This document shows positions 1-64,000 of a DNA stretch of 64,000 nucleotides, one piece after another. The translations under genes were made by a program, and so were the position numbers. The notes beneath the pieces are model-generated. The model was not told where the DNA came from and made no database searches. It saw only the letters and a program-made list of their open reading frames with translations. The stretch is from a bacterium (GTDB lineage: Bacteria > JAHJDO01). Within the stretch, counting starts at the first letter, position 1, and the number at the start of each line of letters is the position of its first letter. Location of the stretch: assembly GCA_030652805.1 (NCBI GenBank), contig JAUSPT010000054.1, positions 39,209 through 103,208 of the forward strand, written 5' to 3'.

Positions 1-290
1 AGTCGATAAATAGTGGCGCACATACCTACCTCGCTGCTTGTCATGCTTTCGATAAGCATGATGTTGGCAATGACAGAGAATAATCCTGATATTAATCCCC
101 ACATTAAAGTAATATTGAAATTCTCGCTACAACCGATTTTTTTTGCAGTTAGCATAAATACAGACGCCCAGACCATTCCGATAACAGCCACATAAATACC
201 TCTGGAACGCTGCTTCCGCGCATAAAATTTAAATACTAAATCATTCAACGCAGCAAACAACAGGCTGCCAAGTGCAAATACAATAATCAT
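1..290 (-). CDS. EamA/DMT-family membrane transporter (partial)
   Basis: Translating the minus strand from the ATG at 290 gives 96 codons, open to the window edge, so only the N-terminal part is present. The product is strongly hydrophobic: it starts MIIVFALGSLLFAALNDLVF, followed by further membrane segments around residues 32-46 and 62-80 (WGLISGLFSVIANIMLI), with a basic KFYARKQRSRG loop between. This spacing fits one half of an EamA (drug/metabolite transporter) protein, which exports small molecules or carries lipid-linked sugars; the substrate cannot be read here. It begins 16 bases after the stop of the XRE-cupin gene, so the two probably share a transcript. The family call is moderate because less than a third of the protein is visible. 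Confidence 0.7.
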   Translation of the reverse strand, partial: MIIVFALGSLLFAALNDLVFKFYARKQRSRGIYVAVIGMVWASVFMLTAKKIGCSENFNITLMWGLISGLFSVIANIMLIESMTSSEVGMCATIYR

Positions 291-306
291 ATCAGTTCTT
301 AATCAT

Positions 307-876
307 TTAATTTAACAAATAGATCACCAAAATTTTTGCTTCATCTTGCCCCATATTTCTAGGCACATGGGGAATTCTGCCATCAAAAAATATTGAATCC
401 CCTTTTCCTAAAAGTATTTTCTTTTTTCCATATTCAAATTCTATTTTCCCTTTTAATATAAAAAGGAACTCGTTTCCATCAGTTGAAACAAGTTTTCTTT
501 TTGAACCCTTCTTTAAGGTTAAAATAAAGGATTCAAATAATGAAGTTTTTTTATTTTCCGTTATTATTAATGATTCATATATAAATCCTCTGGCATTTTC
601 TCTTTCAATTATTTTCCTCTCATTTTTTCTTACAATAATATAAGATTGCTTGTGTTTTTTATTTATTCCCTTAACAAGTTCAGCCATATCGACATTCAAA
701 GCATTTGATATCCTTAACAAAACCGGCAGTGATGGAATGGTTCTAAAATTTTCTACTTTAGATAAAAGGCTTTTTGAAAGGCCGGTTCTATTTGCTATCT
801 CCTGCAGACTCAAATTTTTATCTTTTCTAATGCGACGGATCTGCAGACCTATTGTTATTAAATTGATTGCTTTCAT
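307..876 (-). CDS. XRE-family regulator with C-terminal cupin domain
   Basis: This 189-aa protein has an N-terminal helix-turn-helix of the XRE/Cro type at about residues 10-64 (IRRIRKDKNLSLQEIANRTGLSKSLLSKVEN is spread over 13-43) and a C-terminal cupin_2 barrel at about 110-187 (ending GDSIFFDGRIPHVPRN). The architecture is that of the PuuR/MppR-like regulators, which bind a small ligand in the cupin and repress nearby genes. The gene lies just upstream of an EamA transporter on the same strand, the usual target of such regulators, so control of that exporter is a reasonable inference. No good Shine-Dalgarno precedes the ATG. A TTGACA box at 908-913 (minus strand) and a short palindrome at 926-938 lie upstream. 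Confidence 0.88.
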   Translation of the reverse strand: MKAINLITIGLQIRRIRKDKNLSLQEIANRTGLSKSLLSKVENFRTIPSLPVLLRISNALNVDMAELVKGINKKHKQSYIIVRKNERKIIERENARGFIYESLIITENKKTSLFESFILTLKKGSKRKLVSTDGNEFLFILKGKIEFEYGKKKILLGKGDSIFFDGRIPHVPRNMGQDEAKILVIYLLN

Positions 877-925
877 TGTTTCGCATATTGCAACATAATT
901 TCCTATTTGTCAACTAAATTGTTAT

Positions 926-938
926 TAAACGTCGTTTA
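926..938. promoter_or_regulatory. Short palindrome TAAACG-T-CGTTTA, possible operator
   Basis: Perfect 6-base arms around a single base lie in the 170-bp divergent gap, just upstream of a minus-strand TTGACA (908-913). Placement and size would suit autoregulation by the XRE-cupin regulator. There is one copy only, so this is weak evidence. Confidence 0.35.
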
Positions 939-985
939 GAAATACTCTATTCCGATGAATATCGGGTGACTGCCTGCTTTTAAAA

Positions 986-1014
986 TTGCTATTTCATGCT
1001 TAATATAATATAAT
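986..1014 (+). promoter_or_regulatory. Sigma-70-like promoter TTGCTA-N17-TATAAT
   Basis: TTGCTA at 986-991 and TATAAT at 1009-1014 are 17 bases apart. Initiation near 1021 would give a short leader to the sugar-dehydratase gene and start the first glycan operon. A second overlapping TATAAT lies at 1004-1009. Confidence 0.55.
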
Positions 1015-1050
1015 TTATAGCACTATTAAAAACATATTATGGGAGAAAGT

Positions 1051-2043
1051 ATGAGTAAGGAAACGGATAGGAAATTCTGGAAGAATAAAAGAGTATTTAT
1101 TACAGGAGCAAACGGGTTTTTAGGCTCGTGGCTTACAAAGGCATTGGTTGACTCTGGCGCAAGAGTAGTGGTTTTAATCAGAGACTGGATCCCAGGCTCC
1201 GTCCTGACAAATATGAAGAATGTTTATAACAGCTTGGAAGCTGTTGTAAAGGGAGATCTTATAGATTACCAGCTTATAGCTCGTATCCTTAATGAGCACA
1301 ATATAGACTCATGCTTTCACATTGGAGCGCAGACAATAGTAGGAATTGCAAATAGGTCTCCTATTTCTACATTTGAGTCCAATATAAGGGGCACATGGAA
1401 TATTCTTGAGGCGGCAAGGAACATAGGGCTAGAGCGAATAGTTATAGCATCCAGTGATAAGGCTTATGGAGAGCAGCAAGATTTACCATATAAAGAGTCC
1501 TATTCGCTAAATGCACTTCATCCATATGATGCATCAAAGGCATGCACTGACATACTTGCGAGAACTTATGCCTGTACATATGATATGCCGATTGTTGTAA
1601 CAAGGTGTGCCAATATTTATGGAGGCGGAGACCTGAATTTCTCAAGAATTATCCCGGACACAATTAAATCTATTCTCCAGAATAAAAATCCCATTATCAG
1701 GAGCGATGGAACCCCGCTGAGAGATTATATCTATATTGACGATGCAGTTAATGCGTATCTTCTTGCTGCAGAAAAGGCTGATAAAAAAGGAATAAAGGGA
1801 GAAGCATTTAATTTTGGATCAAATAGCCCTGTAAAAGTATTGGACCTAGTAAAGGAAATTATTGCGGTTTCCGGAAGCAAGTCTTTGAAGCCTGTTATAG
1901 AAGGTAAAGGTGGAGGTAGAGGTAAAGGAGAGATAAACAACCAATACCTGTCAAGCACCAAAGCAGAAAAGCTTCTGGGATGGAAACCAGTTTATAGTCT
2001 GGAAAAGGGACTTAGGGAAACTATTAAGTGGTACAAAGATTGA
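1051..2043 (+). CDS. NAD-dependent nucleotide-sugar dehydratase/epimerase (CDP-glucose 4,6-dehydratase-like)
   Basis: Extended SDR enzyme of about 330 aa. The NAD-binding TGANGFLG motif is at residues 18-25, a SSDKAYG catalytic segment at 134-140, and the YxxxK pair is Y159/K163. The KFWKNKRVFITG start and the SDK (rather than STDE) active-site segment resemble CDP-glucose 4,6-dehydratases and their relatives. The next gene is a CDP-paratose/tyvelose-epimerase type enzyme, so a CDP-hexose substrate is likely but not proven. I prefer the ATG at 1051, which has GGGAG at 1041-1045, over the ATG at 1039. Residues about 285-294 (GKGGGRGKGE) are coded by a hexamer repeat array and look like a foreign insert in a surface loop. 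Confidence 0.85.
   Translation: MSKETDRKFWKNKRVFITGANGFLGSWLTKALVDSGARVVVLIRDWIPGSVLTNMKNVYNSLEAVVKGDLIDYQLIARILNEHNIDSCFHIGAQTIVGIANRSPISTFESNIRGTWNILEAARNIGLERIVIASSDKAYGEQQDLPYKESYSLNALHPYDASKACTDILARTYACTYDMPIVVTRCANIYGGGDLNFSRIIPDTIKSILQNKNPIIRSDGTPLRDYIYIDDAVNAYLLAAEKADKKGIKGEAFNFGSNSPVKVLDLVKEIIAVSGSKSLKPVIEGKGGGRGKGEINNQYLSSTKAEKLLGWKPVYSLEKGLRETIKWYKD
1903..1932 (+). repeat. Hexamer array (GGTAAA/GGTGGA/GGTAGA), 5 units, inside CDS
   Basis: Five six-base units read GGTAAA, GGTGGA, GGTAGA, GGTAAA, GGAGAG. They encode Gly/Lys/Arg in an otherwise ordinary SDR enzyme. The same unit class recurs at 18739, 20417, 21917 and, inverted, at 22143. Confidence 0.8.
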
Positions 2044-3059
2044 AGATATTGATAACAGGTGGTTGTGGCTTTATTGGTTGTAATGCTGCAAAACGCTTTA
2101 TAGACAAAGGGTATGAGGTAGCGGTTCTGGACAATCTCTCAAGAAAGGGTTCTAAGGAAAATCTTGAATGGCTTAAACAGCAGGGAAAATTTGAGTTCAT
2201 AGATTGTGATATCAGGAATTATGCGAAGGTCAAGAAGGTTTTTGCAGATAGAAATAGTATTGACGTTGTGCTTCATCTTGCTGCGCAGGTGGCAGTTACA
2301 ACTTCCGTTTTAAATCCAAGAGAAGATTTCCAGATAAATGTGCTTGGAACATTTAATCTTCTGGAGGCAATAAGAGAGAACAAGCTTAATCCAATATTTA
2401 TTTATGCTTCCACAAACAAGGTTTATGGAGGAATGACTGACATAAAAGTGATTGAAAGAAACGGCAGATATGAATACGAATCTTTGCCAGAGGGAATTTC
2501 TGAGGAAAGAATATTGGACTTTCATTCCCCTTATGGCTGTTCAAAGGGCGCAGCTGATCAATATGTTAGAGATTATTCCAGAATATACGGGTTAAGGACT
2601 GTTGTTATGCGCCAGAGTTGTATTTATGGATACAGACAATTTGGCGTAGAAGACCAGGGCTGGGTTGCATGGTTTACTATAGCTGCATCTCTGGATAAAC
2701 CAATTACGATTTATGGAGACGGGAAACAGGTTAGAGACGTACTGTTTATTGATGATTTGGTTGATGCATATGAAAAAGCCATAGAGAATATAGAAACTGT
2801 TTCCGGGAAAATCTATAACATAGGCGGTGGCCCTAATAATAAGATGTCTTTGCTTGAACTTATTTCCTTTCTTGAGAAATTCTTGAATAAGAAAATAGAA
2901 TACAGTTTCAGCAACTGGCGGCCCGCTGATCAGCATGTGTTTGTATGCAGCGTTGAGAAAGCAGGAAAGGAACTTTCCTGGCAGCCTAAAACAGGTGTAG
3001 AAACTGGAGTAAAGAAACTGTCTGATTGGGTCAGGAAGAATAGGTCATTATTCAGATAA
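2040..3059 (+). CDS. CDP-paratose 2-epimerase-like (CDP-tyvelose epimerase family) SDR
   Basis: About 339-aa extended SDR. TGGCGFIG is at residues 6-13 and the catalytic YGCSK at 165-169 (HSPYGCSKGAADQYV). The segments LAAQVAVTTSVLNPREDF, YASTNKVYG and EDQGWVAWF are the ones I recognise from the RfbE/TyvE family, which epimerises C2 of CDP-paratose to give CDP-tyvelose. A frame-open GTG lies at 2028, but the family N-terminus begins at MKILITGG, which here is a TTG at 2040 overlapping the previous stop. No glucose-1-phosphate cytidylyltransferase or CDP-sugar 3-dehydratase is visible in the window, so the exact substrate stays open. Confidence 0.85.
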   Translation: MKILITGGCGFIGCNAAKRFIDKGYEVAVLDNLSRKGSKENLEWLKQQGKFEFIDCDIRNYAKVKKVFADRNSIDVVLHLAAQVAVTTSVLNPREDFQINVLGTFNLLEAIRENKLNPIFIYASTNKVYGGMTDIKVIERNGRYEYESLPEGISEERILDFHSPYGCSKGAADQYVRDYSRIYGLRTVVMRQSCIYGYRQFGVEDQGWVAWFTIAASLDKPITIYGDGKQVRDVLFIDDLVDAYEKAIENIETVSGKIYNIGGGPNNKMSLLELISFLEKFLNKKIEYSFSNWRPADQHVFVCSVEKAGKELSWQPKTGVETGVKKLSDWVRKNRSLFR

Positions 3060-3073
3060 TGGGAGAATAAGTG

Positions 3074-3097
3074 AACAATGGGTTTAAACCCATTGTT
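3074..3097. repeat. 24-bp perfect palindrome between epimerase and flippase genes
   Basis: AACAATGGGTTT is followed directly by its exact reverse complement, in the 49-bp gap upstream of the flippase. There is no loop and no T-run, so it is not a standard terminator. It could be a protein-binding site or a dispersed palindromic repeat. It occurs once in this window. Confidence 0.7.
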
Positions 3098-3108
3098 ATG
3101 GTGTATTT

Positions 3109-4353
3109 ATGTTAGCATTCATAAAAAAAGACTCTCTGTATAAGAACAGCGCATTGCTTTTTATTGCATCAATGGCAGGCAACTTCTTTCAATATCTTTT
3201 TCAATTCTTTATGGGAAGGAATCTCTCTATCGCTGATTTTGGCGCTATGAACGCACTGTTCTCATTTACAGTAATAACTTCAGTAGGAACAGGGACTATA
3301 GGCTTAGTTATCACAAAGTATATTGCAGGGTTCAAAGGCAAAAACGAAATAGGTAAGATAAAGGGGATTATTCTTAAATCTTCCAAGTATATTATTCCGG
3401 CAGGAGTTATTGTATCTATTTTAGTTTTTGCAGCCAGATTTCAGATTATGGATTACTATAAGTTAGAACATACATCTCCTGTAATAATAGTTAGTTTCTC
3501 GCTTTTTGTTTCGTGTATTTTAAGTTTATTTTTTGCTGTAGCGACAGGAATGCAGAGATTTAATTATATTGCTTTAGGGCAAATTTTAGGTCCTTTATCA
3601 AGGATTGGAAGCGGGGCTCTGCTTGTATGGCTGGGGTTCGGATTGAATGGAGCAATTCTTGCTTCTGTAGTGGCTAGCATAACAGGGATTTTGATATTTA
3701 GTAAAGTAATAAGAGATATTGTAAAGGTAAAGATTGAATCAGTAAAGAAATACAAGAAAGAAATGCTTCTTTTTTGCATGCCTGTGGCTATGTCGATTTC
3801 ATTTTACGCAGTATTGACAATGATTGACATGACACTTGTAAAGCACTATTTCTCTGCGAATATTGCAGGCCAATATGCGGCAATATCCGTGCTTGGAAAA
3901 AGCGTTCTGTATCTGCCCGGAGCAATAGTGTTGGTCATGTTCCCAATGGTGGCTGAAGCACATACAATTAATAAGGATACTCTTTCAATCCTAAAAAAAG
4001 CACTTATATCTACGGCATTTCTCTGTCTGGCGGGCATACTAATCTTCTTTTTATTCCCTGATTTTCTATTGAGATTGATTTCACGCGGCAGATATGTTGG
4101 TAATGTAAATCTTCTATGGATGTTTGGACTGGCTATGCTTCCATACGCGCTGACAGGAGTGATTAACAGCTTTCATATTGCGAGACATAAGATTAGTTTT
4201 ATTGTTGCACTTGTAATTATGACAATAGTGCAGGTTGCGTTAATATGTATGTTTCACAACTCACTGGAACAGGTTATATACATACTTTTAATCTGCGGGG
4301 TACTGCTTATATTGATAAATTTCGGATTGATTTTTTATGAAAGAAAGAGCTGA
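3109..4353 (+). CDS. Wzx-like polysaccharide flippase (MOP superfamily)
   Basis: 414-aa polytopic protein with about 12 hydrophobic segments. The N-terminal NSALLFIASMAGNFFQYLFQF and GRNLSIADFGAMNALFS are typical of the oligosaccharide flippase (RfbX/Wzx) branch of the MOP superfamily. Such proteins move undecaprenyl-linked oligosaccharides across the inner membrane. It sits between sugar-modifying enzymes and glycosyltransferases, and its 3' end overlaps the next GT2 gene by 17 bases, so the two are probably translationally coupled. A second flippase at 52941 suggests the region builds more than one glycan. Confidence 0.9.
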   Translation: MLAFIKKDSLYKNSALLFIASMAGNFFQYLFQFFMGRNLSIADFGAMNALFSFTVITSVGTGTIGLVITKYIAGFKGKNEIGKIKGIILKSSKYIIPAGVIVSILVFAARFQIMDYYKLEHTSPVIIVSFSLFVSCILSLFFAVATGMQRFNYIALGQILGPLSRIGSGALLVWLGFGLNGAILASVVASITGILIFSKVIRDIVKVKIESVKKYKKEMLLFCMPVAMSISFYAVLTMIDMTLVKHYFSANIAGQYAAISVLGKSVLYLPGAIVLVMFPMVAEAHTINKDTLSILKKALISTAFLCLAGILIFFLFPDFLLRLISRGRYVGNVNLLWMFGLAMLPYALTGVINSFHIARHKISFIVALVIMTIVQVALICMFHNSLEQVIYILLICGVLLILINFGLIFYERKS

Positions 4354-5305
4354 TTCAAAATACCCTTTTGTCTCAATAATAGTAATTGCAAAAGGGGTCT
4401 CCGAATATCTGGCAGAATGTATAGAGAGCTGCTTTGCGCTTGACTATCCGGAATTTGAGATTATATTCCTGCCGGATAAAGAAGCTAACCTGAATTACAA
4501 AGATGTTTCCGTTGTTCCTACGGGCGAGACAGGACCTGCAGTGAAGAGAAATATGGGAGTTAAAGAGGCTAAAGGAGAGATTGTTGCATTCATAGATGAT
4601 GATGTTTACCCTGCAAAGGGTTGGTTGAAAAATGCAGTTCGAAATTTCTCTGACCCGGAAGTAGCGGCTGTTGGCGGACCTGCTGTAACCCCTTATAATG
4701 ATGATGCTATGCAAAAAGCCAGCGGATTGGTATATTCATCTAAGCTTGTTAGTGGAGAATATAGTTATAGATATATTAAAGGAACAAGAAAAGAAGTAGA
4801 AGACTTTCCGTCATGCAATCTGATTGTAAGAAAAAGTGTTTTCGAAAAATTAGGAGGATTCAATACCAATTTCTGGCCTGGAGAGGATACTGTTTTATGT
4901 CTGGAGATAACAAAAAAATTAGGAAAAAAAATAATCTATGAACCTGAAGCCCTAGTATATCATCATAGAAGACGTTTGTTTAAAGAACATCTCAAACAGG
5001 TTACCAGTTATGCTAAGCATAGAGGTTATTTTGTTAAGAGATTTCCTCAGACATCTAAAAAGTTTTCCTATTTTGTTCCTTCGTTGCTTATTGCTGGAAT
5101 AGTAACGGGAGCATTCTTTACAGGGCTTTGTGTTTTCTTTAGATCTGTGTATTTTATTATACTTGGTATATATCTGATTTCAGTAGCATTTGAGACAGTA
5201 AAATCCAAAAATCTTTTAGTATTCCCAGGCATTATCTCCACGCATTTTGCCTACGGAATCTTCTTTATCAAAGGATTACTTTCTAGAAGGCTGGAAGAAG
5301 AATGA
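4337..5305 (+). CDS. GT2-family glycosyltransferase with C-terminal membrane segments
   Basis: 322 aa. The GT-A fold begins at VSIIVIAKG and continues through a FIDDDVYP metal-binding (DxD-type) segment near residue 90 and a WPGEDTVLCLEI acceptor motif near 180. Two to three hydrophobic segments follow residue 245, anchoring the enzyme at the inner membrane. It would transfer a sugar from a nucleotide donor to a lipid-linked acceptor. The start overlaps the flippase gene by 17 bases and the stop overlaps the next gene as ATGA, so it is part of one operon. Donor and acceptor cannot be read. Confidence 0.88.
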   Translation: MKERADSKYPFVSIIVIAKGVSEYLAECIESCFALDYPEFEIIFLPDKEANLNYKDVSVVPTGETGPAVKRNMGVKEAKGEIVAFIDDDVYPAKGWLKNAVRNFSDPEVAAVGGPAVTPYNDDAMQKASGLVYSSKLVSGEYSYRYIKGTRKEVEDFPSCNLIVRKSVFEKLGGFNTNFWPGEDTVLCLEITKKLGKKIIYEPEALVYHHRRRLFKEHLKQVTSYAKHRGYFVKRFPQTSKKFSYFVPSLLIAGIVTGAFFTGLCVFFRSVYFIILGIYLISVAFETVKSKNLLVFPGIISTHFAYGIFFIKGLLSRRLEEE

Positions 5306-6780
5306 AGATAATTATCGCATATCCGCCGCTTAGCTGCAAAGGAAACAAGAAAAAGGTCCCTCTTCTTTCCCAGAACAGACAGTTTCAATGGTTTCACAGT
5401 CCTACCTATATCTATCCCGTTGTTCCTGCCTGCGCTGCAACTATGCTCAAGAATGCCGGATATAACATGATCTGGTGTGACGGAATAGCCGAGAAAAAGA
5501 CGTATAAAGAATTTTTGAATTTTGTTGCTGAAGAAAATCCTGATTTGATAATGATGGAAACAAAAACGCCGGTAGTCAAACAGCACTGGAAAATCATCAA
5601 CGAACTCAAGATTCAAAATTCAAAACTCAAAACTGTCCTTGTCGGCGATCATGTGACTGCATTACCGGAAGAGAGCATGAAAAACTGCAATGTTGATTTT
5701 ATCCTGACAGGTGGAGATTACGATTTCCTTCTCCTTAATCTATGCGAGGTTCTAAAAAAACTCATCACTCATCACTCATCACTCATCACTAAATTAGAAC
5801 CCGGTATCTGGTATAGAAAAAACGGGGACATAAGAAATACGGGCAAGTTTAAGCTTGATCATGATCTAAATACTCTTCCTTTTATTGACAGGGATTTAAC
5901 AAAGTGGCAGTTATATGCGTATAAAAATGGAAATTATAAGCGGACACCCGGCACTTATATAATGGCAGGAAGGGACTGCTGGTGGGGGAAATGCAAGTTT
6001 TGTTCATGGACCACGCTCTATCCGAATTTTAGAACCAGAAAGCCAGAACATGTTTTAGATGAGATAGGAACGTTGATTGAGAGGTATCACATAAAAGAAA
6101 TTATGGATGATACGGGAACATTTCCTGTCGGAGAATGGCTGAGAGAGTTTTGTGATGGAATGATAAAAAGAGGATACAATAAAGAAATAAGATTTAGCTG
6201 CAATATGAGATTCGGCACGTTAGAGCAAAAAGATTATGATTTAATGGCAAAAGCCGGTTTCAGGTTTATACTCTACGGACTGGAATCCGCAAGACAGGAA
6301 ACACTTGACAGGATACATAAAAACCTCAAGGTTTCTGCAATAACAGAAGGCGCAAGAATGGCTAAGCAAGCAGGCTTGCATCCGCATCTTACAACAATGA
6401 TAGGATATCCATGGGAAACCAAAGAAGATGCATTAAGGACAATTCAACTCGCAAAGGAGCTTTTTCGCAAAGGCTATGTAAATACACTGCAAGCAACAAT
6501 AGTAATACCATATCCAGGAACGCCTCTTTTTGACGAATGCAAAAAAGGCAATCAGCTGAGAACTCTGGATTGGAACAGATATGACATGCAGGAACCTGTA
6601 ATGAAAACTCCTCTCACAGATGCTGATGTAAAACAATTTACACAGGGACTTTACAAGTCTTTCATAACTCCCGGTTTTATATTCAGAACTATAACTTCTA
6701 TAAGGGACTTTGATGATATAATTTTTATACTGCGCGCAGTAAAATCAGTTCTTGGGCATTTAACGGATTTTAGAAAATGA
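5302..6780 (+). CDS. B12-binding-type radical SAM protein with two heptamer-repeat inserts
   Basis: 492 aa. An N-terminal cobalamin-binding-like domain (about 1-170, with VLVGDHVTALPEE and DFILTGGDYDFL) is followed by a radical SAM barrel. The cluster motif is C226-WWGK-C231-KF-C234, a CX4CX2C spacing also seen in some GCWWGKC-type members rather than the commonest CX3CX2C. Later motifs include ILYGLESARQETLDRI and MIGYPWETKEDAL. The substrate is unknown; in glycan clusters such enzymes are candidates for methylating or rearranging sugars or lipids. Residues 101-111 and 154-163 are encoded by two different heptamer arrays (5604-5634, 5761-5790) that keep the frame open. Confidence 0.85.
   Translation: MKIIIAYPPLSCKGNKKKVPLLSQNRQFQWFHSPTYIYPVVPACAATMLKNAGYNMIWCDGIAEKKTYKEFLNFVAEENPDLIMMETKTPVVKQHWKIINELKIQNSKLKTVLVGDHVTALPEESMKNCNVDFILTGGDYDFLLLNLCEVLKKLITHHSSLITKLEPGIWYRKNGDIRNTGKFKLDHDLNTLPFIDRDLTKWQLYAYKNGNYKRTPGTYIMAGRDCWWGKCKFCSWTTLYPNFRTRKPEHVLDEIGTLIERYHIKEIMDDTGTFPVGEWLREFCDGMIKRGYNKEIRFSCNMRFGTLEQKDYDLMAKAGFRFILYGLESARQETLDRIHKNLKVSAITEGARMAKQAGLHPHLTTMIGYPWETKEDALRTIQLAKELFRKGYVNTLQATIVIPYPGTPLFDECKKGNQLRTLDWNRYDMQEPVMKTPLTDADVKQFTQGLYKSFITPGFIFRTITSIRDFDDIIFILRAVKSVLGHLTDFRK
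5604..5634 (+). repeat. Heptamer array (ATTCAAA/ACTCAAA), 4 units, inside CDS
   Basis: Units ACTCAAG, ATTCAAA, ATTCAAA, ACTCAAA, then ACT. Three heptamers equal seven codons, so the unit is read in all three frames (KIQNSKLK) without a stop on this strand. It lies in the B12-domain part of the radical SAM gene. Confidence 0.8.
5761..5790 (+). repeat. Heptamer array (CTCATCA), 4 perfect units, inside CDS
   Basis: Four exact CTCATCA units plus CT encode LITHHSSLIT. This is 127 bases after a different heptamer array in the same gene. The plus strand of the unit has no stop in any frame, while the minus strand (TGATGAG) does. Confidence 0.9.
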
Positions 6781-6849
6781 ATGTTTTTACATTTTTATAC
6801 TTGCATTGACATTTGCATAAGAATATAAACCGAAAAAAGAGGGAAAAAG

Positions 6850-7401
6850 ATGGACTTTGAAAAAGTTTTTCAGATAGTAGTTAATGATTTTAATAAAGAA
6901 GACGTAGCGTATGCTCTTATAGGAGGTTTTGCTGTTGGTGTATGGGGAATTATGCGCACAACTACAGATCTTGACTTTATCGTTTTGCTTAAAGATTCTC
7001 CAAAGATAGAGAAAATTATGAAAGAGCATAGTTATAGGTGTGTGTACAAAACAGAAAATGTGTCTCAATATGTATCAGATATAAAGATTTTTGGCGAAAT
7101 TGATTTTCTACACGCTTTTAGAAAAACATCCCTTTCTATGCTAAAAAGGGCGAAAGAACTTCCTGTATTTGGGGGAAAGTTTAAAGTAAAAGTTTTAATT
7201 CCTGAGGATATTATAGGTCTTAAATTACAGGCGTTAGTTAATGATAAGGAGAGAAAGCTTCGTGAATTTACTGATATTGAAGCTATAATGGATTATTTCA
7301 AGAAAGACTTAAACTGGTCTTTAGTGGGAGAATATTTTTCCCTTTTTAAGCAAGAGGCTAAATTTAAAAAGTTGGAGGCAAAATATGGGAATGCTAAGTA
7401 A
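6850..7401 (+). CDS. Nucleotidyltransferase-fold protein (AbiEii/MNT-like)
   Basis: 183 aa. ALIGGFAVGVWG at about residues 22-33 followed by TTDLDFIV is the G(G/S)-x9-13-D-x-D pattern of polymerase-beta-type nucleotidyltransferases. EDIIGLKLQALVND then REFTDIEAI fits the AbiEii/DUF6036-like branch. A small protein follows with a 17-base overlap, so the two look like a toxin-antitoxin or two-subunit nucleotidyltransferase pair. Which partner is inhibitory cannot be told from sequence. The start has AAAAAG/GGGAAAAAG upstream. The pair sits between a glycan operon and the repeat-flanked four-helix-bundle gene, in a patch that looks like inserted accessory DNA. Confidence 0.8.
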   Translation: MDFEKVFQIVVNDFNKEDVAYALIGGFAVGVWGIMRTTTDLDFIVLLKDSPKIEKIMKEHSYRCVYKTENVSQYVSDIKIFGEIDFLHAFRKTSLSMLKRAKELPVFGGKFKVKVLIPEDIIGLKLQALVNDKERKLREFTDIEAIMDYFKKDLNWSLVGEYFSLFKQEAKFKKLEAKYGNAK

Positions 7402-7603
7402 AAAAGAAAAAGAAGAATTACTAAAATTATCAAAATCCTTAAAATTGAGGGAAGACTTTCAAAATACAAAAACTAATTCTTTGAGTAAAAAAGAAAAGAT
7501 TAATTTGGATGATTATATAAAATTTCTAACTATTACCAATGCTTTGATAGACAACAGACCTAAGCCTTTTAAAAAAATAGAAGGAGATAATTTTGCAATA
7601 TGA
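7385..7603 (+). CDS. Small partner protein of the nucleotidyltransferase
   Basis: 72 aa, highly charged: a lysine-rich N-terminal half (SKKEKEELLKLSKSLKLRED) and a C-terminal LDDYIKFLTITNALIDNRPKPFKKI segment that looks like the conserved core. I recognise this layout as a small protein often coded next to nucleotidyltransferases in uncultured bacteria, but I know no assigned function. The start overlaps the nucleotidyltransferase gene by 17 bases, and a second ATG at 7391 is equally possible. Antitoxin-like is a guess from gene order and size only. Confidence 0.65.
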   Translation: MGMLSKKEKEELLKLSKSLKLREDFQNTKTNSLSKKEKINLDDYIKFLTITNALIDNRPKPFKKIEGDNFAI

Positions 7604-7689
7604 AAATCTGCATGCTCGCACTGCAAATTACGGCTGGAAAAATGTGTTATGTGTTTGATGGCTGAAACTGAAAATTGCCACGTGAAGAA

Positions 7690-7717
7690 GGGAAATAGAA
7701 AATGGAAAAAGGGAAAT
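7690..7717 (+). repeat. Heptamer array (GGGAAAT-type), 4 units, spanning a start codon
   Basis: Units GGGAAAT, AGAAAAT, GGAAAAA, GGGAAAT, then GGGG. The ATG of the four-helix-bundle gene (7702) lies inside the array. The array at 8119-8160, after the stop codon, is the same class in inverted orientation (AATTCCC), so the gene sits between inverted repeats. Confidence 0.75.
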
Positions 7718-8118
7718 GGGGTCAGATTAGGCATTTTAGTGATATAGAAGCATGGAAGATAGGGAGAGAAGTCAGAAAGAGTGTTTATGCATTTATTAAA
7801 ACATTACCTGATGGAGAGAAATATAATCTTAGTTCTCAAATGAGGAGAGCAGCAGTCTCTATCACAGCTAACATTGCTGAAGGATATGGACGGTATCACT
7901 ATCAAGAAAATATTCAATTCTGTCGGCAAAGTAGGGGTTCTATATATGAAATGCAAGACCATTTGATCACTTGTTTAGATGAGGGATATATTGCTAAAGA
8001 GGATTATGAGAAAATTTATTCTTTATACGAAAAAGCTACTAAGGCAATTAATGGGTATATTAGACTGCTTAAAAGGCAGCAAGCAGAGAATAAAGAGAGA
8101 ATAGCAAATGGTAAATAG
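7702..8118 (+). CDS. Four-helix-bundle protein (23S rRNA intervening-sequence/S23 family)
   Basis: 138 aa and full length for the family. The diagnostic segments are [37 protein letters not shown] and YIRLLKRQ. The family (TIGR02436, related to Avd of diversity-generating retroelements) forms a basic pentameric helical bundle thought to bind nucleic acid. It was first seen coded in intervening sequences of 23S rRNA in Leptospira and Coxiella. No rRNA is present here. The ATG at 7702 and codons 1-5 lie in a GGGAAAT heptamer array, and the stop codon abuts an inverted AATTCCC array. The following GT2 reading frame starts 11 bases inside this gene. Codon use and the flanking repeats suggest an inserted cassette. 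Confidence 0.9.
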
Positions 8119-8160
8119 AATTCCCAAATCCCAATTCCCAGTTCCCAATTCCCAATCCCC
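8119..8160 (-). repeat. Heptamer array (AATTCCC), 6 units, after the four-helix-bundle gene
   Basis: Units AATTCCC, AAATCCC, AATTCCC, AGTTCCC, AATTCCC, AATCCCC. Given as minus because GGGAATT, its complement, matches the GGGAAAT class at 7690. Each unit can pair with the 5' array with one A-A mismatch per seven bases, so the transcript could fold the two arrays together with the gene in the loop. Confidence 0.9.
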
Positions 8161-8230
8161 ATTGGTAAGCATAATAATCACAACTAAAAACGAAGAGAAA
8201 AACATAGAAAATTGCTTAGAATCAATCCTG

Positions 8231-8286
8231 AATTCCCGTTTTCCAATTCCCAGTTCCCAATTCCCAGTCTCCAATTCCCAATCCTC
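8231..8286 (-). repeat. Heptamer array (AATTCCC), 8 units, inside the broken GT2
   Basis: Eight units (AATTCCC, GTTTTCC, AATTCCC, AGTTCCC, AATTCCC, AGTCTCC, AATTCCC, AATCCTC) sit exactly between the helix [10 protein letters not shown] and the strand IEIIVVDNN of the GT2 fold, where GT2 enzymes normally have only about six residues. Confidence 0.9.
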
Positions 8287-8349
8287 AATCGAGATAATCG
8301 TAGTGGACAACAACTCAACTGATAAAACCGTTGAGATTGTCAAATCCTA

Positions 8350-8381
8350 TTGTCATTGCGAGGCGAAGCCGAAGCAATCTC
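8350..8381. repeat. Short palindromic element (TCATTGCGAG...GCAATCTC type)
   Basis: TGTCATTGCGAGGCGAAG followed by CCGAAGCAATCTCA has ATTGC/GCAAT outer arms and a GGC-GAA-GCC hairpin centre. I recognise this as a type of dispersed palindromic repeat found in many bacterial genomes. Here it is in frame in the GT2 remnant, adding CHCEAKPKQS. Confidence 0.75.
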
Positions 8382-8447
8382 ATATTCGATTTTACACAAA
8401 AGGCCCAGAGCGTTCTGCCCAGAGAAATTTTGGAGTTAAGAAAGTAA

Positions 8448-9659
8448 ATGGATAAAGTTGCAATTGTTTCTACGATTCAACCAGAAACGCATTACACGAG
8501 ATATTTGTATAAAGAGTTGAAAAATATAAATGAAAATATATATTTATTAATTGATGATATTCCAGAAAATGATGAATTTGTAGAAGGACAAAAAGATAAA
8601 AATATAATTAAATTGTGGAAAGCAAACTTATCATTGCCATTTGCAATAAATAGATTTGTGAAATTAAATAATATCTCAATAGTGCATTTGCAGCATGAAT
8701 TTAATATGTATGGAGGAATTAAGGGTATTCCTATTTTTCTTTTTACAATGATATTTTTAAAGATCGTCAGGAAGAATATAGTTGTTACAACTCATGCTGT
8801 TGTCGATTATAGAACAATAGACAATGATTTTCTTGAAACATTTGTTTTGGACAAATTTAAAAGAATTAAAGATATTGCAAAAATTGCATTTTATTTGTTT
8901 TACAAGGTCGTTGGTTTAATAGCAGATAAGGTTATAGTGCACTCGAATTTTACTAAACAAATTTATATAGATTCATATAAGATAAAAGAATCAAAATGTT
9001 TTGTTATTCCAATTGGTGTTAATAATTTAAGTAGCGTAATTGCCAATGATAAAGGATTAGATTCTAAAACAGAATGGTCAGAAGAGATCAAAGGTAAAAA
9101 TATTATATTGTATTTTGGATATATTTTAAAAAGAAAAGGGCTTGAGTTGTTAATCCAGGCTATTTCAAGTCTGAAAAATGATATCCCTGATAATGTTGTT
9201 GTCTTGGCAGGTGGGATGTTGGAAAATCAAAAAGGATATGTGGACTATCTTAAAAAAATGATAACTGAGAAAGGGTTAACTAAGGAAATTATTTTTACGG
9301 GTTTTTTATCTAAAAAAGAGATTGACTTTCTATATAATAAATGTGATTTTGTAGTGCTTCCATATACGTATTCAATTTCATCTAGTTTGCCTTTATCTCT
9401 GGCTTTTGAAGCAGGAAAGCCCGTAATAGCTAGCGATATAGGGACATTAAGGGATGAGATAATAGATAATGTCAACGGTCTATTTTTCAAGAACGGAGAC
9501 TTAAAGGAATTATGCGATAAGATATATCTGTTGAGTACGAATAATAACTTGCTGAGGCGACTGCAAAACGGAGCGAAACGCGAATTTGGAATAAGGTCGT
9601 GGGCTAAGATAGCCAAACTAACTAATGAGGTAATATACTCAAATAAGAAGCCAAATTGA
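8448..9659 (+). CDS. GT4-family glycosyltransferase
   Basis: 403 aa, GT-B fold. The C-terminal domain carries the GT4 donor-site features: ILYFGYILKRKGLELLIQAI, VLAGGMLE, IFTGFLSKKEIDFLYNKCDFVVLPY, and the E-x7-E-like stretch SSLPLSLAFEAGKPVIASD. The N-terminal domain has IVHLQHEFNMYGG and VVTTHAVVDY. It would add a sugar to a lipid-linked glycan at the inner membrane. The start lies 8 bases before the end of the truncated GT2 frame. The stop overlaps the following methyltransferase start. Donor and linkage are unknown. Confidence 0.9.
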   Translation: MDKVAIVSTIQPETHYTRYLYKELKNINENIYLLIDDIPENDEFVEGQKDKNIIKLWKANLSLPFAINRFVKLNNISIVHLQHEFNMYGGIKGIPIFLFTMIFLKIVRKNIVVTTHAVVDYRTIDNDFLETFVLDKFKRIKDIAKIAFYLFYKVVGLIADKVIVHSNFTKQIYIDSYKIKESKCFVIPIGVNNLSSVIANDKGLDSKTEWSEEIKGKNIILYFGYILKRKGLELLIQAISSLKNDIPDNVVVLAGGMLENQKGYVDYLKKMITEKGLTKEIIFTGFLSKKEIDFLYNKCDFVVLPYTYSISSSLPLSLAFEAGKPVIASDIGTLRDEIIDNVNGLFFKNGDLKELCDKIYLLSTNNNLLRRLQNGAKREFGIRSWAKIAKLTNEVIYSNKKPN

Positions 9660-10396
9660 ATATTAAAATTTTTAAAAGATTTTTATCCTATAATGGTGGC
9701 TTAGAATTCCAGCAATTAAGCGATGAGGTTGTTGAGGCAAATTATCAACACAAATATGTTGTAGAAAAATATTTAAATTATATAAAAGACAAGAAAGTGC
9801 TGGATGCAGGATGCTGGACCGGACCTATAGAGAAAGAGATAGTTAAGCGAGGAATACATACGGAACTAATAGGGATAGATGAAAACGAGAGGGCGTTGAA
9901 TGTTGCCACAAAAAAATTTTCCGAGTTTAGGTTTATACAATGCGGATTAACAAAGCCATCTAAAGAATTTATTAGCAAATATAATGGTTATTTTGATACC
10001 ATTATATTTCTAGATGTAATTGAGCATTTGCCAAAAGGTTCTGAGGTTGAGGTAATGAAATTTTTTAATAAAATTCTAAAGCCGGATGGTGTGATTATTA
10101 TAAGCACGATGGCGAGTCACATTTTTAATTTTATTGATCCTGCCTGGTTTGTTGGTCACAGGCATTATAAGTTAAAGGGCATAAGTAAAATACTTAAAGA
10201 GGTTGGATTCAAAGCAGTAGAGACATCGCAAATTGGTAATTTGTATTGGGATATTGATTTGTTGTTGTTTTATATACATAAGCACCTTCTAAAAAAGAAA
10301 TATCAGATGAGTAAAAATATATATAAAAAAATTATGCGAGGTTTTAACCACCCCAGAATAGCAACGAGAATATATTTGTTGGCAAAGAAGATTTAG
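9656..10396 (+). CDS. Class I SAM-dependent methyltransferase
   Basis: 246 aa with motif I VLDAGCWTGPIEKEIV near residue 44, a LIGIDENERAL acidic strand-2 end, DTIIFLDVIEHLPKG (motif IV region) and a LKPDGVIIISTMAS strand. This is the Methyltransf_11/23 pattern of small-molecule O-methyltransferases. In this operon its target is presumably a sugar hydroxyl or the glycan end, but nothing in the sequence fixes this. The start is a TTG overlapping the previous stop (9657-9659); no better in-frame ATG precedes motif I. Confidence 0.85.
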   Translation: MNIKIFKRFLSYNGGLEFQQLSDEVVEANYQHKYVVEKYLNYIKDKKVLDAGCWTGPIEKEIVKRGIHTELIGIDENERALNVATKKFSEFRFIQCGLTKPSKEFISKYNGYFDTIIFLDVIEHLPKGSEVEVMKFFNKILKPDGVIIISTMASHIFNFIDPAWFVGHRHYKLKGISKILKEVGFKAVETSQIGNLYWDIDLLLFYIHKHLLKKKYQMSKNIYKKIMRGFNHPRIATRIYLLAKKI

Positions 10397-10404
10397 GAAT
10401 ATAG

Positions 10405-11409
10405 ATGAAAGCCCTTTCGATAATTATCGTAACTTATAATAGCTCAGAGTATATAGAGCCATGCCTATATTCAATATATAACCAAAAAGCGTCTTTTAAT
10501 TATGAAGTGATTGTTTTTGATAATAATTCTACGGATGGGACTGTTCTATTAATACAAGATCAATTTAAAGATGTTTTTGTAATTAAAAGCGATAAAAACA
10601 TAGGATTCGCAGCCGCAAATAATGAGGCAATAAGAAAAAGCACTTCTGGTATACTCTTGCTCCTAAATCCAGATACAAAACTAACTGAGAATACATTAGA
10701 CGCTCTATATGAAGAAATATCAAAATATGACAATGACAGAACAATCATGGTGCCCGTGCAATGCAACTATGATACAGGAGTTTTTCTTAATTGCGGCCTT
10801 GGAATAGATATTTTTGGGTTTCCAATTAACGAAGGAGGAACTGAAAAGTTTTTTTATGCTGATGGAGCGGCGATATTAATGAAAAAAAAAGACTTTCTTG
10901 ATTTAGGAATGTTCGACGAGGCTCTTTTTTTGATACAAGAAGATGTTGACTTGTCGTGGAAAGCTCGATTGCTAGATTATAAATTTAAATTACTGAGAGA
11001 AATAAAAATATTACATAAAAGTGGAGGCAGCATTGGATGTGGAGGCAAAGCGGAAAGTGATTTTTCTACGAATGTATTTAGAAGATACCATGGGGAAAAG
11101 AATATTATTCGAAATATCTTAAAGAATTATTCTTGCTACAATTTATTATGGGTGTTGCCTTCAATATTTATAATAAACCTTGCTGAAGTTATCCTGTTTA
11201 CCTTCATAGGAAAACCAAAAGTTGTTTTGTCTTATATAAAGGCATACCAGTGGAATATTATCAACCTGAGAAGCACTCTTAGAAAGAGGAAATGGATTCA
11301 AAGCCGTAGAATAATCGGCGATAGAGATATAATTGATCATATGTATAAAGGAAGTGCTAAATTTAAACTATTATTAAAAGTTGGAATCCCTACGGTCGGA
11401 AATAATTGA
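10405..11409 (+). CDS. GT2 glycosyltransferase, rhamnosyltransferase-like
   Basis: 334 aa. It begins LSIIIVTYNSSEYIEPCLYSI; VIVFDNNSTDGT and GFAAANNEAI follow, then LLLNPDTKL as the DxD-type segment (NPD) and FLIQEDVDLSWKARL as the catalytic-base region. The pattern is that of WbbL/RfbF-type rhamnosyltransferases, which fits the dTDP-rhamnose genes further on. A C-terminal hydrophobic segment (WVLPSIFIINLAEVILFTFIG) may associate it with the membrane. The rhamnose donor is an inference from family and context. Confidence 0.87.
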   Translation: MKALSIIIVTYNSSEYIEPCLYSIYNQKASFNYEVIVFDNNSTDGTVLLIQDQFKDVFVIKSDKNIGFAAANNEAIRKSTSGILLLLNPDTKLTENTLDALYEEISKYDNDRTIMVPVQCNYDTGVFLNCGLGIDIFGFPINEGGTEKFFYADGAAILMKKKDFLDLGMFDEALFLIQEDVDLSWKARLLDYKFKLLREIKILHKSGGSIGCGGKAESDFSTNVFRRYHGEKNIIRNILKNYSCYNLLWVLPSIFIINLAEVILFTFIGKPKVVLSYIKAYQWNIINLRSTLRKRKWIQSRRIIGDRDIIDHMYKGSAKFKLLLKVGIPTVGNN

Positions 11410-11413
11410 GAGT

Positions 11414-12115
11414 ATGAAGAAAGTTTTAGATGTTGGTTGTGGACATGGTTTTTTTACTTCCTGCCTATCAGCAAAGAACGATGTTGTTGGAATTGACATT
11501 TCCGACCCAGATATAAAGATTGCGAGAAAAAGATATCCACATGTCAATTTTCAGCTAATGAGTGCTGAGAAATTGATTTTCCCAGACGACTATTTCGAGG
11601 AAGTCTACGCGATGGATATTCTTGAGCATGTAGATAATTTAGACATGGTTTTAAGAGAAATTAGTCGCGTATTAAAAACTGATGGTAAATTCATTATAAA
11701 CATTCCGTACTGGAAATCTGAGGAATGGTTGGGGAAAATAAGACCTTCGTACTTTGAGGAGATACATCATGTTAGAGTTTTCAAGGATAGCGAATTGGAT
11801 AGCATTCTAGCTAAATACAATATGAGGATTTTATCTAAAAAAAAGAGCGGATTCTTATCACACATAGAGCATTATTACATGTTTACAAGGAAGATTAATA
11901 GTAAAACCCAATTAGGCATCGGAAACTGGCGAGATAACTGGAAGACAAAGTTTTTTCACCTGAGCCTGTTGCTTTTTGATGACGAGGTTTTAAGGACTCC
12001 GCTGAAATTTTTCCCGTTGTGGATTATTACAGTACCAATAGGTTTCTTGATTAATTTGTGTGGGAATAGATATTTCCCAAAATCCATATCTTATGAGGTT
12101 ATAAAAGAAAAATGA
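11414..12115 (+). CDS. Class I SAM-dependent methyltransferase
   Basis: About 233 aa from the ATG at 11414, four bases after the previous stop and preceded by a GAG. A longer frame from TTG 11381 would overlap the GT2 gene. Motif I, VLDVGCGHGFFTSCL, is almost at the N-terminus, then VGIDISDPDI, VYAMDILEHVDNLD and LKTDGKFIINIPYW. This is the Methyltransf_11 pattern. It overlaps the next radical SAM gene by four bases (ATGA). Likely glycan-decorating; the substrate is not readable. Confidence 0.85.
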   Translation: MKKVLDVGCGHGFFTSCLSAKNDVVGIDISDPDIKIARKRYPHVNFQLMSAEKLIFPDDYFEEVYAMDILEHVDNLDMVLREISRVLKTDGKFIINIPYWKSEEWLGKIRPSYFEEIHHVRVFKDSELDSILAKYNMRILSKKKSGFLSHIEHYYMFTRKINSKTQLGIGNWRDNWKTKFFHLSLLLFDDEVLRTPLKFFPLWIITVPIGFLINLCGNRYFPKSISYEVIKEK

Positions 12116-13572
12116 AGGCAAGGAAAGAGGATATTGCTTTTGTTATTAATCCGTCGCTTTGGTACCAGAATATGTATCCATCGGGGATACTATGTCTTTC
12201 TGGCTATTTAGAAAGCAAAGGAGTTAGCAATATCATTTTGGATTCAAAAATTTCTTCAATCAAGATAGACGGGCAGAAAAGAGAAGGAATGATATTGAAT
12301 CAAATAAAAGAAGCCAGACCCAGAATAGTGTGTTTTTCTGCTAGTCATAGAGAATTTGATGAAGTAGTTAGGATGAATAACGAAATAAAGAAACTAGACA
12401 ACAGTGTAGTAACTATTGTTGGAGGCTCGCAACCTACATATAGGGGAGCAGACTTTCTAGATAATGGGTTTAGTTTCGTTTGCATAGGAGAAGGCGAAGC
12501 AACTTTGTGCGAATTTGTCAAAGAGGTTCTTAGCAAATCATATCGTTGGACGAGAATAGATGGGCTTGGTTGGAGAAATGGAAAAGATAATATATTTAAT
12601 CAACCACGCAAACTAATCGATGAGACCACTATAAATAGCGTGTCTATGCCACCATATGACAAAATTGATAAGAGGTATTTTGATATTAATGTCGGTACAA
12701 TCAGGGGTTTGCCACTAAAGGGAGCTTTGTTATTAACAACTCGAGGATGTCCTTTTTCTTGCTCATACTGCGGATGCAATTTAATCTTTGGGAAAAAACT
12801 CCGTTTTAAATCATTAGAAAATATTGAGCGAGAAATAAAGTATTTAAGGGACAATTATGATATTGAGGGGATTTGGATTGTTGATGATACCTTTACGATA
12901 AAAGAAAATCATGCTATCAGTGTCTCCAAAATCTTGAAAAGGCATGACATAATTTGGGGCTGTCAATCTAGAGTTGATACTATCAACGAGAAGTTAATGA
13001 AAATAATGAAAGAGTCTGGCTGTGTGCAAATAGATTTTGGGGTAGAATCCGGAAGCCAAAGGATACTGAATGACATTATTGGAAAAGGAACAAACGTTGA
13101 ACAAATTATCCATGCCTTCAATTTAGCGAAAAAATATAAGATCAGAACGCTGGCAAATTTCATGATTGGATTGCCAACGGAAACTTATAGTGATCTTAAG
13201 GAAACCGAGAAAATTGCGGCTCTAATAGATGCCGATATATATCTTTTTGCTATTGCTACACCATTGCCGGGCACGAGATTATATAATATGATTAATGAGA
13301 AAATAAGTCCGTACGAATATTCATTATTGAATTGGAACGGCAGCATACTAACAGAGAGGTTTAATAAGTCAAAAATAAAGGATTTAATTATAGAGAAAGA
13401 TAAACTTCATAAAAAATATTTTTTCAGGACAATGAGAAAATCAGTCTTATCCATGGATAATTATTTATTTTTTTTGAAGAAAAAGTATAAATATCAACGG
13501 TTGAAGTTTGTATTTAACTATTTTGTTAAATATATAAGAAAGTTGCTCAATGAAAAATGTTTTAGTAAATGA
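12112..13572 (+). CDS. B12-binding radical SAM protein
   Basis: 486 aa. The N-terminal Rossmann-like cobalamin domain (about 1-150) contains VGGSQPTYRGADFLDNGFSF and CIGEGEATL. The radical SAM barrel has C213-PFS-C217-SY-C220 (TTRGCPFSCSYCG), WIVDDTFTIKEN, DFGVESGSQRIL and ANFMIGLPTETY. The CX3CX2C and vesicle of B12-like motifs place it in the BchE/HpnP-like superfamily, members of which methylate or rearrange unactivated carbons. The C-terminal tail is basic. Its overlap with a methyltransferase upstream and a GT4 downstream ties it to glycan or glycolipid modification. Confidence 0.88.
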   Translation: MKARKEDIAFVINPSLWYQNMYPSGILCLSGYLESKGVSNIILDSKISSIKIDGQKREGMILNQIKEARPRIVCFSASHREFDEVVRMNNEIKKLDNSVVTIVGGSQPTYRGADFLDNGFSFVCIGEGEATLCEFVKEVLSKSYRWTRIDGLGWRNGKDNIFNQPRKLIDETTINSVSMPPYDKIDKRYFDINVGTIRGLPLKGALLLTTRGCPFSCSYCGCNLIFGKKLRFKSLENIEREIKYLRDNYDIEGIWIVDDTFTIKENHAISVSKILKRHDIIWGCQSRVDTINEKLMKIMKESGCVQIDFGVESGSQRILNDIIGKGTNVEQIIHAFNLAKKYKIRTLANFMIGLPTETYSDLKETEKIAALIDADIYLFAIATPLPGTRLYNMINEKISPYEYSLLNWNGSILTERFNKSKIKDLIIEKDKLHKKYFFRTMRKSVLSMDNYLFFLKKKYKYQRLKFVFNYFVKYIRKLLNEKCFSK

Positions 13573-14680
13573 CATTTCGTATTCAAATCACGCAGTAAGA
13601 AATGCAATTATATCAAAAATTAAATATTGGGGAAAACATAATTATAGTTTTGCGATATTTACAAGCAAGGCAGGAGTTAGTTTTTATAGAAAACACCTTC
13701 AGAACGTTAGTTTTATAGTTTTGCCTTATGCGGAAGAATGTCCGAATAAGTTTTTGTGGATTTTTGAATATCTCAAAAGAAATTCGGTCGCTTTGTTTTT
13801 TGTAAATAACCTGATAAATAAATATGATATTGTTTATTCAATCTCATCAGTTTTGGATTTGGCAATATTCCCTTATGTCTTTAAGATTTTTGATAAAAAA
13901 ATAAAATGGGTTGTTCTTTTTGAAAATGTGGTTCCCTTAAATGACCCAGGAAATAAACTAATCCGCTTTTTGTCTTGGGTATTTTTTCATATTAGCTTGT
14001 TCACATTTAGAAAAGCTGACTTGTTATTGCCAATTTCAGATAGCCTTAAGGAGTATTTAATATCTAAAGAGTTTAAGAAGAATAGACTTATAGTTTCTGG
14101 AAATGGGATTGAGGTAGATTTAATTAGAAGAGCTAAAAAGGACAATAAGTTTAATATAGATGCTTTATTTATTGGTAGGATTAATGAAACAAAAGGTATC
14201 TATGACTTACTTAAAGTTTTGCAAATTGTGAGAAAAAAATATCCAAATTTTCAGTTAGCTATAATGGGCAGGGGTGACAAGACAACAGAAAAGCAATTTA
14301 AAAATGAAATAATTAAAAACAATCTTGGCAAAAACGTTCAACTTTTGGGATACAAGTCTGATTTAGAAAAATTTAGTATCATTAAAAGTAGCAAAATCTT
14401 TTTGTTCTTAAGTGTAAGTGAGAGTTTTGGGATTTCTCTATTAGAAGCTGTTTGTTGTGGCTTAAAGGCAGTTGTTTATGAATTAGAACCATATAAAAAA
14501 ATATATTTGAATAATGAGGTAATAATGGTTACAAAGAATGACTATAAATCTGCTGCTAAAAAAGTGATGAAATTATTTGACAAAAGAGATTTTAGCAATA
14601 AAAACGGGGAGTTATTGCTTGAACAATATAGTTGGGATAAAATAGCCAAAATAGAGCTTAATGTGTTTAGGAATATATAG
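13550..14680 (+). CDS. GT4-family glycosyltransferase
   Basis: 376 aa, GT-B fold. C-terminal GT4 motifs: ALFIGRINETKGIYDLLKVL, LAIMGRGDKTTEK, VQLLGYKSDLEKF and SESFGISLLEAVCCGLKAV, the E-x7-E motif. LLLPISDSLKEYLIS marks the interdomain region. The start overlaps the radical SAM gene by 23 bases in another frame, implying coupling. Unlike its neighbours the N-terminal domain is diverged, so the acceptor cannot be guessed. Confidence 0.88.
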   Translation: MKNVLVNDISYSNHAVRNAIISKIKYWGKHNYSFAIFTSKAGVSFYRKHLQNVSFIVLPYAEECPNKFLWIFEYLKRNSVALFFVNNLINKYDIVYSISSVLDLAIFPYVFKIFDKKIKWVVLFENVVPLNDPGNKLIRFLSWVFFHISLFTFRKADLLLPISDSLKEYLISKEFKKNRLIVSGNGIEVDLIRRAKKDNKFNIDALFIGRINETKGIYDLLKVLQIVRKKYPNFQLAIMGRGDKTTEKQFKNEIIKNNLGKNVQLLGYKSDLEKFSIIKSSKIFLFLSVSESFGISLLEAVCCGLKAVVYELEPYKKIYLNNEVIMVTKNDYKSAAKKVMKLFDKRDFSNKNGELLLEQYSWDKIAKIELNVFRNI

Positions 14681-14683
14681 AAA

Positions 14684-15370
14684 ATGAGGAATATTTATAA
14701 AGAAATGTATAAAGATAACAAAATACTGCATTTAATAAAAAGCAAAAGAGTTGAAATTATGTCAAATATTGTAGATAGTATTAAATTAGAAAATAAAAAC
14801 GTTTTAGATATTGGGTGTTATGATGGAGCTTTTTTGTCTTTAATAAAACATAGAAATAATAATTTTTACGGAATTGAAGCAAGTGATTATGGAGTAAAAG
14901 AATGTATCAAGAAAAGAATCAATATAAAACAAATTTTTTTTGATGATAAAACTAAAATACCTTTTGAAGATAATTTTTTCGATTTAATTATTGCTGGTGA
15001 GATTATTGAACATATTTATGATACTGATTTTTTTCTTGATGAAATACTGAGATTATTAAAACCAAACGCAATGCTGATCATTTCGACTCCCAACATAGCT
15101 TCTTTGGGGCGGAGATTATTATTAATGCTCGGCATCAGTCCGATTATTGAGCTCTCTCTAAATAAAAATACAGGTTCAGGGCATATAAGATATTTTACTT
15201 TTGCGACATTGAAAGATTTGCTAGAAAAACATTTTTTAAAAGTATTGGTTAAAAAATCGGATGTTGTAAATCTATCTAGGGATGGGAAATTCAAGATTTC
15301 TTTTCTAGCAAAAATAATCCCTAGTTTTGGGCAAAGCATCATTTATCTATGTCAGAAGCAGGAGGCGTGA
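14684..15370 (+). CDS. Class I SAM-dependent methyltransferase
   Basis: 228 aa with NVLDIGCYDGAFLSLIK as motif I (near residue 38), YGIEASDYGVKE, FDLIIAGEIIEHIYDTDFF and LLKPNAMLIISTPNIASLG. Fits Methyltransf_11/UbiE-type small-molecule methyltransferases. It starts three bases after the GT4 stop. Probably acts on the same glycan; the target atom is unknown. Confidence 0.85.
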   Translation: MRNIYKEMYKDNKILHLIKSKRVEIMSNIVDSIKLENKNVLDIGCYDGAFLSLIKHRNNNFYGIEASDYGVKECIKKRINIKQIFFDDKTKIPFEDNFFDLIIAGEIIEHIYDTDFFLDEILRLLKPNAMLIISTPNIASLGRRLLLMLGISPIIELSLNKNTGSGHIRYFTFATLKDLLEKHFLKVLVKKSDVVNLSRDGKFKISFLAKIIPSFGQSIIYLCQKQEA

Positions 15371-15432
15371 AATAAGAAATGATTGAATACGAATTTTATG
15401 ATAGGCTATAAGATTATAGACGAGAAGGGAAA

Positions 15433-16029
15433 ATGATTTTAAACTTAGGTGCAGGAGAACTTCCGATTGAGGACGTGGTCAACGTAGATTGCTATGATAC
15501 GGGCTACCAAGACGAAATCGTAGATCTATCCGAGTTTCCATGGAGATGGAAAGATGAGAGTATAGATGGTATTTATATGTTACACGTATTGGAGCACTTT
15601 CCCGAGCCTTTTAAGATAATCTCGGAATGTTACAGGATATTAAAGCCAGGAGGGTTTCTATTCATAGCCGTTCCTCATTCTTCGCTTGTCATAGCAATTG
15701 GATGCATAGGACATTACAGGACATTCAGCTACGCTACTTTCAGGGATTATTTTGGGCAAAAATACTATCATATAAGCAAGCCGATGTTCAAGACAGAAAT
15801 AGCGAGAATCTTATGGTGGCATTCTCCAAGGAGACACAAAAATAAATATGGGATAAATTTCAAGCATGTTGAGAAACAAAATTATCCCTTCATATATTTC
15901 TTAATCGTTAGACCTTTAAGCCGTTTCATACAATTTTTCGTTGATTTATTTCCACGGATTTTTGAAAGAGTATGGTGCTATTACGTTGGAGGAGCAGAGG
16001 AAGTCGTCTGGAAAGGGATAAAGATATGA
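15433..16029 (+). CDS. Predicted SAM-dependent methyltransferase, short form
   Basis: 198 aa. It starts directly with a motif-I-like MILNLGAGELPIEDVVNVD, then IYMLHVLEHFPEP and LKPGGFLFIAVPHSS, followed by a helical C-terminal part. These short proteins lack the usual N-terminal helix and are annotated as SAM-dependent methyltransferases in capsule clusters. A good AGAAGGG Shine-Dalgarno precedes the ATG. Confidence 0.82.
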   Translation: MILNLGAGELPIEDVVNVDCYDTGYQDEIVDLSEFPWRWKDESIDGIYMLHVLEHFPEPFKIISECYRILKPGGFLFIAVPHSSLVIAIGCIGHYRTFSYATFRDYFGQKYYHISKPMFKTEIARILWWHSPRRHKNKYGINFKHVEKQNYPFIYFLIVRPLSRFIQFFVDLFPRIFERVWCYYVGGAEEVVWKGIKI

Positions 16030-16071
16030 ATTGTCAGCCAGTCTGCTTTTAAACTTTTGCCGGGTAGAATT

Positions 16072-16938
16072 ATGGACACTTATAACTATGAAGTCTGTCC
16101 TCAAGGTATGTGTTTTGCTGATAATGGGTTAAATATAAACTATATTTTTCTTTGTAACCACATAACGGAACGTCTCGCTGAAAATAAACGCATAAAAATT
16201 CTGGAGATCGGAGCAGGAGGAGGAAGAAATCTGAGAATAATTTACCAGAAATTTGGAAGCAAAGTAGAATTGTTCGGAACCGATATTAGTAATACTGCGA
16301 TAGACTATGCGAAATCACTAGAAATCGGTAAATTTTATCTGGCGAAATCAGAAATTATTCCCGTTGCGGAAAAGTTTGATCTCATATTAATGATTGATAT
16401 ATTGGAACATTTAAAAACCAAGAGCGTTGTTAAGAAAACTTTGGATAATGCTTTGTTGTATCTAAATGATGGGGGAAATATTTATATATCTCTGCCCATA
16501 GAGTTAAACAGATTTTCCTTAACATGGCTTTTCAGTAAACTGCATTATTTTAAAAACTTAACGAAGATGTTTTGGGGACATTTGATTCAATTTAATATTA
16601 AAGGTTTCTTAAAATTAATTGATCTTAATAAATTTAAATTAGAGGAAGCTTTCTATAGCGTTCATTTCCTTAGCCAGTTACAAATACTTTGTTTCTTTTA
16701 TCTGCCAAAGATTTTATTGCAATTCTTTTTTGGAAAGAAAATAGCTAATGATTTAAGAGATTCTAACGAAATAATCAATAATATAAAGCATCCTCTTTTG
16801 AATCTTGCAAAAAGAATAATTATAAATTTTAGCTATCCTTTATCTTATTTGGCGTTTAAAGAATCCCATCTCAAGAGAACTTCTTCTTTCGCCGTAGGAA
16901 ATATGCATTTATTAATAAGCAAAGATTATATCAAGTGA
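16072..16938 (+). CDS. Class I SAM-dependent methyltransferase
   Basis: About 288 aa from the ATG at 16072; a TTG at 16057 in frame would add five residues. Motif I is ILEIGAGGGRNLRIIY, then FGTDISNTAIDYA, FDLILMIDILEHLKTK and YLNDGGNIYISLPIEL. The C-terminal half is rich in hydrophobic and aromatic residues (LSQLQILCFFYLPKILLQFFF), which may bring it to the membrane and a lipid-linked substrate. It overlaps the next gene by four bases. Confidence 0.82.
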   Translation: MDTYNYEVCPQGMCFADNGLNINYIFLCNHITERLAENKRIKILEIGAGGGRNLRIIYQKFGSKVELFGTDISNTAIDYAKSLEIGKFYLAKSEIIPVAEKFDLILMIDILEHLKTKSVVKKTLDNALLYLNDGGNIYISLPIELNRFSLTWLFSKLHYFKNLTKMFWGHLIQFNIKGFLKLIDLNKFKLEEAFYSVHFLSQLQILCFFYLPKILLQFFFGKKIANDLRDSNEIINNIKHPLLNLAKRIIINFSYPLSYLAFKESHLKRTSSFAVGNMHLLISKDYIK

Positions 16939-19286
16939 AGATGAAAAAGTTTTTTCTGCGACACTGGTACTATTTGTTGATAATTTTTCCGTTGCTGATA
17001 TTTATCTACTCTGTATGGGACCGTAGTTTTTATATGGGGGGAGATGTGATGTTCCCTTTAGATCCCGTTAATAATATGCAGAGGATATTTTTATGGGACA
17101 ATGACGCTGAATCTTTTCGCTTCGTCTGCACCTCCTGGTTTTTGTTTTTTTATCTGTTTTTTTTAATAGGATTTCCTGCCTTTGTAATTCAAAAAATTCT
17201 TCTAGTCCTCTTATTGGTTTTTGGTTTTACATTCACTTATCTGTCTTATGCGGAATTATTCAAAGGAACAAAATATGATTCCGATAAATGGAGATTTCTT
17301 GCAGGCATTGTTTTCACTTTTAATCCCATTTATTTGTTGCTGTGCCCCGCTTATCTGCCTCTTTATGGTTTTCCTGTATGTTTTTATTTTCTGATGAAAT
17401 TTTTACGCAGCAACAAAATTATTTATGTTTTTTTCTTTTCTATTTTCTTAAATTTTTTCTTTTTTTTGGAATTGCCACAGCCCAAACAGTTAATAGTCTT
17501 CGCCTTGGCATCTTTTTGTCTTGCATATCTGTATCAACAAGTAAGAAATCTTATCTTCAGGGACGTTTTTGCCCGGTTAATGAAAATTTTTCTTTTGAGT
17601 GCGTTATTGAATTTATGGGTTTTAATTCCTCTTCTTCATAACATGTTTTTTGGGATTGGGGCAACTTTTGCTAGAAACTTGGTAACCTATGGCGGGGACG
17701 CGGATCTTAAAACGGCAACGTTGGTTTATATCGCAAGATTTTTTAATTTAAATATCATCCTATATTACCCGCATCTAAAATCGTTTTTAACGAGTGCGCC
17801 TTTCATTTTTTGGACGTTCGGCCAATGGATACTTATCGTCTTAAGCATGTTTTTTATTATTAAGGATAGAAAATCCCAAAAAATCATCACAACCCTGCTC
17901 CTCGTGGTTCTTTTTTTTATCTTTGTTGCAAAGGGTTCTAATCCTCCATTAGGGGAATTGTATCGTTTTGCTATCATGCACATCCCGCTGACAAGAATGT
18001 TTAGAACGTCCTCTACGGTTGTTACTGGCGCTGTTGTTTTTTATGCTTTTTTATTTTCCATGGCGATGTTTAATTTATTTAGGAATCGGAAGGTCTGGGT
18101 TTATGTTTTTATTGTTTTAAATGTCGTATCCTTCTATCCTATTTATTTTGGTTACAAGTTCTACAATCCGATCCCATTTGCCCCCGAAAAGAAGGGACAT
18201 ATCATCCCTCAGGCTTATTTCGAAATAGGGCGTTTTCTTGACGCTATTAAAGAGGATTCGAAGATTCTGTCCATTCCTCTGCACAGGGGGGGATATGTTG
18301 AAAAAAACTGGGGCTATTTCGGTTCTGATCTTTTGAGCTGGATTACAAAAAAACCTTTGATCTATCGCGAAGGTGGTAATGTAATCACAGTAGAGCAAAA
18401 AGAGAATAGTTCAAAACTTCCGGAGAGCTACAGAGAATACGCTTTAAATAATGCAGGATATCTTCTTGTTAAGAAAGATACGGTCGGCGGTAGATATCCC
18501 AAATACGATTATCCTGACAGGAAGGATCTTTTAATAAGAAATGACTATTTTGACCTCTACAAAATCTCCGACGAATACTTTCTTCCCCACATCTACGCAT
18601 CCACTACTTCAACTATTATCAATGGCAATATGGAAGCATTGGTGCCGCTTACGGAGACGAAATACCTAGGAGGAGGAAAACGGGAAATGGGAAATGGGAA
18701 ACGGAATAAACAGGTGCTATTATTTACGGAACAGGATAAGGCAAGAGGTAAAGGTGGAGGTAAAGAGAAGGCAAAGGAAGAGGTGAAGGTGGAGGGAAAA
18801 GGTAAAGAAGAACCTGAGATTATATTTAAGAAGATAAATCCGACGAAATATTTGGTAAAGGCAGAAGGAGCTAAGACGCCGTTTTGGCTGGTGTTTAGTG
18901 AGAGTTTTCATAAGCAGTGGAAGATTTACAGACGACAGACGACAGACGACAGACGACAGATATTTCAGGAGATTGTGGCGGATTATCCAAAATTGAAAGT
19001 TAAAGAGGCAAAGCATTTGATGAAATTTACTCCGCAGGATATTAAATTTTTATTTAGAAAACCTCTGGATGCGCAGCATCAATTGGTGAACGGATATGCC
19101 AATGGATGGTATATTGAGCCGAAAAAATTGGGATTAGAAGAGGACTTTACTTTGGTTCTGTATTTCTGGCCCCAGTCACTTTTTTACTTAGGACTTGGAA
19201 TATCTGGGCTAACGTTACTTTGTTGTTTAATTTATTTGACATATAGGTGTTTTCCCTTCTCTGTCAAGAGAAGGGGTAGGGGATGA
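16935..19286 (+). CDS. Large GT-C-like membrane glycosyltransferase (arabinofuranosyltransferase/YfhO-like)
   Basis: 783 aa with about 12 hydrophobic segments up to residue ~420, a long extracytoplasmic domain, and a last membrane segment before the C-terminus. FYMGGDVMFPLDP near residue 35 gives the acidic site expected in the first periplasmic loop of GT-C enzymes, and the overall build resembles alpha-(1->3)-arabinofuranosyltransferase/YfhO proteins. These use polyprenyl-phosphate sugars in the periplasm. The outer domain is disrupted three times by repeat-coded peptides (residues ~583-589, ~602-626, ~665-676), between the ordinary segments YLGG, IIFKKINPTKYLVK and HKQWKIY. The C-terminal codons run into a palindromic repeat. 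Confidence 0.78.
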   Translation: MKMKKFFLRHWYYLLIIFPLLIFIYSVWDRSFYMGGDVMFPLDPVNNMQRIFLWDNDAESFRFVCTSWFLFFYLFFLIGFPAFVIQKILLVLLLVFGFTFTYLSYAELFKGTKYDSDKWRFLAGIVFTFNPIYLLLCPAYLPLYGFPVCFYFLMKFLRSNKIIYVFFFSIFLNFFFFLELPQPKQLIVFALASFCLAYLYQQVRNLIFRDVFARLMKIFLLSALLNLWVLIPLLHNMFFGIGATFARNLVTYGGDADLKTATLVYIARFFNLNIILYYPHLKSFLTSAPFIFWTFGQWILIVLSMFFIIKDRKSQKIITTLLLVVLFFIFVAKGSNPPLGELYRFAIMHIPLTRMFRTSSTVVTGAVVFYAFLFSMAMFNLFRNRKVWVYVFIVLNVVSFYPIYFGYKFYNPIPFAPEKKGHIIPQAYFEIGRFLDAIKEDSKILSIPLHRGGYVEKNWGYFGSDLLSWITKKPLIYREGGNVITVEQKENSSKLPESYREYALNNAGYLLVKKDTVGGRYPKYDYPDRKDLLIRNDYFDLYKISDEYFLPHIYASTTSTIINGNMEALVPLTETKYLGGGKREMGNGKRNKQVLLFTEQDKARGKGGGKEKAKEEVKVEGKGKEEPEIIFKKINPTKYLVKAEGAKTPFWLVFSESFHKQWKIYRRQTTDDRRQIFQEIVADYPKLKVKEAKHLMKFTPQDIKFLFRKPLDAQHQLVNGYANGWYIEPKKLGLEEDFTLVLYFWPQSLFYLGLGISGLTLLCCLIYLTYRCFPFSVKRRGRG
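18682..18702 (+). repeat. Heptamer array (GGGAAAT), 3 units, inside CDS
   Basis: GGGAAAT, GGGAAAT, GGGAAAC encode GKREMGNGKRN-like residues in the outer domain of the large membrane protein. Same class as the 7690 array. Confidence 0.8.
18739..18810 (+). repeat. Hexamer array (GGTAAA/GGTGGA class), about 12 units, inside CDS
   Basis: A 72-base purine-rich stretch with six-base period encodes a Lys/Gly/Glu run beginning KARGKGGGKEKAKEE. It is the longest coding example of the hexamer class in the window. Confidence 0.75.
18929..18960 (+). repeat. Heptamer array (CAGACGA), 4 perfect units, inside CDS
   Basis: Four exact CAGACGA units plus CAGA encode RRQTTDDRRQ and interrupt the conserved-looking HKQWKIY/IFQEI segment. 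The unit is stop-free in all frames on both strands. Confidence 0.9.
19254..19275. repeat. Palindromic repeat CCCTTCTC-N6-GAGAAGGG at a gene end
   Basis: Perfect 8-base arms with a TGTCAA loop, followed by GTAGGGGATGAGTT. It codes the last residues of the membrane protein (PFSVKRRGRG). I recognise the arm-loop-GTAGGGGATGAG layout as a dispersed bacterial repeat type. It has no T-run, so a terminator role is doubtful. Confidence 0.6.
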
Positions 19287-19296
19287 GTTAAAAACA

Positions 19297-20421
19297 ATGA
19301 AACGGAAACTCAAATATATAATTTTTGCTGGCTTATTAGGCTTGGTTATAGGGTTTTTATATAACTGCATCGTAATCCCAGATTCTTATAGAAAAGAGAT
19401 GTTTCTCTATAAGGATAGTATTAAATTACCTAGTTCAAAATGCATTAATAAAACCTATGTAATTCCTTATAAGGAAACCCTGCGTCTGAAAATAGTTTCT
19501 TCATATAAAAGAAAGAAAATTGTTTTTAATAATAAAATTTTAATTCCGTATAAAACAAAAAAATATGATAGAAAATTAAAGAATCTTTTTGCGAAAGAAT
19601 ATTATCCGAAACCCATTGATTATGTTCTTATTCCAGCAGATATAGTAAATGTCGGCAAGAATTTTCTCAAAGTATCCTTCCCCACAAACATTCGTTACTG
19701 CGTAACAATAAAAATGGGGAATTATCATCGCAATACTAATAATCAGATATTTGTTTTATTTAAGGATTCTCATATTTTAGCTTTAAAAGAAAACCCTATT
19801 ACATATCTATATTCGTTTTTGATTATATTGTCTATATTTTTGTTTTTATCTTGGAGAACAAAAAAGCATATTTATTCAAAATTTATTATTTCTCTTTTAC
19901 CTGCCAATACCTTATTTCTTTTAGCGTATATAATCTCGGCAACACTTAATCTGAGGGCAGTTGTAACGCCGTGTTATTTTTGGACTTTGCAGGCGGTTTC
20001 ATTGGCTCTTGTATGTTTCATATTTTTTTATAATTATAATAAGAAAATAATAAGTGAAAATATTAAGGAAGCATATTCAAATGTTGAGGAACTGTGTCTA
20101 AGTATCGGACAGCTAAATCTAAATACAAACCTGAGAAAGAAATTTTCTCCGATATATGCTTTTATGATCGCTGTGATCATTATAATTATACGCTGTTTGA
20201 GATATCTGCATTCACGAGGGATACTACCATTCTGGCAGTGGTTAAAGCCAAGACCATTCAGCGATAAATGCATAGTTTTATTTATGTTTCTTCTTATTGC
20301 ATGTGCCTTGTTATTAACTGCCCATTTAGAAGTAGCAGCAGAGCGAGTGGCAAATGTTGCATATTTCGCATTGTGTCTGGGTGTTATTATTAAGTTTGTG
20401 CAGTTGGTAAAAGATAGGTAA
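19297..20421 (+). CDS. Hypothetical polytopic membrane protein
   Basis: 374 aa. An N-terminal membrane segment (IIFAGLLGLVIGFLYNCIVI) is followed by an extracytoplasmic domain of about 130 residues rich in beta-type sequence, and then about five membrane segments. The C-terminal stretch DKCIVLFMFLLIACALLLTA with ERVANVAYFALCLGVIIKFV is compact and looks like the conserved core. I do not recognise a catalytic motif. It follows the GT-C-like protein by ten bases and ends in a hexamer array whose first unit supplies the stop codon. Function unknown. Confidence 0.7.
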   Translation: MKRKLKYIIFAGLLGLVIGFLYNCIVIPDSYRKEMFLYKDSIKLPSSKCINKTYVIPYKETLRLKIVSSYKRKKIVFNNKILIPYKTKKYDRKLKNLFAKEYYPKPIDYVLIPADIVNVGKNFLKVSFPTNIRYCVTIKMGNYHRNTNNQIFVLFKDSHILALKENPITYLYSFLIILSIFLFLSWRTKKHIYSKFIISLLPANTLFLLAYIISATLNLRAVVTPCYFWTLQAVSLALVCFIFFYNYNKKIISENIKEAYSNVEELCLSIGQLNLNTNLRKKFSPIYAFMIAVIIIIIRCLRYLHSRGILPFWQWLKPRPFSDKCIVLFMFLLIACALLLTAHLEVAAERVANVAYFALCLGVIIKFVQLVKDR

Positions 20422-20446
20422 AGGGAGAGGTAAAGGTAGAGGCGGA
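20417..20446 (+). repeat. Hexamer array (GGTAAA/GGTAGA), 5 units, at a stop codon
   Basis: GGTAAA, GGGAGA, GGTAAA, GGTAGA, GGCGGA. The TAA in the first unit is the stop codon of the membrane protein, so the array may have changed that protein's C-terminus. Confidence 0.75.
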
Positions 20447-20493
20447 GACGATTAGGAAATAGCACGGCTGCACAAGTAGATCAGAGATAATTC

Positions 20494-20522
20494 TTGACAG
20501 AAGAAATGGAATATATTAGAAT
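20494..20522 (+). promoter_or_regulatory. Strong sigma-70-like promoter TTGACA-N17-TAGAAT
   Basis: A consensus -35 (20494-20499) and near-consensus -10 (20517-20522) with 17-base spacing drive the DUF4143 ATPase. The -10 box overlaps a large palindrome, so repression is likely. Confidence 0.75.
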
Positions 20523-20547
20523 TTGTGCACTGAATTGCACAAATTCT
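20518..20547. promoter_or_regulatory. Palindromic operator AGAATTTGTGCA-N6-TGCACAAATTCT
   Basis: Perfect 12-base arms around six bases overlap the -10 box and the probable start site of the ATPase gene. A dimeric repressor site or an RNA hairpin is possible; the exact overlap with the -10 favours an operator. Confidence 0.7.
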
Positions 20548-20585
20548 TGATATTTTGGGCAGTTGATATTTTATGAGGTGTTTTT

Positions 20586-21875
20586 ATGGAAAGATATTTA
20601 ATTAAACAAATACTTTTAGAACAAGAAGAAGAAATTGCCGAGATTTTTAAAGGGAAAATCATCAAAAGAGAAATTGAGCCAGTGGCAGAGGAAATGATTG
20701 ACTCGGATTTAATTAAGGTAATTATGGGAGTGAGAAGGTGTGGTAAGTCTGTTTTGGCTCATCTGTTATTAACAGGCAAAAAATATGGTTATGTCAATTT
20801 TGATGATGAGAGATTGATTGGAGTGAAAGCCGAAGACCTTAATGATTTTTTAGAGGTTTTAAAAGAAATAGATCCGGATTTTGAGTATTTGTTGTTGGAT
20901 GAAGTTCAGAATGTAAAAGGATGGGAGTTATTTGTTAATCGTTTGAAGAGGAAAGGCTATAAGATTGTTGTTTCCGGAAGCAATTCAAATCTTTTAAGCA
21001 AAGAATTAGCTACTCATCTTACAGGAAGGCATTTTGGCATTGAACTCTATCCATTTTCTTTTAGAGAATTTTTATCTTATAAAGGGATTATTGTAAAGGA
21101 ACGGGACTCCTATATAACAGAAAAAAGAGCGGGCATAAAGAAATTACTTGAGGAATATTTGAACTTAGGAGGCTTGCCGGAAGCATTAAAGATTGATGCT
21201 AAAAAAAATTATTTAAGAGAACTTTTTGACAAGATAATTACACGGGATATTGTCTCAAGGTACAACATCAAGTATGTTAAGGATTTGAAAGAGATAGCCT
21301 TATATACAGTCTCTAATTTTAGCTCCAAAATTACCTATCACAAGATCAAAAACATCTTTGAGATAAAAAGTGTGCATACAATTAAAAACTATCTCGGTTA
21401 TTTGCAAGAGGCTTACTTAGTATTTCAGCTCAACCCTTTTTCATTCAAATTGAAAGAACAAATTAAACAGCCGAGGAAAATTTATTCAATAGATACAGGT
21501 TTGATAAATGCCCTTGTTCCTAAAATTACATTTGATTATGGGAAACTAATGGAAAATCTGGTGTTTTTAGAATTAATGAGACGGGGTAAGGAAATTTATT
21601 TCTATTCTCAACCTAATTATGAAGTGGATTTCTTGGTAAAAGAGGGATTAAAAATAAAACAATTAATACAAGTCAGTTTTTCAATAAGTGATGAGGGAAC
21701 AAGAAAAAGAGAGATAAAGGCTCTGCTGAAGGGCTCTAAGGAATTAAGATGTAATGAGTTAATTATGATTACATGGGATGAACAGGGGGAAGAAAAAGTT
21801 AATTCTAAAGTAATAAAGATTATTCCCCTATGGAGATGGCTGCTTATGAAGAATTACGGAAAAGATAATTTTTGA
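20586..21875 (+). CDS. DUF4143-type AAA ATPase
   Basis: 429 aa. Walker A is GVRRCGKS at residues 48-55, Walker B YLLLDEVQN at 100-108, then a sensor-1-like VVSGSNSNLL and ELYPFSFREFL. The C-terminal DUF4143 part ends with an endonuclease-like core: EVDFLVKEGLKIKQLIQVSFS (E/D-x-D-F...Q-V pattern). These P-loop proteins (AAA_14 plus DUF4143) are common, mobile and of unknown function. GAGGTG precedes the ATG. The gene has its own promoter and palindrome, so it is an independent unit inserted among glycan genes. Confidence 0.9.
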   Translation: MERYLIKQILLEQEEEIAEIFKGKIIKREIEPVAEEMIDSDLIKVIMGVRRCGKSVLAHLLLTGKKYGYVNFDDERLIGVKAEDLNDFLEVLKEIDPDFEYLLLDEVQNVKGWELFVNRLKRKGYKIVVSGSNSNLLSKELATHLTGRHFGIELYPFSFREFLSYKGIIVKERDSYITEKRAGIKKLLEEYLNLGGLPEALKIDAKKNYLRELFDKIITRDIVSRYNIKYVKDLKEIALYTVSNFSSKITYHKIKNIFEIKSVHTIKNYLGYLQEAYLVFQLNPFSFKLKEQIKQPRKIYSIDTGLINALVPKITFDYGKLMENLVFLELMRRGKEIYFYSQPNYEVDFLVKEGLKIKQLIQVSFSISDEGTRKREIKALLKGSKELRCNELIMITWDEQGEEKVNSKVIKIIPLWRWLLMKNYGKDNF

Positions 21876-21916
21876 CAATATATTAATTGCAGTTAATATA
21901 AGGATAGAAATATAAA

Positions 21917-21952
21917 AGGTATAGGGAAAGGTGAAGGAGAAGTATAAGTATA
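21917..21952 (+). repeat. Hexamer array (AGGTAT/AGGGAA class) spanning a start codon
   Basis: Units AGGTAT, AGGGAA, AGGTGA, AGGAGA, AGTATA, AGTATA. The GTG start (21931) of the four-helix-bundle remnant is inside the array, the same arrangement as at 7690-7717 but with a six-base unit. Confidence 0.7.
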
Positions 21953-22137
21953 AGAGTTTTAAGGATATGGCAATTTGGCAGACAGCGCCTCAACCTACTG
22001 AGAGCCAGAGTCATCTGGAATACGCTAAAAGAGTTGGTTATATAAATATTGAATCTGCTAAAAAGCTGGATAAAAAGTTATCACAACTCTATAATGACTT
22101 AAATAAAGTAGTTCTCACTTTGCGAGGCTCCGTATGA
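21931..22137 (+). pseudogene. Internally deleted four-helix-bundle (S23-type) protein
   Basis: 68 codons. The N-terminal FKDMAIWQTA matches the family's first helix (compare [10 protein letters not shown] at 7702) and the C-terminal EYAKRVGYINIESAKKLDKKLSQLYNDLNKVV matches helices 3-4 ([21 protein letters not shown]), but helix 2 with the family's RRAAVSIxxNIAEG core is absent. About 50 residues are therefore missing and the protein should not fold normally. It is bracketed by hexamer arrays in inverted orientation. It is either a decayed cassette or, less likely, a short non-autonomous version. Confidence 0.75.
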
Positions 22138-22142
22138 CCCAT

Positions 22143-22200
22143 TTCTCTCTCCCTCTATCTTTGTCTCTATCTCTCTACCTTTACCTTGCACCTCTACCTG
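22143..22200 (-). repeat. Hexamer array (complement of GGTAGA/GGTAAA), about 9 units
   Basis: Pyrimidine-rich, six-base period; on the minus strand it reads AGGTAG, AGGTGC, AAGGTA, AAGGTA, GAGAGA, TAGAGA and so on. It begins five bases after the four-helix-bundle remnant's stop and ends eight bases before the next gene's ATG. Inverted partner of the array at 21917. Confidence 0.8.
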
Positions 22201-22207
22201 TATTCTT

Positions 22208-23500
22208 ATGAAACCATATAAATATAATCTGATAGTTATAGTTCTCTTCACTATTCTTGCTCTTATAATTACTTTTCCTGTTATCTTTAATATGAGTAAA
22301 TTAATCTATGGCTATCCTGATGATACGCTCGGTACAATTTGGGGGATTTGGCGAGACGGAAACGCGTCTCTTCAGATTAAAGACTTTTTATTATTCCCTG
22401 CAGTAAATTATGAAACAGGTGATTACAATATATATATTCATACTTTGTGGCCTATAATAAATTTCTTAACTAACGAAGTGATCACATGGAATATTGTCTC
22501 CATTTCCAATTTTATTCTTTCGGCTTTTTTTATGTATCTTCTTGTGAAATACCTGACAAAAAGCAGAATAGCGGCATTTATTTCAGGCGTCATCTACGGC
22601 TTTTGCCCTCATATCTGCATGCAGTCTTTTAATCATATAGCGATTGCTGCAATTCAATGGATGCCGCTGTATATTCTATTTTTGTTGAAATTAGTATTTG
22701 AGAAAAACTACAGGAACGCAGTTTTATGCGGAGTTTTTTACGCATTGGTTGTTTTCTCCAATCCGTATTATGGCTATTACATGCTTCTATTCACTATTGT
22801 ATTTATTATTTTCTTAGTATTAAAACATATCAAAAATCTATACGCAGTGATAAAGGAAGATAGATTTAAAATATTTAAATTAGCTGGCGTGACTTTTTTG
22901 ACTGCTCTAATTATTGTCGTTCCGGCCGAATACAAGATAATCAAGACAATGTTTTCAAAAAGCAAGGATAAGCCTGCTGTTTTCACTCGCCCATTGGAAG
23001 GATTGATATTTTCAGGAGCTCGACCCAAGGATTTCATGCTTCCTCCGAGAACAAATCCTGTGCTCAAAAATATCTCTAAGCCATTTATCTCTCCTGATTT
23101 CGGCAGTATGATAGACCATACCCTGTATCTTGGATATACACCGCTAATCTTATCTGCTATTGCAGTGGGATTTTGGTGGAAGAGAAGGAAAAATGGAAAA
23201 TGGAAAATGGGAAATTCCCAATTATCTGTTGTTATCCCATTTTTTCTAATAATATTCTTTGCTTTTGGAATTATGTCCTCTCCTCCATGGATACCTATTG
23301 GTGCAGCGAAACTGAACAGCGCTCCATTCAAGCTTCCCATGCCATCATATTTTCTTCATAAGCTGTTTCCGATGTTCAGGTATTATTCAAGAATGGTTGT
23401 TGTAATGATGATATCATTGAGTGTGCTTTCAGGAATTGGGATAAAATTCTTATTAGAAAAATTTAAAACTCCCAATTCCCAATTCCCAATTCCCAATTAA
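22208..23500 (+). CDS. GT-C-like membrane protein, N-terminal part, frameshifted at a heptamer array
   Basis: 430 codons with about 10 membrane segments. It starts MKPYKYNLIVIVLFTILALI and has GYPDDTLGTIWGIWRD in the first outer loop, the acidic site expected of GT-C/YfhO-like transferases. SNPYYGYYMLL and WIPIGAAKLNSAPFKLPMPSYFLHKLFPMFRYYSRM are further conserved-looking parts. The frame ends [15 protein letters not shown] and a TAA that lies inside an AATTCCC array. The natural C-terminal domain continues in another frame (23500-24030). One extra heptamer would join them. Residues ~328-338 are coded by another heptamer site at 23190. Confidence 0.8.
   Translation: MKPYKYNLIVIVLFTILALIITFPVIFNMSKLIYGYPDDTLGTIWGIWRDGNASLQIKDFLLFPAVNYETGDYNIYIHTLWPIINFLTNEVITWNIVSISNFILSAFFMYLLVKYLTKSRIAAFISGVIYGFCPHICMQSFNHIAIAAIQWMPLYILFLLKLVFEKNYRNAVLCGVFYALVVFSNPYYGYYMLLFTIVFIIFLVLKHIKNLYAVIKEDRFKIFKLAGVTFLTALIIVVPAEYKIIKTMFSKSKDKPAVFTRPLEGLIFSGARPKDFMLPPRTNPVLKNISKPFISPDFGSMIDHTLYLGYTPLILSAIAVGFWWKRRKNGKWKMGNSQLSVVIPFFLIIFFAFGIMSSPPWIPIGAAKLNSAPFKLPMPSYFLHKLFPMFRYYSRMVVVMMISLSVLSGIGIKFLLEKFKTPNSQFPIPN
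23190..23220. repeat. Head-to-head heptamer arrays: (AAAATGG)3 meeting GGGAAATTCCC
   Basis: Three AAAATGG units (the GGGAAAT class) run directly into GGGAAATTCCCAATTA, which is the start of the opposite AATTCCC class. No gene lies between. It reads through in frame (NGKWKMGNSQL) and looks like an empty or collapsed version of the inverted pair around the gene at 7702. Confidence 0.75.
23467..23500 (-). repeat. Heptamer array (AATTCCC), 3 perfect plus partial units, at a frameshift
   Basis: Three exact AATTCCC units (23474-23494), flanked by CTCCC and AATTA. The last partial unit supplies the TAA that stops the upstream frame. Adding one unit, or removing two, puts the downstream frame in register. 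Confidence 0.9.
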
Positions 23501-24030
23501 GAACTGCTCTTTTTACGTGCATAATTTTTCTTTTAATAGGAGTTGAATATATAAATGTTCCCCCGTTTCATTATTTTGATTCAACACCGCCGAAACTATA
23601 TACATGGCTTGCAAAACAGGAGGGAGAGTTTAACTCTGCTATTGCTGAGTATCCGATGCTTGCCGGAAGAACGCAAGCATATGGATATATGTTTTGGCAA
23701 AGGGTGCATAAACAGAAACTTGTTAATGGAGGAGATATATCTCGTTTAGAAAAACTTCTCCATATTGATAATCCCCAAACTGTCCAACAGCTTAGAGAAT
23801 GGGGAGTTAAGTATGTGATTATTCACAGGGATTTTTACGAAGATAAAGATTACAAAGAAAACTACAATGTTCCTATGCCGATTATTGATGAAGATAAACT
23901 TGGTTTGAAGCTGATTAAGTCTTTTAACCAGGGAAAGAATAAGCATTATAAAGAACAATATATGTCTCCAAACGTTTATTTTGACAAATTCTTCGGTAAA
24001 ACAGATGTGTATGAGATTCTTGAGAGGTAG
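23500..24030 (+). pseudogene. C-terminal part of the frameshifted GT-C-like protein
   Basis: Open from 23500 in the +1 frame: TALFTCIIFLLIGVEYINVPP completes the last membrane segment, then a soluble domain (KLYTWLAKQEGEFNSAIAEY, REWGVKYVIIHRDFYED, NVYFDKFFGKTDVYEILER). This is the outer domain that the 22208 protein lacks. The first in-frame ATG is at 23656, with no Shine-Dalgarno I can trust, so independent translation is unlikely. The protein would be about 600 aa if the frame were joined. Confidence 0.8.
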
Positions 24031-24058
24031 AGATGATAAGTGTCTGGGGCTTGTCCCT

Positions 24059-24109
24059 GAATTTTTACAAAAATTCTTGGGGGAATTGAAAATAGTCTTG
24101 ACTATTTTC
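24059..24109. promoter_or_regulatory. Two palindromes upstream of the second DUF4143 ATPase
   Basis: GAATTTTT-AC-AAAAATTC (24059-24076) and GAAAATAGTC-TT-GACTATTTTC (24088-24109) are both perfect. A TTGACT -35-like box (24098-24103) lies in the centre of the second. The first ends in AAATTCTTG, as does the right arm of the palindrome before the other ATPase, hinting at related regulation. Confidence 0.65.
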
Positions 24110-24131
24110 CAATATAGTGCAAAATAGTAGT

Positions 24132-25355
24132 ATGCTAGAGAGAAAATTATACATTAATTTGTGGGAATCTTTATCATCTGAAAAACAGATGGTTTTTTTA
24201 AGCGGCCCAAGACAGGTAGGAAAAACCACACTTGCTAAAATTATTGCAAGGAGCTATTCCAACAAATATTATTTTAACTGGGATATCATTTCTAACAAAA
24301 AATTGTTGATTGAAGACCCTGCGTTTTTTCAGCATATAAACAGGGTTGATTCTACCAAACCTATAGTTATATTGGATGAGATACACAAATACAGACAATG
24401 GAAAAATTATTTAAAAGGCATATATGATGAATTTAAAAATGAGTATGCTTTTCTTGTCTCAGGTAGTGGTCGGCTTGATACCTATCAGAAGGGAGGCGAT
24501 TCCCTTGCTGGAAGATATTTTAAATTCCACCTTTTCCCGTTTACAATTGCTGAATTAAGCAGAGAGAATAGAGATTTTAATGATTTCATAGATAATCCAT
24601 TAAAAGATTTTGATATAAGCAAGAAACAATCTACAAAGAAGGTATGGGATGCTCTTTTTAATACAGGCGGTTTCCCCGAGCCTTTTGTAAAAGGAACAAA
24701 AGCGTTTTTAACCAGATGGTCTTCAAATTACTATCATCAGATTGTTCGGGAGGACATTAGGGATGTGTCAGATATAAGAAGAATTAATTCTGTAGATTTG
24801 TTGTTTTCTTTACTTCCGTCAAAAGTTGGAAGTCCTCTGTCTATTAATAATCTCGCTCAGGATATTCAGACAGCGTTTGACAGCATAAAAAGCTGGCTGA
24901 CCTTATTTGAATCTTTTTATCTTATTTTTAGGATATCGCCCTGGACCAGAAAAATAAGCAGAGCGATTTCAAAGGAGAAAAAGCTTTATCTTTTTAATTA
25001 TACTGAGATTCAGGATAAGGGGAGTATGTTCGAAAATATGGTTGCTCTTGAGTTGTTCAGGGCTATAAATAACTGGAATGATTATGGGCTTGGAAGGTTT
25101 ACTCTGCATTTTATACGGAATAAGGAAAAAGAAGAGGTTGATTTTCTTATAGCGGATAAGAATAATCCTGTTTTACTCGTAGAAGCAAAATTTTCGGACG
25201 AAACAGTCTCCAAAAGTTTACTGCATTTTCAAAATATTTTAGACGTTCCTGCAGTCCAGCTTGTTAATAGCGAGAATACTTACAGATATTTTAAGAATGG
25301 CAGGAACAATGTATTGGTTATAACCGCTCATCAATGGTTATCTTCTCTGCCCTGA
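24132..25355 (+). CDS. DUF4143-type AAA ATPase
   Basis: About 407 aa from the ATG at 24132, MLERKLYINLWESL being a typical family start; a GTG at 24117 would add five residues. Walker A GPRQVGKT is at residues 25-32, followed by VILDEIHKYRQWKNYLKGIYD (Walker B), FLVSGSGRLD and a TGGFPEPFVKG segment. The C-terminal part has KEEVDFLIADKNNPVLLVEAKFS, the E-V-D-F...E-A-K endonuclease-like motif. There is no clear Shine-Dalgarno; with a start near the -10 region the mRNA may be leaderless. It is only distantly like the ATPase at 20586, so the two are not a recent duplication. Confidence 0.9.
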   Translation: MLERKLYINLWESLSSEKQMVFLSGPRQVGKTTLAKIIARSYSNKYYFNWDIISNKKLLIEDPAFFQHINRVDSTKPIVILDEIHKYRQWKNYLKGIYDEFKNEYAFLVSGSGRLDTYQKGGDSLAGRYFKFHLFPFTIAELSRENRDFNDFIDNPLKDFDISKKQSTKKVWDALFNTGGFPEPFVKGTKAFLTRWSSNYYHQIVREDIRDVSDIRRINSVDLLFSLLPSKVGSPLSINNLAQDIQTAFDSIKSWLTLFESFYLIFRISPWTRKISRAISKEKKLYLFNYTEIQDKGSMFENMVALELFRAINNWNDYGLGRFTLHFIRNKEKEEVDFLIADKNNPVLLVEAKFSDETVSKSLLHFQNILDVPAVQLVNSENTYRYFKNGRNNVLVITAHQWLSSLP

Positions 25356-25372
25356 ACATTAACAGACAATCT

Positions 25373-25417
25373 GTTTTGATAAATTCTTTGGTAAAACAGA
25401 CATATATAAGATAAAAT
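25373..25417 (+). pseudogene. Vestigial 3' end of a second GT-C-like gene
   Basis: This stretch reads FDKFFGKTDIYKIK then a stop, matching the end of the frameshifted protein at 24030 (FDKFFGKTDVYEILER). The DNA differences are mostly at third codon positions, so this is the end of a diverged paralogue and not a recent copy. The rest of that paralogue is gone, and the ATPase now sits in its place. Confidence 0.65.
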
Positions 25418-25441
25418 AAGAAAACTTAGGAGAAAGGTATT

Positions 25442-26566
25442 ATGCGAGAACTGGTTTTAGTAACAGGCGGTGCGGGGTTTATTGGCTCATATATCGTTGA
25501 TGAATTGGTGAAAAGAGGTTATAGAGTCAGAGTGCTGGACAATCTTGATCCTCAAGTGCATGGAGATAATGCAGATGTTCCGGGATACCTTAATAAAGAA
25601 GCAGAGTTTATAAATGGAGACGTTCGAAGTCCGGATGATGTCAGAAAAGCAATAGAAAATGTTGAGATAATTTTTCATGAGGCTGCTGCTGTTGGCGTTG
25701 GGCAGTCAATGTATGAAATCAGAAAATATATGGATGTTAATACGCTTGGTACTGCTAATTTGCTTGAACAGATAATAAAGTGTAAAGGCAAAATCAAAAA
25801 ACTCATCGTAGCATCTTCAATGTCAATATACGGAGAAGGCGAGTATGAATGCTCTAAATGCAGCAGGATATCGCCAAAATTGAGACCTGTCGCTCAGTTA
25901 GAAAAAAGGCAGTGGGAGATGAAATGCCATATCTGCGGGGAAGATGCTAAACCAATTCCTACTAATGAAGAAAAGTCGTTAAATTCTACATCCATTTACG
26001 CAATATCAAAAAAGGACCAGGAAGAAATGTGCCTGTGCATTGGAAGAGTATACAACATACCGACAGTTGCGCTGAGATATTTCAATACATACGGACCCAG
26101 ACAGGCTTTGTCCAATCCATATACAGGAGTTGCTGCCATTTTTTCATCCAGACTTCTTAATAATCATACTCCGATAATATATGAGGATGGTCTTCAGAGC
26201 AGGGATTTTGTGCATGTTAAAGATATTGCACAAGCAAATATGCTTGCAATGGAATCTGACAATGCTAATTATGAAATGTTTAATGTGGGAACAGGAAGAA
26301 GACTGTCTATTCTGGATATAGCGAATGCGCTTATAAGCAGGCTAAATTTTAAAGGAAAGCCTGAAATTACTTATCAGTTCAGAGAAGGAGATATTCGGCA
26401 CTGCTATGCTGATATTTCTAAGATAAAGGAACAACTCGGATACTCTCCAAAGCATAAATTTGAGGACGGGATTGAGGAGCTTGTAAACTGGGTCAAAGAA
26501 CAGCATGCGGAGGATAGAGTCGAACAGGCAAGAAAGGAGCTTGAAAACAGATGCTTGACAAAATGA
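25442..26566 (+). CDS. dTDP-L-rhamnose 4-epimerase-like SDR with zinc-ribbon-like insert
   Basis: 374 aa. TGGAGFIG at residues 8-15, SSMSIYG near 125, and the YAISK catalytic pair near 180. Between these lies CSKCS...CHICGEDAKPIPT (residues ~140-165), a two-CxxC insert I know from the WbiB-like dTDP-L-rhamnose 4-epimerases, where later parts (RYFNTYGPRQALSNPYTGVAAIF, RDFVHVKD) also match. The product would be dTDP-6-deoxy-L-talose. It opens an operon with the Rml genes, which supply dTDP-L-rhamnose, supporting the call. AGGAGAAAGG precedes the ATG. Confidence 0.85.
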   Translation: MRELVLVTGGAGFIGSYIVDELVKRGYRVRVLDNLDPQVHGDNADVPGYLNKEAEFINGDVRSPDDVRKAIENVEIIFHEAAAVGVGQSMYEIRKYMDVNTLGTANLLEQIIKCKGKIKKLIVASSMSIYGEGEYECSKCSRISPKLRPVAQLEKRQWEMKCHICGEDAKPIPTNEEKSLNSTSIYAISKKDQEEMCLCIGRVYNIPTVALRYFNTYGPRQALSNPYTGVAAIFSSRLLNNHTPIIYEDGLQSRDFVHVKDIAQANMLAMESDNANYEMFNVGTGRRLSILDIANALISRLNFKGKPEITYQFREGDIRHCYADISKIKEQLGYSPKHKFEDGIEELVNWVKEQHAEDRVEQARKELENRCLTK

Positions 26567-27534
26567 ATGTATTAATTACTGGTGGTGCTGGCTTTATTGG
26601 CTCGCACCTGTCTGAAAAATTACTTAGTATTGGGCATGAAGTTTATGTAATAGATGATCTCTCAACAGGTAGTATTAGAAACATAGAACATCTTCTTACC
26701 AATCCAAAGTTCCATCTCAGTACTGACACAGTTACAAATGAGACATTGCTTAGTTCAGTAGTGGATAAAATAGATATAATCTATCATCTGGCAGCTGCGG
26801 TTGGCGTGCAGCTGGTTGTAAAAAGTCCTGTTAAAACAATTGAAACCAATGTACATGGAACAGAAGTTGTATTGAAAGCTGCAGCAAAAGAGAACAAAAA
26901 AGTATTAATTGCATCGACCTCAGAAGTGTATGGAAAGAGTAAAAATATACCATATAAAGAGGACGATAACTTATTAATTGGTCCTCCAACGTTTGGAAGA
27001 TGGAGTTATGCGTGTTCTAAGGCGCTGGATGAATTTTTGGCAATGGCATATTGGAAAGAAAAGAAATTGCCGGTTGTGATCACCAGATTTTTCAATACGA
27101 TTGGACCAAAGCAAACAGGGCAATACGGAATGGTTGTGCCAACATTCATAAAACAGGCTTTATCCGGAAAACCGATAACCGTATATGGGGATGGTAAGCA
27201 GAGACGCTGTTTTACATACGTTGGGGACGTAGTTAACGCAATTATTGCATTAATGGAAAAGGATAAAGCGATTGGCCAAATATTCAATATTGGAGGTACG
27301 GAGGAGATAAGCATAGAAGATCTGGCAAAGAAAATAAAGCAGTTAACAAATAGTTCTTCGGAAATAGTTCATATCCCTTATGACCAAGCTTATGAGCAGG
27401 GCTTTGAAGATATGCGCAGAAGAATACCGGACATATCAAAATTATCCCGAATGCTTTCGGGAATAGGTAACTTTCCAAAACACGGGTTGGATGAGACATT
27501 GAAATTAATAATAGAAAATTTTAAATTAGAATAG
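26551..27534 (+). CDS. NAD-dependent nucleotide-sugar epimerase/dehydratase
   Basis: 327 aa extended SDR: TGGAGFIGSHLSEKLL, LAAAVGVQLVVKSP, ASTSEVYGKSKNIPY, YACSK catalytic pair and RFFNTIGPKQTGQYGMVVP. The SEVYG and NTIGPRQ-type segments are closest to the UDP-glucuronate decarboxylase/UDP-glucose 4-epimerase group. The exact reaction is not fixed by sequence. An ATG at 26563 overlapping the previous stop (ATGA) gives the usual MNVLITGG start; the ATG at 26551 has AAGGAG 11 bases upstream. Both are possible. Confidence 0.85.
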   Translation: MLDKMNVLITGGAGFIGSHLSEKLLSIGHEVYVIDDLSTGSIRNIEHLLTNPKFHLSTDTVTNETLLSSVVDKIDIIYHLAAAVGVQLVVKSPVKTIETNVHGTEVVLKAAAKENKKVLIASTSEVYGKSKNIPYKEDDNLLIGPPTFGRWSYACSKALDEFLAMAYWKEKKLPVVITRFFNTIGPKQTGQYGMVVPTFIKQALSGKPITVYGDGKQRRCFTYVGDVVNAIIALMEKDKAIGQIFNIGGTEEISIEDLAKKIKQLTNSSSEIVHIPYDQAYEQGFEDMRRRIPDISKLSRMLSGIGNFPKHGLDETLKLIIENFKLE

Positions 27535-27542
27535 GAAAGCTT

Positions 27543-28256
27543 ATGAAAGGAATAATTCTATCAGGCGGCACAGGTACAAGACTTTATCCTTTGACAAAGG
27601 TTATTAATAAACATCTCTTGCCTGTTGGGAAAAAGCCTATTATTTATTACGCAATTGAACAACTGGTTAATGCCAATATTACTGAAATCTTAGTGGTTAC
27701 CGGTGTTGACCACATGGGGGATATGGTTAATACGCTTGGCAGTGGAAAAGAGTTTGGATGCGAATTTACGTACAAGGTTCAGGATGAAGCTGGCGGCATT
27801 GCGCAGGCGGTAGGGCTTGGAGAAAGGTTCTCAGAAGGGAATAAGATTATTGCAATATTGGGAGATAATCTGTTTGAAGAAGATTTAAGCATTTATATTA
27901 ATGAATACAGAAAACAGAAAACAGGCGCGAAGGTTTTGCTAAAAAAGGTAGCAAATCCCAGACGATTTGGTGTGGCGGAGATTGTTGATAATAAGATTAA
28001 AGGAATTAGGGAAAAGCCAAAAACACCTAAAAGCAAGTATGTGGTAACAGGGGTGTATATGTACGATAGAAGAGCATTTGAGATAATCAAGGGATTGAAG
28101 CCCTCTGCAAGGGGAGAACTTGAGATTACAGATGTAAATAATAAATATATAGAACAGGGAGATATGACATATCATATTCTAAAAGGATGGTGGATAGATG
28201 CCGGCACATTTGAATCACTCAAAAAGGCTAATGAGCTAATTGAGGAAAGGAAATAA
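27543..28256 (+). CDS. rmlA: Glucose-1-phosphate thymidylyltransferase (RmlA-type, short form)
   Basis: 237 aa nucleotidyltransferase. GGTGTRLYPLTKVINKHLLPV is the sugar-nucleotide signature with the catalytic Arg/Lys, IIAILGDNLFEED carries the metal-binding Asp, and EKPKTPKSKYVVTGVYMYD is typical of RmlA. At 237 aa it is shorter than classical RmlA (about 290), like the SpsI-type forms that lack the C-terminal allosteric part. It would make dTDP-glucose from glucose-1-phosphate and dTTP, the first step toward rhamnose. Its neighbours rmlD, rmlC and rmlB support this. Confidence 0.92.
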   Translation: MKGIILSGGTGTRLYPLTKVINKHLLPVGKKPIIYYAIEQLVNANITEILVVTGVDHMGDMVNTLGSGKEFGCEFTYKVQDEAGGIAQAVGLGERFSEGNKIIAILGDNLFEEDLSIYINEYRKQKTGAKVLLKKVANPRRFGVAEIVDNKIKGIREKPKTPKSKYVVTGVYMYDRRAFEIIKGLKPSARGELEITDVNNKYIEQGDMTYHILKGWWIDAGTFESLKKANELIEERK

Positions 28257-28305
28257 TTTAAGATGACAAAAAAATATGCAATAGGCATGCAGGAAAGGAA
28301 GAAAA

Positions 28306-28995
28306 ATGAAAATGTTTAGACGTATATTTTTAACAATTCTTATTTGTTTTCCGAGTTTGTTTTCTTTGGGTGCTACAGTAGAACAGTTATTTTATTGTAG
28401 CTTTGCCAAAGGAGAATGGAATTCTAAAGAGTGGATACAGGTAAAGAGTCCAAGGTGGGATTATTCTGGCAGCTGGATTCAGGGAACTTCCTATATAGAA
28501 AATAAAACGCCTAAAGGTGCAACTCCTAAAGAAATGCTCGGTACTCGTGCGCCTGAAACATATACAAGTATGGTTTTGCAAAAGAAATGCAAAGGGGATA
28601 TTACCATAAGTTCCACTATGGAGTTTACTGATAGGATGGCACCTCTGATTGTCATTGCTCCTGAGATCGGGAAGAGTAAAAGCGGGCTTCCTGAATATCG
28701 GGAACATTACGAAGTGGTTGTTTTTGATAGGGGAATCAATGTGTGGCACCATTATTTCAGAAATGGGAAACCTTATTGGAAAAAAGCTGCATATTCTCAA
28801 TTTAAGCTGTTGCCAAATACTAAATATAAACTTAAGGTGAAAATTTCACATACAGATAAGGGGAAAATGCTTGCGGTTATTATCGAAGATCACGAAATGG
28901 GATACTTGGATGATTCTCTTCCCGATGATTTTTATGTGGGAATTACTGGCTGTGAAGGTGTTAATCGTTTTTACGATTTTTCTCTGGAGAAATAA
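28306..28995 (+). CDS. Secreted protein of unknown function inside the rhamnose operon
   Basis: 229 aa. An N-terminal signal peptide (KMFRRIFLTILICFPSLFSLGA, cleavage near residue 23) is followed by a beta-rich domain: LFYCSFAKGEWNSKEW, GDITISSTMEFTDR, YEVVVFDRGINVWHHYF, YKLKVKISHTDKGKMLAVII, FYVGITGCEG. The spacing is like concanavalin-A-type beta sandwiches (LamG/3-keto-disaccharide hydrolase fold). No catalytic residues can be assigned. It is unusual as an exported protein between rmlA and rmlD. A glycan-binding or glycan-processing role is inferred from place only. Confidence 0.72.
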   Translation: MKMFRRIFLTILICFPSLFSLGATVEQLFYCSFAKGEWNSKEWIQVKSPRWDYSGSWIQGTSYIENKTPKGATPKEMLGTRAPETYTSMVLQKKCKGDITISSTMEFTDRMAPLIVIAPEIGKSKSGLPEYREHYEVVVFDRGINVWHHYFRNGKPYWKKAAYSQFKLLPNTKYKLKVKISHTDKGKMLAVIIEDHEMGYLDDSLPDDFYVGITGCEGVNRFYDFSLEK

Positions 28996-29001
28996 AAATT
29001 T

Positions 29002-29871
29002 ATGAAGGTATTATTAACAGGTTCAAAAGGTATGCTTGCAAAAGAATTTATTTCTGAGTGTCAGAAAAGGACAGATTACACAATTATTGCTCTTGAGAGA
29101 GAAAAATGCAATATTACTGATTTCTCTTCTATTAGAGATGCAGTTAGAGATATAAGGCCTGATGTCATAATAAATTGTGCTTCATATACTGATGTTGATG
29201 GATGTGAGAGGGATCAAGAAAAAGCCTTTAATGTGAATGGAGAAGGAGTAAAAAATCTTATGCAGGCCTGCAGAGAGAATGACATGCTGCTTGTGCACTT
29301 CTCTACAGATTTTGTGTTTGATGGTGAAAAGAAGTCTCCATATACAGAAGAAGATAAGCCGAATCCGCTCAACATATATGGAAAATCTAAGCTTTTGGGA
29401 GAACAGTATCTGCTAAATTCACATATCAGATTCTTTTTGATAAGAACTTCGTGGATGTATGGAAATGGAGGGAGGAACTTTGCGAAAGCTGTTGTAGACA
29501 AGGTAACTAACCAGTCTGAAATCAGTGTTGTTGATGATCAAATTGGGAATCCTACTTGGGTAAAGGATATTGTTGATATAACCTTGAGATTACTTGAGAC
29601 AAAACAGTACGGAATATATAACTATTCAAACGAAGGGGAATGCAGCTGGTATGAGTTTGCTTGCGAGATTATAAAGATTCTTCAGAATTCAGAAAACAAG
29701 TTTCATAATACAAAGGTAATACCGATTAAAAGCGCTCAATTAAAAAGAGCGGCAAAGAGGCCTGCATATTCTGCGCTAAATAAAAGTAAAATTAAGTCTG
29801 CGGTCGGTATTGATGTTCCACATTGGAGGGAAAGTTTAAAAAAGTTCTTAATAGAGGGGAGTGAATTATGA
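29002..29871 (+). CDS. rmlD: dTDP-4-dehydrorhamnose reductase (RmlD)
   Basis: 289 aa. GSKGMLAKEF replaces the usual GxxGQLG cofactor loop, followed by RPDVIINCASYTDVDGCE, LVHFSTDFVFDGEKKSPYTEED, the catalytic NIYGKSKLLGE (YxxxK) and RTSWMYGNGGRNF. These are clear RmlD features. It performs the last step to dTDP-L-rhamnose. The stop overlaps the rmlC start as ATGA. Confidence 0.93.
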   Translation: MKVLLTGSKGMLAKEFISECQKRTDYTIIALEREKCNITDFSSIRDAVRDIRPDVIINCASYTDVDGCERDQEKAFNVNGEGVKNLMQACRENDMLLVHFSTDFVFDGEKKSPYTEEDKPNPLNIYGKSKLLGEQYLLNSHIRFFLIRTSWMYGNGGRNFAKAVVDKVTNQSEISVVDDQIGNPTWVKDIVDITLRLLETKQYGIYNYSNEGECSWYEFACEIIKILQNSENKFHNTKVIPIKSAQLKRAAKRPAYSALNKSKIKSAVGIDVPHWRESLKKFLIEGSEL

Positions 29872-30323
29872 TTAATGGTGTTAAAATAAAAAAGCTAAAG
29901 GCAATTCCTGACGAACGCGGTCATGTTATGGAGATATTCAGGGAGGATGATGAAATTTTTTCCAGGTTTGGACAAGTCTATATAACTACTGCTTATCCTG
30001 GTGTTGTTAAAGCATGGCATTATCATAAGAAACAGACAGATAATTTTGCATGCATCAGAGGGATGATGAAGGTAGTCCTCCATGACAGCAGAACCGGTTC
30101 TCCTACAAAGGGAGAGATTAATGAATTTTTTATAGGAGAGCATAATAACTTGCTTATACAGATCCCTAAAATGGTAACGCATGGTTTTAAATGCATAAGT
30201 GAATACGAGGCCATAATAGTTAATTGTCCTACAGAATGTTATAACCACAAAGAACCAGATGAATACAGAATAGATCCGCATAAAAGCGATATTCTATATG
30301 ACTGGAGCAGGAAAAACGGATAA
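29868..30323 (+). CDS. rmlC: dTDP-4-dehydrorhamnose 3,5-epimerase-like (RmlC family)
   Basis: 151 aa, cupin fold. DERGHVMEIFREDD, VVKAWHYHKKQTDNFACIRGMMKVVL (with the RmlC-type H-x-H region) and LLIQIPKMVTHGFKCISEYEAIIVNCPTECYNHKEPDE match the family. It is shorter than the classical 180 aa protein and lacks the usual GVxRGLHYQ wording (VVKAWHYHK instead), so it belongs to a divergent RmlC-like branch common in rhamnose operons of this kind. A GAGGGGAGTG ribosome site precedes the ATG. Confidence 0.88.
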   Translation: MINGVKIKKLKAIPDERGHVMEIFREDDEIFSRFGQVYITTAYPGVVKAWHYHKKQTDNFACIRGMMKVVLHDSRTGSPTKGEINEFFIGEHNNLLIQIPKMVTHGFKCISEYEAIIVNCPTECYNHKEPDEYRIDPHKSDILYDWSRKNG

Positions 30324-30335
30324 TTGGAGCGAAAA

Positions 30336-31313
30336 ATGAATCTGTTGGTTACTGGTGGATGTGGTTTTATAGGGTCTAATTTTATACGATATGAGTTAGA
30401 GAAGCATAGCTCTATAAGCATTGTAAACCTGGATAAGTTAACATACGCAGGAAATTTAGAAAATCTTTTAGATATCCACAAAAAACATAAAGACAGGTAT
30501 GTATTTGTTAAGGGCGATATTTTAGATGCAGAATTAGTTAAGCAAATTATTGCAGAAAATAGAGTTGATATAATTGTTAATTTTGCCGCTGAATCACATG
30601 TGGACAGAAGCATCAGGGATTCGTCTGAGTTTATGAAAACAAATATACTTGGAGTGCAGACTCTTCTTGATATTGCAAAACAGGCTGGCATTAAGCGTTT
30701 CATACAGATCTCAACGGATGAGGTATATGGAGATCTTCCTGGTGAAGGCTATTTTAGGGAAGAAACTCCACTTGCGCCAAACAGTCCTTACGCCGCAAGC
30801 AAAGCGTCAGCTGACATGCTTGTCGGAGCTTATTTTCATACCTATCAATTGCCTGTTATAATTACACGATGTTCAAATAATTACGGTCCATACCAATTCC
30901 CTGAGAAATTTATTCCACTAATAATCATCAACGCTCTCCAGTCTAAGGCACTGCCTATTTATGGGGATGGAACAAATGTAAGGGACTGGATCCATGTAAA
31001 AGATCACTGTAGCGCTATTGATTTAGTATTGCAGAGAGGAGAAATAGGAGAGATTTATAACATAGGCGCCAACAATGAAAGAACTAATATAGATATAGCC
31101 AAGTTTGTTTTAAAAAGATTGGGAAAGACAGAGACATTAATAAAATTTGTAAAAGACAGGCTAGGCCATGATCGGCGTTATGCTATTAATGCAGATAAGA
31201 TTAAGAAAGCATTAGGCTGGAAACCTGTTTATGATTTTGAAGATGGATTAAAACAAACCATATCATGGTACATTAAGAATGAGAACTGGTGGAAGAGCAT
31301 AATTGGGTTATGA
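30336..31313 (+). CDS. rmlB: dTDP-glucose 4,6-dehydratase (RmlB)
   Basis: About 325 aa from the ATG at 30336, which has GGAG at 30326-30329; the TTG at 30324 is less likely. TGGCGFIGSNF, NLDKLTYAGNLENL, FAAESHVDRSI, the catalytic STDEVYGDL and SPYAASKASADML, and RCSNNYGPYQFPEK are diagnostic of RmlB. It makes dTDP-4-keto-6-deoxyglucose. With rmlA, rmlC and rmlD the whole dTDP-L-rhamnose pathway is present in 4 kb, in the order A-(secreted)-D-C-B. Confidence 0.95.
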   Translation: MNLLVTGGCGFIGSNFIRYELEKHSSISIVNLDKLTYAGNLENLLDIHKKHKDRYVFVKGDILDAELVKQIIAENRVDIIVNFAAESHVDRSIRDSSEFMKTNILGVQTLLDIAKQAGIKRFIQISTDEVYGDLPGEGYFREETPLAPNSPYAASKASADMLVGAYFHTYQLPVIITRCSNNYGPYQFPEKFIPLIIINALQSKALPIYGDGTNVRDWIHVKDHCSAIDLVLQRGEIGEIYNIGANNERTNIDIAKFVLKRLGKTETLIKFVKDRLGHDRRYAINADKIKKALGWKPVYDFEDGLKQTISWYIKNENWWKSIIGL

Positions 31314-32431
31314 ATGTTGCTATTGCTTTTACGGCTCTTGCCGAAGGTTCGGGAATTTCTGAAGTAGTTGTCGCGCATGCAAATCAGTTATATAAATATG
31401 ATGATGTGAATGTCAGTATTCTTACGCTGTCTTGTTCTCACAAACATTTGAATATTAGAATACCTGTAGTTACTCCAATAAATATCTCAAGAGGTCGCAA
31501 CTACTTGTTTACTAAGCCGGTTATGAAGCCGATCGCAAATATATTCTTCAAGAGGGCTCTGGAAATTATAAGACCCAATATTGTAAATATCCATTATCCT
31601 CCTCTGGATGACTTTGTCCTAAAGAATAGGAGGAAATTTGGATATAAAGTTGTTTATTATTACCACAATGTCACAGATCCCAATATGTATGCAGGCTACG
31701 GGAGAGAACGTAGAATTCTAGAAAACAAAAGAATGATAAAGAATGTATCTAAAGCAGACAAAGTTATCACAAATTCAGGCTTCACTAGGAACTATCTTCT
31801 GTCAAAATTCTCCATAAATAGTACGGTTATTACACCAGGTATAGATTTTCAGGTATTCAGGAAAAAAGAGAGAAAGCTGAATTTGCCTCATCCGGCATTA
31901 CTTTGTGTTGGAAGAATAGTGAAACACAAAGGTGTAGATCTGCTGTTAAATGCCTTTGAACTGGTTTTAGGAAAAATCCCCAAAGCGCATCTCTATATTA
32001 TTGGTAAGTTTGATAATGACGATTATTCAGAATTGATCAAACAGAGAGCCGTGGAGATTGGAAACATCTATCTGCTTGGGCATCTCCATGTAGAAGACGT
32101 TATATTGTATTATAAATCTGCGGATTTATTTACATGCGCATCCATATATGAAGGGTTTGGAATGCCATTTATGGAAGCACAGGCAAGCGGCCTGCCATGT
32201 GTTGGATTTAATACTGCAAGCATACCGGAAGTTGTTATAGACAACGAAACTGGTATTCTTGTAAAAACCAAAGATACAAAGGCATTTTCAGAAGCAGTAA
32301 TTGAGCTTCTCTCAAACAATAAAAAAAGGGAGCAATTTAGCAGGAATGGCATTGAAAATGCACGTAATTATGACTGGCCAGAAATAGTAAAGAAGTTGCA
32401 TACAGAATATGGTAAGTTAAATGCCAAATAA
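31310..32431 (+). CDS. GT4-family glycosyltransferase
   Basis: About 373 aa from the ATG at 31310, which overlaps the rmlB stop as ATGA. C-terminal GT4 motifs: LLCVGRIVKHKGVDLLLNAF, LYIIGKFDNDDY, IYLLGHLHVEDVILYYKSADLFTCAS, and the E-x7-E motif YEGFGMPFMEAQASGLPCV. The N-terminal domain contains VNIHYPPLDDF and VVYYYHNVTDPNMYAGY. Its location directly after rmlB suggests it may use dTDP-L-rhamnose or its C4 epimer, but GT4 sequence does not prove the donor. Confidence 0.9.
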   Translation: MNVAIAFTALAEGSGISEVVVAHANQLYKYDDVNVSILTLSCSHKHLNIRIPVVTPINISRGRNYLFTKPVMKPIANIFFKRALEIIRPNIVNIHYPPLDDFVLKNRRKFGYKVVYYYHNVTDPNMYAGYGRERRILENKRMIKNVSKADKVITNSGFTRNYLLSKFSINSTVITPGIDFQVFRKKERKLNLPHPALLCVGRIVKHKGVDLLLNAFELVLGKIPKAHLYIIGKFDNDDYSELIKQRAVEIGNIYLLGHLHVEDVILYYKSADLFTCASIYEGFGMPFMEAQASGLPCVGFNTASIPEVVIDNETGILVKTKDTKAFSEAVIELLSNNKKREQFSRNGIENARNYDWPEIVKKLHTEYGKLNAK

Positions 32432-34568
32432 CAAAATCCTAATGTCAAAAGTAAACCCCTTGTTCAAAATAGGTATTATCTCTCCTGTATTGGTTCCAGA
32501 TGATGTAGGAATGGCTATCTCCAACTGGACCAAGTTTAAGTGGCTATTAGAGAAGGGCATTGATGTAAAGATGATTGGGTTCTCTCCGAAGATGTCAACA
32601 GAAGAAATACCTCAGATGTACAGGCATCCAAATATAAAGAGAATAACTCCTTTCTTTAGAAGAAACAAGTTAGGGTTTTTGTACAAAGTTTTGGATATTA
32701 TTGTGCTGTACAGGGAAATCTCAAAGTTTGTAAGAGACCGCGACATAATAGAGATACATGGTTGGAGCTTGTGGAATACAGCTTTGATACTTGCATGGCA
32801 TAGATTGAGAAAGAAAAAAGTAATACAGGTATTTGTAGGAAGAGATGGGTGGGATTATATTCCAGCAAAATTCCTTGACCTGCAAAGAATGATAAATAGA
32901 CGATACACCACAGTTGCTAACAGTTATTGTCTTAAAGAGGAATTAACTAGGAAAGGGCTTAGAATTGATGGCGTAATATGGACTGAGGTAGATAAGAATT
33001 CCTTTCTTTCAGAGGCATATTGTGGAAAAGAGAATTATACAATAACAGTAAAAGACCTGTATCCTATAGGTGGAGCAGATATTGTTTTGGAAGCAATCGG
33101 CATCCTAAAAAAGAAGGGAATTGTTGTAAAACATAAATTTCTTGGAGAAGGGCCTCTGCTTTATTCTCTAAAAAAACGCTGCAGGGAACTTGGAATTGAG
33201 AAGAATGTTGAATTTATGGGGCATGTGAAACACCATGAGGTTTCACAGTATCTTAAGGATGCTCAAATAAAAATATTAGGAAGCAGGCTTGAATCATGTC
33301 CTCATGTTGTTGGAGAAGCGATGATAATGGGCCCAGTAGTTGTTTCTACGCGCTGTAAGGGCGCTGAAGAACTTATTCAGAATGGCAAAACAGGAATCAT
33401 TGTAAAAGAAAATACTCCGGAAGCAATTGCCTCTGAGATAATGAAGCTTCTAGGGGACAAACATAGAATCGAGGCTATTAGGGAAAATGCAAGAAAATTT
33501 GTTAAAGGAAATTTGGTGGAAGAAGTGATCTTCGAAAAATTCGTTTTTGTATATAAGAAGCTTATGAAAGAAGGAGTGAGAAATGAGCTACAGCTTGATA
33601 ATTTTGTAATGCAGAAAATCATAGATAGCAGCTTTGAGAATAAAATTATAATACAGAGAAATATACTCATGGAAAATTCTAAACCCAATGACCCAAGTGT
33701 TTTTATTATAATTCTTAATCATAATGGCAGAGAAGATACTATTGAATGTCTTGAATCCATAAAAGCACAAACATACGATAATTATAAGGTCTGTATTGTT
33801 GATAATGCTTCTACAGATGGTTCTCAAGATTATTTTAAGAAACATTATCCACGGATAATGTTAATTGAAAATAAAGCTAACCTGGGATTTGCTGAGGCTA
33901 ACAATATAGCTATAAGGCATGCTATGAAGACGGGTTTTGATAGTGTTTTGCTCCTGAATAACGATACTAAAGTTGCGCTTGATATGTTAAGCGAGTTAAT
34001 AAAACCTATGAAAATAAATTTAACAATAGGCATTGCAGGTCCTAAGATGTATTATTATGATAAGAAAAACACATTGTGGTTTGCAAGAGGCAAGATGGAC
34101 TGGAAAACAGGAGTGACATCACATGTCGGAGGGATGAAGGAAGATACAGGACAATATGATAAAATCTGTGATTCCGACTTCATAAGTGGCTGCGCGTTAC
34201 TTATACATAGAAATGTTATTAGCAAGATTGGGTTAATGGATGAGCGTTATTTTTACTATCAGGAAGACATAGACTACTGTACAAAAGCGATAAAAGCAGG
34301 ATTTAAATGCATAGTTGCGCCAAGAGCAAAACTGTGGCATAAAGTCGCAAGAACAAGCGGTGGCTCTGAAAATCCATTTGGGGCGTTTCTTAAAACTAAA
34401 AATAGGATTATCTTTATGAAAAAAAATGCAACTATTCCACAGATAATCAGCTTCTCATGGTATTTTGGGATAGAGAATGCAATACATATATTGTCTGCAA
34501 TAAAAAGAAAAAATTTTAAGATAATTATGCCTAGAATAAAGGGGGTTGCGGCAGGAATATTGGCTTGA
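32421..34568 (+). CDS. GT4-GT2 fusion glycosyltransferase
   Basis: 715 aa with two enzymes in one chain. Residues ~15-390 are a GT4 domain (FVGRDGWDYIP, HKFLGEGPLLYSL, VEFMGHVKHHEVSQYLKDAQIKI, SRLESCPHVVGEAMIMGPVVVST). Residues ~425-690 are a GT2 rhamnosyltransferase-like domain (VFIIILNHNGREDTIECLES, VDNASTDGSQDYF, LLLNNDTKV, YYQEDIDYCTKAIKAGF). The linker around 390-425 is charged and helical. It probably adds two successive sugars. The start overlaps the GT4 gene upstream by 11 bases. It ends the rhamnose operon; a promoter begins at its stop codon. Confidence 0.9.
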   Translation: MPNNKILMSKVNPLFKIGIISPVLVPDDVGMAISNWTKFKWLLEKGIDVKMIGFSPKMSTEEIPQMYRHPNIKRITPFFRRNKLGFLYKVLDIIVLYREISKFVRDRDIIEIHGWSLWNTALILAWHRLRKKKVIQVFVGRDGWDYIPAKFLDLQRMINRRYTTVANSYCLKEELTRKGLRIDGVIWTEVDKNSFLSEAYCGKENYTITVKDLYPIGGADIVLEAIGILKKKGIVVKHKFLGEGPLLYSLKKRCRELGIEKNVEFMGHVKHHEVSQYLKDAQIKILGSRLESCPHVVGEAMIMGPVVVSTRCKGAEELIQNGKTGIIVKENTPEAIASEIMKLLGDKHRIEAIRENARKFVKGNLVEEVIFEKFVFVYKKLMKEGVRNELQLDNFVMQKIIDSSFENKIIIQRNILMENSKPNDPSVFIIILNHNGREDTIECLESIKAQTYDNYKVCIVDNASTDGSQDYFKKHYPRIMLIENKANLGFAEANNIAIRHAMKTGFDSVLLLNNDTKVALDMLSELIKPMKINLTIGIAGPKMYYYDKKNTLWFARGKMDWKTGVTSHVGGMKEDTGQYDKICDSDFISGCALLIHRNVISKIGLMDERYFYYQEDIDYCTKAIKAGFKCIVAPRAKLWHKVARTSGGSENPFGAFLKTKNRIIFMKKNATIPQIISFSWYFGIENAIHILSAIKRKNFKIIMPRIKGVAAGILA

Positions 34569-34593
34569 TTTTTATTAAGGCTTGTTTTATAAT
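34565..34593 (+). promoter_or_regulatory. Promoter TTGATT-N17-TATAAT before the DUF4956 operon
   Basis: The -35 (34565-34570) overlaps the stop codon of the GT fusion gene, and the -10 TATAAT (34588-34593) is consensus at 17 bases. Start near 34600 gives a leader of about 70 bases with no obvious riboswitch fold. GAGAGG precedes the ATG. Confidence 0.65.
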
Positions 34594-34669
34594 CCTGCGT
34601 GGGTATTAATGAACCAAATTTGCCCAATTTTTTTGTATAAATGGACTTTTAAAAGAAAGAGAGGTTAAC

Positions 34670-35359
34670 ATGAATAAGTTTCAGACATTTCAGGAGTTTT
34701 TAGCAACCAAAAGCGTGCAAATACCAATAACGTCTTTTGTAATTAATCTGTTGCTGGCAGCATTGCTGTCAATTATTTTGAGCAGGATATATGTGAGGTT
34801 TGGGCATGCTCTTTCAAACAGGAAGCTGTTTAGCAGAAATTTTCTGTTGTTAACAATGACAACTATGCTGATTATTTCTATCGTAAAATCATCACTGGCT
34901 TTATCTCTCGGTCTGGTGGGAGCGCTTTCTATTGTTAGATTTCGCGCTGCAATAAAAGAACCGGAAGAGCTGGCATATTTATTTCTTGCTATTGCAATAG
35001 GATTAGGATTAGGCGCAGATCAAAGAACAATTACGATAGTAGCGTTTATTTTAATGATAACAATTCTCATTATAAGTAAAAAATGTTCCCGTCAGTTTGA
35101 AGATAATCAAAACTTGTTCCTAACTATCTCAAGCTCAAATCTGCCAAAGATTAAATTAGAAGACATCCTTGAAACACTCAAGAAACATTGTCAGGCAGTT
35201 GATTTAAAACGATTTGATGAGACTAAAGAAGTGCTTGAAGCATGCTTTTTGATCGAATTTCACAATATTAAGGATTTAAATAAAGCTAAATCTGATCTAC
35301 AACAATTAAATGACTCAATAAAAATCAGTTTTTTAGATAATAAAGGCATTATTCAATAA
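34670..35359 (+). CDS. DUF4956 membrane protein
   Basis: 229 aa. Four membrane segments at about residues 22-42, 60-78, 85-100 and 105-145 surround the strongly conserved-looking SLALSLGLVGALSIVRFRAAIKEPEELAYLF loop, then a cytoplasmic ferredoxin-like tail. This is the DUF4956 family, which is regularly coded with CotH and VTC proteins, as here. The FRAAIKEPEEL segment is the family hallmark. Molecular function is not known. The next gene's ATG overlaps the TAA by one base. Confidence 0.9.
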   Translation: MNKFQTFQEFLATKSVQIPITSFVINLLLAALLSIILSRIYVRFGHALSNRKLFSRNFLLLTMTTMLIISIVKSSLALSLGLVGALSIVRFRAAIKEPEELAYLFLAIAIGLGLGADQRTITIVAFILMITILIISKKCSRQFEDNQNLFLTISSSNLPKIKLEDILETLKKHCQAVDLKRFDETKEVLEACFLIEFHNIKDLNKAKSDLQQLNDSIKISFLDNKGIIQ

Positions 35360-37998
35360 TGATAATAAAAGAATCAAGTGCCCATAATAGATTCTTAAGT
35401 AATCTTGGAAAGATTCTCAAAAACAATAGAATTATTATTGCTGTCTTAGTGCTGGGATTGTATTCATGGCTGCTGTTTAATGTTGGCGTTCTTGCGCATA
35501 AAAAAGGACTTACTGGCAAAATAAAAAAGGCAATATCATACGGCTGTAATGTGCCGTATAAATATATAAAAGGGTTAACCAGCAATCCGAAACAAATTAC
35601 AATTGATATTAAACATAAAAATTTTCAAAAACTTGAGTATAAAAGACAAATTGCGCTTGCAATGAATAACTTGTTTGTGACGGAAGACGACTATGTCCCT
35701 GCTGACATCCGCTATAAAGATAAAATACTTAAAGCAAGAATACGACTAAAGGGTGATAATACTGACCACCTGCAGGGTCAGAAATGGTCATTTAGAATAA
35801 AGATAAGTGGAGGGAAAACGCTCTGGGGGATGAAACAATTTTCTATTCATCATCCTAAAACAAGAAACTACATATCCGAGTGGATATTTCATCAAGCGCT
35901 TAAGAGAGAAGATGTTATATCATTACGATATGAGTTTGTTGATGTCATACTTAATGGCAAACATCTTGGTATCTATGCCATGGAGGAACACTTTGAAAAA
36001 AGACTTGTTGAGCATAATCAGCGAAGAGAAGGACCTATTGTGCGGTTTAATGAGAATTTACTCTGGAATGAAGTTGTGCAAATTGACGAGAGATTTCCCG
36101 GCGCAGAAAGAAATGGCTATGGAGATTATTTAGCAAGTGATATTGATGCATTTCAGACTGGGAAAATTCTTTCTGATCCGGCAGGTTATCTCCAATTCAT
36201 AAAAGCAAGCAGTCTGCTTGAATCATTCAGAAAAGGTAAGTTAAAAACAAGTGAGGTTTTTGACGTTCATAAAATGGCGGCTTTTTTTGCAATAACAGAT
36301 ATGATGTGCGCTTTTCATGGAGCAAGGTGGCACAACACAAGATTTTATTATAATCCAGTAACCTCTTTGTTAGAACCAATTGGTTTTGATGCAGACAGCG
36401 GAGGGGAAATTGATTCATTGTGTTCAACTAAAGCCGGAATTTATATAAATAACGATTCAGGGTCAATGCTACATAGTTGCCGTCCATATTATGCAACACT
36501 TTTTAATGATGAATCGTTCTTCAGGGAATATATAGCCGCTCTGGAACGAGTTTCTAACCCTGCATATCTGGATTCGTTTTTCTCAGCAGTAAAAGAGGAA
36601 TTAGAAAACAATTTAAATATTCTTTATAAAGAATTCCCTTATTACAGCCTTAAGAGGCATGTTCTATATCAGAACCAGAAATACATTAGGGCAATGTTAA
36701 ATCCTTTTAAAGGGTTGCATGCATATTTCCGTGCATCAGGGGAAAATAGAATTCAGCTTGATCTTGGAAGCATTCAGTCATTCCCAATTGAAGTGATAAA
36801 TGTTTTCTATAAGGATTCAATCATCTTTAATCCTGAAACTAAAGCGTTATTACATGCAAGACTTCGTCCGGAACTGGTTGATTATCAAACCGTCAGCTTC
36901 ATCCTTCCTGAGGGCTTTGTCTGGGCAAAGACAATGGTTTCGGATTTAAAGGTTCATTACAGGCTTTTAGGAACAAGCCGCTTACGGTATGAAACTGTTT
37001 TCTTATGGCCTTATTTGGACTACAGTTCTATTTCAAAGGATTTGATCAGACAGTCGACTGAGTTAAATAATTTAGATTTTTTGACAGTAGATGAAAAGAG
37101 CAAAAAGATTCTTTTCAAATCCGGCAAATGGAATTTGACGGATAATTTAATTATCCCTGAAGGTTATACAGTAACTGCTGGTGAAGGATTAAAACTTAAT
37201 TTATGCAATTCCGCTAAAATTCTAAGCTATTCACCGATTACATTTATCGGCTCGAAAGAGAATCCAATTCTCATTTATTCTTCTGATTCTACCGGGCAGG
37301 GAATTATTGTCATGAATGCGCATAAAGAGTCATTGATAAAACATGTTAATTTTAACAACTTAGCCAATCCATCACATAGTGGATGGGAATTGACAGGAGC
37401 TGTGACCTTCCATGAATCTCCTGTAGAAATTTCATATTGCCAATTTACGCGAAATAGATCAGAGGATGCTCTTAATATAATCAGAACCGAGTTTAAAATT
37501 GATAACACGCTTTTTAGCAAAACCGCCTCAGACGCTTTTGATAGTGATTTCAGCAAAGGGGATATTGTCGATTCTTCCTTTGTTAACTGTGGAAATGATG
37601 CCATTGATATTTCAGGAACTGTTATTAATTTGAAAAATATTTTCATAGATGGAGCCGGAGATAAAGGGCTAAGCGTTGGTGAGAATAGCGAAATGAATAT
37701 TGATCAAGTAAAAATAGTAAATTCAGAAATTGCAGTTTGCAGTAAAGATATGTCAGAGATAACAGGTTCCGATGTTAGTCTTCAAAATAATAAGATTGGT
37801 TTTACTGTATTTCAAAAAAAATCTGAATTTGGTGCAAGTAGCATTGTGGTTTCAAAAGTAGAAATGGAAAATATCTCAGTTCCGTATCTGGTTGAAACTA
37901 ACTCTAATTTAATTATTGATGGAGAAATAAAAACTTCTAATAACGAGAGCGTTAAAGATATTTTGTATGGAGTGAAGTATGGCAAAAGCAGTAGATAA
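35359..37998 (+). CDS. CotH-kinase-family protein with C-terminal right-handed beta-helix
   Basis: 879 aa. An N-terminal membrane anchor (RIIIAVLVLGLYSWLLFNVGVLA) puts the rest outside. The CotH domain spans about 70-430: ARIRLKGDNTDHL, FSIHHPKTRNYISEWIFHQ, YEFVDVILNGKHLGIYAMEEHFEKRL, and GFDADSGGE, the metal-binding loop like the DFG of kinases. CotH proteins of spores phosphorylate other proteins. From about 600 on come beta-helix repeats (ENPILIYSSDS, SHSGWELTGAVTFHESP, NDAIDISGTVINLKNIFID), a fold for carbohydrate binding. It overlaps the VTC gene by 20 bases. Confidence 0.9.
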   Translation: MIIKESSAHNRFLSNLGKILKNNRIIIAVLVLGLYSWLLFNVGVLAHKKGLTGKIKKAISYGCNVPYKYIKGLTSNPKQITIDIKHKNFQKLEYKRQIALAMNNLFVTEDDYVPADIRYKDKILKARIRLKGDNTDHLQGQKWSFRIKISGGKTLWGMKQFSIHHPKTRNYISEWIFHQALKREDVISLRYEFVDVILNGKHLGIYAMEEHFEKRLVEHNQRREGPIVRFNENLLWNEVVQIDERFPGAERNGYGDYLASDIDAFQTGKILSDPAGYLQFIKASSLLESFRKGKLKTSEVFDVHKMAAFFAITDMMCAFHGARWHNTRFYYNPVTSLLEPIGFDADSGGEIDSLCSTKAGIYINNDSGSMLHSCRPYYATLFNDESFFREYIAALERVSNPAYLDSFFSAVKEELENNLNILYKEFPYYSLKRHVLYQNQKYIRAMLNPFKGLHAYFRASGENRIQLDLGSIQSFPIEVINVFYKDSIIFNPETKALLHARLRPELVDYQTVSFILPEGFVWAKTMVSDLKVHYRLLGTSRLRYETVFLWPYLDYSSISKDLIRQSTELNNLDFLTVDEKSKKILFKSGKWNLTDNLIIPEGYTVTAGEGLKLNLCNSAKILSYSPITFIGSKENPILIYSSDSTGQGIIVMNAHKESLIKHVNFNNLANPSHSGWELTGAVTFHESPVEISYCQFTRNRSEDALNIIRTEFKIDNTLFSKTASDAFDSDFSKGDIVDSSFVNCGNDAIDISGTVINLKNIFIDGAGDKGLSVGENSEMNIDQVKIVNSEIAVCSKDMSEITGSDVSLQNNKIGFTVFQKKSEFGASSIVVSKVEMENISVPYLVETNSNLIIDGEIKTSNNESVKDILYGVKYGKSSR

Positions 37999-38662
37999 TT
38001 ACCGTTATGAACGGAAATTTTTTATTTCAGATATAACAAGACACGACGTGGAATCTATTGTTAAACTGCATCCTGCTATGTTTTCTGCAATATTTCATCA
38101 GCGTTTTGTAAACAGTATATACTTTGATGCCATTGATTTTAGGAATTATTTTGATAATGTTAATGGTTCATCTCATAGAATAAAAATTCGCATTCGCTGG
38201 TATGGAGAATTGTTTGGACATATAAACAAACCTGTTTTGGAATTAAAGATCAAGAATGAATCGTTAAATAGGAAACAGGCATATCCCCTACATCCATTTG
38301 ATTTTAACAATGGTTTTGCTGCTGAAGAAATATTGGATATCATTAACAAATCGGATGTTCCCGAAATAATAAAAATAAACTCTTTAAAACCAATGCTTCT
38401 TACCCATTACCGTAGAAAATATTTCAGATCTGCAGACGGAAATTATCGTATTACAATTGATACTGATTTAGTTTTCTATCATATTTACTTCCAAAAGAAT
38501 CTATTCATTAACAAATTAACTGATGACATCAATGTAATTCTGGAATTAAAGTACAATCAAGATATGGACAATAATGCAAATCGCATAACTAATTTTTTCC
38601 CTTTTCGTTTGTCTAAAAGTTCAAAGTATGTGACAGGTATTGATAAATTGTATATTTGCTGA
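37979..38662 (+). CDS. VTC-domain protein (polyphosphate-polymerase-like)
   Basis: 227 aa. RYERKFFI, the N-terminal basic strand, SIYFDAIDFRNYFDNVNG, HRIKIRIRWYG, KPVLELKIKNESL, RRKYFRSADGNYRITIDTDL and VILELKYNQ are the strands of the VTC triphosphate-tunnel fold with its alternating Arg/Lys and Glu. In eukaryotes VTC4 makes polyphosphate; bacterial members next to CotH and DUF4956 have no proven role. The gene overlap with CotH implies coupled synthesis. A plausible idea is phosphate supply for, or modification by, the CotH partner. Confidence 0.9.
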   Translation: MAKAVDNYRYERKFFISDITRHDVESIVKLHPAMFSAIFHQRFVNSIYFDAIDFRNYFDNVNGSSHRIKIRIRWYGELFGHINKPVLELKIKNESLNRKQAYPLHPFDFNNGFAAEEILDIINKSDVPEIIKINSLKPMLLTHYRRKYFRSADGNYRITIDTDLVFYHIYFQKNLFINKLTDDINVILELKYNQDMDNNANRITNFFPFRLSKSSKYVTGIDKLYIC

Positions 38663-38682
38663 TATCTTTGAAAAAATTGCAA

Positions 38683-38698
38683 CTAAACTATTACAAAA
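38683..38698 (+). promoter_or_regulatory. Shared upstream motif CTAAACTATTACAAAA (copy 1)
   Basis: This 16-base string precedes the FAD oxidoreductase gene by 15 bases and is repeated exactly at 42672-42687, before a methyltransferase gene. Role unknown; a binding site or part of a promoter is possible. Confidence 0.45.
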
Positions 38699-38713
38699 AT
38701 ATGAGAAACTATT

Positions 38714-40090
38714 ATGCCAAAACATGTCATTGTTTTAGGGGCAGGAATTTCAGGTCTGAGTGCAGCTTGGCGTCTTAGCGATAACGGCATTAAAGTAGAT
38801 GTCTTAGAAGCCGAGCCGTTTGCAGGCGGTTTAGCTGGCACTGTTCGCGACGGCAACTATTCATTAGATTTTGGACCGCACTCTTTTTTCTCTGAGGACC
38901 AGGGGATTGTTGATGCTGTTCTGAGACTATTCGACAATAAATTACAGCCCAAGTCAAGAGATGTCAAATTTTATTATAGAGGTAAATATATCGATTATCC
39001 CTTAACGGCAAAAAGTGTTCTTTTCGATATGGGTTTTTGTTCCGGTATACAGGCGTCATGGAGTTTTTTAAAAAGTAGACTTTTCCCTTGTAAGCGGGTT
39101 GCACTAGAGGGTGAGGATGAAACTGTAGAAGAGTGGGCAATTGCAAGTTTTGGAGAATATCTCTACCGAATATTTTTTAAACCATATTCCGAGCAATTTT
39201 GGAAAACACCTTGTTCTGAACTATCCTCAAGATGTATTCCAACACATACGCGGATGAGCTTTATAAATACATTGAAACTCCTGCTCCATAAGAAGGTTAG
39301 CAAAAACAAAGATTCCCTTATTGAACGCGAAATATTGCCTACCTACTATCCCGATACAGGTTTCGGTGAAATTGCTGAACGAATTGTAAAAAAAATAGAA
39401 AAAAATCAGGGTCGTGTGCACCTTGCCTGTGAGGTTGTGGGCATTACTGAGCTTCCTAATAAAAAGATACTCATTTCTTACAAGCATAACGGTCAATATA
39501 AAAAAATGGAAGGTGATTATATTATCTCAACTTTACCACTTCCTCCGCTAATCAAGATGCTCAAAGCATCTGTTCCACAGGAAGTGCTAGCTTCAGCTGA
39601 CAAATTAGATTATCAATCGTTGGTGTTGCTTGGTATAGTCACACATAAAAAGGATATCCTAAATTCCGGATATGTATATCAGCTAAATAAACCATATAAT
39701 CGCATATCGGAGATGAATAATTTTAGCCCCAATACTAGTCCGGCTGAAGAGAATATTATTACGGTCGAAATTACATGTTCAAAAGATAGTACTGCATGGG
39801 CAGCAACTAAAGAAGAGTTGTTTGATATATGTATTGGCGGTCTGGCTGAAGATGGTTTTCTAGGACTAGGTGATGTAAAACGGTTATTTCTGATTAAGGC
39901 TCAATATGCATATCCTATTTATCGCAAAGACTATGCAGCTCACCTGAGGAAAACTATGGATTATTTAAAAACATGCAGATCGCTTACTACCCTTGGACGA
40001 TGTGGCGAGTTTATGTATATGGATATAGATAAATGCATGAGAAGAGCCTTTGACTTTGTAGATGATAATATAAAAGAGTTTAGAGATTAA
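38714..40090 (+). CDS. FAD-dependent amine-oxidase-like oxidoreductase
   Basis: 458 aa. The N-terminal HVIVLGAGISGLSAAWRLSDNG is a dinucleotide-binding GxGxxG with LEAEPFAGGLAGTV next, then DFGPHSFF. The C-terminal TLGRCGEFMYMDIDKCMRRAFD is the FAD-closing segment. It resembles protoporphyrinogen-oxidase/UDP-galactopyranose-mutase-like proteins of glycan clusters. FW-type segments (YRIFFKPYSEQFWKTPCSEL) match the branch often found beside aminotransferases and glycosyltransferases. The substrate is probably a nucleotide sugar or lipid-linked sugar; I cannot name it. Confidence 0.85.
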   Translation: MPKHVIVLGAGISGLSAAWRLSDNGIKVDVLEAEPFAGGLAGTVRDGNYSLDFGPHSFFSEDQGIVDAVLRLFDNKLQPKSRDVKFYYRGKYIDYPLTAKSVLFDMGFCSGIQASWSFLKSRLFPCKRVALEGEDETVEEWAIASFGEYLYRIFFKPYSEQFWKTPCSELSSRCIPTHTRMSFINTLKLLLHKKVSKNKDSLIEREILPTYYPDTGFGEIAERIVKKIEKNQGRVHLACEVVGITELPNKKILISYKHNGQYKKMEGDYIISTLPLPPLIKMLKASVPQEVLASADKLDYQSLVLLGIVTHKKDILNSGYVYQLNKPYNRISEMNNFSPNTSPAEENIITVEITCSKDSTAWAATKEELFDICIGGLAEDGFLGLGDVKRLFLIKAQYAYPIYRKDYAAHLRKTMDYLKTCRSLTTLGRCGEFMYMDIDKCMRRAFDFVDDNIKEFRD

Positions 40091-40103
40091 AAGGGGAAAG
40101 AGT

Positions 40104-41267
40104 ATGCAGAGTGTTGATGAATCAGTAAAAGATTTATTATCCGGTGAAGGCAGAGATATTCCTCTGTTTAAGGTTTTTATGCCTGAAAGCGTTATGGAGC
40201 CTTTACGTAAGGTCTTATTCAGCGGTTACATAGGCGAGGGGCCAATAGTGGAGGAATTTGAACACAAGCTTGCACCGTACTTTGATAATAATAATGTGTT
40301 AACATTGAATAACGGAACAGCAGCCTTGCAGTTGGCGCTCAGGCTGGCAAATGTAGGTTGCGGCGACGAAGTTATCTCAACCGCTATGACTTGTTCGGCA
40401 ACAAATGAACCAATAATGGCAATGGGGGCAAAAATTGTCTGGGCGGATATCAATCCATGGACTGGCGACATTGATCCTGAAGATGTTGCCAAAAAAATAA
40501 CTTCAAAAACAAAGGCCATTATGTGTGTTCATTGGGGCGGATATCCTTGTGATCTGGACGAATTAAACGCCATTGCTGCTGAACACGAAATAAAATTAAT
40601 TGAAGACGCCGCTCATGCTTTTGGTTCGACTTATCATGGAAAATTAATTGGCTCACAGTCTGATTTTGCGTGTTTTTCCTTCCAGGCAATTAAAGAGATG
40701 ACAACTATAGATGGAGGCGCATTGGTTTGCAAATCCAATGCTGATTGTCAACGAGGCAGATTGCTTAGGTGGTACGGCATTGACCGTAAAGCTAAACGCA
40801 ATGACCTTCGCTGTGAAGCGGATATTGTTGAATACGGATATAAATTCCATATGAATGATGTAACTGCAGTAATAGGTCTTGAGCAGCTCAAGTATGTGGA
40901 CAAAACTATAAAAAAACATCGCTCTAATGCCGCTCAATATGATAAAGCATTTAAAGACCTCAAGACCGTGCGATCTTTAAGATACAAGAACGACCGCTCT
41001 AGTGTTTTCTGGCTTTATACTATAAGGGTTAAAAATCTCCTAAGATTTATGGAACATATGAAAAAAGCGCGTATTACTGTTTCGCAGGTTCATGCGAGGA
41101 ATGATACTCACACTATGTTTAAAAATTTTAGAAGCAATTTGCCCGGAGTAGATGAATTTGTCTCTGAACAGGTTTCAATACCTGTGGGATGGTGGTTAAC
41201 AGACAAAGATTTGCAGTACATTATTAGTGCAGTCACAGAATACGATATAATTGCGAAAACAGAATGA
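40104..41267 (+). CDS. DegT/DnrJ/EryC1/StrS-family sugar aminotransferase
   Basis: 387 aa, PLP fold type I. LTLNNGTAALQLALRLANVG, the phosphate-binding region, CGDEVISTAMTCSATNEPI, LIEDAAHAFGSTYHGKLIGSQSDFACFSFQAIKEMTTIDGGAL with the PLP lysine at K197, and GYKFHMNDVTAVIGLEQL are clear family marks. Such enzymes transfer an amino group to a keto-sugar nucleotide to give an amino-deoxy sugar. With the FAD enzyme before it, this suggests an oxidation and transamination pair on one sugar. AAAGGGGAAAGAG is its ribosome site. Confidence 0.92.
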   Translation: MQSVDESVKDLLSGEGRDIPLFKVFMPESVMEPLRKVLFSGYIGEGPIVEEFEHKLAPYFDNNNVLTLNNGTAALQLALRLANVGCGDEVISTAMTCSATNEPIMAMGAKIVWADINPWTGDIDPEDVAKKITSKTKAIMCVHWGGYPCDLDELNAIAAEHEIKLIEDAAHAFGSTYHGKLIGSQSDFACFSFQAIKEMTTIDGGALVCKSNADCQRGRLLRWYGIDRKAKRNDLRCEADIVEYGYKFHMNDVTAVIGLEQLKYVDKTIKKHRSNAAQYDKAFKDLKTVRSLRYKNDRSSVFWLYTIRVKNLLRFMEHMKKARITVSQVHARNDTHTMFKNFRSNLPGVDEFVSEQVSIPVGWWLTDKDLQYIISAVTEYDIIAKTE

Positions 41268-42649
41268 TGAAGGTTGCGTTAATCACTTTTGGTAATGAAG
41301 AGAGTTATGGACTGTTGTTTGTAGGTGGCGAATTATTGCGGTTCAAGCAGAAGATTCGATACTTTGACGCTGAGATGGAAGATATCGTAGCGCAGGTTGT
41401 TCTATGGCAGCCCGATTTTATCTTTTTTTCTCCAATGACAACGTTCTTCTCTTGGTCTTTGCGTATCAGCAAGGAAATAAAAAAGTCTATCCCTAAAGTT
41501 TTATCTGTTTTTGGAGGACATCATGCAACTTCATGTCCGGATATATCAAAATTGGATGGAGTAGATATAGTCGTAGTTGGCCCTGTAAGAGGGTCAATAG
41601 ACAAGATCCTAAAAAAGGAGCAGGGTATTATACAAACCATACCTACGACATCTGCAGATCTTCCTATGCCAGCCAGGAGAGAATATTACAGGGATATCCC
41701 GAGGATGGCCAAACGTTATCGCAAGGTAATGCTTTCAATGCTGGGTTGTCCATGGAATTGCTCCTATTGCAGCTCCTCTTCCAGCCATGTGCGAAGAATC
41801 TTTGGCCATGAGTCTCACAAACGCTATTTTCTTGGTAGAAGACCTATTAATGCTGTTATTGCAGAGGCTAAAGAGATTAAAAAATATAATACTGCTGAGA
41901 TCGAGTGGGTAGATGACGATATGTTCTGTGGAGCTGATGTTGAAACATGGATGCCTGAATTTGTTTCAATCTGGGAAAAGGAGATTGATCTTCCCATGTA
42001 TATTTCTACGACGTCACACTCTGCTTTGAAGATATCTGACAATGTTCTTGCCACGCTTAAGAAGATTGTCAATTGTATCGGCGTTGGAATACAGGCCATA
42101 CGTCCTGAGTCTCTTAAGTTATTCAACAGAACGTGGGATAATGAGCCCAAGATGAAAGCTGCATACGAAAGGATGAGGTCGTTTGGATATGCTGTCAATC
42201 TGCAATGCATTGTTGGGCTGCCTGTTGATGAGCCAGTCGAGGATGCATTGGACACCGTAAAGGCTATGCAAAGAATAGGCTCAGGCAGTATTTGCTCGTG
42301 TTATCCATTGATGATTTATCCCGGTACTGCGATGGAGAAGTATTGCAGAGAAAAGGGTTTTAGACTGAATGATGCGTGTAATGGAGACACAAACAGCGCT
42401 ATTCCTAATATTGCCTTTTCACCAAGAACAACGAAACGACTGAGGAATATTTGTAAGCTTGCAACACTGTTTGTGAAGTATAACATAAGCGAAAAATGGA
42501 TGCGGGCATTGATAGATATTGATTTTGACACTAAAACATCTAAGATGCTCTCTATGACGCGATACTTTGAATGCGTCAAAGACAGATTGAAAGAAAAAGG
42601 AGAGAAAATATTTAACGAAGTAATACACGATATGAATTTAAGATATTAA
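41264..42649 (+). CDS. B12-binding radical SAM protein
   Basis: 461 aa. The cobalamin-domain part (1-140) has LWQPDFIFFSPMTTFF and VLSVFGGHHATSCPDI. The radical SAM motif is C162-PWN-C166-SY-C169, followed by WVDDDMFCGADVETW, GVGIQAIRPESLKLFNR, and LQCIVGLPVDEPVEDAL. It overlaps the aminotransferase by four bases (ATGATG). Substrate unknown; membership of an amino-sugar operon suggests a sugar or glycolipid target. Confidence 0.88.
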   Translation: MMKVALITFGNEESYGLLFVGGELLRFKQKIRYFDAEMEDIVAQVVLWQPDFIFFSPMTTFFSWSLRISKEIKKSIPKVLSVFGGHHATSCPDISKLDGVDIVVVGPVRGSIDKILKKEQGIIQTIPTTSADLPMPARREYYRDIPRMAKRYRKVMLSMLGCPWNCSYCSSSSSHVRRIFGHESHKRYFLGRRPINAVIAEAKEIKKYNTAEIEWVDDDMFCGADVETWMPEFVSIWEKEIDLPMYISTTSHSALKISDNVLATLKKIVNCIGVGIQAIRPESLKLFNRTWDNEPKMKAAYERMRSFGYAVNLQCIVGLPVDEPVEDALDTVKAMQRIGSGSICSCYPLMIYPGTAMEKYCREKGFRLNDACNGDTNSAIPNIAFSPRTTKRLRNICKLATLFVKYNISEKWMRALIDIDFDTKTSKMLSMTRYFECVKDRLKEKGEKIFNEVIHDMNLRY

Positions 42650-42671
42650 CGCATTAATGAGCTTTTTGTAG

Positions 42672-42687
42672 CTAAACTATTACAAAA
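42672..42687 (+). promoter_or_regulatory. Shared upstream motif CTAAACTATTACAAAA (copy 2)
   Basis: Exact second copy of the motif at 38683, 16 bases before the methyltransferase start and 4 kb from the first copy. It lies in the only real gap in this run of overlapping genes. Confidence 0.45.
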
Positions 42688-42703
42688 CAAGAAAGGGTTA
42701 TTT

Positions 42704-43351
42704 ATGTTAAAACGGTTGTTGTATGTGAAGCGTATGTTGACGGTAAGACCAAAAAAGTATAGAAATTTACTAAAGACTATATATAAAAAACGTTGTCAGA
42801 GCATTATGGAAATTGGTACGCATAACGGAATTCATTCAAGACATATGATAGAGACAGCAAATATCTTCCAGCCTATGAATAGAATCACATATTATGGCTT
42901 TGATTTATTTGAAGGTCTTACTGACGAAGATTTTCAGAAAGAGCTTGCAAAGAAACCGCCAACGTACGATGAAATAAGACAAAGATTAGAAAAAACAGGA
43001 GCAAATATTAATCTTTACATGGGATACACCAAGGACACTTTGCCAAAATTTTTAGAAGAGAGTAAAGACGAACAAATTGATTTTATTTTTATTGATGGAG
43101 GACATTCTATTGAAACCATCAGTTTAGATTGGAGTTACGTAAAGAAGATAATGTACCCGAATACTGTAGTGATTTTTGACGACTATTACTCTAACAAGGA
43201 AGCCAAAGACAGTGGATTTGGTTGTCAATCACTGATAAATAATCTGGATAGGGATGTATACGATATAGAAATTCTGGAGCCCATGGACCATTTTGGAGGA
43301 GATACGCCAAGAGACTGTAACATGGTCAAAGTTGAAGTCAAAAAAACCTAG
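42704..43351 (+). CDS. Class I SAM methyltransferase (Methyltransf_24-like)
   Basis: 215 aa. SIMEIGTHNGIHSRHMIETA as motif I, YYGFDLFEGLTDEDF as strand 2, and IDFIFIDGGHSIETISLDWSYVKKIMYPNTVVIFDDYY, where the IDGGHSYE-type motif marks the macrocin/Methyltransf_24 O-methyltransferase group (metal-assisted sugar O-methylation). That group methylates sugar hydroxyls in natural products, which fits this locus. AAAGGG lies eight bases before the ATG. Confidence 0.86.
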   Translation: MLKRLLYVKRMLTVRPKKYRNLLKTIYKKRCQSIMEIGTHNGIHSRHMIETANIFQPMNRITYYGFDLFEGLTDEDFQKELAKKPPTYDEIRQRLEKTGANINLYMGYTKDTLPKFLEESKDEQIDFIFIDGGHSIETISLDWSYVKKIMYPNTVVIFDDYYSNKEAKDSGFGCQSLINNLDRDVYDIEILEPMDHFGGDTPRDCNMVKVEVKKT

Positions 43352-44027
43352 AGTTATTGAGATTATTAAAATCCTAAAGAAAATAAATAGAGAGATATTT
43401 AGTTCTCTTCTTGAACAATATCCAAGTTTGGTAAAAAGGGAAGTCATTGGAAGTTGTCAAACTTTGCTTGATCTGGGTTGCGGAACAAAGTCGCCCATAG
43501 AAAAATTTTCTGATAAATTATATTATAGCGTAGGCATAGATATATTTGAACCGAGTCTCTTAAAGAGCAATAAATTAAAGATATATACAGAATATAGAAA
43601 AATGAATGTTTTGGAAATTGGGAATGTATACAAAGAAAACTCATTTGATTGTGTTCTCGCTTCTGAACTGATTGAACACTTAACAAAAGATGATGGTTTA
43701 AGATTAATCGCTATGATGGAGAAAATTGCGAAAAAAAAAGCGATAATATTTACGCCAAACGGTTATTTGCCGCAAGATAAATACGACGGAAACGAGTTTC
43801 AAATTCACCGCTCAGGCTGGTATCCATCAGAAATGGAAGATATGGGATATAGAGTAATTGGTATAAGAGGATGGAAATTATTGAGAGGGAAGCATGGAAG
43901 GATTAAGTGGTGGCCAAGGGAATTCTGGAGAAGGGTTTCTTTATTAACGCAGCCTGTAACTGAAAAATTTTCTAAGATAGCTTTCCAGATTTTATGTGTT
44001 AAAGATATAACAGAATCAGAAGGATAA
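43293..44027 (+). CDS. Class I SAM-dependent methyltransferase
   Basis: Up to 244 aa. LLDLGCGTKSPIEKF as motif I near residue 58, SVGIDIFEPSLL, and FDCVLASELIEHLTKDDGLRLI. The start is uncertain: TTG at 43293 (used here) overlaps the previous gene by 59 bases, while TTG at 43332 overlaps by 20, and no ATG is available before motif I. The tail has tryptophan-rich YPSEMEDMGYRV and GRIKWWPREFW. Likely glycan modification; the target is unknown. Confidence 0.82.
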   Translation: MEEIRQETVTWSKLKSKKPRVIEIIKILKKINREIFSSLLEQYPSLVKREVIGSCQTLLDLGCGTKSPIEKFSDKLYYSVGIDIFEPSLLKSNKLKIYTEYRKMNVLEIGNVYKENSFDCVLASELIEHLTKDDGLRLIAMMEKIAKKKAIIFTPNGYLPQDKYDGNEFQIHRSGWYPSEMEDMGYRVIGIRGWKLLRGKHGRIKWWPREFWRRVSLLTQPVTEKFSKIAFQILCVKDITESEG

Positions 44028-44042
44028 ATATAAAAAATTATT

Positions 44043-45416
44043 ATGAAAATCAAGTTCCTGTTTATAAACGCAATTGACTCTTCTAAAAAGGTTGAAACAA
44101 AATATCCTCCCTTAGGTATTGGGTATCTAATTAGTAGCCTGAGAACATATTTTGGCAGAGATGAGATTATATTTAAGGTAATATGCGATAACGTAGAAGA
44201 AGAGATGATAGATTTTAAACCAGATATCGTTGGAATTAGTTCAGTGAGCCAAAATTACAATAAAGCAATTACTTGTGCAAAAATCGCAAAAAAATATAAA
44301 CTGCCAGTGATTGTTGGAGGAGTGCATATTTCAATGATGCCTTCTTCATTGACTTCAAATATGGATGTTGGAGTTATAGGAGAAGGAGAGGTTACTATAT
44401 GTGGGTTATTGGAATCTTTTATCAAGGAAGGAAGGTTCCTCAGGACGAATCTGAAAAAGATTAAGGGAGTAATATATTGGAACGATGACAATACAATTGC
44501 TGCTTCAGCTGAACGAGAGTTAATCCCTTTTCTAGATAAACTTCCTCCTCCTGCACGGGATTTATTTGATATCCAGCCCAGAACATATATGTTCACTAGC
44601 AGAGGCTGTCCGTATCACTGCTCTTTTTGTGCATCCTCACTATTTTGGAATAAGGTTAGATTTTTTTCGGCTGAATATGTTGTAAATGAAATTGAGTATT
44701 TAATTAATGAATATAACGTTAAACACATCAATTTTTATGATGATATATTCTCAGTCGATGTAAAAAGAATAAAAAAGATAATAAGTATTTTTAGAGAAAG
44801 GGGTTATCTGGGTAAAGTGGATTTCAGTTGTGCAATCAGAGCCAATATGGTAAATGACGAGGTAATCCGATTATTAAAAGAGATGGGAGTAAGATCTATT
44901 AGCATGGGATTAGAATCGGGTTCTGATAAAATTCTTAAGTATCTTAAAAGAGATAGTATAGATGTTAGGAAAAATGAGAATGCCATCAGAATAATCAAGA
45001 AACACGGGATATCAGTATCTGGCAGTTTTATAATCGGGGCTCCTGAAGAGGATAAAGAAGATATTTTGAAAACACTAAAATTTATTTCAAAAAGCAAACT
45101 AGATGGATTTGATGTCTATGTTTTAACCCCTTTTCCTGGAACTTTGGTCTGGGACTACGCAATTTCTAAAGGTTTAGTTAACGAGAAAATGGATTGGGGG
45201 AAGTTAAATGTAAATTTTAGTGATAATTATAATTCTGCTGTAATCTTGTCAGAAAAATTGACAAGAAAGAAAATACACAAGTTGTTTTTGCAATTTAGAT
45301 ATGAGAAAAGGAAAATAGGAATGTATAAATTATTTAAAAAAGGGGTTAAAAACCCATTGAAGATTCCATGGTTCTTAACTAAAAAAATCAGTGCTGCCCT
45401 CAGAAATAGATTATGA
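44043..45416 (+). CDS. B12-binding radical SAM protein
   Basis: 457 aa. KYPPLGIGYLISSLR starts the cobalamin-binding domain, which continues through VIVGGVHISMMPSSL and VGVIGEGEVTICGLL. The radical SAM motif is C189-PYH-C193-SF-C196 (TSRGCPYHCSFCASS), followed by NFYDDIFSVDVKRI, SISMGLESGSDKIL and SGSFIIGAPEEDKEDIL. This is a regular B12-radical SAM layout (BchE/HpnJ-like). The C-terminus is basic and may bind the membrane. It overlaps the GT4 gene after it as ATGA. Confidence 0.9.
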   Translation: MKIKFLFINAIDSSKKVETKYPPLGIGYLISSLRTYFGRDEIIFKVICDNVEEEMIDFKPDIVGISSVSQNYNKAITCAKIAKKYKLPVIVGGVHISMMPSSLTSNMDVGVIGEGEVTICGLLESFIKEGRFLRTNLKKIKGVIYWNDDNTIAASAERELIPFLDKLPPPARDLFDIQPRTYMFTSRGCPYHCSFCASSLFWNKVRFFSAEYVVNEIEYLINEYNVKHINFYDDIFSVDVKRIKKIISIFRERGYLGKVDFSCAIRANMVNDEVIRLLKEMGVRSISMGLESGSDKILKYLKRDSIDVRKNENAIRIIKKHGISVSGSFIIGAPEEDKEDILKTLKFISKSKLDGFDVYVLTPFPGTLVWDYAISKGLVNEKMDWGKLNVNFSDNYNSAVILSEKLTRKKIHKLFLQFRYEKRKIGMYKLFKKGVKNPLKIPWFLTKKISAALRNRL

Positions 45417-46600
45417 AGATTGCCATAGTTACTCCTCACTTTTTTAATCCAAGTGGAATTGGAACGATGTGCAGTAATTTAGCATCAGAGTTGGTTAAGA
45501 AAGAGAACATGGTTGAGGTTTTTACTTTTGTTATTCCGGAAAGATATAGATTCAATGTACTGAGCAGTGGAGTAAAAGTATACGCAATAAGAAACATGTA
45601 TGCTGAAACTCTAAATCTCTCCCAGCAAAGGCATGAACTTAACCTAATAACCTGGATACAGACTAAATTGTATCGATTTTTAACTTTATTGAATATTTTT
45701 AAATCAATGATATCAAGATTACCTCTGTCAGACGTTATTCATATAAACGGATATACTGATTTGACAATTGTAGGCTTTCTTATTGGAAAGATCTTTAATA
45801 AACCTATTATTCTGTCTTTTCATGGAACAGATGTTTGGTACTATAAAAAAACATTTTTTGACCTTTTTAAGAGGATTGTCCTACATGTAAATAGGATTAC
45901 CTGCGTTAGTAAGTGCCTTCAGGATAAGTTATTAAACGATACAGGGGCTAGAAGTGATGTGATACCTCCTATGATCAGTGATTGTTTTCTATCTCAAAGA
46001 GGAAAACGCTCAAATTTTCTAAAGCAGGAGTTTAGTGCTGATAGAATACTGTTAAGTGTTAAAGGGCTAATACCAATATACGGACACGAACTTCTAATAA
46101 GAAGTTTACCAGATGTTCTTAAGAAATATCCTAATTTAAGATTAGTATTAACAGGAGAAGGTCCCTTACTTGAGAAATTAAAACGGCTTGTTGTGACATT
46201 ATGTATTAAAAACAATGTAGTGTTTGCAGGTTTTAAGAGTCATGAGAAGTTAGTGGATTTTTATGCGTCCTCGGACATTTATGTCTTATCATCAAAATTG
46301 GAGTCCAGGGCTAATGTGGTCTTGGAATCATTATTATGTGGAACGCCGGTTATTACAACCAATAATCCTGCTGGCATTGAGCTGGACAATCAATATCATG
46401 GAGATGTTACTCTTATACGTGAAGATACTTCTCAGGTGCTTGCAGATACTATACTAAAAATATTGGATGAGGATAGAAAAGTTAAAAAAAGCACAATTGC
46501 AAAGATTTCTAATGAACTGAACACACGGGTTGTTACGCAAAAATTTTATGATATTTACAGAAATGTCGCTGATATGGAGGCTAAAAAATATGGAACTTAA
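45413..46600 (+). CDS. GT4-family glycosyltransferase
   Basis: 395 aa GT-B enzyme. The N-terminal IAIVTPHFFNPSGIGTMCSNLA with the glycine loop, ILSFHGTDVWYY and ITCVSKCLQDKLL are followed by the donor domain: ILLSVKGLIPIYGHELLIRSL, LVLTGEGPLLEKL, VVFAGFKSHEKLVDFYASSDIYVLSSKLES and NVVLESLLCGTPVITT. It is a standard GT4 of the WcaL/capsule type. The GT39-like gene begins 11 bases before its stop. Confidence 0.9.
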   Translation: MKIAIVTPHFFNPSGIGTMCSNLASELVKKENMVEVFTFVIPERYRFNVLSSGVKVYAIRNMYAETLNLSQQRHELNLITWIQTKLYRFLTLLNIFKSMISRLPLSDVIHINGYTDLTIVGFLIGKIFNKPIILSFHGTDVWYYKKTFFDLFKRIVLHVNRITCVSKCLQDKLLNDTGARSDVIPPMISDCFLSQRGKRSNFLKQEFSADRILLSVKGLIPIYGHELLIRSLPDVLKKYPNLRLVLTGEGPLLEKLKRLVVTLCIKNNVVFAGFKSHEKLVDFYASSDIYVLSSKLESRANVVLESLLCGTPVITTNNPAGIELDNQYHGDVTLIREDTSQVLADTILKILDEDRKVKKSTIAKISNELNTRVVTQKFYDIYRNVADMEAKKYGT

Positions 46601-48599
46601 TAAAGTAGAACAAAAATATAATTCCGTAATCAATTCGTCTTTTTTGCTTATCGCGCTCTTTGCATTTCTATGGATAATCAGGTTGCTTGTATTGGGTTCA
46701 GATAGCCAATTAGACATAATTGGCTATATTCCAGCAGATATTGGATTTGATGCCCATAGTGCCAGAAACAAAGTTTTGTTTGGTAAATGGTTAATAGATG
46801 ATTTTAATGTAATTTTCGTTGTTCCTTTATATACATATTTTGTTTATTTATCGTTCAAATTTTTTGGGGTTGGTTTATGGCAGATTAATTTTGTCACTGC
46901 TGTTGGTGGTTGTCTGACATTAATATTTGTCTATCGCATTGCAAAAGAAATAACAAATGATAAAAAATTTGCTATTGTTGCAACATTTATTTACGGAGTA
47001 AATAACATAGTTGTGAGCTACAATAGAAAAGGTTCCACCGAAAGTTTAATGTTTCTTTTTATTTCAGGTTCATTATATTTTTGGTTAATTGGTAAACATA
47101 ACAGATTATATTACTTTATATCAGCCTTATGTTTGGTTTTTGGTTGGCTCTGTAAATCCTATGCACTTGCATATATCTTAGTGATAATTGGGTTTTTTAT
47201 ATATGAAGCGAAAATGAAGCTGATAAAAAATCCTATAAAAATTACGTTTTGGTTTACATCAGGATTAATACTTTCTTTTATAGCATATTTTCTTATTCTA
47301 GTTTTCCCTGACTACGAAAAATGGAAAGCAATGAATGGTGTTTGTTTTTCAGAAAATGTAGCTCATACACCCTGGCTGGCTATAGTGAATTTTATGCGCT
47401 TTACAATCAATCCAAGTACATTGATTACGGGTAACGTTACAATCCTAACGCCTCTTTTTATCTTTTGCGTAATAATTTATTTACTCAACAAAACCAATAA
47501 GAGACCTTCTTTTAAATTATCTTCTATTGAGCGATACTCGATAATATGGATTATATTGGGATGTCTTCCTTTTACAGTTACTAACTATATATCTACCAGG
47601 AGATTTCTTATATTGATTATACCCATTTCGATGTTATTGACATCTTTTTTGTTTAAAAACATAGACGATAAGCAATTTTTAGATCTAATAAAAAACGGTT
47701 TTATTTCCGTAAGTTCCAAAGTCAAAAAAACAATTATTATTTTCATAGCATCTTTAGCAATACTTCCTATAATAAGAGTTGTAGTTTTGAGGGTTATTAC
47801 ATTATTTAATTTAGTCTCTGAGAGTTCGGATAAACTCAATATGGCCATGCAAGGACGGCTGGATACTACAATAGTAGTTGTAAGTATTATCGGCATTTAC
47901 AGTTTTATTTCCATTATTGATAGAAAAAAGGAACATTCTAGAATTAAGTGGTATTTGTATTTAGTTTTATTTCCTGTAATAAGTGCATATTTAATGCCTT
48001 TTTTATCAAAAATAATTGGGCTTCTTTTATCTAGAATCAATATTGGAGAGTATCCAGGCGTTGGGCCGCAGACAACGGCAATTATGTCTGTAATAATTAT
48101 TGGAATAATATTAATATTCATTATCCCTAGAATTTATAGGATTGTTTCACAGAAGAATAAAAATCTAATAAAAACTGCTTTTTCAGTAGGGATTGTAATT
48201 TACCTGTTTTCTAATTTATTTATAGACGTAAAGCCGCTGATTAAGCCCACGTACAAACTCCAGAAAATATCCAGAGATTTAAACAGATATTTTGAGAAAG
48301 GAACACCTGTGTTGGGCCTTGAGGCTGATACTCTTTGTATGGAAACAAAAGCATTTAGCTTTTCTCCATGGGGTTGGAAGGAGGCAGATAAAAATATGAG
48401 AGGTATTCAGAAACTAAATGCTAATCTAATGGAACGTTTTAGACCCGAATACATGATAATGATGAATGCTGATACTAAGCATGATATATATCCACAATGC
48501 ACAAAAAAAATGAAATCATACAACCTGCTGAAAGTGAAAGAATATACATTAGACAATAATGTGATAGAGTTATTTAAGGTTTTGTACAATGCGAAATAA
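46590..48599 (+). CDS. GT39-like polytopic membrane glycosyltransferase
   Basis: About 669 aa from the ATG at 46590, which has GGAGG at 46575-46579; the longer frame to 46530 overlaps the GT4 gene. There are about 12 membrane segments. DIGFDAHSARNKVLFGKWLIDDF in the first outer loop holds the acidic residues of GT39/ArnT-type enzymes, then KSYALAYILVIIGFF and a second cluster of segments. The last ~100 residues are soluble. It would use a polyprenyl-phosphate sugar made by Dpm1-like enzymes (two are coded at 57-60 kb) to glycosylate a glycan or protein in the periplasm. Confidence 0.82.
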   Translation: MELNKVEQKYNSVINSSFLLIALFAFLWIIRLLVLGSDSQLDIIGYIPADIGFDAHSARNKVLFGKWLIDDFNVIFVVPLYTYFVYLSFKFFGVGLWQINFVTAVGGCLTLIFVYRIAKEITNDKKFAIVATFIYGVNNIVVSYNRKGSTESLMFLFISGSLYFWLIGKHNRLYYFISALCLVFGWLCKSYALAYILVIIGFFIYEAKMKLIKNPIKITFWFTSGLILSFIAYFLILVFPDYEKWKAMNGVCFSENVAHTPWLAIVNFMRFTINPSTLITGNVTILTPLFIFCVIIYLLNKTNKRPSFKLSSIERYSIIWIILGCLPFTVTNYISTRRFLILIIPISMLLTSFLFKNIDDKQFLDLIKNGFISVSSKVKKTIIIFIASLAILPIIRVVVLRVITLFNLVSESSDKLNMAMQGRLDTTIVVVSIIGIYSFISIIDRKKEHSRIKWYLYLVLFPVISAYLMPFLSKIIGLLLSRINIGEYPGVGPQTTAIMSVIIIGIILIFIIPRIYRIVSQKNKNLIKTAFSVGIVIYLFSNLFIDVKPLIKPTYKLQKISRDLNRYFEKGTPVLGLEADTLCMETKAFSFSPWGWKEADKNMRGIQKLNANLMERFRPEYMIMMNADTKHDIYPQCTKKMKSYNLLKVKEYTLDNNVIELFKVLYNAK

Positions 48600-49536
48600 A
48601 TCTTTGTTCCTGATTATTGGTCAAATTGTTGCAGTTTTATTTTCTTCGACAAATGTTTTTGCAGTTAGTAAAGCCGAACTGTTTATAAAAGACCATCCTG
48701 TTAAATTTGGTTTTTCTACCTTTGTTCTACCCGTTTTTATTATTCTGCTTTATATTGGCCTTTCAAAAATAGACAAATTGATTGATATAATAATAAAGTT
48801 TGGGCAGAAGCAGCACGCTAAAGAGGAAGAAGATGAGTATGGGAAAATACCAAAAGGCTTAATTGAAGAAGAAGTTGCTTTATCTCTTTCTCCTGCTGAG
48901 CTTATATGGAGAAAGGAGGGCGGAGAATCAGAAACATACAAATTACGTCCAAACATAGAGTTCTGGATAGGAAGATCTGAAGATAATGAACTAATACTAG
49001 AAGATGAATTGGTATCCAAACTCCACGCAAAGATACGACCACAACATGAAGGCTATGTGTTATACGATATTCATTCCTATAATGGTACTAAGATTAAGGG
49101 TAAAAAAGTGCTTAAACATATATTGAAAAATAACGATGAAATAAACATAGGCAAGCAAATAATAAACTTTAGGCAAAAAATTGGCAAACCTAAGAACAAA
49201 GACGCACAACTAGGGGCTATAAAAAGTAAAGAGGTGCTTGTTAAGTATATTGTGTATGCTCCCGGACAACCTATGCTTGAAAAGCAGGCATATGCCAAAA
49301 ACATAAGTGAGTCTCACATTTGCATCAGAACAGATAAGTATGTGCCGGAAACAGGCACAACCATAGAAATGCAAATTCAATTTCCAAATGATGAGGTAAT
49401 TAATGAAATACTAGGGAATGTCCTATCATGCAGGCAAACATCGCTGAAAGATGAATACGAACTGGACATTGAATTTTCAGAATTGCTAGAAGAAAAACAG
49501 CAGATCATCAGTAATTATATAAAAAGCAGATCGTAG
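48589..49536 (+). CDS. Membrane protein with FHA and PilZ-like domains
   Basis: 315 aa. An N-terminal signal-like segment (FLIIGQIVAVLFSSTNVFA) and a second hydrophobic segment (FGFSTFVLPVFIILLYIGL) are followed by a cytoplasmic part. An FHA domain lies at ~118-190: FWIGRSEDNELILEDELVSKLHAKI with GR...S.H, then YNGTKIKGKKV. A PilZ-like barrel lies at ~215-312 (AYAKNISESHICIRT, GTTIEMQIQFP). FHA binds phosphothreonine; PilZ binds cyclic-di-GMP, although the RxxxR part is not obvious here. It may regulate this locus by second messenger and phosphorylation. Confidence 0.82.
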   Translation: MRNKSLFLIIGQIVAVLFSSTNVFAVSKAELFIKDHPVKFGFSTFVLPVFIILLYIGLSKIDKLIDIIIKFGQKQHAKEEEDEYGKIPKGLIEEEVALSLSPAELIWRKEGGESETYKLRPNIEFWIGRSEDNELILEDELVSKLHAKIRPQHEGYVLYDIHSYNGTKIKGKKVLKHILKNNDEINIGKQIINFRQKIGKPKNKDAQLGAIKSKEVLVKYIVYAPGQPMLEKQAYAKNISESHICIRTDKYVPETGTTIEMQIQFPNDEVINEILGNVLSCRQTSLKDEYELDIEFSELLEEKQQIISNYIKSRS

Positions 49537-49554
49537 AAAGTTAGACTATATACG

Positions 49555-49594
49555 TATGCCACAGCATAGAAAAGTTCTTCTGTGCTGTGGCATA
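49555..49594. terminator. Stem-loop between convergent genes
   Basis: TATGCCACAGCA and its complement TGCTGTGGCATA form a 12-bp stem, extended by AGAA/TTCT. It lies between convergent gene ends at 49536 and 49598, the right place for a bidirectional terminator. No clear T-run follows on either strand, so efficiency is uncertain. Confidence 0.55.
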
Positions 49595-49597
49595 AAA

Positions 49598-50248
49598 CTA
49601 TCTTGCTAGACCATACTCTATTTTTATGCCTGCTATGAGTGAAAGCTTATCCAGCATATCCTCCGCGCCGGCAATTACGTAATAGTCCTTATCTTTCCAT
49701 ATCCTATAACTCAGGTTTGTTCTGAGAAAGAATGGGGAACTGTAAACAGCACTGTGCCCTTCAACTGTAATACTAGTTTTTTCGTCAGGCAGCATATAGT
49801 CTACTCCCAGCCCCACTCCTGAATTTATCATACCGCCTCTGAGTGTCAGACTATTATTGAGGTATTTAGATGCAATCTGCGCGTCGTACTCAACATATTG
49901 AACGTTTCTTCTGTCTCTTCGCCCGTATGGATTTGATGCCTTTAGATCTATCTTACTGATTCCAAGAAGATAGTATCTATCATCAGAAGTCTCAACTCTT
50001 GCGTAAATTTTGGTTCTTGGCATTTTGTTTCTAAGAGACCAAACACTTTCAGCCCCTATGTAGGTTGTTGCTTCTTTTATTGTTGCCGCGGTAGTCAAAA
50101 CGCCTGTCGTTACACCTTCAGAAATTTGTTTTACCGCTGTTTTTTTCTGCGGTTGAGCTACCTTCTTTGGAAGTCCGCCTGCATACACTAAGCTAAAACA
50201 TACACCAGTCAATACGGCGATTAAACTAACTCTAAACAAAGATTTCAT
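49598..50248 (-). CDS. Outer-membrane beta-barrel-like exported protein
   Basis: 216 aa. A signal peptide (FRVSLIAVLTGVCFSLVYAGG) is followed by a basic linker and a beta-strand series: TKIYARVETSDDRYYLLGISKI, VEYDAQIASKYLNNSLTLRGGM, GVGLGVDYMLPDEKTSITVEG, FFLRTNLSYRIWKDKDYYVIAGAEDML, and LIAGIKIEYGL. The alternating pattern resembles the C-terminal barrel attached to some MlaD/MCE proteins, here without an MCE domain. The final residues (YGLAR) lack the usual terminal Phe. AAAGG precedes the ATG. It is not obviously part of the glycan pathway. Confidence 0.7.
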   Translation of the reverse strand: MKSLFRVSLIAVLTGVCFSLVYAGGLPKKVAQPQKKTAVKQISEGVTTGVLTTAATIKEATTYIGAESVWSLRNKMPRTKIYARVETSDDRYYLLGISKIDLKASNPYGRRDRRNVQYVEYDAQIASKYLNNSLTLRGGMINSGVGLGVDYMLPDEKTSITVEGHSAVYSSPFFLRTNLSYRIWKDKDYYVIAGAEDMLDKLSLIAGIKIEYGLAR

Positions 50249-50348
50249 TTCCTTTCACCTCCCTTCCACACGTATTTACGAATTACTACACTTTAAACGA
50301 AGTATATATTAGGATACGGCTCTTTGTCAATTAGAAATGCTCGATTTG

Positions 50349-51467
50349 TTAATAAGTAACTAGTTTGCAACATCTTTTGCATACTGGGTAGATTCCAGAT
50401 AAAAGTTTTTTTCTCATCCTCTTGAATTCAGTATTGTTCCATATAGATATAAGGGATTCATTTCGAATATTACCCATTTTATGCTGCATTAGGAGACAAA
50501 AAGGCACGGTTCCATCGGAATTTATTCTGCATATAAAAAACGGATATGTGCAAACTCCTCTGGGATTATAATCATGTCTGTAGTAATCTTTAATATGTTC
50601 TAGTTTACTCACAGGTCGTGAGTGCATATTTATTCCAAGCTTGCCAGCTTTTCTCAGAGCTTTCTGCCATGTACTTAATAACAGAGGAAATTCCTCTAAC
50701 TGAATGCTTTGCTCTTCTGAACATGTATCAAATAGCCCTAATTCTGGATTCCCAGTCATCTCTGCGGATTTATTCAAGTCCTCAGCAGTATTGTAGATAA
50801 GGTGATTAAATACAACGTTCTTTATGCCAAGTTCTTTTGCAACATCAAGACACTCATCAAAAGATTTTACATTAGTCTTTGAAATTACTGAATTAATGTG
50901 CACACACTTATCTGTATTTATGCCAAGAGCATTTAATGAGGTTAGAAGTCTTTCAGCTCCATTAAATGCGCGTTTAAATGCATCATTAGCCCTTCGTATT
51001 ATATCGTGTGTCTCCCCTTTTCCATCAAAGGATAAAGAAATGTTACGGATTACTCTGGCTTTAATAAGACGAGCTAAATGCAAAGCATTTTCTTCATTTA
51101 TTAAAGTAGCATTTGTTGTTAAGTTTTGGATGACTATCCCTCTCTCAGCAAAATAATTCAGAATATCGAGAATATCCTTGCGAATAAAAATTTCCCCTCC
51201 AACAAGGTTTATAGTTATTAGTTTTAACTTATCGAATATATTTTTTATTTCTTCTAAGGATAATTCGTCTTCAGCACGAATCTGATTGTGTTGCTGATAA
51301 CACATTGAGCATCTGAGATTACATCTTCTTGTAAGTTCAATACAAATCTCTTCAGGTAATTTAAAAGTTCTTCCTGTTCCCCATGAATGTAGAACTTTTA
51401 ATTTCCTATTAACATTAATACTGTGAAGTTTATTCCTGAGCCTTTTTAGAAGATAGAATAAGACCAT
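50349..51467 (-). CDS. Radical SAM/SPASM-type protein
   Basis: 372 aa. C49-NLR-C53-SM-C56 (TRRCNLRCSMCYQQ) is the radical SAM cluster site; INLVGGEIFIRKDILDIL is the conserved GGEPL-like segment. The C-terminal half has CTYPFFICRINSDGTVPFC, MGNIRNESLISIWNNTEFKRMR and VCKRCC, the auxiliary-cluster (SPASM) cysteines. It has no B12-binding domain, unlike the five others in this window. SPASM proteins modify peptides or sugars. It sits three bases after the membrane GT gene (minus strand), so the two form a pair. Confidence 0.88.
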   Translation of the reverse strand: MVLFYLLKRLRNKLHSINVNRKLKVLHSWGTGRTFKLPEEICIELTRRCNLRCSMCYQQHNQIRAEDELSLEEIKNIFDKLKLITINLVGGEIFIRKDILDILNYFAERGIVIQNLTTNATLINEENALHLARLIKARVIRNISLSFDGKGETHDIIRRANDAFKRAFNGAERLLTSLNALGINTDKCVHINSVISKTNVKSFDECLDVAKELGIKNVVFNHLIYNTAEDLNKSAEMTGNPELGLFDTCSEEQSIQLEEFPLLLSTWQKALRKAGKLGINMHSRPVSKLEHIKDYYRHDYNPRGVCTYPFFICRINSDGTVPFCLLMQHKMGNIRNESLISIWNNTEFKRMRKKLLSGIYPVCKRCCKLVTY

Positions 51468-51469
51468 AA

Positions 51470-52852
51470 CTATACTATTTGTTTTTTTGCCTGTTTATTA
51501 ATTTTACAAAAAACTATTATACATATAGCCCAGATAGCTAAAATAGGTATGAATTCCAGCATTCCAGCTTTCCCGAATAGAAGTGAAAACAAGTTATTTT
51601 CAAAGTATATATCAATATCTGCTAAACGGTAAAATATATTCTGGTAACACATACTATTCCCCCGACGTGCAAGAACATCTGTTCCAATTGCAAACAGCAT
51701 TAAAATACTTGATACAGCTACTAAAACCATAAAGATGGATGCTAATATTTTTGATTTCAACTTTGCCACTCCATATATTGCCATAATACATAAAAACGGA
51801 ATAGCTGTTATTAAAAAACGTTCTGCAAAAAATTTAAATGAAGAATAAAATAATAGCACAGCTGCTGAAATAATAATAAAAAATAAAAATTCTCTCTTTC
51901 TTTTGCTTTTTAACCCAAAATAAGCCCCTGGAAAAGCAAACAGTAGAAAAGGATGCATCATAAATATCCCCCTTTTTAGACCAAACGTTAACTTAATGAT
52001 TCTACTCAACTTAGGAAGCTTGATGCCGCTAATTCCCTGAGCATGGTATTTTGCAAAGTAATGAGAATATTCATAATTATAGCCTGTTTTTAAAGGATTA
52101 TCAAAGCAGGCGTAATGATATATACATAGTATTATAACGGCTAAACATACAGGAATAGCTAGGTAGATAAGTTTTTTAATTGATTTAGTAACCGCAAATA
52201 AATAAGCAAAAACAAATACAGCAAAAACCACCATAGGATATTCGCATAAAATAGCTAGACCCAGTAAGGAACCGCTCAAGAAAATTTTAGATTTATTAAT
52301 TTCTTTGATATTTGAGCTCTTAATTAAAATATAAAATGCTGTAAAAAAAAGGAAACCTGCAACGTGGTGTGCGTAAAACATATTTGAGTAAAAAAAGACA
52401 ATAGTTCCAAGGCTATAACTCATAGTTCCTAAGATAGACAATCTAATATTGCTGAGAAACATATTAATTGTTTTGTAAAAGATTACCCCCATTATTGCTG
52501 ATGGGATTATAACTACAAAAAAAGTTGGAATATAAATTTTGAATATATAATCGACTAAAGCTGAAGATGAACTACAAAGTCTTAAGATTTTTGATGCTAT
52601 AAAATAAAATGGTACTGCAAGAAATGAAATTCCTGGGGCTTTATCTGTATAAAAATGTCCTTTATAGAATGCCTTATCTCCTGTATTTTCATGATATGTA
52701 TCAATGCTAAATGAATGGTGGTCAACTATTGACCAGACCAGATCCAGTCTTGTTCCACTGTTCCAGTCAAGTCTTCTGAAAAAGTAACCATAGGATATAA
52801 CAAGCACAATAAAGATTAAAAGTTCGATTTTGTAAACTTTCATAAGATTCAT
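51470..52852 (-). CDS. GT-C-like polytopic membrane glycosyltransferase
   Basis: About 460 aa from the ATG at 52852 (MNLMKVYKIELL). The open frame extends to 52963, but that region overlaps the divergent flippase start and its promoter, so the longer start is unlikely. RLDLVWSIVDHHSFSIDTYHENTGDKAFYKGHFYTDKAPGISFLAVPFY is the first outer loop; the GHFYTDKAPG stretch is what I know from ArnT-like proteins of uncultured bacteria. About 11 membrane segments follow. It would transfer a polyprenyl-linked sugar in the periplasm. It is coded opposite to its neighbours with the radical SAM/SPASM gene. Confidence 0.78.
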   Translation of the reverse strand: MNLMKVYKIELLIFIVLVISYGYFFRRLDWNSGTRLDLVWSIVDHHSFSIDTYHENTGDKAFYKGHFYTDKAPGISFLAVPFYFIASKILRLCSSSSALVDYIFKIYIPTFFVVIIPSAIMGVIFYKTINMFLSNIRLSILGTMSYSLGTIVFFYSNMFYAHHVAGFLFFTAFYILIKSSNIKEINKSKIFLSGSLLGLAILCEYPMVVFAVFVFAYLFAVTKSIKKLIYLAIPVCLAVIILCIYHYACFDNPLKTGYNYEYSHYFAKYHAQGISGIKLPKLSRIIKLTFGLKRGIFMMHPFLLFAFPGAYFGLKSKRKREFLFFIIISAAVLLFYSSFKFFAERFLITAIPFLCIMAIYGVAKLKSKILASIFMVLVAVSSILMLFAIGTDVLARRGNSMCYQNIFYRLADIDIYFENNLFSLLFGKAGMLEFIPILAIWAICIIVFCKINKQAKKQIV

Positions 52853-52923
52853 AAATACACGAATGTCTACCAATATAGCATTGCTTAATTTAGCTGTCAA
52901 ATTCTGGAAATTTAATTCCTTTC

Positions 52924-52932
52924 TGCTATAAT
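52924..52932 (+). promoter_or_regulatory. Extended -10 promoter TGC-TATAAT; flippase mRNA possibly leaderless
   Basis: TGCTATAAT ends at 52932 with no good -35. A start at about 52939 would be only two bases before the flippase ATG (52941), and no ribosome site is present, so the mRNA is likely leaderless. Confidence 0.6.
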
Positions 52933-52940
52933 GCAGCGAT

Positions 52941-54257
52941 ATGGAATATCTTAAGAAATTCATTTTAAAATTTATAGGACAGAATCAGCTTAAGAGGACA
53001 TTGATCAAAAATACTGGTTTTATGTTTGGAGGTGATATTGCAACAAAGACATTCCGTCTATTGATAATTCTTATTCTTGGCAAGATATTATCTCCCAATG
53101 AGTATGGCCAGTTGTTTGAAGCAATGGCAGTGGTTCTTGTAATAAGTGAACTTATTGATGTTAGAATTGGGGAAGCAGTTACCAAGTTTGCAACAGATTA
53201 CCTCGTAAAAAACCAGAAGAATAAAGCTCTAAGTATCATTAGAATAGGATATTTGGTAGATACGCTTTTAGGAATATTGTGTTTTTGTATTATCATGTTG
53301 ATTGGAGATATTGTAGCGCAAAAGGTATTTCACGGTCATGTGTCCTCAAGACTAATAAAAATATATGCTTTGTCTCCTCTTCTCTCAACAGTGAATGGTA
53401 CCTCTCTTGCAATAATTCAAACATTTAAAAAATTTAAGATAATGAGTGTATTCAACGCATTAAGCGCATTTGCAAGGTTCGTTTTTCCCGTCAGTCTTGT
53501 CGGGCTCGGTTTAGAATATATAATGTTTGGTTATGTTCTGGCAGCTTTTATACCTGCAGTTTGTTTATCAGTTGTTGTATTGAAGCTTATAAAGACACAA
53601 TTCAAGGGAATCAGGGCATCAAATATTCTTCCAGAGATGAAAAAAATTCTGCCGTTTACCTTTCACACAACAATTTCTGTTACTTTTAAATCCGTTATCA
53701 GAGAAATGGATGTAGTGCTGCTGGGATTTTTTAAGTCACCGGAAATAGTTGCCTATTACAAAATAGCTCTTGCGTATGTCAACACACTCGGATTTGTAAC
53801 AGGTCCTGTTGGCACAGTTATTTACCCAACTTTAACCTCTCTATGGGCAGAGAAAAATATTTCACTCTATAAAAAAATATTACGAAAAATAAGCAGTGTA
53901 ATGATTTTTGTATCCGGTGCTGGAGCTGCTATTATAGTTATTGCAGGTCCACATATTTTCAGAATATGGAAACCGGTATATCTTAATTCAATGCCTGCAA
54001 TACGAGTAATGATATTTGCTGTTATACTATCAAATATTTTCTGCTGGATGAGGTCTACAATTTTATCTTCAGGTAAGCCGTATATATCTACGATTAGCAA
54101 TATGGGCGGCGCCATTGCGCTTATTCTCGCATCGTTTCTGCTGGTTCCGTGGCTGGGGCTCATGGGTATGGCGATTACTTATGTGCTGGTCTATACTGCG
54201 ATAATTTCAATTGCATTAATAATGCTTAGAAAGTCTGTTTTTAATTATGAATTCTAA
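52941..54257 (+). CDS. Wzx-like polysaccharide flippase (second copy)
   Basis: 438 aa with about 12 membrane segments. LIKNTGFMFGGDIATKTFRLLIILILGKILSPNEYGQLFEAMAVV is the family start. The sequence is clearly different from the flippase at 3109, so each probably serves its own glycan. PFTFHTTISVTFKSVIREMDVVLLGFFKSPEIVAYYKIALAY is the second conserved half. It opens an operon with GT4, deacetylase-like, FemAB-like and Dpm1-like genes; the GT4 start overlaps its stop by 11 bases. Confidence 0.9.
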   Translation: MEYLKKFILKFIGQNQLKRTLIKNTGFMFGGDIATKTFRLLIILILGKILSPNEYGQLFEAMAVVLVISELIDVRIGEAVTKFATDYLVKNQKNKALSIIRIGYLVDTLLGILCFCIIMLIGDIVAQKVFHGHVSSRLIKIYALSPLLSTVNGTSLAIIQTFKKFKIMSVFNALSAFARFVFPVSLVGLGLEYIMFGYVLAAFIPAVCLSVVVLKLIKTQFKGIRASNILPEMKKILPFTFHTTISVTFKSVIREMDVVLLGFFKSPEIVAYYKIALAYVNTLGFVTGPVGTVIYPTLTSLWAEKNISLYKKILRKISSVMIFVSGAGAAIIVIAGPHIFRIWKPVYLNSMPAIRVMIFAVILSNIFCWMRSTILSSGKPYISTISNMGGAIALILASFLLVPWLGLMGMAITYVLVYTAIISIALIMLRKSVFNYEF

Positions 54258-55491
54258 ATTAATAAACAAAATTAGATCTAAATTAAAAATCGTTGTCAAA
54301 GACAGCTTAATCTATCCGGCAAATATCAGATTCCCAATGGAACGAGCCAATGCTATTCAGATAGTGAATACGTGCTATGCTCTGGCAAGTAAAGGCGTAA
54401 GAGTATATCTATTAGTAAGGAAAATGAATAATAGAACCACTGAAGAGTGTCTGGGATTTTATGGATTGAAGCCTCACACTAATTTGCATATAATCAGGTT
54501 GCCTGTTTTGAATATCCACATACATCTTATTTGGAATTACTCATTCTATTTCCTGTGTTTTTTAACCATATTTTTTCTCTCAGCATTCAAGAATGTTAAA
54601 AAGATATACTTGCGTGAAATTGGTATAGCAAGGTATCTGTTGAGACTTAAAAATTTATTAAGATACGAATTATTATATGAAGTGCATACGATACAGTCCA
54701 TGGAACAAAAAGAAAGGGGGAAATTACTATTTGATGGAACTACCCCTAACGCGAACAGATTGAGAAAAATCTCAAAAAGAGAAAGAGAAGTTCTAATAAG
54801 TGCAGATAAACTAATAGCAATTTCTGAGAGTTTAAAGGATGCTATACAGAAATATCTTGGCATTTCTAGAAAAATTGCCACAATACCTGATGGAGCGTTA
54901 ATTCCCGATGTTTCAGAGAGAGGTTTTTCTAAGAGACCAAGTAGCAGAAATATAGTCTATGTCGGACAATTATACCCATGGAAAGGAGTTGACATTCTAA
55001 TAAAGGCATTAAAGGAAATACCAGATGCCATGCTGACAATTGTTGGTGGACTTTCTTACGAAAAGGATGTACACAGGCTGAAAAAGTTTGCAAAAGAAAT
55101 TACGGTAGAAAACGGGGTGCAATTTGTAGGATTTGTTCCTCACAGAGATATAAAAAAATATTTAAAGGAGGCAGATGTTGGAGTTATTCCATTGACTGAT
55201 AATGTAATGAGTAGATACTTTACATCTCCTTTGAAGCTGTTTGAGTATATGGCAGCAGGATTACCGATAGTTGCATCTAATCTCCCAACAATAAGAGAAA
55301 TACTCATAGATCACAAAAATGCTGTGCTGGTTAAGCCGGGGGACTCAAAAGATCTAGCGCAAGGAATCAAAGAACTGCTTGATAATCATGAACTTGCAAA
55401 CAAGTTATCGCAAAAAGCTTATGAAGATGTTAAGCAGTATAGCTGGGATATGAGAGCAGAAAGAATAGTAAAGGTACTTGGTGAAAACTAG
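54247..55491 (+). CDS. GT4-family glycosyltransferase
   Basis: 414 aa. The N-terminal IRFPMERANAIQIVNTCYALASKGVRVYLLVRK has the GT-B acceptor loop. The C-terminal half has IVYVGQLYPWKGVDILIKAL, TIVGGLSYEKDVHRL, VQFVGFVPHRDIKKYLKEADVGVIPL, and SPLKLFEYMAAGLPIVASNLPT, the E-x7-E-like donor site. SPLKLFEYMAAG is characteristic of the GT4 branch that uses activated sugars in capsule synthesis. It begins inside the flippase end and overlaps the next start, so it is tightly coupled to both. Confidence 0.9.
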   Translation: MNSKLINKIRSKLKIVVKDSLIYPANIRFPMERANAIQIVNTCYALASKGVRVYLLVRKMNNRTTEECLGFYGLKPHTNLHIIRLPVLNIHIHLIWNYSFYFLCFLTIFFLSAFKNVKKIYLREIGIARYLLRLKNLLRYELLYEVHTIQSMEQKERGKLLFDGTTPNANRLRKISKREREVLISADKLIAISESLKDAIQKYLGISRKIATIPDGALIPDVSERGFSKRPSSRNIVYVGQLYPWKGVDILIKALKEIPDAMLTIVGGLSYEKDVHRLKKFAKEITVENGVQFVGFVPHRDIKKYLKEADVGVIPLTDNVMSRYFTSPLKLFEYMAAGLPIVASNLPTIREILIDHKNAVLVKPGDSKDLAQGIKELLDNHELANKLSQKAYEDVKQYSWDMRAERIVKVLGEN

Positions 55492-56377
55492 ACATAGAAT
55501 AAAAAAGAATATTTTGTATGTGCTGAATGCATTGCTATGGGCGTTCTCTTCTTTACCTGAGATTCATAGGAAGAAACCAATAAATATAAATTTTGTCTTT
55601 CATGCTGAAGCAATAGCGAATAGGAAGATGTTTGATAAGCTTATGGATTTCTGCAAAAAGTTTCTTGATAATACTCATGCAAAGGTGACTTTATGTATTA
55701 CAACGCCATTTTGTCCTCAAACACAGCGCCAGTTGAATGAATTTAATATCACTACCGGTGAGTATGGAGAAAGGGTGAAAAAGGTATCTGAATTTGCTGA
55801 AATTGGATATCACGGGCACTTTTTTACCCCATTATCAAATAAACGTGCTCTGTCGCCGATAAACCATTTAAACTATAATTTCCAACTTATTAAAGAACAA
55901 ATGAAGAAAGAGATTTTTTGGCTCCAAAAAGAGAGTATAACTCCCATAACCTATGTTGCTGGATGGTGGTTTCTTACTGACGACATAATAGAACAACTGG
56001 AAAGTTTTGGCATAAGAATTGACTGCTCTATTCGTAGAAATCATACAAATAGTTTTGGGGAGAAGTTTATCGACGACAGCAAGATTCCTCGAAGAGGAGA
56101 ACCATTTATCCTTTCTTCATCAAAAAGAATAATAGAGATTCAAAGTATTTTTTATCCTATTCATCATCCGAGATTAACACTGAATATGCTAAAGAATGTT
56201 ATAGATTTTAGAGCGGATAAAGAACTTTTTCTTGTTTTTCCTTCTCACGAAGGAGAGCTTTTGGATTTTAATAGAGAATTTTGGGCAAACATTAAGACGC
56301 TTAATAAGTTGAGATATATTAAGTGGACAGATCTCAGCGAAATGAATAGACTTGCAAGAGCGGAATGGAAACTATGA
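55481..56377 (+). CDS. Polysaccharide-deacetylase-like protein
   Basis: About 298 aa from GTG 55481 (TTG 55478 also possible). ININFVFHAEAI replaces the usual TFDDG; EIGYHGHFF has the H-x-H arrangement near residue 111, and PITYVAGWWFLTDDIIEQLESFGIRIDCSIR resembles the YxAxxW/x-G-x-x-x-D part of NodB folds. The pattern is that of a divergent polysaccharide deacetylase, whose catalytic Asp is not clear here. It might remove acetyl groups from a glycan, or be an inactive relative. Its frame is coupled with the GT4 and FemAB-like genes. Confidence 0.65.
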   Translation: MKTRHRIKKNILYVLNALLWAFSSLPEIHRKKPININFVFHAEAIANRKMFDKLMDFCKKFLDNTHAKVTLCITTPFCPQTQRQLNEFNITTGEYGERVKKVSEFAEIGYHGHFFTPLSNKRALSPINHLNYNFQLIKEQMKKEIFWLQKESITPITYVAGWWFLTDDIIEQLESFGIRIDCSIRRNHTNSFGEKFIDDSKIPRRGEPFILSSSKRIIEIQSIFYPIHHPRLTLNMLKNVIDFRADKELFLVFPSHEGELLDFNREFWANIKTLNKLRYIKWTDLSEMNRLARAEWKL

Positions 56378-57468
56378 ATTTAAAATTTAAAATAAGAGAA
56401 GCGACAGACCAGGACAGTGAAAACTGGGATAAATTCGTAGAGCATAATAATGGAAGTTTTTATCAGTGTTACAAGTGGCGTTTTGTATACAAAGAGCAAG
56501 GCGTTAAAACATTTTATCTAATAGCGCATGATGAAAAAGACAACATAGCAGGCATATTCCCCTTTGTAAAGATTTCTATGTTTCTAAATGACAGCATACA
56601 TTCAATGCCTCATGGAGGAACTTATGGTGGCCTGCTGAGTAGAAGTAGCGAAGTTAAAACTGCATTAATGAAGAGAATGGATGAGATATGCCTTAAGGAG
56701 AATGTAGTATATACTCACATTCTAATGAATCCTCATATGGATAATTCTGAGTTAATCAAATGTTTAGGTTCCGTTGGTTATAAGCCAAGATATACTGCCG
56801 AAAAATCCCCAAAAACGTTTGTATTAAATACACAGGATTATAAAACAATATGGGATGAATTATTCAATACAAAGGTAAGAAATCAGGTTAGAAAGGCGGC
56901 AAAGAATGGAGTAGAAATAATCAGGAATGACAGGGATATGTTGGCTAAATATTATTTCATTCTGATAGAAAACAGAAAAAAGCTAAAGACAAAAATTATG
57001 CAAAAGGAAGTATTTTATAAAATACTGGATCTATTTCAAGAGCATACAAAACTATATCTTGCCGTATACAAACGTAAGCTTATAGCAGGTGCCTATTGTT
57101 TTGATTTTCAGAATATCAGGTATCTTTTTGATAATGTTTCTATCCCCGAGTATATGAAATACTGCCCGAACAACCTACTTTATAGTGAAATGATAAGAGA
57201 TGCCTGTGATAATAGTAGCATTGATAAATTTGATTTTGGGGGCACTACTCCAAACTCCTCGCATTTTCACTGGAAAAAACAGTATGGAGGGACTCCGATG
57301 CCGCTTCAATATTATGAAAAAGTATACAGTCCTGCAAAAAAGTTTTTAAGAGAGAAAACAGTAAGGCCAAGAGTTATTATAAGAAAACTGATATGGAGTA
57401 AACTGGTTTCGCAGGAACAGGCAAATAAAATGTCGTCCAAAACTAGAAAATTTCTGGAATGGTTCTAA
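56365..57468 (+). CDS. FemAB-like GNAT acyltransferase (peptidoglycan-bridge/PEP-CTERM-type family)
   Basis: 367 aa. Two GNAT folds: DQDSENWDKFVEHNNGSFYQCYKWRFVYKEQG at the start, HSMPHGGTYGGLLS, WDELFNTKVRNQVRKAAKNGVEI, and the C-terminal KFDFGGTTPNSSHFHWKKQYGGTPMPLQYY. The KVRNQVRKA and FxGG...hFKxxfGG motifs belong to the FemX/BioF2-type acetyltransferase_6 group. In exopolysaccharide loci these proteins may add amino acids or acyl groups to sugars. ATG at 56374 is an alternative start. Confidence 0.85.
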   Translation: METMNLKFKIREATDQDSENWDKFVEHNNGSFYQCYKWRFVYKEQGVKTFYLIAHDEKDNIAGIFPFVKISMFLNDSIHSMPHGGTYGGLLSRSSEVKTALMKRMDEICLKENVVYTHILMNPHMDNSELIKCLGSVGYKPRYTAEKSPKTFVLNTQDYKTIWDELFNTKVRNQVRKAAKNGVEIIRNDRDMLAKYYFILIENRKKLKTKIMQKEVFYKILDLFQEHTKLYLAVYKRKLIAGAYCFDFQNIRYLFDNVSIPEYMKYCPNNLLYSEMIRDACDNSSIDKFDFGGTTPNSSHFHWKKQYGGTPMPLQYYEKVYSPAKKFLREKTVRPRVIIRKLIWSKLVSQEQANKMSSKTRKFLEWF

Positions 57469-57471
57469 ATT

Positions 57472-58182
57472 ATGAAAGCTATAGTGTCAATTCCAACATA
57501 TAATGAAGCAGAAAATATAGAAACTCTTGTATATCAAATATTAGATCTACCTGTAGATATAGGGGTGATAGTTGTAGATGACAATTCTCCTGATGGTACT
57601 GGCAAAATTGTTGATAGACTTCACACTGCATTTCCGGACAGGGTATATCATCTGCATAGAGAGAACAGAGCCGGGTTTGCTGCAGCTCATAAAGCAGGAT
57701 TGAGATATGCTCTTAAGAATACAAATGCGGAATATATATTAACAATGGATGCTGATTTTTCACATGATCCCAAATATATACCAAAAATGCTAACTAAAAT
57801 GGAAGAATATGACGTAATTATCGGGTCTAGATATATTAAAAATGGAGGGACTCAGAATTGGGACATAGGTAGAAAACTGCTGAGCAGAGGGGCGAATATA
57901 TATGCTAGAACAATATTAAGTCTTTCTGCCGGGGATTGTACAGGAGGATTTAGATGTTTTAGGAGAAAGGTTGTCGAACATATTGATATAGAACATCTGT
58001 ATTCCCATGGATACGGATATTTAATAGAGACATTGTTTAAATGTCAGAGAAATGGATATAAAATAGGGGAAATTCCAATAATCTTTGTAGATCGCCAGTT
58101 TGGGAAATCAAAGCTGTCAAAAGCCATTGCTGTAGAGGCGTTTTTCTTAGTCTTAAAGTTAAGGATTAGGGGAGAGAAGTGA
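57472..58182 (+). CDS. Dolichol/polyprenyl-phosphate mannosyltransferase-like (Dpm1 type)
   Basis: 236 aa GT2. VSIPTYNEAENIETLVYQILDL, VIVVDDNSPDGTGKIVD, TMDADFSHDPKYIPKML and DVIIGSRYIKNGGTQNWDIGRKLLSRGANIYAR are diagnostic of polyprenol-phosphate mannose synthase; GDCTGGFRCFRR and YGYLIETLFKCQRNGYKIGEIPIIFVDRQFGKSKLS complete it. No membrane segments, so the Dpm1-only form. It would make polyprenyl-phosphate-sugar for the GT39/GT-C enzymes in this window. Confidence 0.93.
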   Translation: MKAIVSIPTYNEAENIETLVYQILDLPVDIGVIVVDDNSPDGTGKIVDRLHTAFPDRVYHLHRENRAGFAAAHKAGLRYALKNTNAEYILTMDADFSHDPKYIPKMLTKMEEYDVIIGSRYIKNGGTQNWDIGRKLLSRGANIYARTILSLSAGDCTGGFRCFRRKVVEHIDIEHLYSHGYGYLIETLFKCQRNGYKIGEIPIIFVDRQFGKSKLSKAIAVEAFFLVLKLRIRGEK

Positions 58183-59651
58183 AGATATTATTAATAAATC
58201 CTCCCAAATACGACAAAAGGCTCTATACTCTCAGAGATGAGATATGTTTTCAGAATGTCAAATATGTACCTTTTCCTCTCAGACTTGCACAGGTTGCCAG
58301 CGTATTAAAACATGTTTCTGATGTTCAGGTTATTGATGCAAACGCCCTTGAGTTAGGCTGGGCGGAACTTGAGGAGCAAATGCCTGAATGTGATGCTGTG
58401 ATATTCCAATCAGCAGCTGGCTTGATAGCTCATGATATGAAAGTAGCGGATATTGTGAAAAGAAAGTTTGGGAGAAATATTAAGACAATTCTTATAGAAA
58501 CTGTGCTAGCGCCTATATATCCGGAGCGAATATTAGAGGATTTTATGAGCTTAGATATAATTGTACGGGGACAGCCAGAAGTAGTTATACCGGACATAGT
58601 CAAAAATATGAAATCAAATCTTCAGAATGTGAAAGGCATAGCGTTTAGAGATGTGAGCGGAAAGATTGTTGCGACAGACTCTGCCAACATCATGGACTCA
58701 TTAGATGAACTGCCGTTCATGGCATACGATCTATTTTCGATGGACAGATATTCAATTGGCTACTTAGATCTTCCTTTTCACGAGAAACGGGTTCATGGGA
58801 TTAGAATAAGAACTACAAGGGATTGCCCATATGCATGTCCTTTTTGCATAATAGGCTCAAGCAGATGGAGGGGATATAACCGCAAGTGGAAGGCAATGTC
58901 TTCTGAAAGAGCGCTTAACGAGCTGGAGTATGTTGTAGACAAGTATAAGATTCATGGATTTTTCTTCTGGGATGAGACTTTTACTCTTGATCAGTCCCGT
59001 GCAGAGAAAATATGTGACGGAATAATAAATAGAAATCTCAAACTTCAGTGGCGTTGTTTAACCAGAATAGATTGTATTAACCAGAGACTTCTTGAGAAAA
59101 TGGCTAGAGCAGGATGCAAACTCATAGAATATGGCATAGAATCCGGAGATCCGTCAGGCAGGAAAGATATGCAGAAGAATTTCTCAAATCAAGAAGCAAT
59201 TAATATTATTAAACAGACAAAGGAGGCTGGTATAAAGGCAAACTGTGATTTAATAGTAGGTATGCCCTGGGACGATAAAAATACGCTGCATAGAACGTTT
59301 GAGCTTGCAAAGGAACTGGATGCTGATAATATTCATCTTACAATGGCGTTTCCATATCCAAAAACGCAACTTTTTGACATTGCAGAGAAAGAGAATTTGA
59401 TCGCTGCAAGCGATATGTATCCGCTTATAGTTGGGAAGCGGGTACGTGTTGGCGCACTCGCTGTTATGCGGACTAGAAGATTATCAGTTGATGAGCTTGA
59501 AAAAATCTGGAAGAAGATGAGAAGGGGAATTAACAGATATTATATATTTAAGAATGTCATTAAAAGGCCTTCTATAATTAGAGATATTTTGAGAAAGAGG
59601 GGGTTTTCTGCAATACTAAAAGGCATGCAAATGCTGGCAAAAAACACATAA
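58179..59651 (+). CDS. B12-binding radical SAM protein
   Basis: 490 aa, starting with GTG overlapping the previous stop. LLINPPKYDKRLYTL, PFPLRLAQVASVLKH and VIDANALELGWAELEEQMP form the cobalamin-binding domain. The cluster motif is C216-PYA-C220-PF-C223 (TTRDCPYACPFC), followed by FFFWDETFTLDQSRAEKICDGI, LIEYGIESGDPSGRKD and NCDLIVGMPWDDKNTL. It resembles the HpnP/hopanoid-type and related methylases. In this operon a lipid or sugar substrate is likely. Confidence 0.89.
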   Translation: MKILLINPPKYDKRLYTLRDEICFQNVKYVPFPLRLAQVASVLKHVSDVQVIDANALELGWAELEEQMPECDAVIFQSAAGLIAHDMKVADIVKRKFGRNIKTILIETVLAPIYPERILEDFMSLDIIVRGQPEVVIPDIVKNMKSNLQNVKGIAFRDVSGKIVATDSANIMDSLDELPFMAYDLFSMDRYSIGYLDLPFHEKRVHGIRIRTTRDCPYACPFCIIGSSRWRGYNRKWKAMSSERALNELEYVVDKYKIHGFFFWDETFTLDQSRAEKICDGIINRNLKLQWRCLTRIDCINQRLLEKMARAGCKLIEYGIESGDPSGRKDMQKNFSNQEAINIIKQTKEAGIKANCDLIVGMPWDDKNTLHRTFELAKELDADNIHLTMAFPYPKTQLFDIAEKENLIAASDMYPLIVGKRVRVGALAVMRTRRLSVDELEKIWKKMRRGINRYYIFKNVIKRPSIIRDILRKRGFSAILKGMQMLAKNT

Positions 59652-59669
59652 CTTATGTAGGAGTCATAT

Positions 59670-60362
59670 ATGAAACTTTCTATTGTTGTGCCTGTGTATA
59701 ATGAGAAAAACACTATACTCAAGATTATAGAAAAGGTAAAAGCTCTGGATGTAGAAAAAGAGATAATAATTGTTGATGACTGTTCTACAGACGGCACCCG
59801 TGAGATTCTAAAAGAAAAACTGGACGGCAAATATCCGGAGGTAAGAATTTTTTATAATATCTCGAATCAAGGCAAGGGAGCAGCTCTGCGTACAGGCTTC
59901 AAGCATGTTAAAGGCGAGATTATAGCAATTCAGGACGCTGATTTAGAATATGAGCCTGAAGAGATTAAGGAGCTGATAAAGCCTATTACTGACGGGTTTG
60001 CTGATGTTGTTTACGGGTCAAGACTATCAGGAGGCAAGCCTCAGAGAATGTATCTCTTCTGGCACTTAGCAGGGAACAAATTCCTGACACTAATAACAAA
60101 TTTGCTGTACAACACAACAATTTCCGATATGGAAACATGTTATAAGGTTATGACAAAAAGAGTTCTGGATTCCCTTAACTTAAAGTCAAGGCATTTTAAC
60201 ATAGAGCCGGAAATTACAGCAAAGATATTTAAACAGCACTACAGGGTGTATGAAATGCCAATTTCTTATTATGGAAGAGATTATTCGGAAGGGAAGAAGA
60301 TCTGCTGGAGAGATGGTTTTTCTGCGATTTGGACGTTGATAAAATATCGTTTCATGAATTAG
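59670..60362 (+). CDS. GT2 glycosyltransferase, Dpm1-like
   Basis: 230 aa. LSIVVPVYNEKNTILKIIEKVKAL, IIIVDDCSTDGTREIL, GKGAALRTGFKHVKGEIIAIQDADLEYEPEEI and VVYGSRLSGG are the polyprenyl-phosphate glucosyl/mannosyltransferase pattern; NLLYNTTISDMETCYKVM and NIEPEITAKIFK follow. It is a second and distinct Dpm1-like enzyme, so two polyprenyl-phosphate sugars may be made. AGGAG at 59659 is well placed. The next gene begins one base after its stop. Confidence 0.92.
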   Translation: MKLSIVVPVYNEKNTILKIIEKVKALDVEKEIIIVDDCSTDGTREILKEKLDGKYPEVRIFYNISNQGKGAALRTGFKHVKGEIIAIQDADLEYEPEEIKELIKPITDGFADVVYGSRLSGGKPQRMYLFWHLAGNKFLTLITNLLYNTTISDMETCYKVMTKRVLDSLNLKSRHFNIEPEITAKIFKQHYRVYEMPISYYGRDYSEGKKICWRDGFSAIWTLIKYRFMN

Positions 60363-61514
60363 ATGAAAAAACTCTCCAGTTTAACTAAACTGCTCCTCAT
60401 CACATTTTTCTTTTATCTCATTGTTATTGGTATCATTGCAAGCCGATATGACTTTAACATCAGTTGCTTTATAAATTTTGGAGAAAAAAGTTCTTTAGTT
60501 ACAAAAAAACTACTCCCTCCGAATTTTATAATTATGAAAAATATTAGTGGATACGATGGACAAGCGTATTATTATGCAGCATCGGATCCTTTCATAAAGA
60601 CAAATTTTCACCGTATAGATTTGAAAAAATACCAGCGCTTTCTTTATCCATTTTTGGCCTATATACTGGCTTTTGGCAATGATGCTCTTTTGCCCTGGAC
60701 CCTCTTGATTGTTAATATAATTTCAATTCTGGTAGGCACTCTGTTTTTATCAATAATTCTCAAAAAACATAATGTGAGTATCTGGTATGCTTTAATTTAT
60801 TCTTTTGGGATAGGTAATACTGTAGCTTTTCAGTACAATTTAACAACCCCTCTTTTTCTATGTTTGATACTAATGGGAATTTATTTTTATGAAGAGAAGA
60901 AAATAGTCTCAACGGCTCTTTTTTTCTCTCTTGCTCTCATTACAAGGGAAACTACAGCGCTTATAATATTGGTTTTCCTAATGTACGAATTCTTCAAGAA
61001 AAGGTATAAAAATAGCTTTGTAATCATTCTATCCTTCATACCTTTTATTCTTCTTCAATTTTTTCTGTATCAGAGGCTTGGCAAAATACCTCTTCTTGGT
61101 TCCTCAGGACACCTCACCCTGCCCTTTGCTGGAATAATACAACATGTAAGCAATATAAATCTAAACGGAGGGATTAAAGCTATTATTAGGAAAATCAGTG
61201 TTATTCCATACTTTTGTTTTGTGGTGTTAGTCCTTGCTGTTTCCATAGTAAAACTTTTAAGAAATAAGAATATATACAACTGGAACTTGTTTGTTCAGGC
61301 GTTTGTATCGATCTTTATGTGCTACTCTATCTGGGAAGCATCGGCTGCAGCAACAAGAGTAACATTTGCCATTTTCCCTTTTATGATTCTGAGCTACGCA
61401 AAAGACAGGGATAAGCTTTCAAAGTATCTGTTTATCGGAGCAGGGCTTCTTACAGTTGCAGCCATTGTCCGAATACTTTTTGTAAGCCCGATACATGGGT
61501 ATTATCTATCATGA
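60363..61514 (+). CDS. GT-C-like membrane glycosyltransferase
   Basis: 383 aa with about 9 membrane segments. ISGYDGQAYYYAASDPF in the first outer loop carries the acidic residue of GT-C enzymes (GYDGQFYY-type loop). LALITRETTALIILVFLMYEFF is another recognisable family segment. It is shorter than the GT39-like protein at 46590. Directly preceded by the Dpm1-like gene, so it probably uses that enzyme's lipid-linked sugar. The 3' end overlaps the convergent zinc-ribbon gene by six bases. Confidence 0.8.
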   Translation: MKKLSSLTKLLLITFFFYLIVIGIIASRYDFNISCFINFGEKSSLVTKKLLPPNFIIMKNISGYDGQAYYYAASDPFIKTNFHRIDLKKYQRFLYPFLAYILAFGNDALLPWTLLIVNIISILVGTLFLSIILKKHNVSIWYALIYSFGIGNTVAFQYNLTTPLFLCLILMGIYFYEEKKIVSTALFFSLALITRETTALIILVFLMYEFFKKRYKNSFVIILSFIPFILLQFFLYQRLGKIPLLGSSGHLTLPFAGIIQHVSNINLNGGIKAIIRKISVIPYFCFVVLVLAVSIVKLLRNKNIYNWNLFVQAFVSIFMCYSIWEASAAATRVTFAIFPFMILSYAKDRDKLSKYLFIGAGLLTVAAIVRILFVSPIHGYYLS

Positions 61515-62039
61515 TTTTTTAGCGGGCTTTTTTGCTACAGCCTTTTTCTTCTTTGCTTTAGGTTCTTCTTTCTTTTTCCCAACTTTTTTTTCTGTTTTTT
61601 TAGGCTCTTTAACAGGTTTTTCTACAACCTGTTCATTTCTTGGAACCTCTAATGCTTTTAGTATGGTATCAAGTTTTCTGTTAAGTTGTTCAAATTCTTT
61701 TATAAATTGTTCAGGTTTATTTGATCCGGAATCTCTACTGCTGAACCTTCCCGAATCTCTTCCTCCTGATCTATTATAGCCTCCTCTATCAGGTCTTTTT
61801 GAATCTCTATCACCATATCTACTAGAATTCCCTGTTTTTTCGAAACAATCACTGCAGTAAACAGGTTTACCTTCAGTGGGTTTGAAAGGGACTTCACATC
61901 TCTTACCGCATTTGTCGCAGGTTACTTCATGCATCTGCTTTTCAAAGCTGCGTTTTCCAGAATCCCTTCCGCCAAATCTTCCAGAATCTCTTCCTGAGTC
62001 TCTTTTGCTAAATTTAGCATATCGATCAAAGTCTCTCAT
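61509..62039 (-). CDS. CxxC zinc-ribbon protein with RDSGR repeats and lysine-rich tail
   Basis: 176 aa. The centre has CDKCGKRCEVPFKPTEGKPVYCSDC, a zinc ribbon whose KPVYC-x-DCF wording I know from a small family widespread in uncultured bacteria. N-terminal and middle parts carry repeated RDSGR/RFGG/SRDSG boxes similar to RGG-type RNA-binding tails. Then comes a coiled-coil-like segment (FIKEFEQLNRKLDTILKAL) and a Lys/Ala-rich C-terminus (KKEEPKAKKKKAVAKKPAKKS). A nucleic-acid-binding role is likely. The next features downstream are unrelated. Confidence 0.8.
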   Translation of the reverse strand: MRDFDRYAKFSKRDSGRDSGRFGGRDSGKRSFEKQMHEVTCDKCGKRCEVPFKPTEGKPVYCSDCFEKTGNSSRYGDRDSKRPDRGGYNRSGGRDSGRFSSRDSGSNKPEQFIKEFEQLNRKLDTILKALEVPRNEQVVEKPVKEPKKTEKKVGKKKEEPKAKKKKAVAKKPAKKS

Positions 62040-62097
62040 ACTGCCTCCTCATTAATTATAGATTTATTAATTATATTTCTTCGTTCATGCTTGTGCA

Positions 62098-62187
62098 TGG
62101 CGGAGAGGCCGGGATTCGAACCCGGGGTGGAGTTACCCCCACAACTGCTTAGCAGGCAGCTGCCTTCAACCGCTCGGCCACCTCTCC
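62098..62187 (-). tRNA. tRNA-Ser (GCT anticodon)
   Basis: On the minus strand it begins GGAGAGGTGGCCGAGCGG, with the long variable arm of a class II tRNA, anticodon loop CTGCTAA (GCT), T arm GGTTCGAATCC and acceptor end CCTCTCCG followed by an encoded CCA (62098-62100). It reads AGC/AGU codons. Confidence 0.97.
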
Positions 62188-62209
62188 AAAATAAATACTG
62201 GTAACTACA

Positions 62210-62237
62210 AGCCATAAGCTATTAGCTACTAGTAACG
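62210..62237 (+). repeat. Degenerate heptamer array between two tRNA-Ser genes
   Basis: AGCCATA, AGCTATT, AGCTACT, AGTAACG: a seven-base period with three to four imperfect units. It may be another member of the short-repeat family of this genome. Confidence 0.45.
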
Positions 62238-62243
62238 AAGTTC

Positions 62244-62331
62244 TGGCGGAGGGAGTAGGATTTGAACCCACGTTCCGTTGCCGGAAAACGGTTTTCAAGA
62301 CCGCCGCTTTCAGCCACTCAGCCATCCCTCC
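62244..62331 (-). tRNA. tRNA-Ser (TGA anticodon)
   Basis: On the minus strand GGAGGGATGGCTGAGTGG starts the tRNA; the anticodon loop is CTTGAAA with anticodon TGA; there is a long variable arm, T arm GGTTCAAATCC, acceptor CCCTCCG and encoded CCA (62244-62246). It reads UCA codons. Confidence 0.97.
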
Positions 62332-62336
62332 GATCT

Positions 62337-63290
62337 TTATTTAATAAGATTCAGTCCTTTCAGGTACTTGTAATAATCACTGTCCGTTGTAAGGATTATT
62401 GTGCTGTTCTCATCAATGGTCTTTTTATACGTCTCAATGGTTTTTAAGAATGAATAAAACTCAGGATCCTGGTTATATGCCACGGCATAGATGCCTATTA
62501 CCTCAGCATCCGCCTTGCCTTTTAACCCCTCAGCTTGCCTATATGCCTCAGATGTAATTAGTTTGAGTTCCTTTCCTCTCTGTCCGTCTATTTCAGCGCG
62601 GCGGCCCTGCCCTTCAGAGCGATATTGTTCGGCAGCGCGCTTCCTCTCGGAAATCATACGATCATAGACTTTTCTCCTTACGTCTTCTACGTAATTGATC
62701 CGCTTAATTCGCACATCAACAAGTTCTATGCCATACTTGGGAGCAAGTTCTTTTGCGTCGTGTAAGATTATCTCCTCTAATTTGTTCCGGCCTACTTCTA
62801 TGCGTTCAAGGGCTTCGTCAGTAATTATTACGTCTTTCCCCACTTCTTTCACCTCGTCTACAATGCGATTGGAATTTCTTACTGTCTCAACAAGGAGATG
62901 CCTTGTAATTGTATCCCTGGTTGCTGAATTGATAATGTCATCAATCCTTGCGTGAGCTCCCATCTCATTGTTCACCGACTGCAGAAATTTCAACGCATCA
63001 ACAATCTTCCAGCGCGCAGTAGCATCAACCCAGATATATTTTTTATCATTGGTGGGAATCTGATTGGGATCGCCATCCCACTCAAGAAGTCGTTTCTCAA
63101 AGTAACGCGCTTTCTGAATAAATGGTTTTTTAAAGTGCAGTCCTGCGGTTGTAATTGGATTACCAACAGGTTTGCCAAATTGGGTTATCACAACCTGTTT
63201 CGTCTCATCTACAACATACATCACACCGCTCATAGCTATAAGTATTATTAAGATAATTAAGGCAATAAATACATTCAAAAGCTTTTTCAT
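62337..63290 (-). CDS. hflC: HflC, SPFH-domain subunit of the FtsH-regulating complex
   Basis: 317 aa. An N-terminal anchor (VFIALIILIILIAMSGVMYVV) is followed by the SPFH domain (DETKQVVITQFGKPVGNPITTAGLHFKKPFIQKARYFEKRLLEWDGDPNQIPTNDKKYIWVDATARWKI is spread over 28-96), then the coiled-coil ERKRAAEQYRSEGQGRRAEIDGQ and AEGLKGKADAEVIGIYA. These are HflC hallmarks. It forms the large periplasmic HflKC cage around FtsH. The start overlaps the hflK stop as TAATG. Confidence 0.95.
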   Translation of the reverse strand: MKKLLNVFIALIILIILIAMSGVMYVVDETKQVVITQFGKPVGNPITTAGLHFKKPFIQKARYFEKRLLEWDGDPNQIPTNDKKYIWVDATARWKIVDALKFLQSVNNEMGAHARIDDIINSATRDTITRHLLVETVRNSNRIVDEVKEVGKDVIITDEALERIEVGRNKLEEIILHDAKELAPKYGIELVDVRIKRINYVEDVRRKVYDRMISERKRAAEQYRSEGQGRRAEIDGQRGKELKLITSEAYRQAEGLKGKADAEVIGIYAVAYNQDPEFYSFLKTIETYKKTIDENSTIILTTDSDYYKYLKGLNLIK

Positions 63291-64000
63291 TATTTTACTC
63301 CTCCTTTTTGTCCAAGATTAAGCAGTGGCAATATTGAAGACTGCTTCGGGTCAATTATATACTTTTCTTTTGCATTAGGTAAAACCTCCATCATTGTCTC
63401 TAAGTAAAGCCTCTTTCGGGTTATATCCGGGGCTTTCTTGTATTCCGCTAGTACTGTCGAGAATCTCTCTGCTTCACCTTTTGCTCTGTTTATTTTGTCC
63501 AGAGCGTATCCTTCAGCCTCTCGTATCGTTTGCTCAGCCTCTCCCTTAGCTCGCGGGATAACCTTGTTATACGCCTGACGCGCCTGATTGATTACCCTCT
63601 CTCTTTCCTGCTTCGCCTCATTGACTTCGTTAAATGCAGGTTTTACTTCATCAGGAGGATTTACATCCTGAAGTTTCACGGTAACGATCTGAATCCCTGT
63701 TTCATACTTATCCAATATCTTTTGCATCTCAATATGCGCAAGGTCATCAATCTCCTCTCTCTTTGTGCTGAGGACCTCATCTACGCTGTAGTTACCTACG
63801 AACCTTCGCATCACTACCTCGGAGATATCACGTACATTATCCTCAGGATCTCTGGTATTAAAAAGCAGTTGTACCGGATCTTTTACCCTGAACTGCACAA
63901 TCCAGCGCACATCCAGAATATTGAGATCACCTGTAAGCATCAGAGATTCGTCAAGATAAGAACCGGTTGAATATTGGGTTCTTACTCCTGAACGAAGAGT
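63290..64000 (-). CDS. hflK: HflK, SPFH-domain subunit (partial, 5' end beyond window)
   Basis: The frame is open to the window edge, giving 236 codons; an ATG at 63940 is internal because SGVRTQYSTGSYLDESLMLTGDLNILDVRWIVQFRVKDP reads on through it. ESLMLTGDLNI.D..W is the HflK signature. The C-terminal half has VNEAKQERERVINQARQAYNKVIPRAKGEAEQTIREAEGYALDKINRAKGEAERF, the coiled coil of the cage wall, here with positions ~130-190 of the visible part. It partners with HflC as one operon. The N-terminal membrane anchor is not in the window. Confidence 0.95.
   Translation of the reverse strand, partial: TLRSGVRTQYSTGSYLDESLMLTGDLNILDVRWIVQFRVKDPVQLLFNTRDPEDNVRDISEVVMRRFVGNYSVDEVLSTKREEIDDLAHIEMQKILDKYETGIQIVTVKLQDVNPPDEVKPAFNEVNEAKQERERVINQARQAYNKVIPRAKGEAEQTIREAEGYALDKINRAKGEAERFSTVLAEYKKAPDITRKRLYLETMMEVLPNAKEKYIIDPKQSSILPLLNLGQKGGVK

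Follow-up and report, generated by a model that had tools for sequence, protein, structure and literature searches.

The window analysed here is a stretch of 64,000 nucleotides (G000:C54:39209-103208) that forms part of a 2.0-Mb assembly. It carries an S23 (four-helix-bundle) gene set between two short tandem arrays, next to a glycosyltransferase frame that holds an array of its own:

7690-7717, + strand: 5' arm, a degenerate heptamer array (GGGAAAT AGAAAAT GGAAAAA GGGAAAT) that contains the S23 start codon (direct reading; TRF score 33, period 7, 80% matches)
7702-8118, + strand: S23/four-helix-bundle gene, 138 amino acids (PF05635 23S_rRNA_IVP, E 8.5e-33; TIGR02436, E 1.9e-30)
8108-8455, + strand: short glycosyltransferase family 2 open reading frame (PF00535, 8.8e-18)
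8119-8161, + strand: 3' arm, an AATTCCC array of the reverse-complement class of the 5' arm, abutting the S23 stop (TRF score 65, period 7, 86% matches)
8231-8289, + strand: second array of AATTCCC units in 3'-arm orientation, within the glycosyltransferase frame (TRF; RNA fold)

This arrangement, which a preliminary description had reported from the sequence, is confirmed: the ATG of the S23 gene (at 7702) lies within the 5' array, and its TAG (8116-8118) directly abuts the 3' array (AATTCCC AAATCCC AATTCCC AGTTCCC AATTCCC AATCCCC A). The protein is a full-domain member of PF05635 (113 bits against a curated cut-off of 33.8) and a member of TIGR02436 (105 bits against a cut-off of 24), and related structures have been solved for XCC0516 (2GSC, E 6e-39) and in entry 2RLD. 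S23 proteins assemble as pentamers and have a four-helix-bundle fold (2GSC; PMC4990558). The ATG of the glycosyltransferase frame (8108) overlaps the S23 stop, and the frame runs through the 3' array; the S23 copy stands between protein genes and not in an rRNA gene, the location of an rRNA intervening sequence (IVS).

Solo heptamer arrays also occur elsewhere within protein-coding frames of the window (5760-5790, 18928-18960, 23190-23215 and 23470-23498, in addition to 8231-8289). The frames that hold them are a radical SAM-like gene, the glycosyltransferase and membrane proteins, and the encoded peptides include THHSSLIT and NSQFPIPN. At about 8352-8383, the glycosyltransferase frame further contains a palindrome-like stretch, tcattgcgaggcgaagccgaagcaatctca, which we take to be similar to dispersed bacterial repeats.

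The two arms in the window had been described as near-complementary, with the suggestion that the RNA could fold into a stem with the gene in its loop. Their units are indeed complementary at six of seven positions (GGGAAAT/GGGAATT), whereas the inverted match of the flanks scores only 11 (against 10 in direct orientation), a value equalled by 4.5% of random placements. The RNA of the window locus has no excess stability (z +0.3), and its minimum-energy fold pairs the upstream array with the array at 8231-8289. The 5' arm is degenerate, and the window locus alone would not prove any claim about a class of elements. The significance of the arrangement rests on a family-wide test.

We sampled S23 genes from relatives and random genomes, together with 80 named loci from many phyla, none of them picked for arrays. 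At 75 S23 loci, the 200 nt upstream were compared with the reverse complement of the downstream flank, arrays not being required, and size-matched neighbour genes (simple longest-ORF calls) served as controls. An inverted match of at least 12 was found at 55/75 S23 loci (73%) versus 17/358 neighbours (4.7%; Fisher 2e-37), and one of at least 16 at 37/75 versus 8/358 (Fisher 6e-25). The control is conservative, since genes adjoining S23 share its flanks. When S23 flanks were given shuffled partners, 3.3% reached a match of 12, as did 7/75 in direct orientation. Arrays were also paired irrespective of flanks: in 1.217 Mb of named loci, we collected tandem arrays of 6-9 bp with complementary units no more than 1.5 kb apart, and 16 of the 18 inverted pairs enclosed an S23 gene (inner distance 372-472 bp), as against none of the three direct pairs. 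The preliminary description had proposed that inverted short arrays should be enriched beside other family members relative to size-matched genes, and both comparisons bear this out. The median length of the S23 cassettes is 464 bp. Roughly a quarter of S23 genes have no inverted match of at least 12, and some of these may be settled genes rather than mobile ones. Arms are scattered across an S23 tree built from few columns and with weak forks, and the cassettes had no match in the phage collection.

The repeat unit varies from locus to locus among S23 cassettes. Within a locus, the two arms may agree at every base, with their variant units in the same order (33/33 at both L062 and L115, 36/36 at L014 and 24/24 at L117), and at most loci the match drops when one arm is slid by a single unit. 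This agreement down to the variant units indicates that the two arms are related as copies and are not independent microsatellites. The arms are also polar, with G exceeding C in the 5' arm at 34/37 loci; ribosome binding, G-quadruplex formation and R-loop formation are possible reasons for such a strand bias. In the RNA of L106, the arms can form a long stem with the S23 frame in the loop (z -9.0), which is the architecture of an IVS. Two further arrangements were noted in passing. At 7601-7731 of L117, two inverted arrays stand alone around a 73-bp loop, and their unit (AGGGACC/AGGGACT) is nearly that of the S23 cassette 2.2 kb away. In genome G012 (L151-L154), there are 19 S23-like matches, many of them forming opposite-strand pairs separated by a few hundred bases, and no heptamer arrays; this is a different arrangement of the S23 family.

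S23 genes follow the direction of their surroundings. Among loci with neighbours within 400 nt on either side, S23 was co-directional with both neighbours at 52/65, compared to 323/650 control triples (p 5e-7), and the median gaps to the two neighbours were 46 and 33 nt. Operons split by S23 include pheS|pheT (L113 in Granulicella mallensis and, independently, L058 in Chloroflexus), nuoC|nuoD (L105, Bosea), leuC|leuD (L112), cheB|cheA (L064) and tolB|pal (L007), the gene names being our reading of the protein sequences rather than the result of a database search. Some copies adjoin or separate tRNA genes (L019, L011). No rRNA match was found near S23 at the 20 loci examined, and an rRNA location was rejected for these copies (0/20 loci). 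We also rejected a 1595-aa frame containing S23 at L004, which proved to consist of consecutive Ns in the assembly.

A search for empty sites succeeded at one of the insertions. In genome G020, prfA and the gene before it lie approximately 545 nt apart, with S23 and its arms between them; in all seven classmates of G020 (7/7), the same upstream gene adjoins prfA across a gap of about 75-165 nt. No empty site was found for the window locus within its genus, where synteny is not conserved and the best match of the neighbour gene is only 27% identical.

Genome G058 holds the best-mapped family. It has four S23 copies at four sites, with cores 97-99% identical, and the copies share the ends GTTAAGCGC...AATACAAGAC(G), which lie beyond the arrays. 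Short hairpins make up the 3' end, and no target duplication was seen at the insertions. One copy splits a ferritin gene (the halves match positions 4-99 and 97-141 of PF00210), and removing the insert by script rejoins the ferritin frame; the family of G058 comprises two genomes, the other of which has no ferritin gene in which to look for the site. Another copy lies right at the beginning of an ATP-sulfurylase/APS-kinase gene, and the insert leads in frame into the rest of that gene. The 3' end is present 36 times genome-wide, mostly in 201-bp units that lack S23 and often stand in tandem. A pepF-like gene (again named by our reading) is broken up by three such units, and its frame is rejoined when they are excised by script. 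The 201-bp units, each equivalent to 67 codons and with shared ends, run in tandem at L142 (2976-4230) and L284 (965-1568), and those of L284 lie within the pepF-like gene near its HExxH-like region. Since both the ferritin and the pepF frames are stopped by these insertions, the host is not always spared. The RNA of the whole G058 element is not unusually stable (z -0.4), while that of the S23-less unit has a z of -4.6. The pattern matches an element that carries a gene and has derivatives without it.

These data support the cassette interpretation put forward in the preliminary description, which had the cassette inserting and spreading with short tandem arrays as its ends. Spread is supported by the empty sites and by the four-site copies within one genome. 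The role of the arrays as ends holds only as a description of anatomy, and the true ends in G058 lie beyond them.

We consider it likely that the S23 gene and its complementary flanks together make up one IVS-like mobile cassette, about 430-600 bp long, whose insertions into transcribed DNA are mostly in sense. The observations behind this reading are the inverted complementary arms found across phyla, the variant units common to both arms, the sense orientation and the empty sites, together with the recent multi-site copies that have precise ends and no target duplication and the S23-less derivatives with the same ends. The cassette would be a selfish element, IVS-like and generalised beyond rRNA, and would insert mainly where one gene of a transcription unit meets the next. 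Once transcribed, the arms may anneal to give a stem whose loop contains the S23 frame; such a stem could let the host tolerate the insert, as RNase III would be able to cut it in the manner of the rRNA cases, and overlapping stop and start codons may keep the downstream gene translated. Complementarity of the arms could be maintained by mutual copying, through template switching within the hairpin, or because the stem is under selection. The S23 protein, in which there is no recognisable catalytic domain, probably binds nucleic acid, and movement would be catalysed by an enzyme acting in trans. Solo heptamer arrays in S23 genomes may be remnants or non-autonomous relatives, and the copy in the window is plausibly an ageing one with a decayed 5' arm.

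Which enzyme might act in trans leads to a reading that is a version of the above with the enzyme named. As in REP/RAYT systems, a Y1 (HUH) single-strand transposase coded elsewhere would recognise the hairpin ends and move both S23 cassettes and S23-less arrays, with S23 a passenger or accessory. Y1_Tnp genes are found in 24/24 S23-bearing genomes and 17/35 of those without S23 (p 7e-6; 59 genomes, G000-G058, uncorrected for phylogeny or genome size), Y1 and S23 copy numbers rise together in several genomes (19 and 8 in G044; 9 and 7 in G020), and the hairpin ends and missing target duplications of G058 are in keeping with such an enzyme. Inverted heptamer pairs, however, flanked none of the 20 Y1 loci read, unlike what membership in a REP/RAYT system would entail, and G058, with the most active family, has a single weak Y1 match, inside an 817-aa frame. 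We regard this version as rather unlikely. The simpler idea that the Y1 transposase owns the arrays was rejected: it co-occurs with S23, but 0/20 of its loci have inverted arrays.

The tight operon spacing and overlapping stop and start codons would also suit a host-serving regulator, in which S23 and the stem form a settled operon module that tunes downstream expression and complementarity is kept by that selection; many Bacteroidota S23 genes without strong arrays would fit as well. Different operons are hit in each genome, however, and relatives have empty sites; the disrupted ferritin and pepF genes and the recent multi-copy spread also count against this account, which we hold to be very unlikely. 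Retro-movement, with a reverse transcriptase copying the cassette RNA and S23 acting like its homologue Avd of diversity-generating retroelements, draws on the homology of PF05635 to Avd (PMC10053308) and on sense insertion into transcribed operons, which fits an RNA intermediate. We judge it highly improbable: RVT_1 occurs in 7/24 S23-bearing and 9/35 other genomes (p 0.77), so that the reverse transcriptase expected in a diversity-generating retroelement is not associated with S23, and the account is already strained by S23-rich genomes without RVT_1 (G044, G058, G020, G022, G005 and G057). Movement driven by reverse transcriptase was rejected on this lack of association, and the enzyme seems not to be required. 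Known RNA families and introns were likewise rejected as contents of the cassettes, the only Rfam matches being to tRNAs nearby and, once, to a group II intron next to an S23 fragment, and a group I/II intron core was looked for at 12 loci, including the G058 copies, without any Rfam intron match. The group II match, at L023 (G035), adjoins the S23 fragment and is not inside it, and a reverse transcriptase gene also lies beside the fragment. Finally, chance placement of S23 among the ordinary microsatellites of repeat-rich genomes, for which the window, with its several solo arrays built from the cassette's own unit and its marginal flank match, might speak, is scarcely credible and is refuted for the class by the enclosure of S23 in 16/18 inverted pairs, the low rates with shuffled partners (3.3%) and direct orientation (7/75) and the agreement in variant-unit order, though it is possible for the window's single locus.

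If the S23 cassette is IVS-like and mobile, as we favour, it may bear on the heptamer repeats scattered through bacterial genomes. In regions within 20 kb of contig starts, period-7 arrays numbered 4.44 per 100 kb in S23-bearing genomes (33 regions, 473 kb) versus 0.80 in genomes without S23 (40 regions, 627 kb), uncorrected for phylogeny. At least one heptamer array was present in 12 and 2 of these regions, respectively (p 8e-4), and arrays of other periods were flat (10 versus 6 in total). Heptamer arrays are not tied exclusively to S23: four of them occur in G079 (L258), where S23 was not found. We tentatively suggest, at somewhat less than even chances, that S23 cassettes are a bacteria-wide mobile class whose tandem-array arms are generated and copied in the life cycle, that scattered heptamers arise in large part from S23 activity and that the ribosomal IVS is the special case that landed in rRNA.

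Seven-bp arrays like those of S23 cassettes have been described in Xanthomonas, where GGGAATC heptamers form many inverted pairs (70 in X. campestris), mostly just 3' of an ORF (PMC4692102), and in Beggiatoaceae, where a mobile origin was considered for TAACTGA heptamers (PMC4679880); a text search of these papers finds S23 unmentioned, yet X. campestris has an S23 gene, XCC0516. According to a 2015 paper, no detailed literature was available on the over-representation of 7-bp repeats in bacteria (PMC4692102), and our full-text search, mostly of open-access literature, returned no earlier report linking S23 outside rRNA with tandem arrays. On the cassette reading, a family annotated as "four helix bundle protein" without a function, and known until now mainly from inserts in rRNA genes, could be recognised in many phyla as a mobile cassette. 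The rRNA IVS would then be one part of a larger class, and the excess of 7-bp repeats in bacteria would have a cause open to testing. Many of the operon interruptions that are annotated as ordinary genes may likewise be insertions.

Among known systems, classical transposons and IS elements fit poorly: S23 is the sole gene coded in the cassette, and the G058 insertions show no duplication. REP/RAYT (REPIN) systems consist of dispersed short hairpin-forming repeats in which forms without the gene outnumber the form that carries it. S23 cassettes resemble them in having both forms, the gene-less being the more numerous, but differ in that the cassette gene is S23 and not a Y1 transposase, the unit varies by locus and the Y1 genes read lack arrays. 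Avd is a homologue of PF05635 (PMC10053308), but co-occurrence indicates that S23 cassettes do not need the reverse transcriptase. The closest relatives are the 23S rRNA IVS that encode S23 proteins in Coxiella and Leptospira, which have the same protein family, a similar size (428-444 nt in Coxiella) and complementary ends; such ends are found across the class (55/75 loci; z -9 at L106) and are weak in the window copy (score 11, z +0.3). Unlike rRNA IVS, S23 cassettes occupy protein operons, the spaces between tRNA genes or the interior of coding genes, and their arms are usually long tandem arrays, with RNase III cutting presumed from the rRNA cases. In the Coxiella 23S IVS, which RNase III cuts, three tandem GACAGAT heptamers directly precede the ATG of the S23 gene and vary in number by strain (PMC4990558). 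These heptamers independently tie the rRNA IVS to the S23 cassette class.
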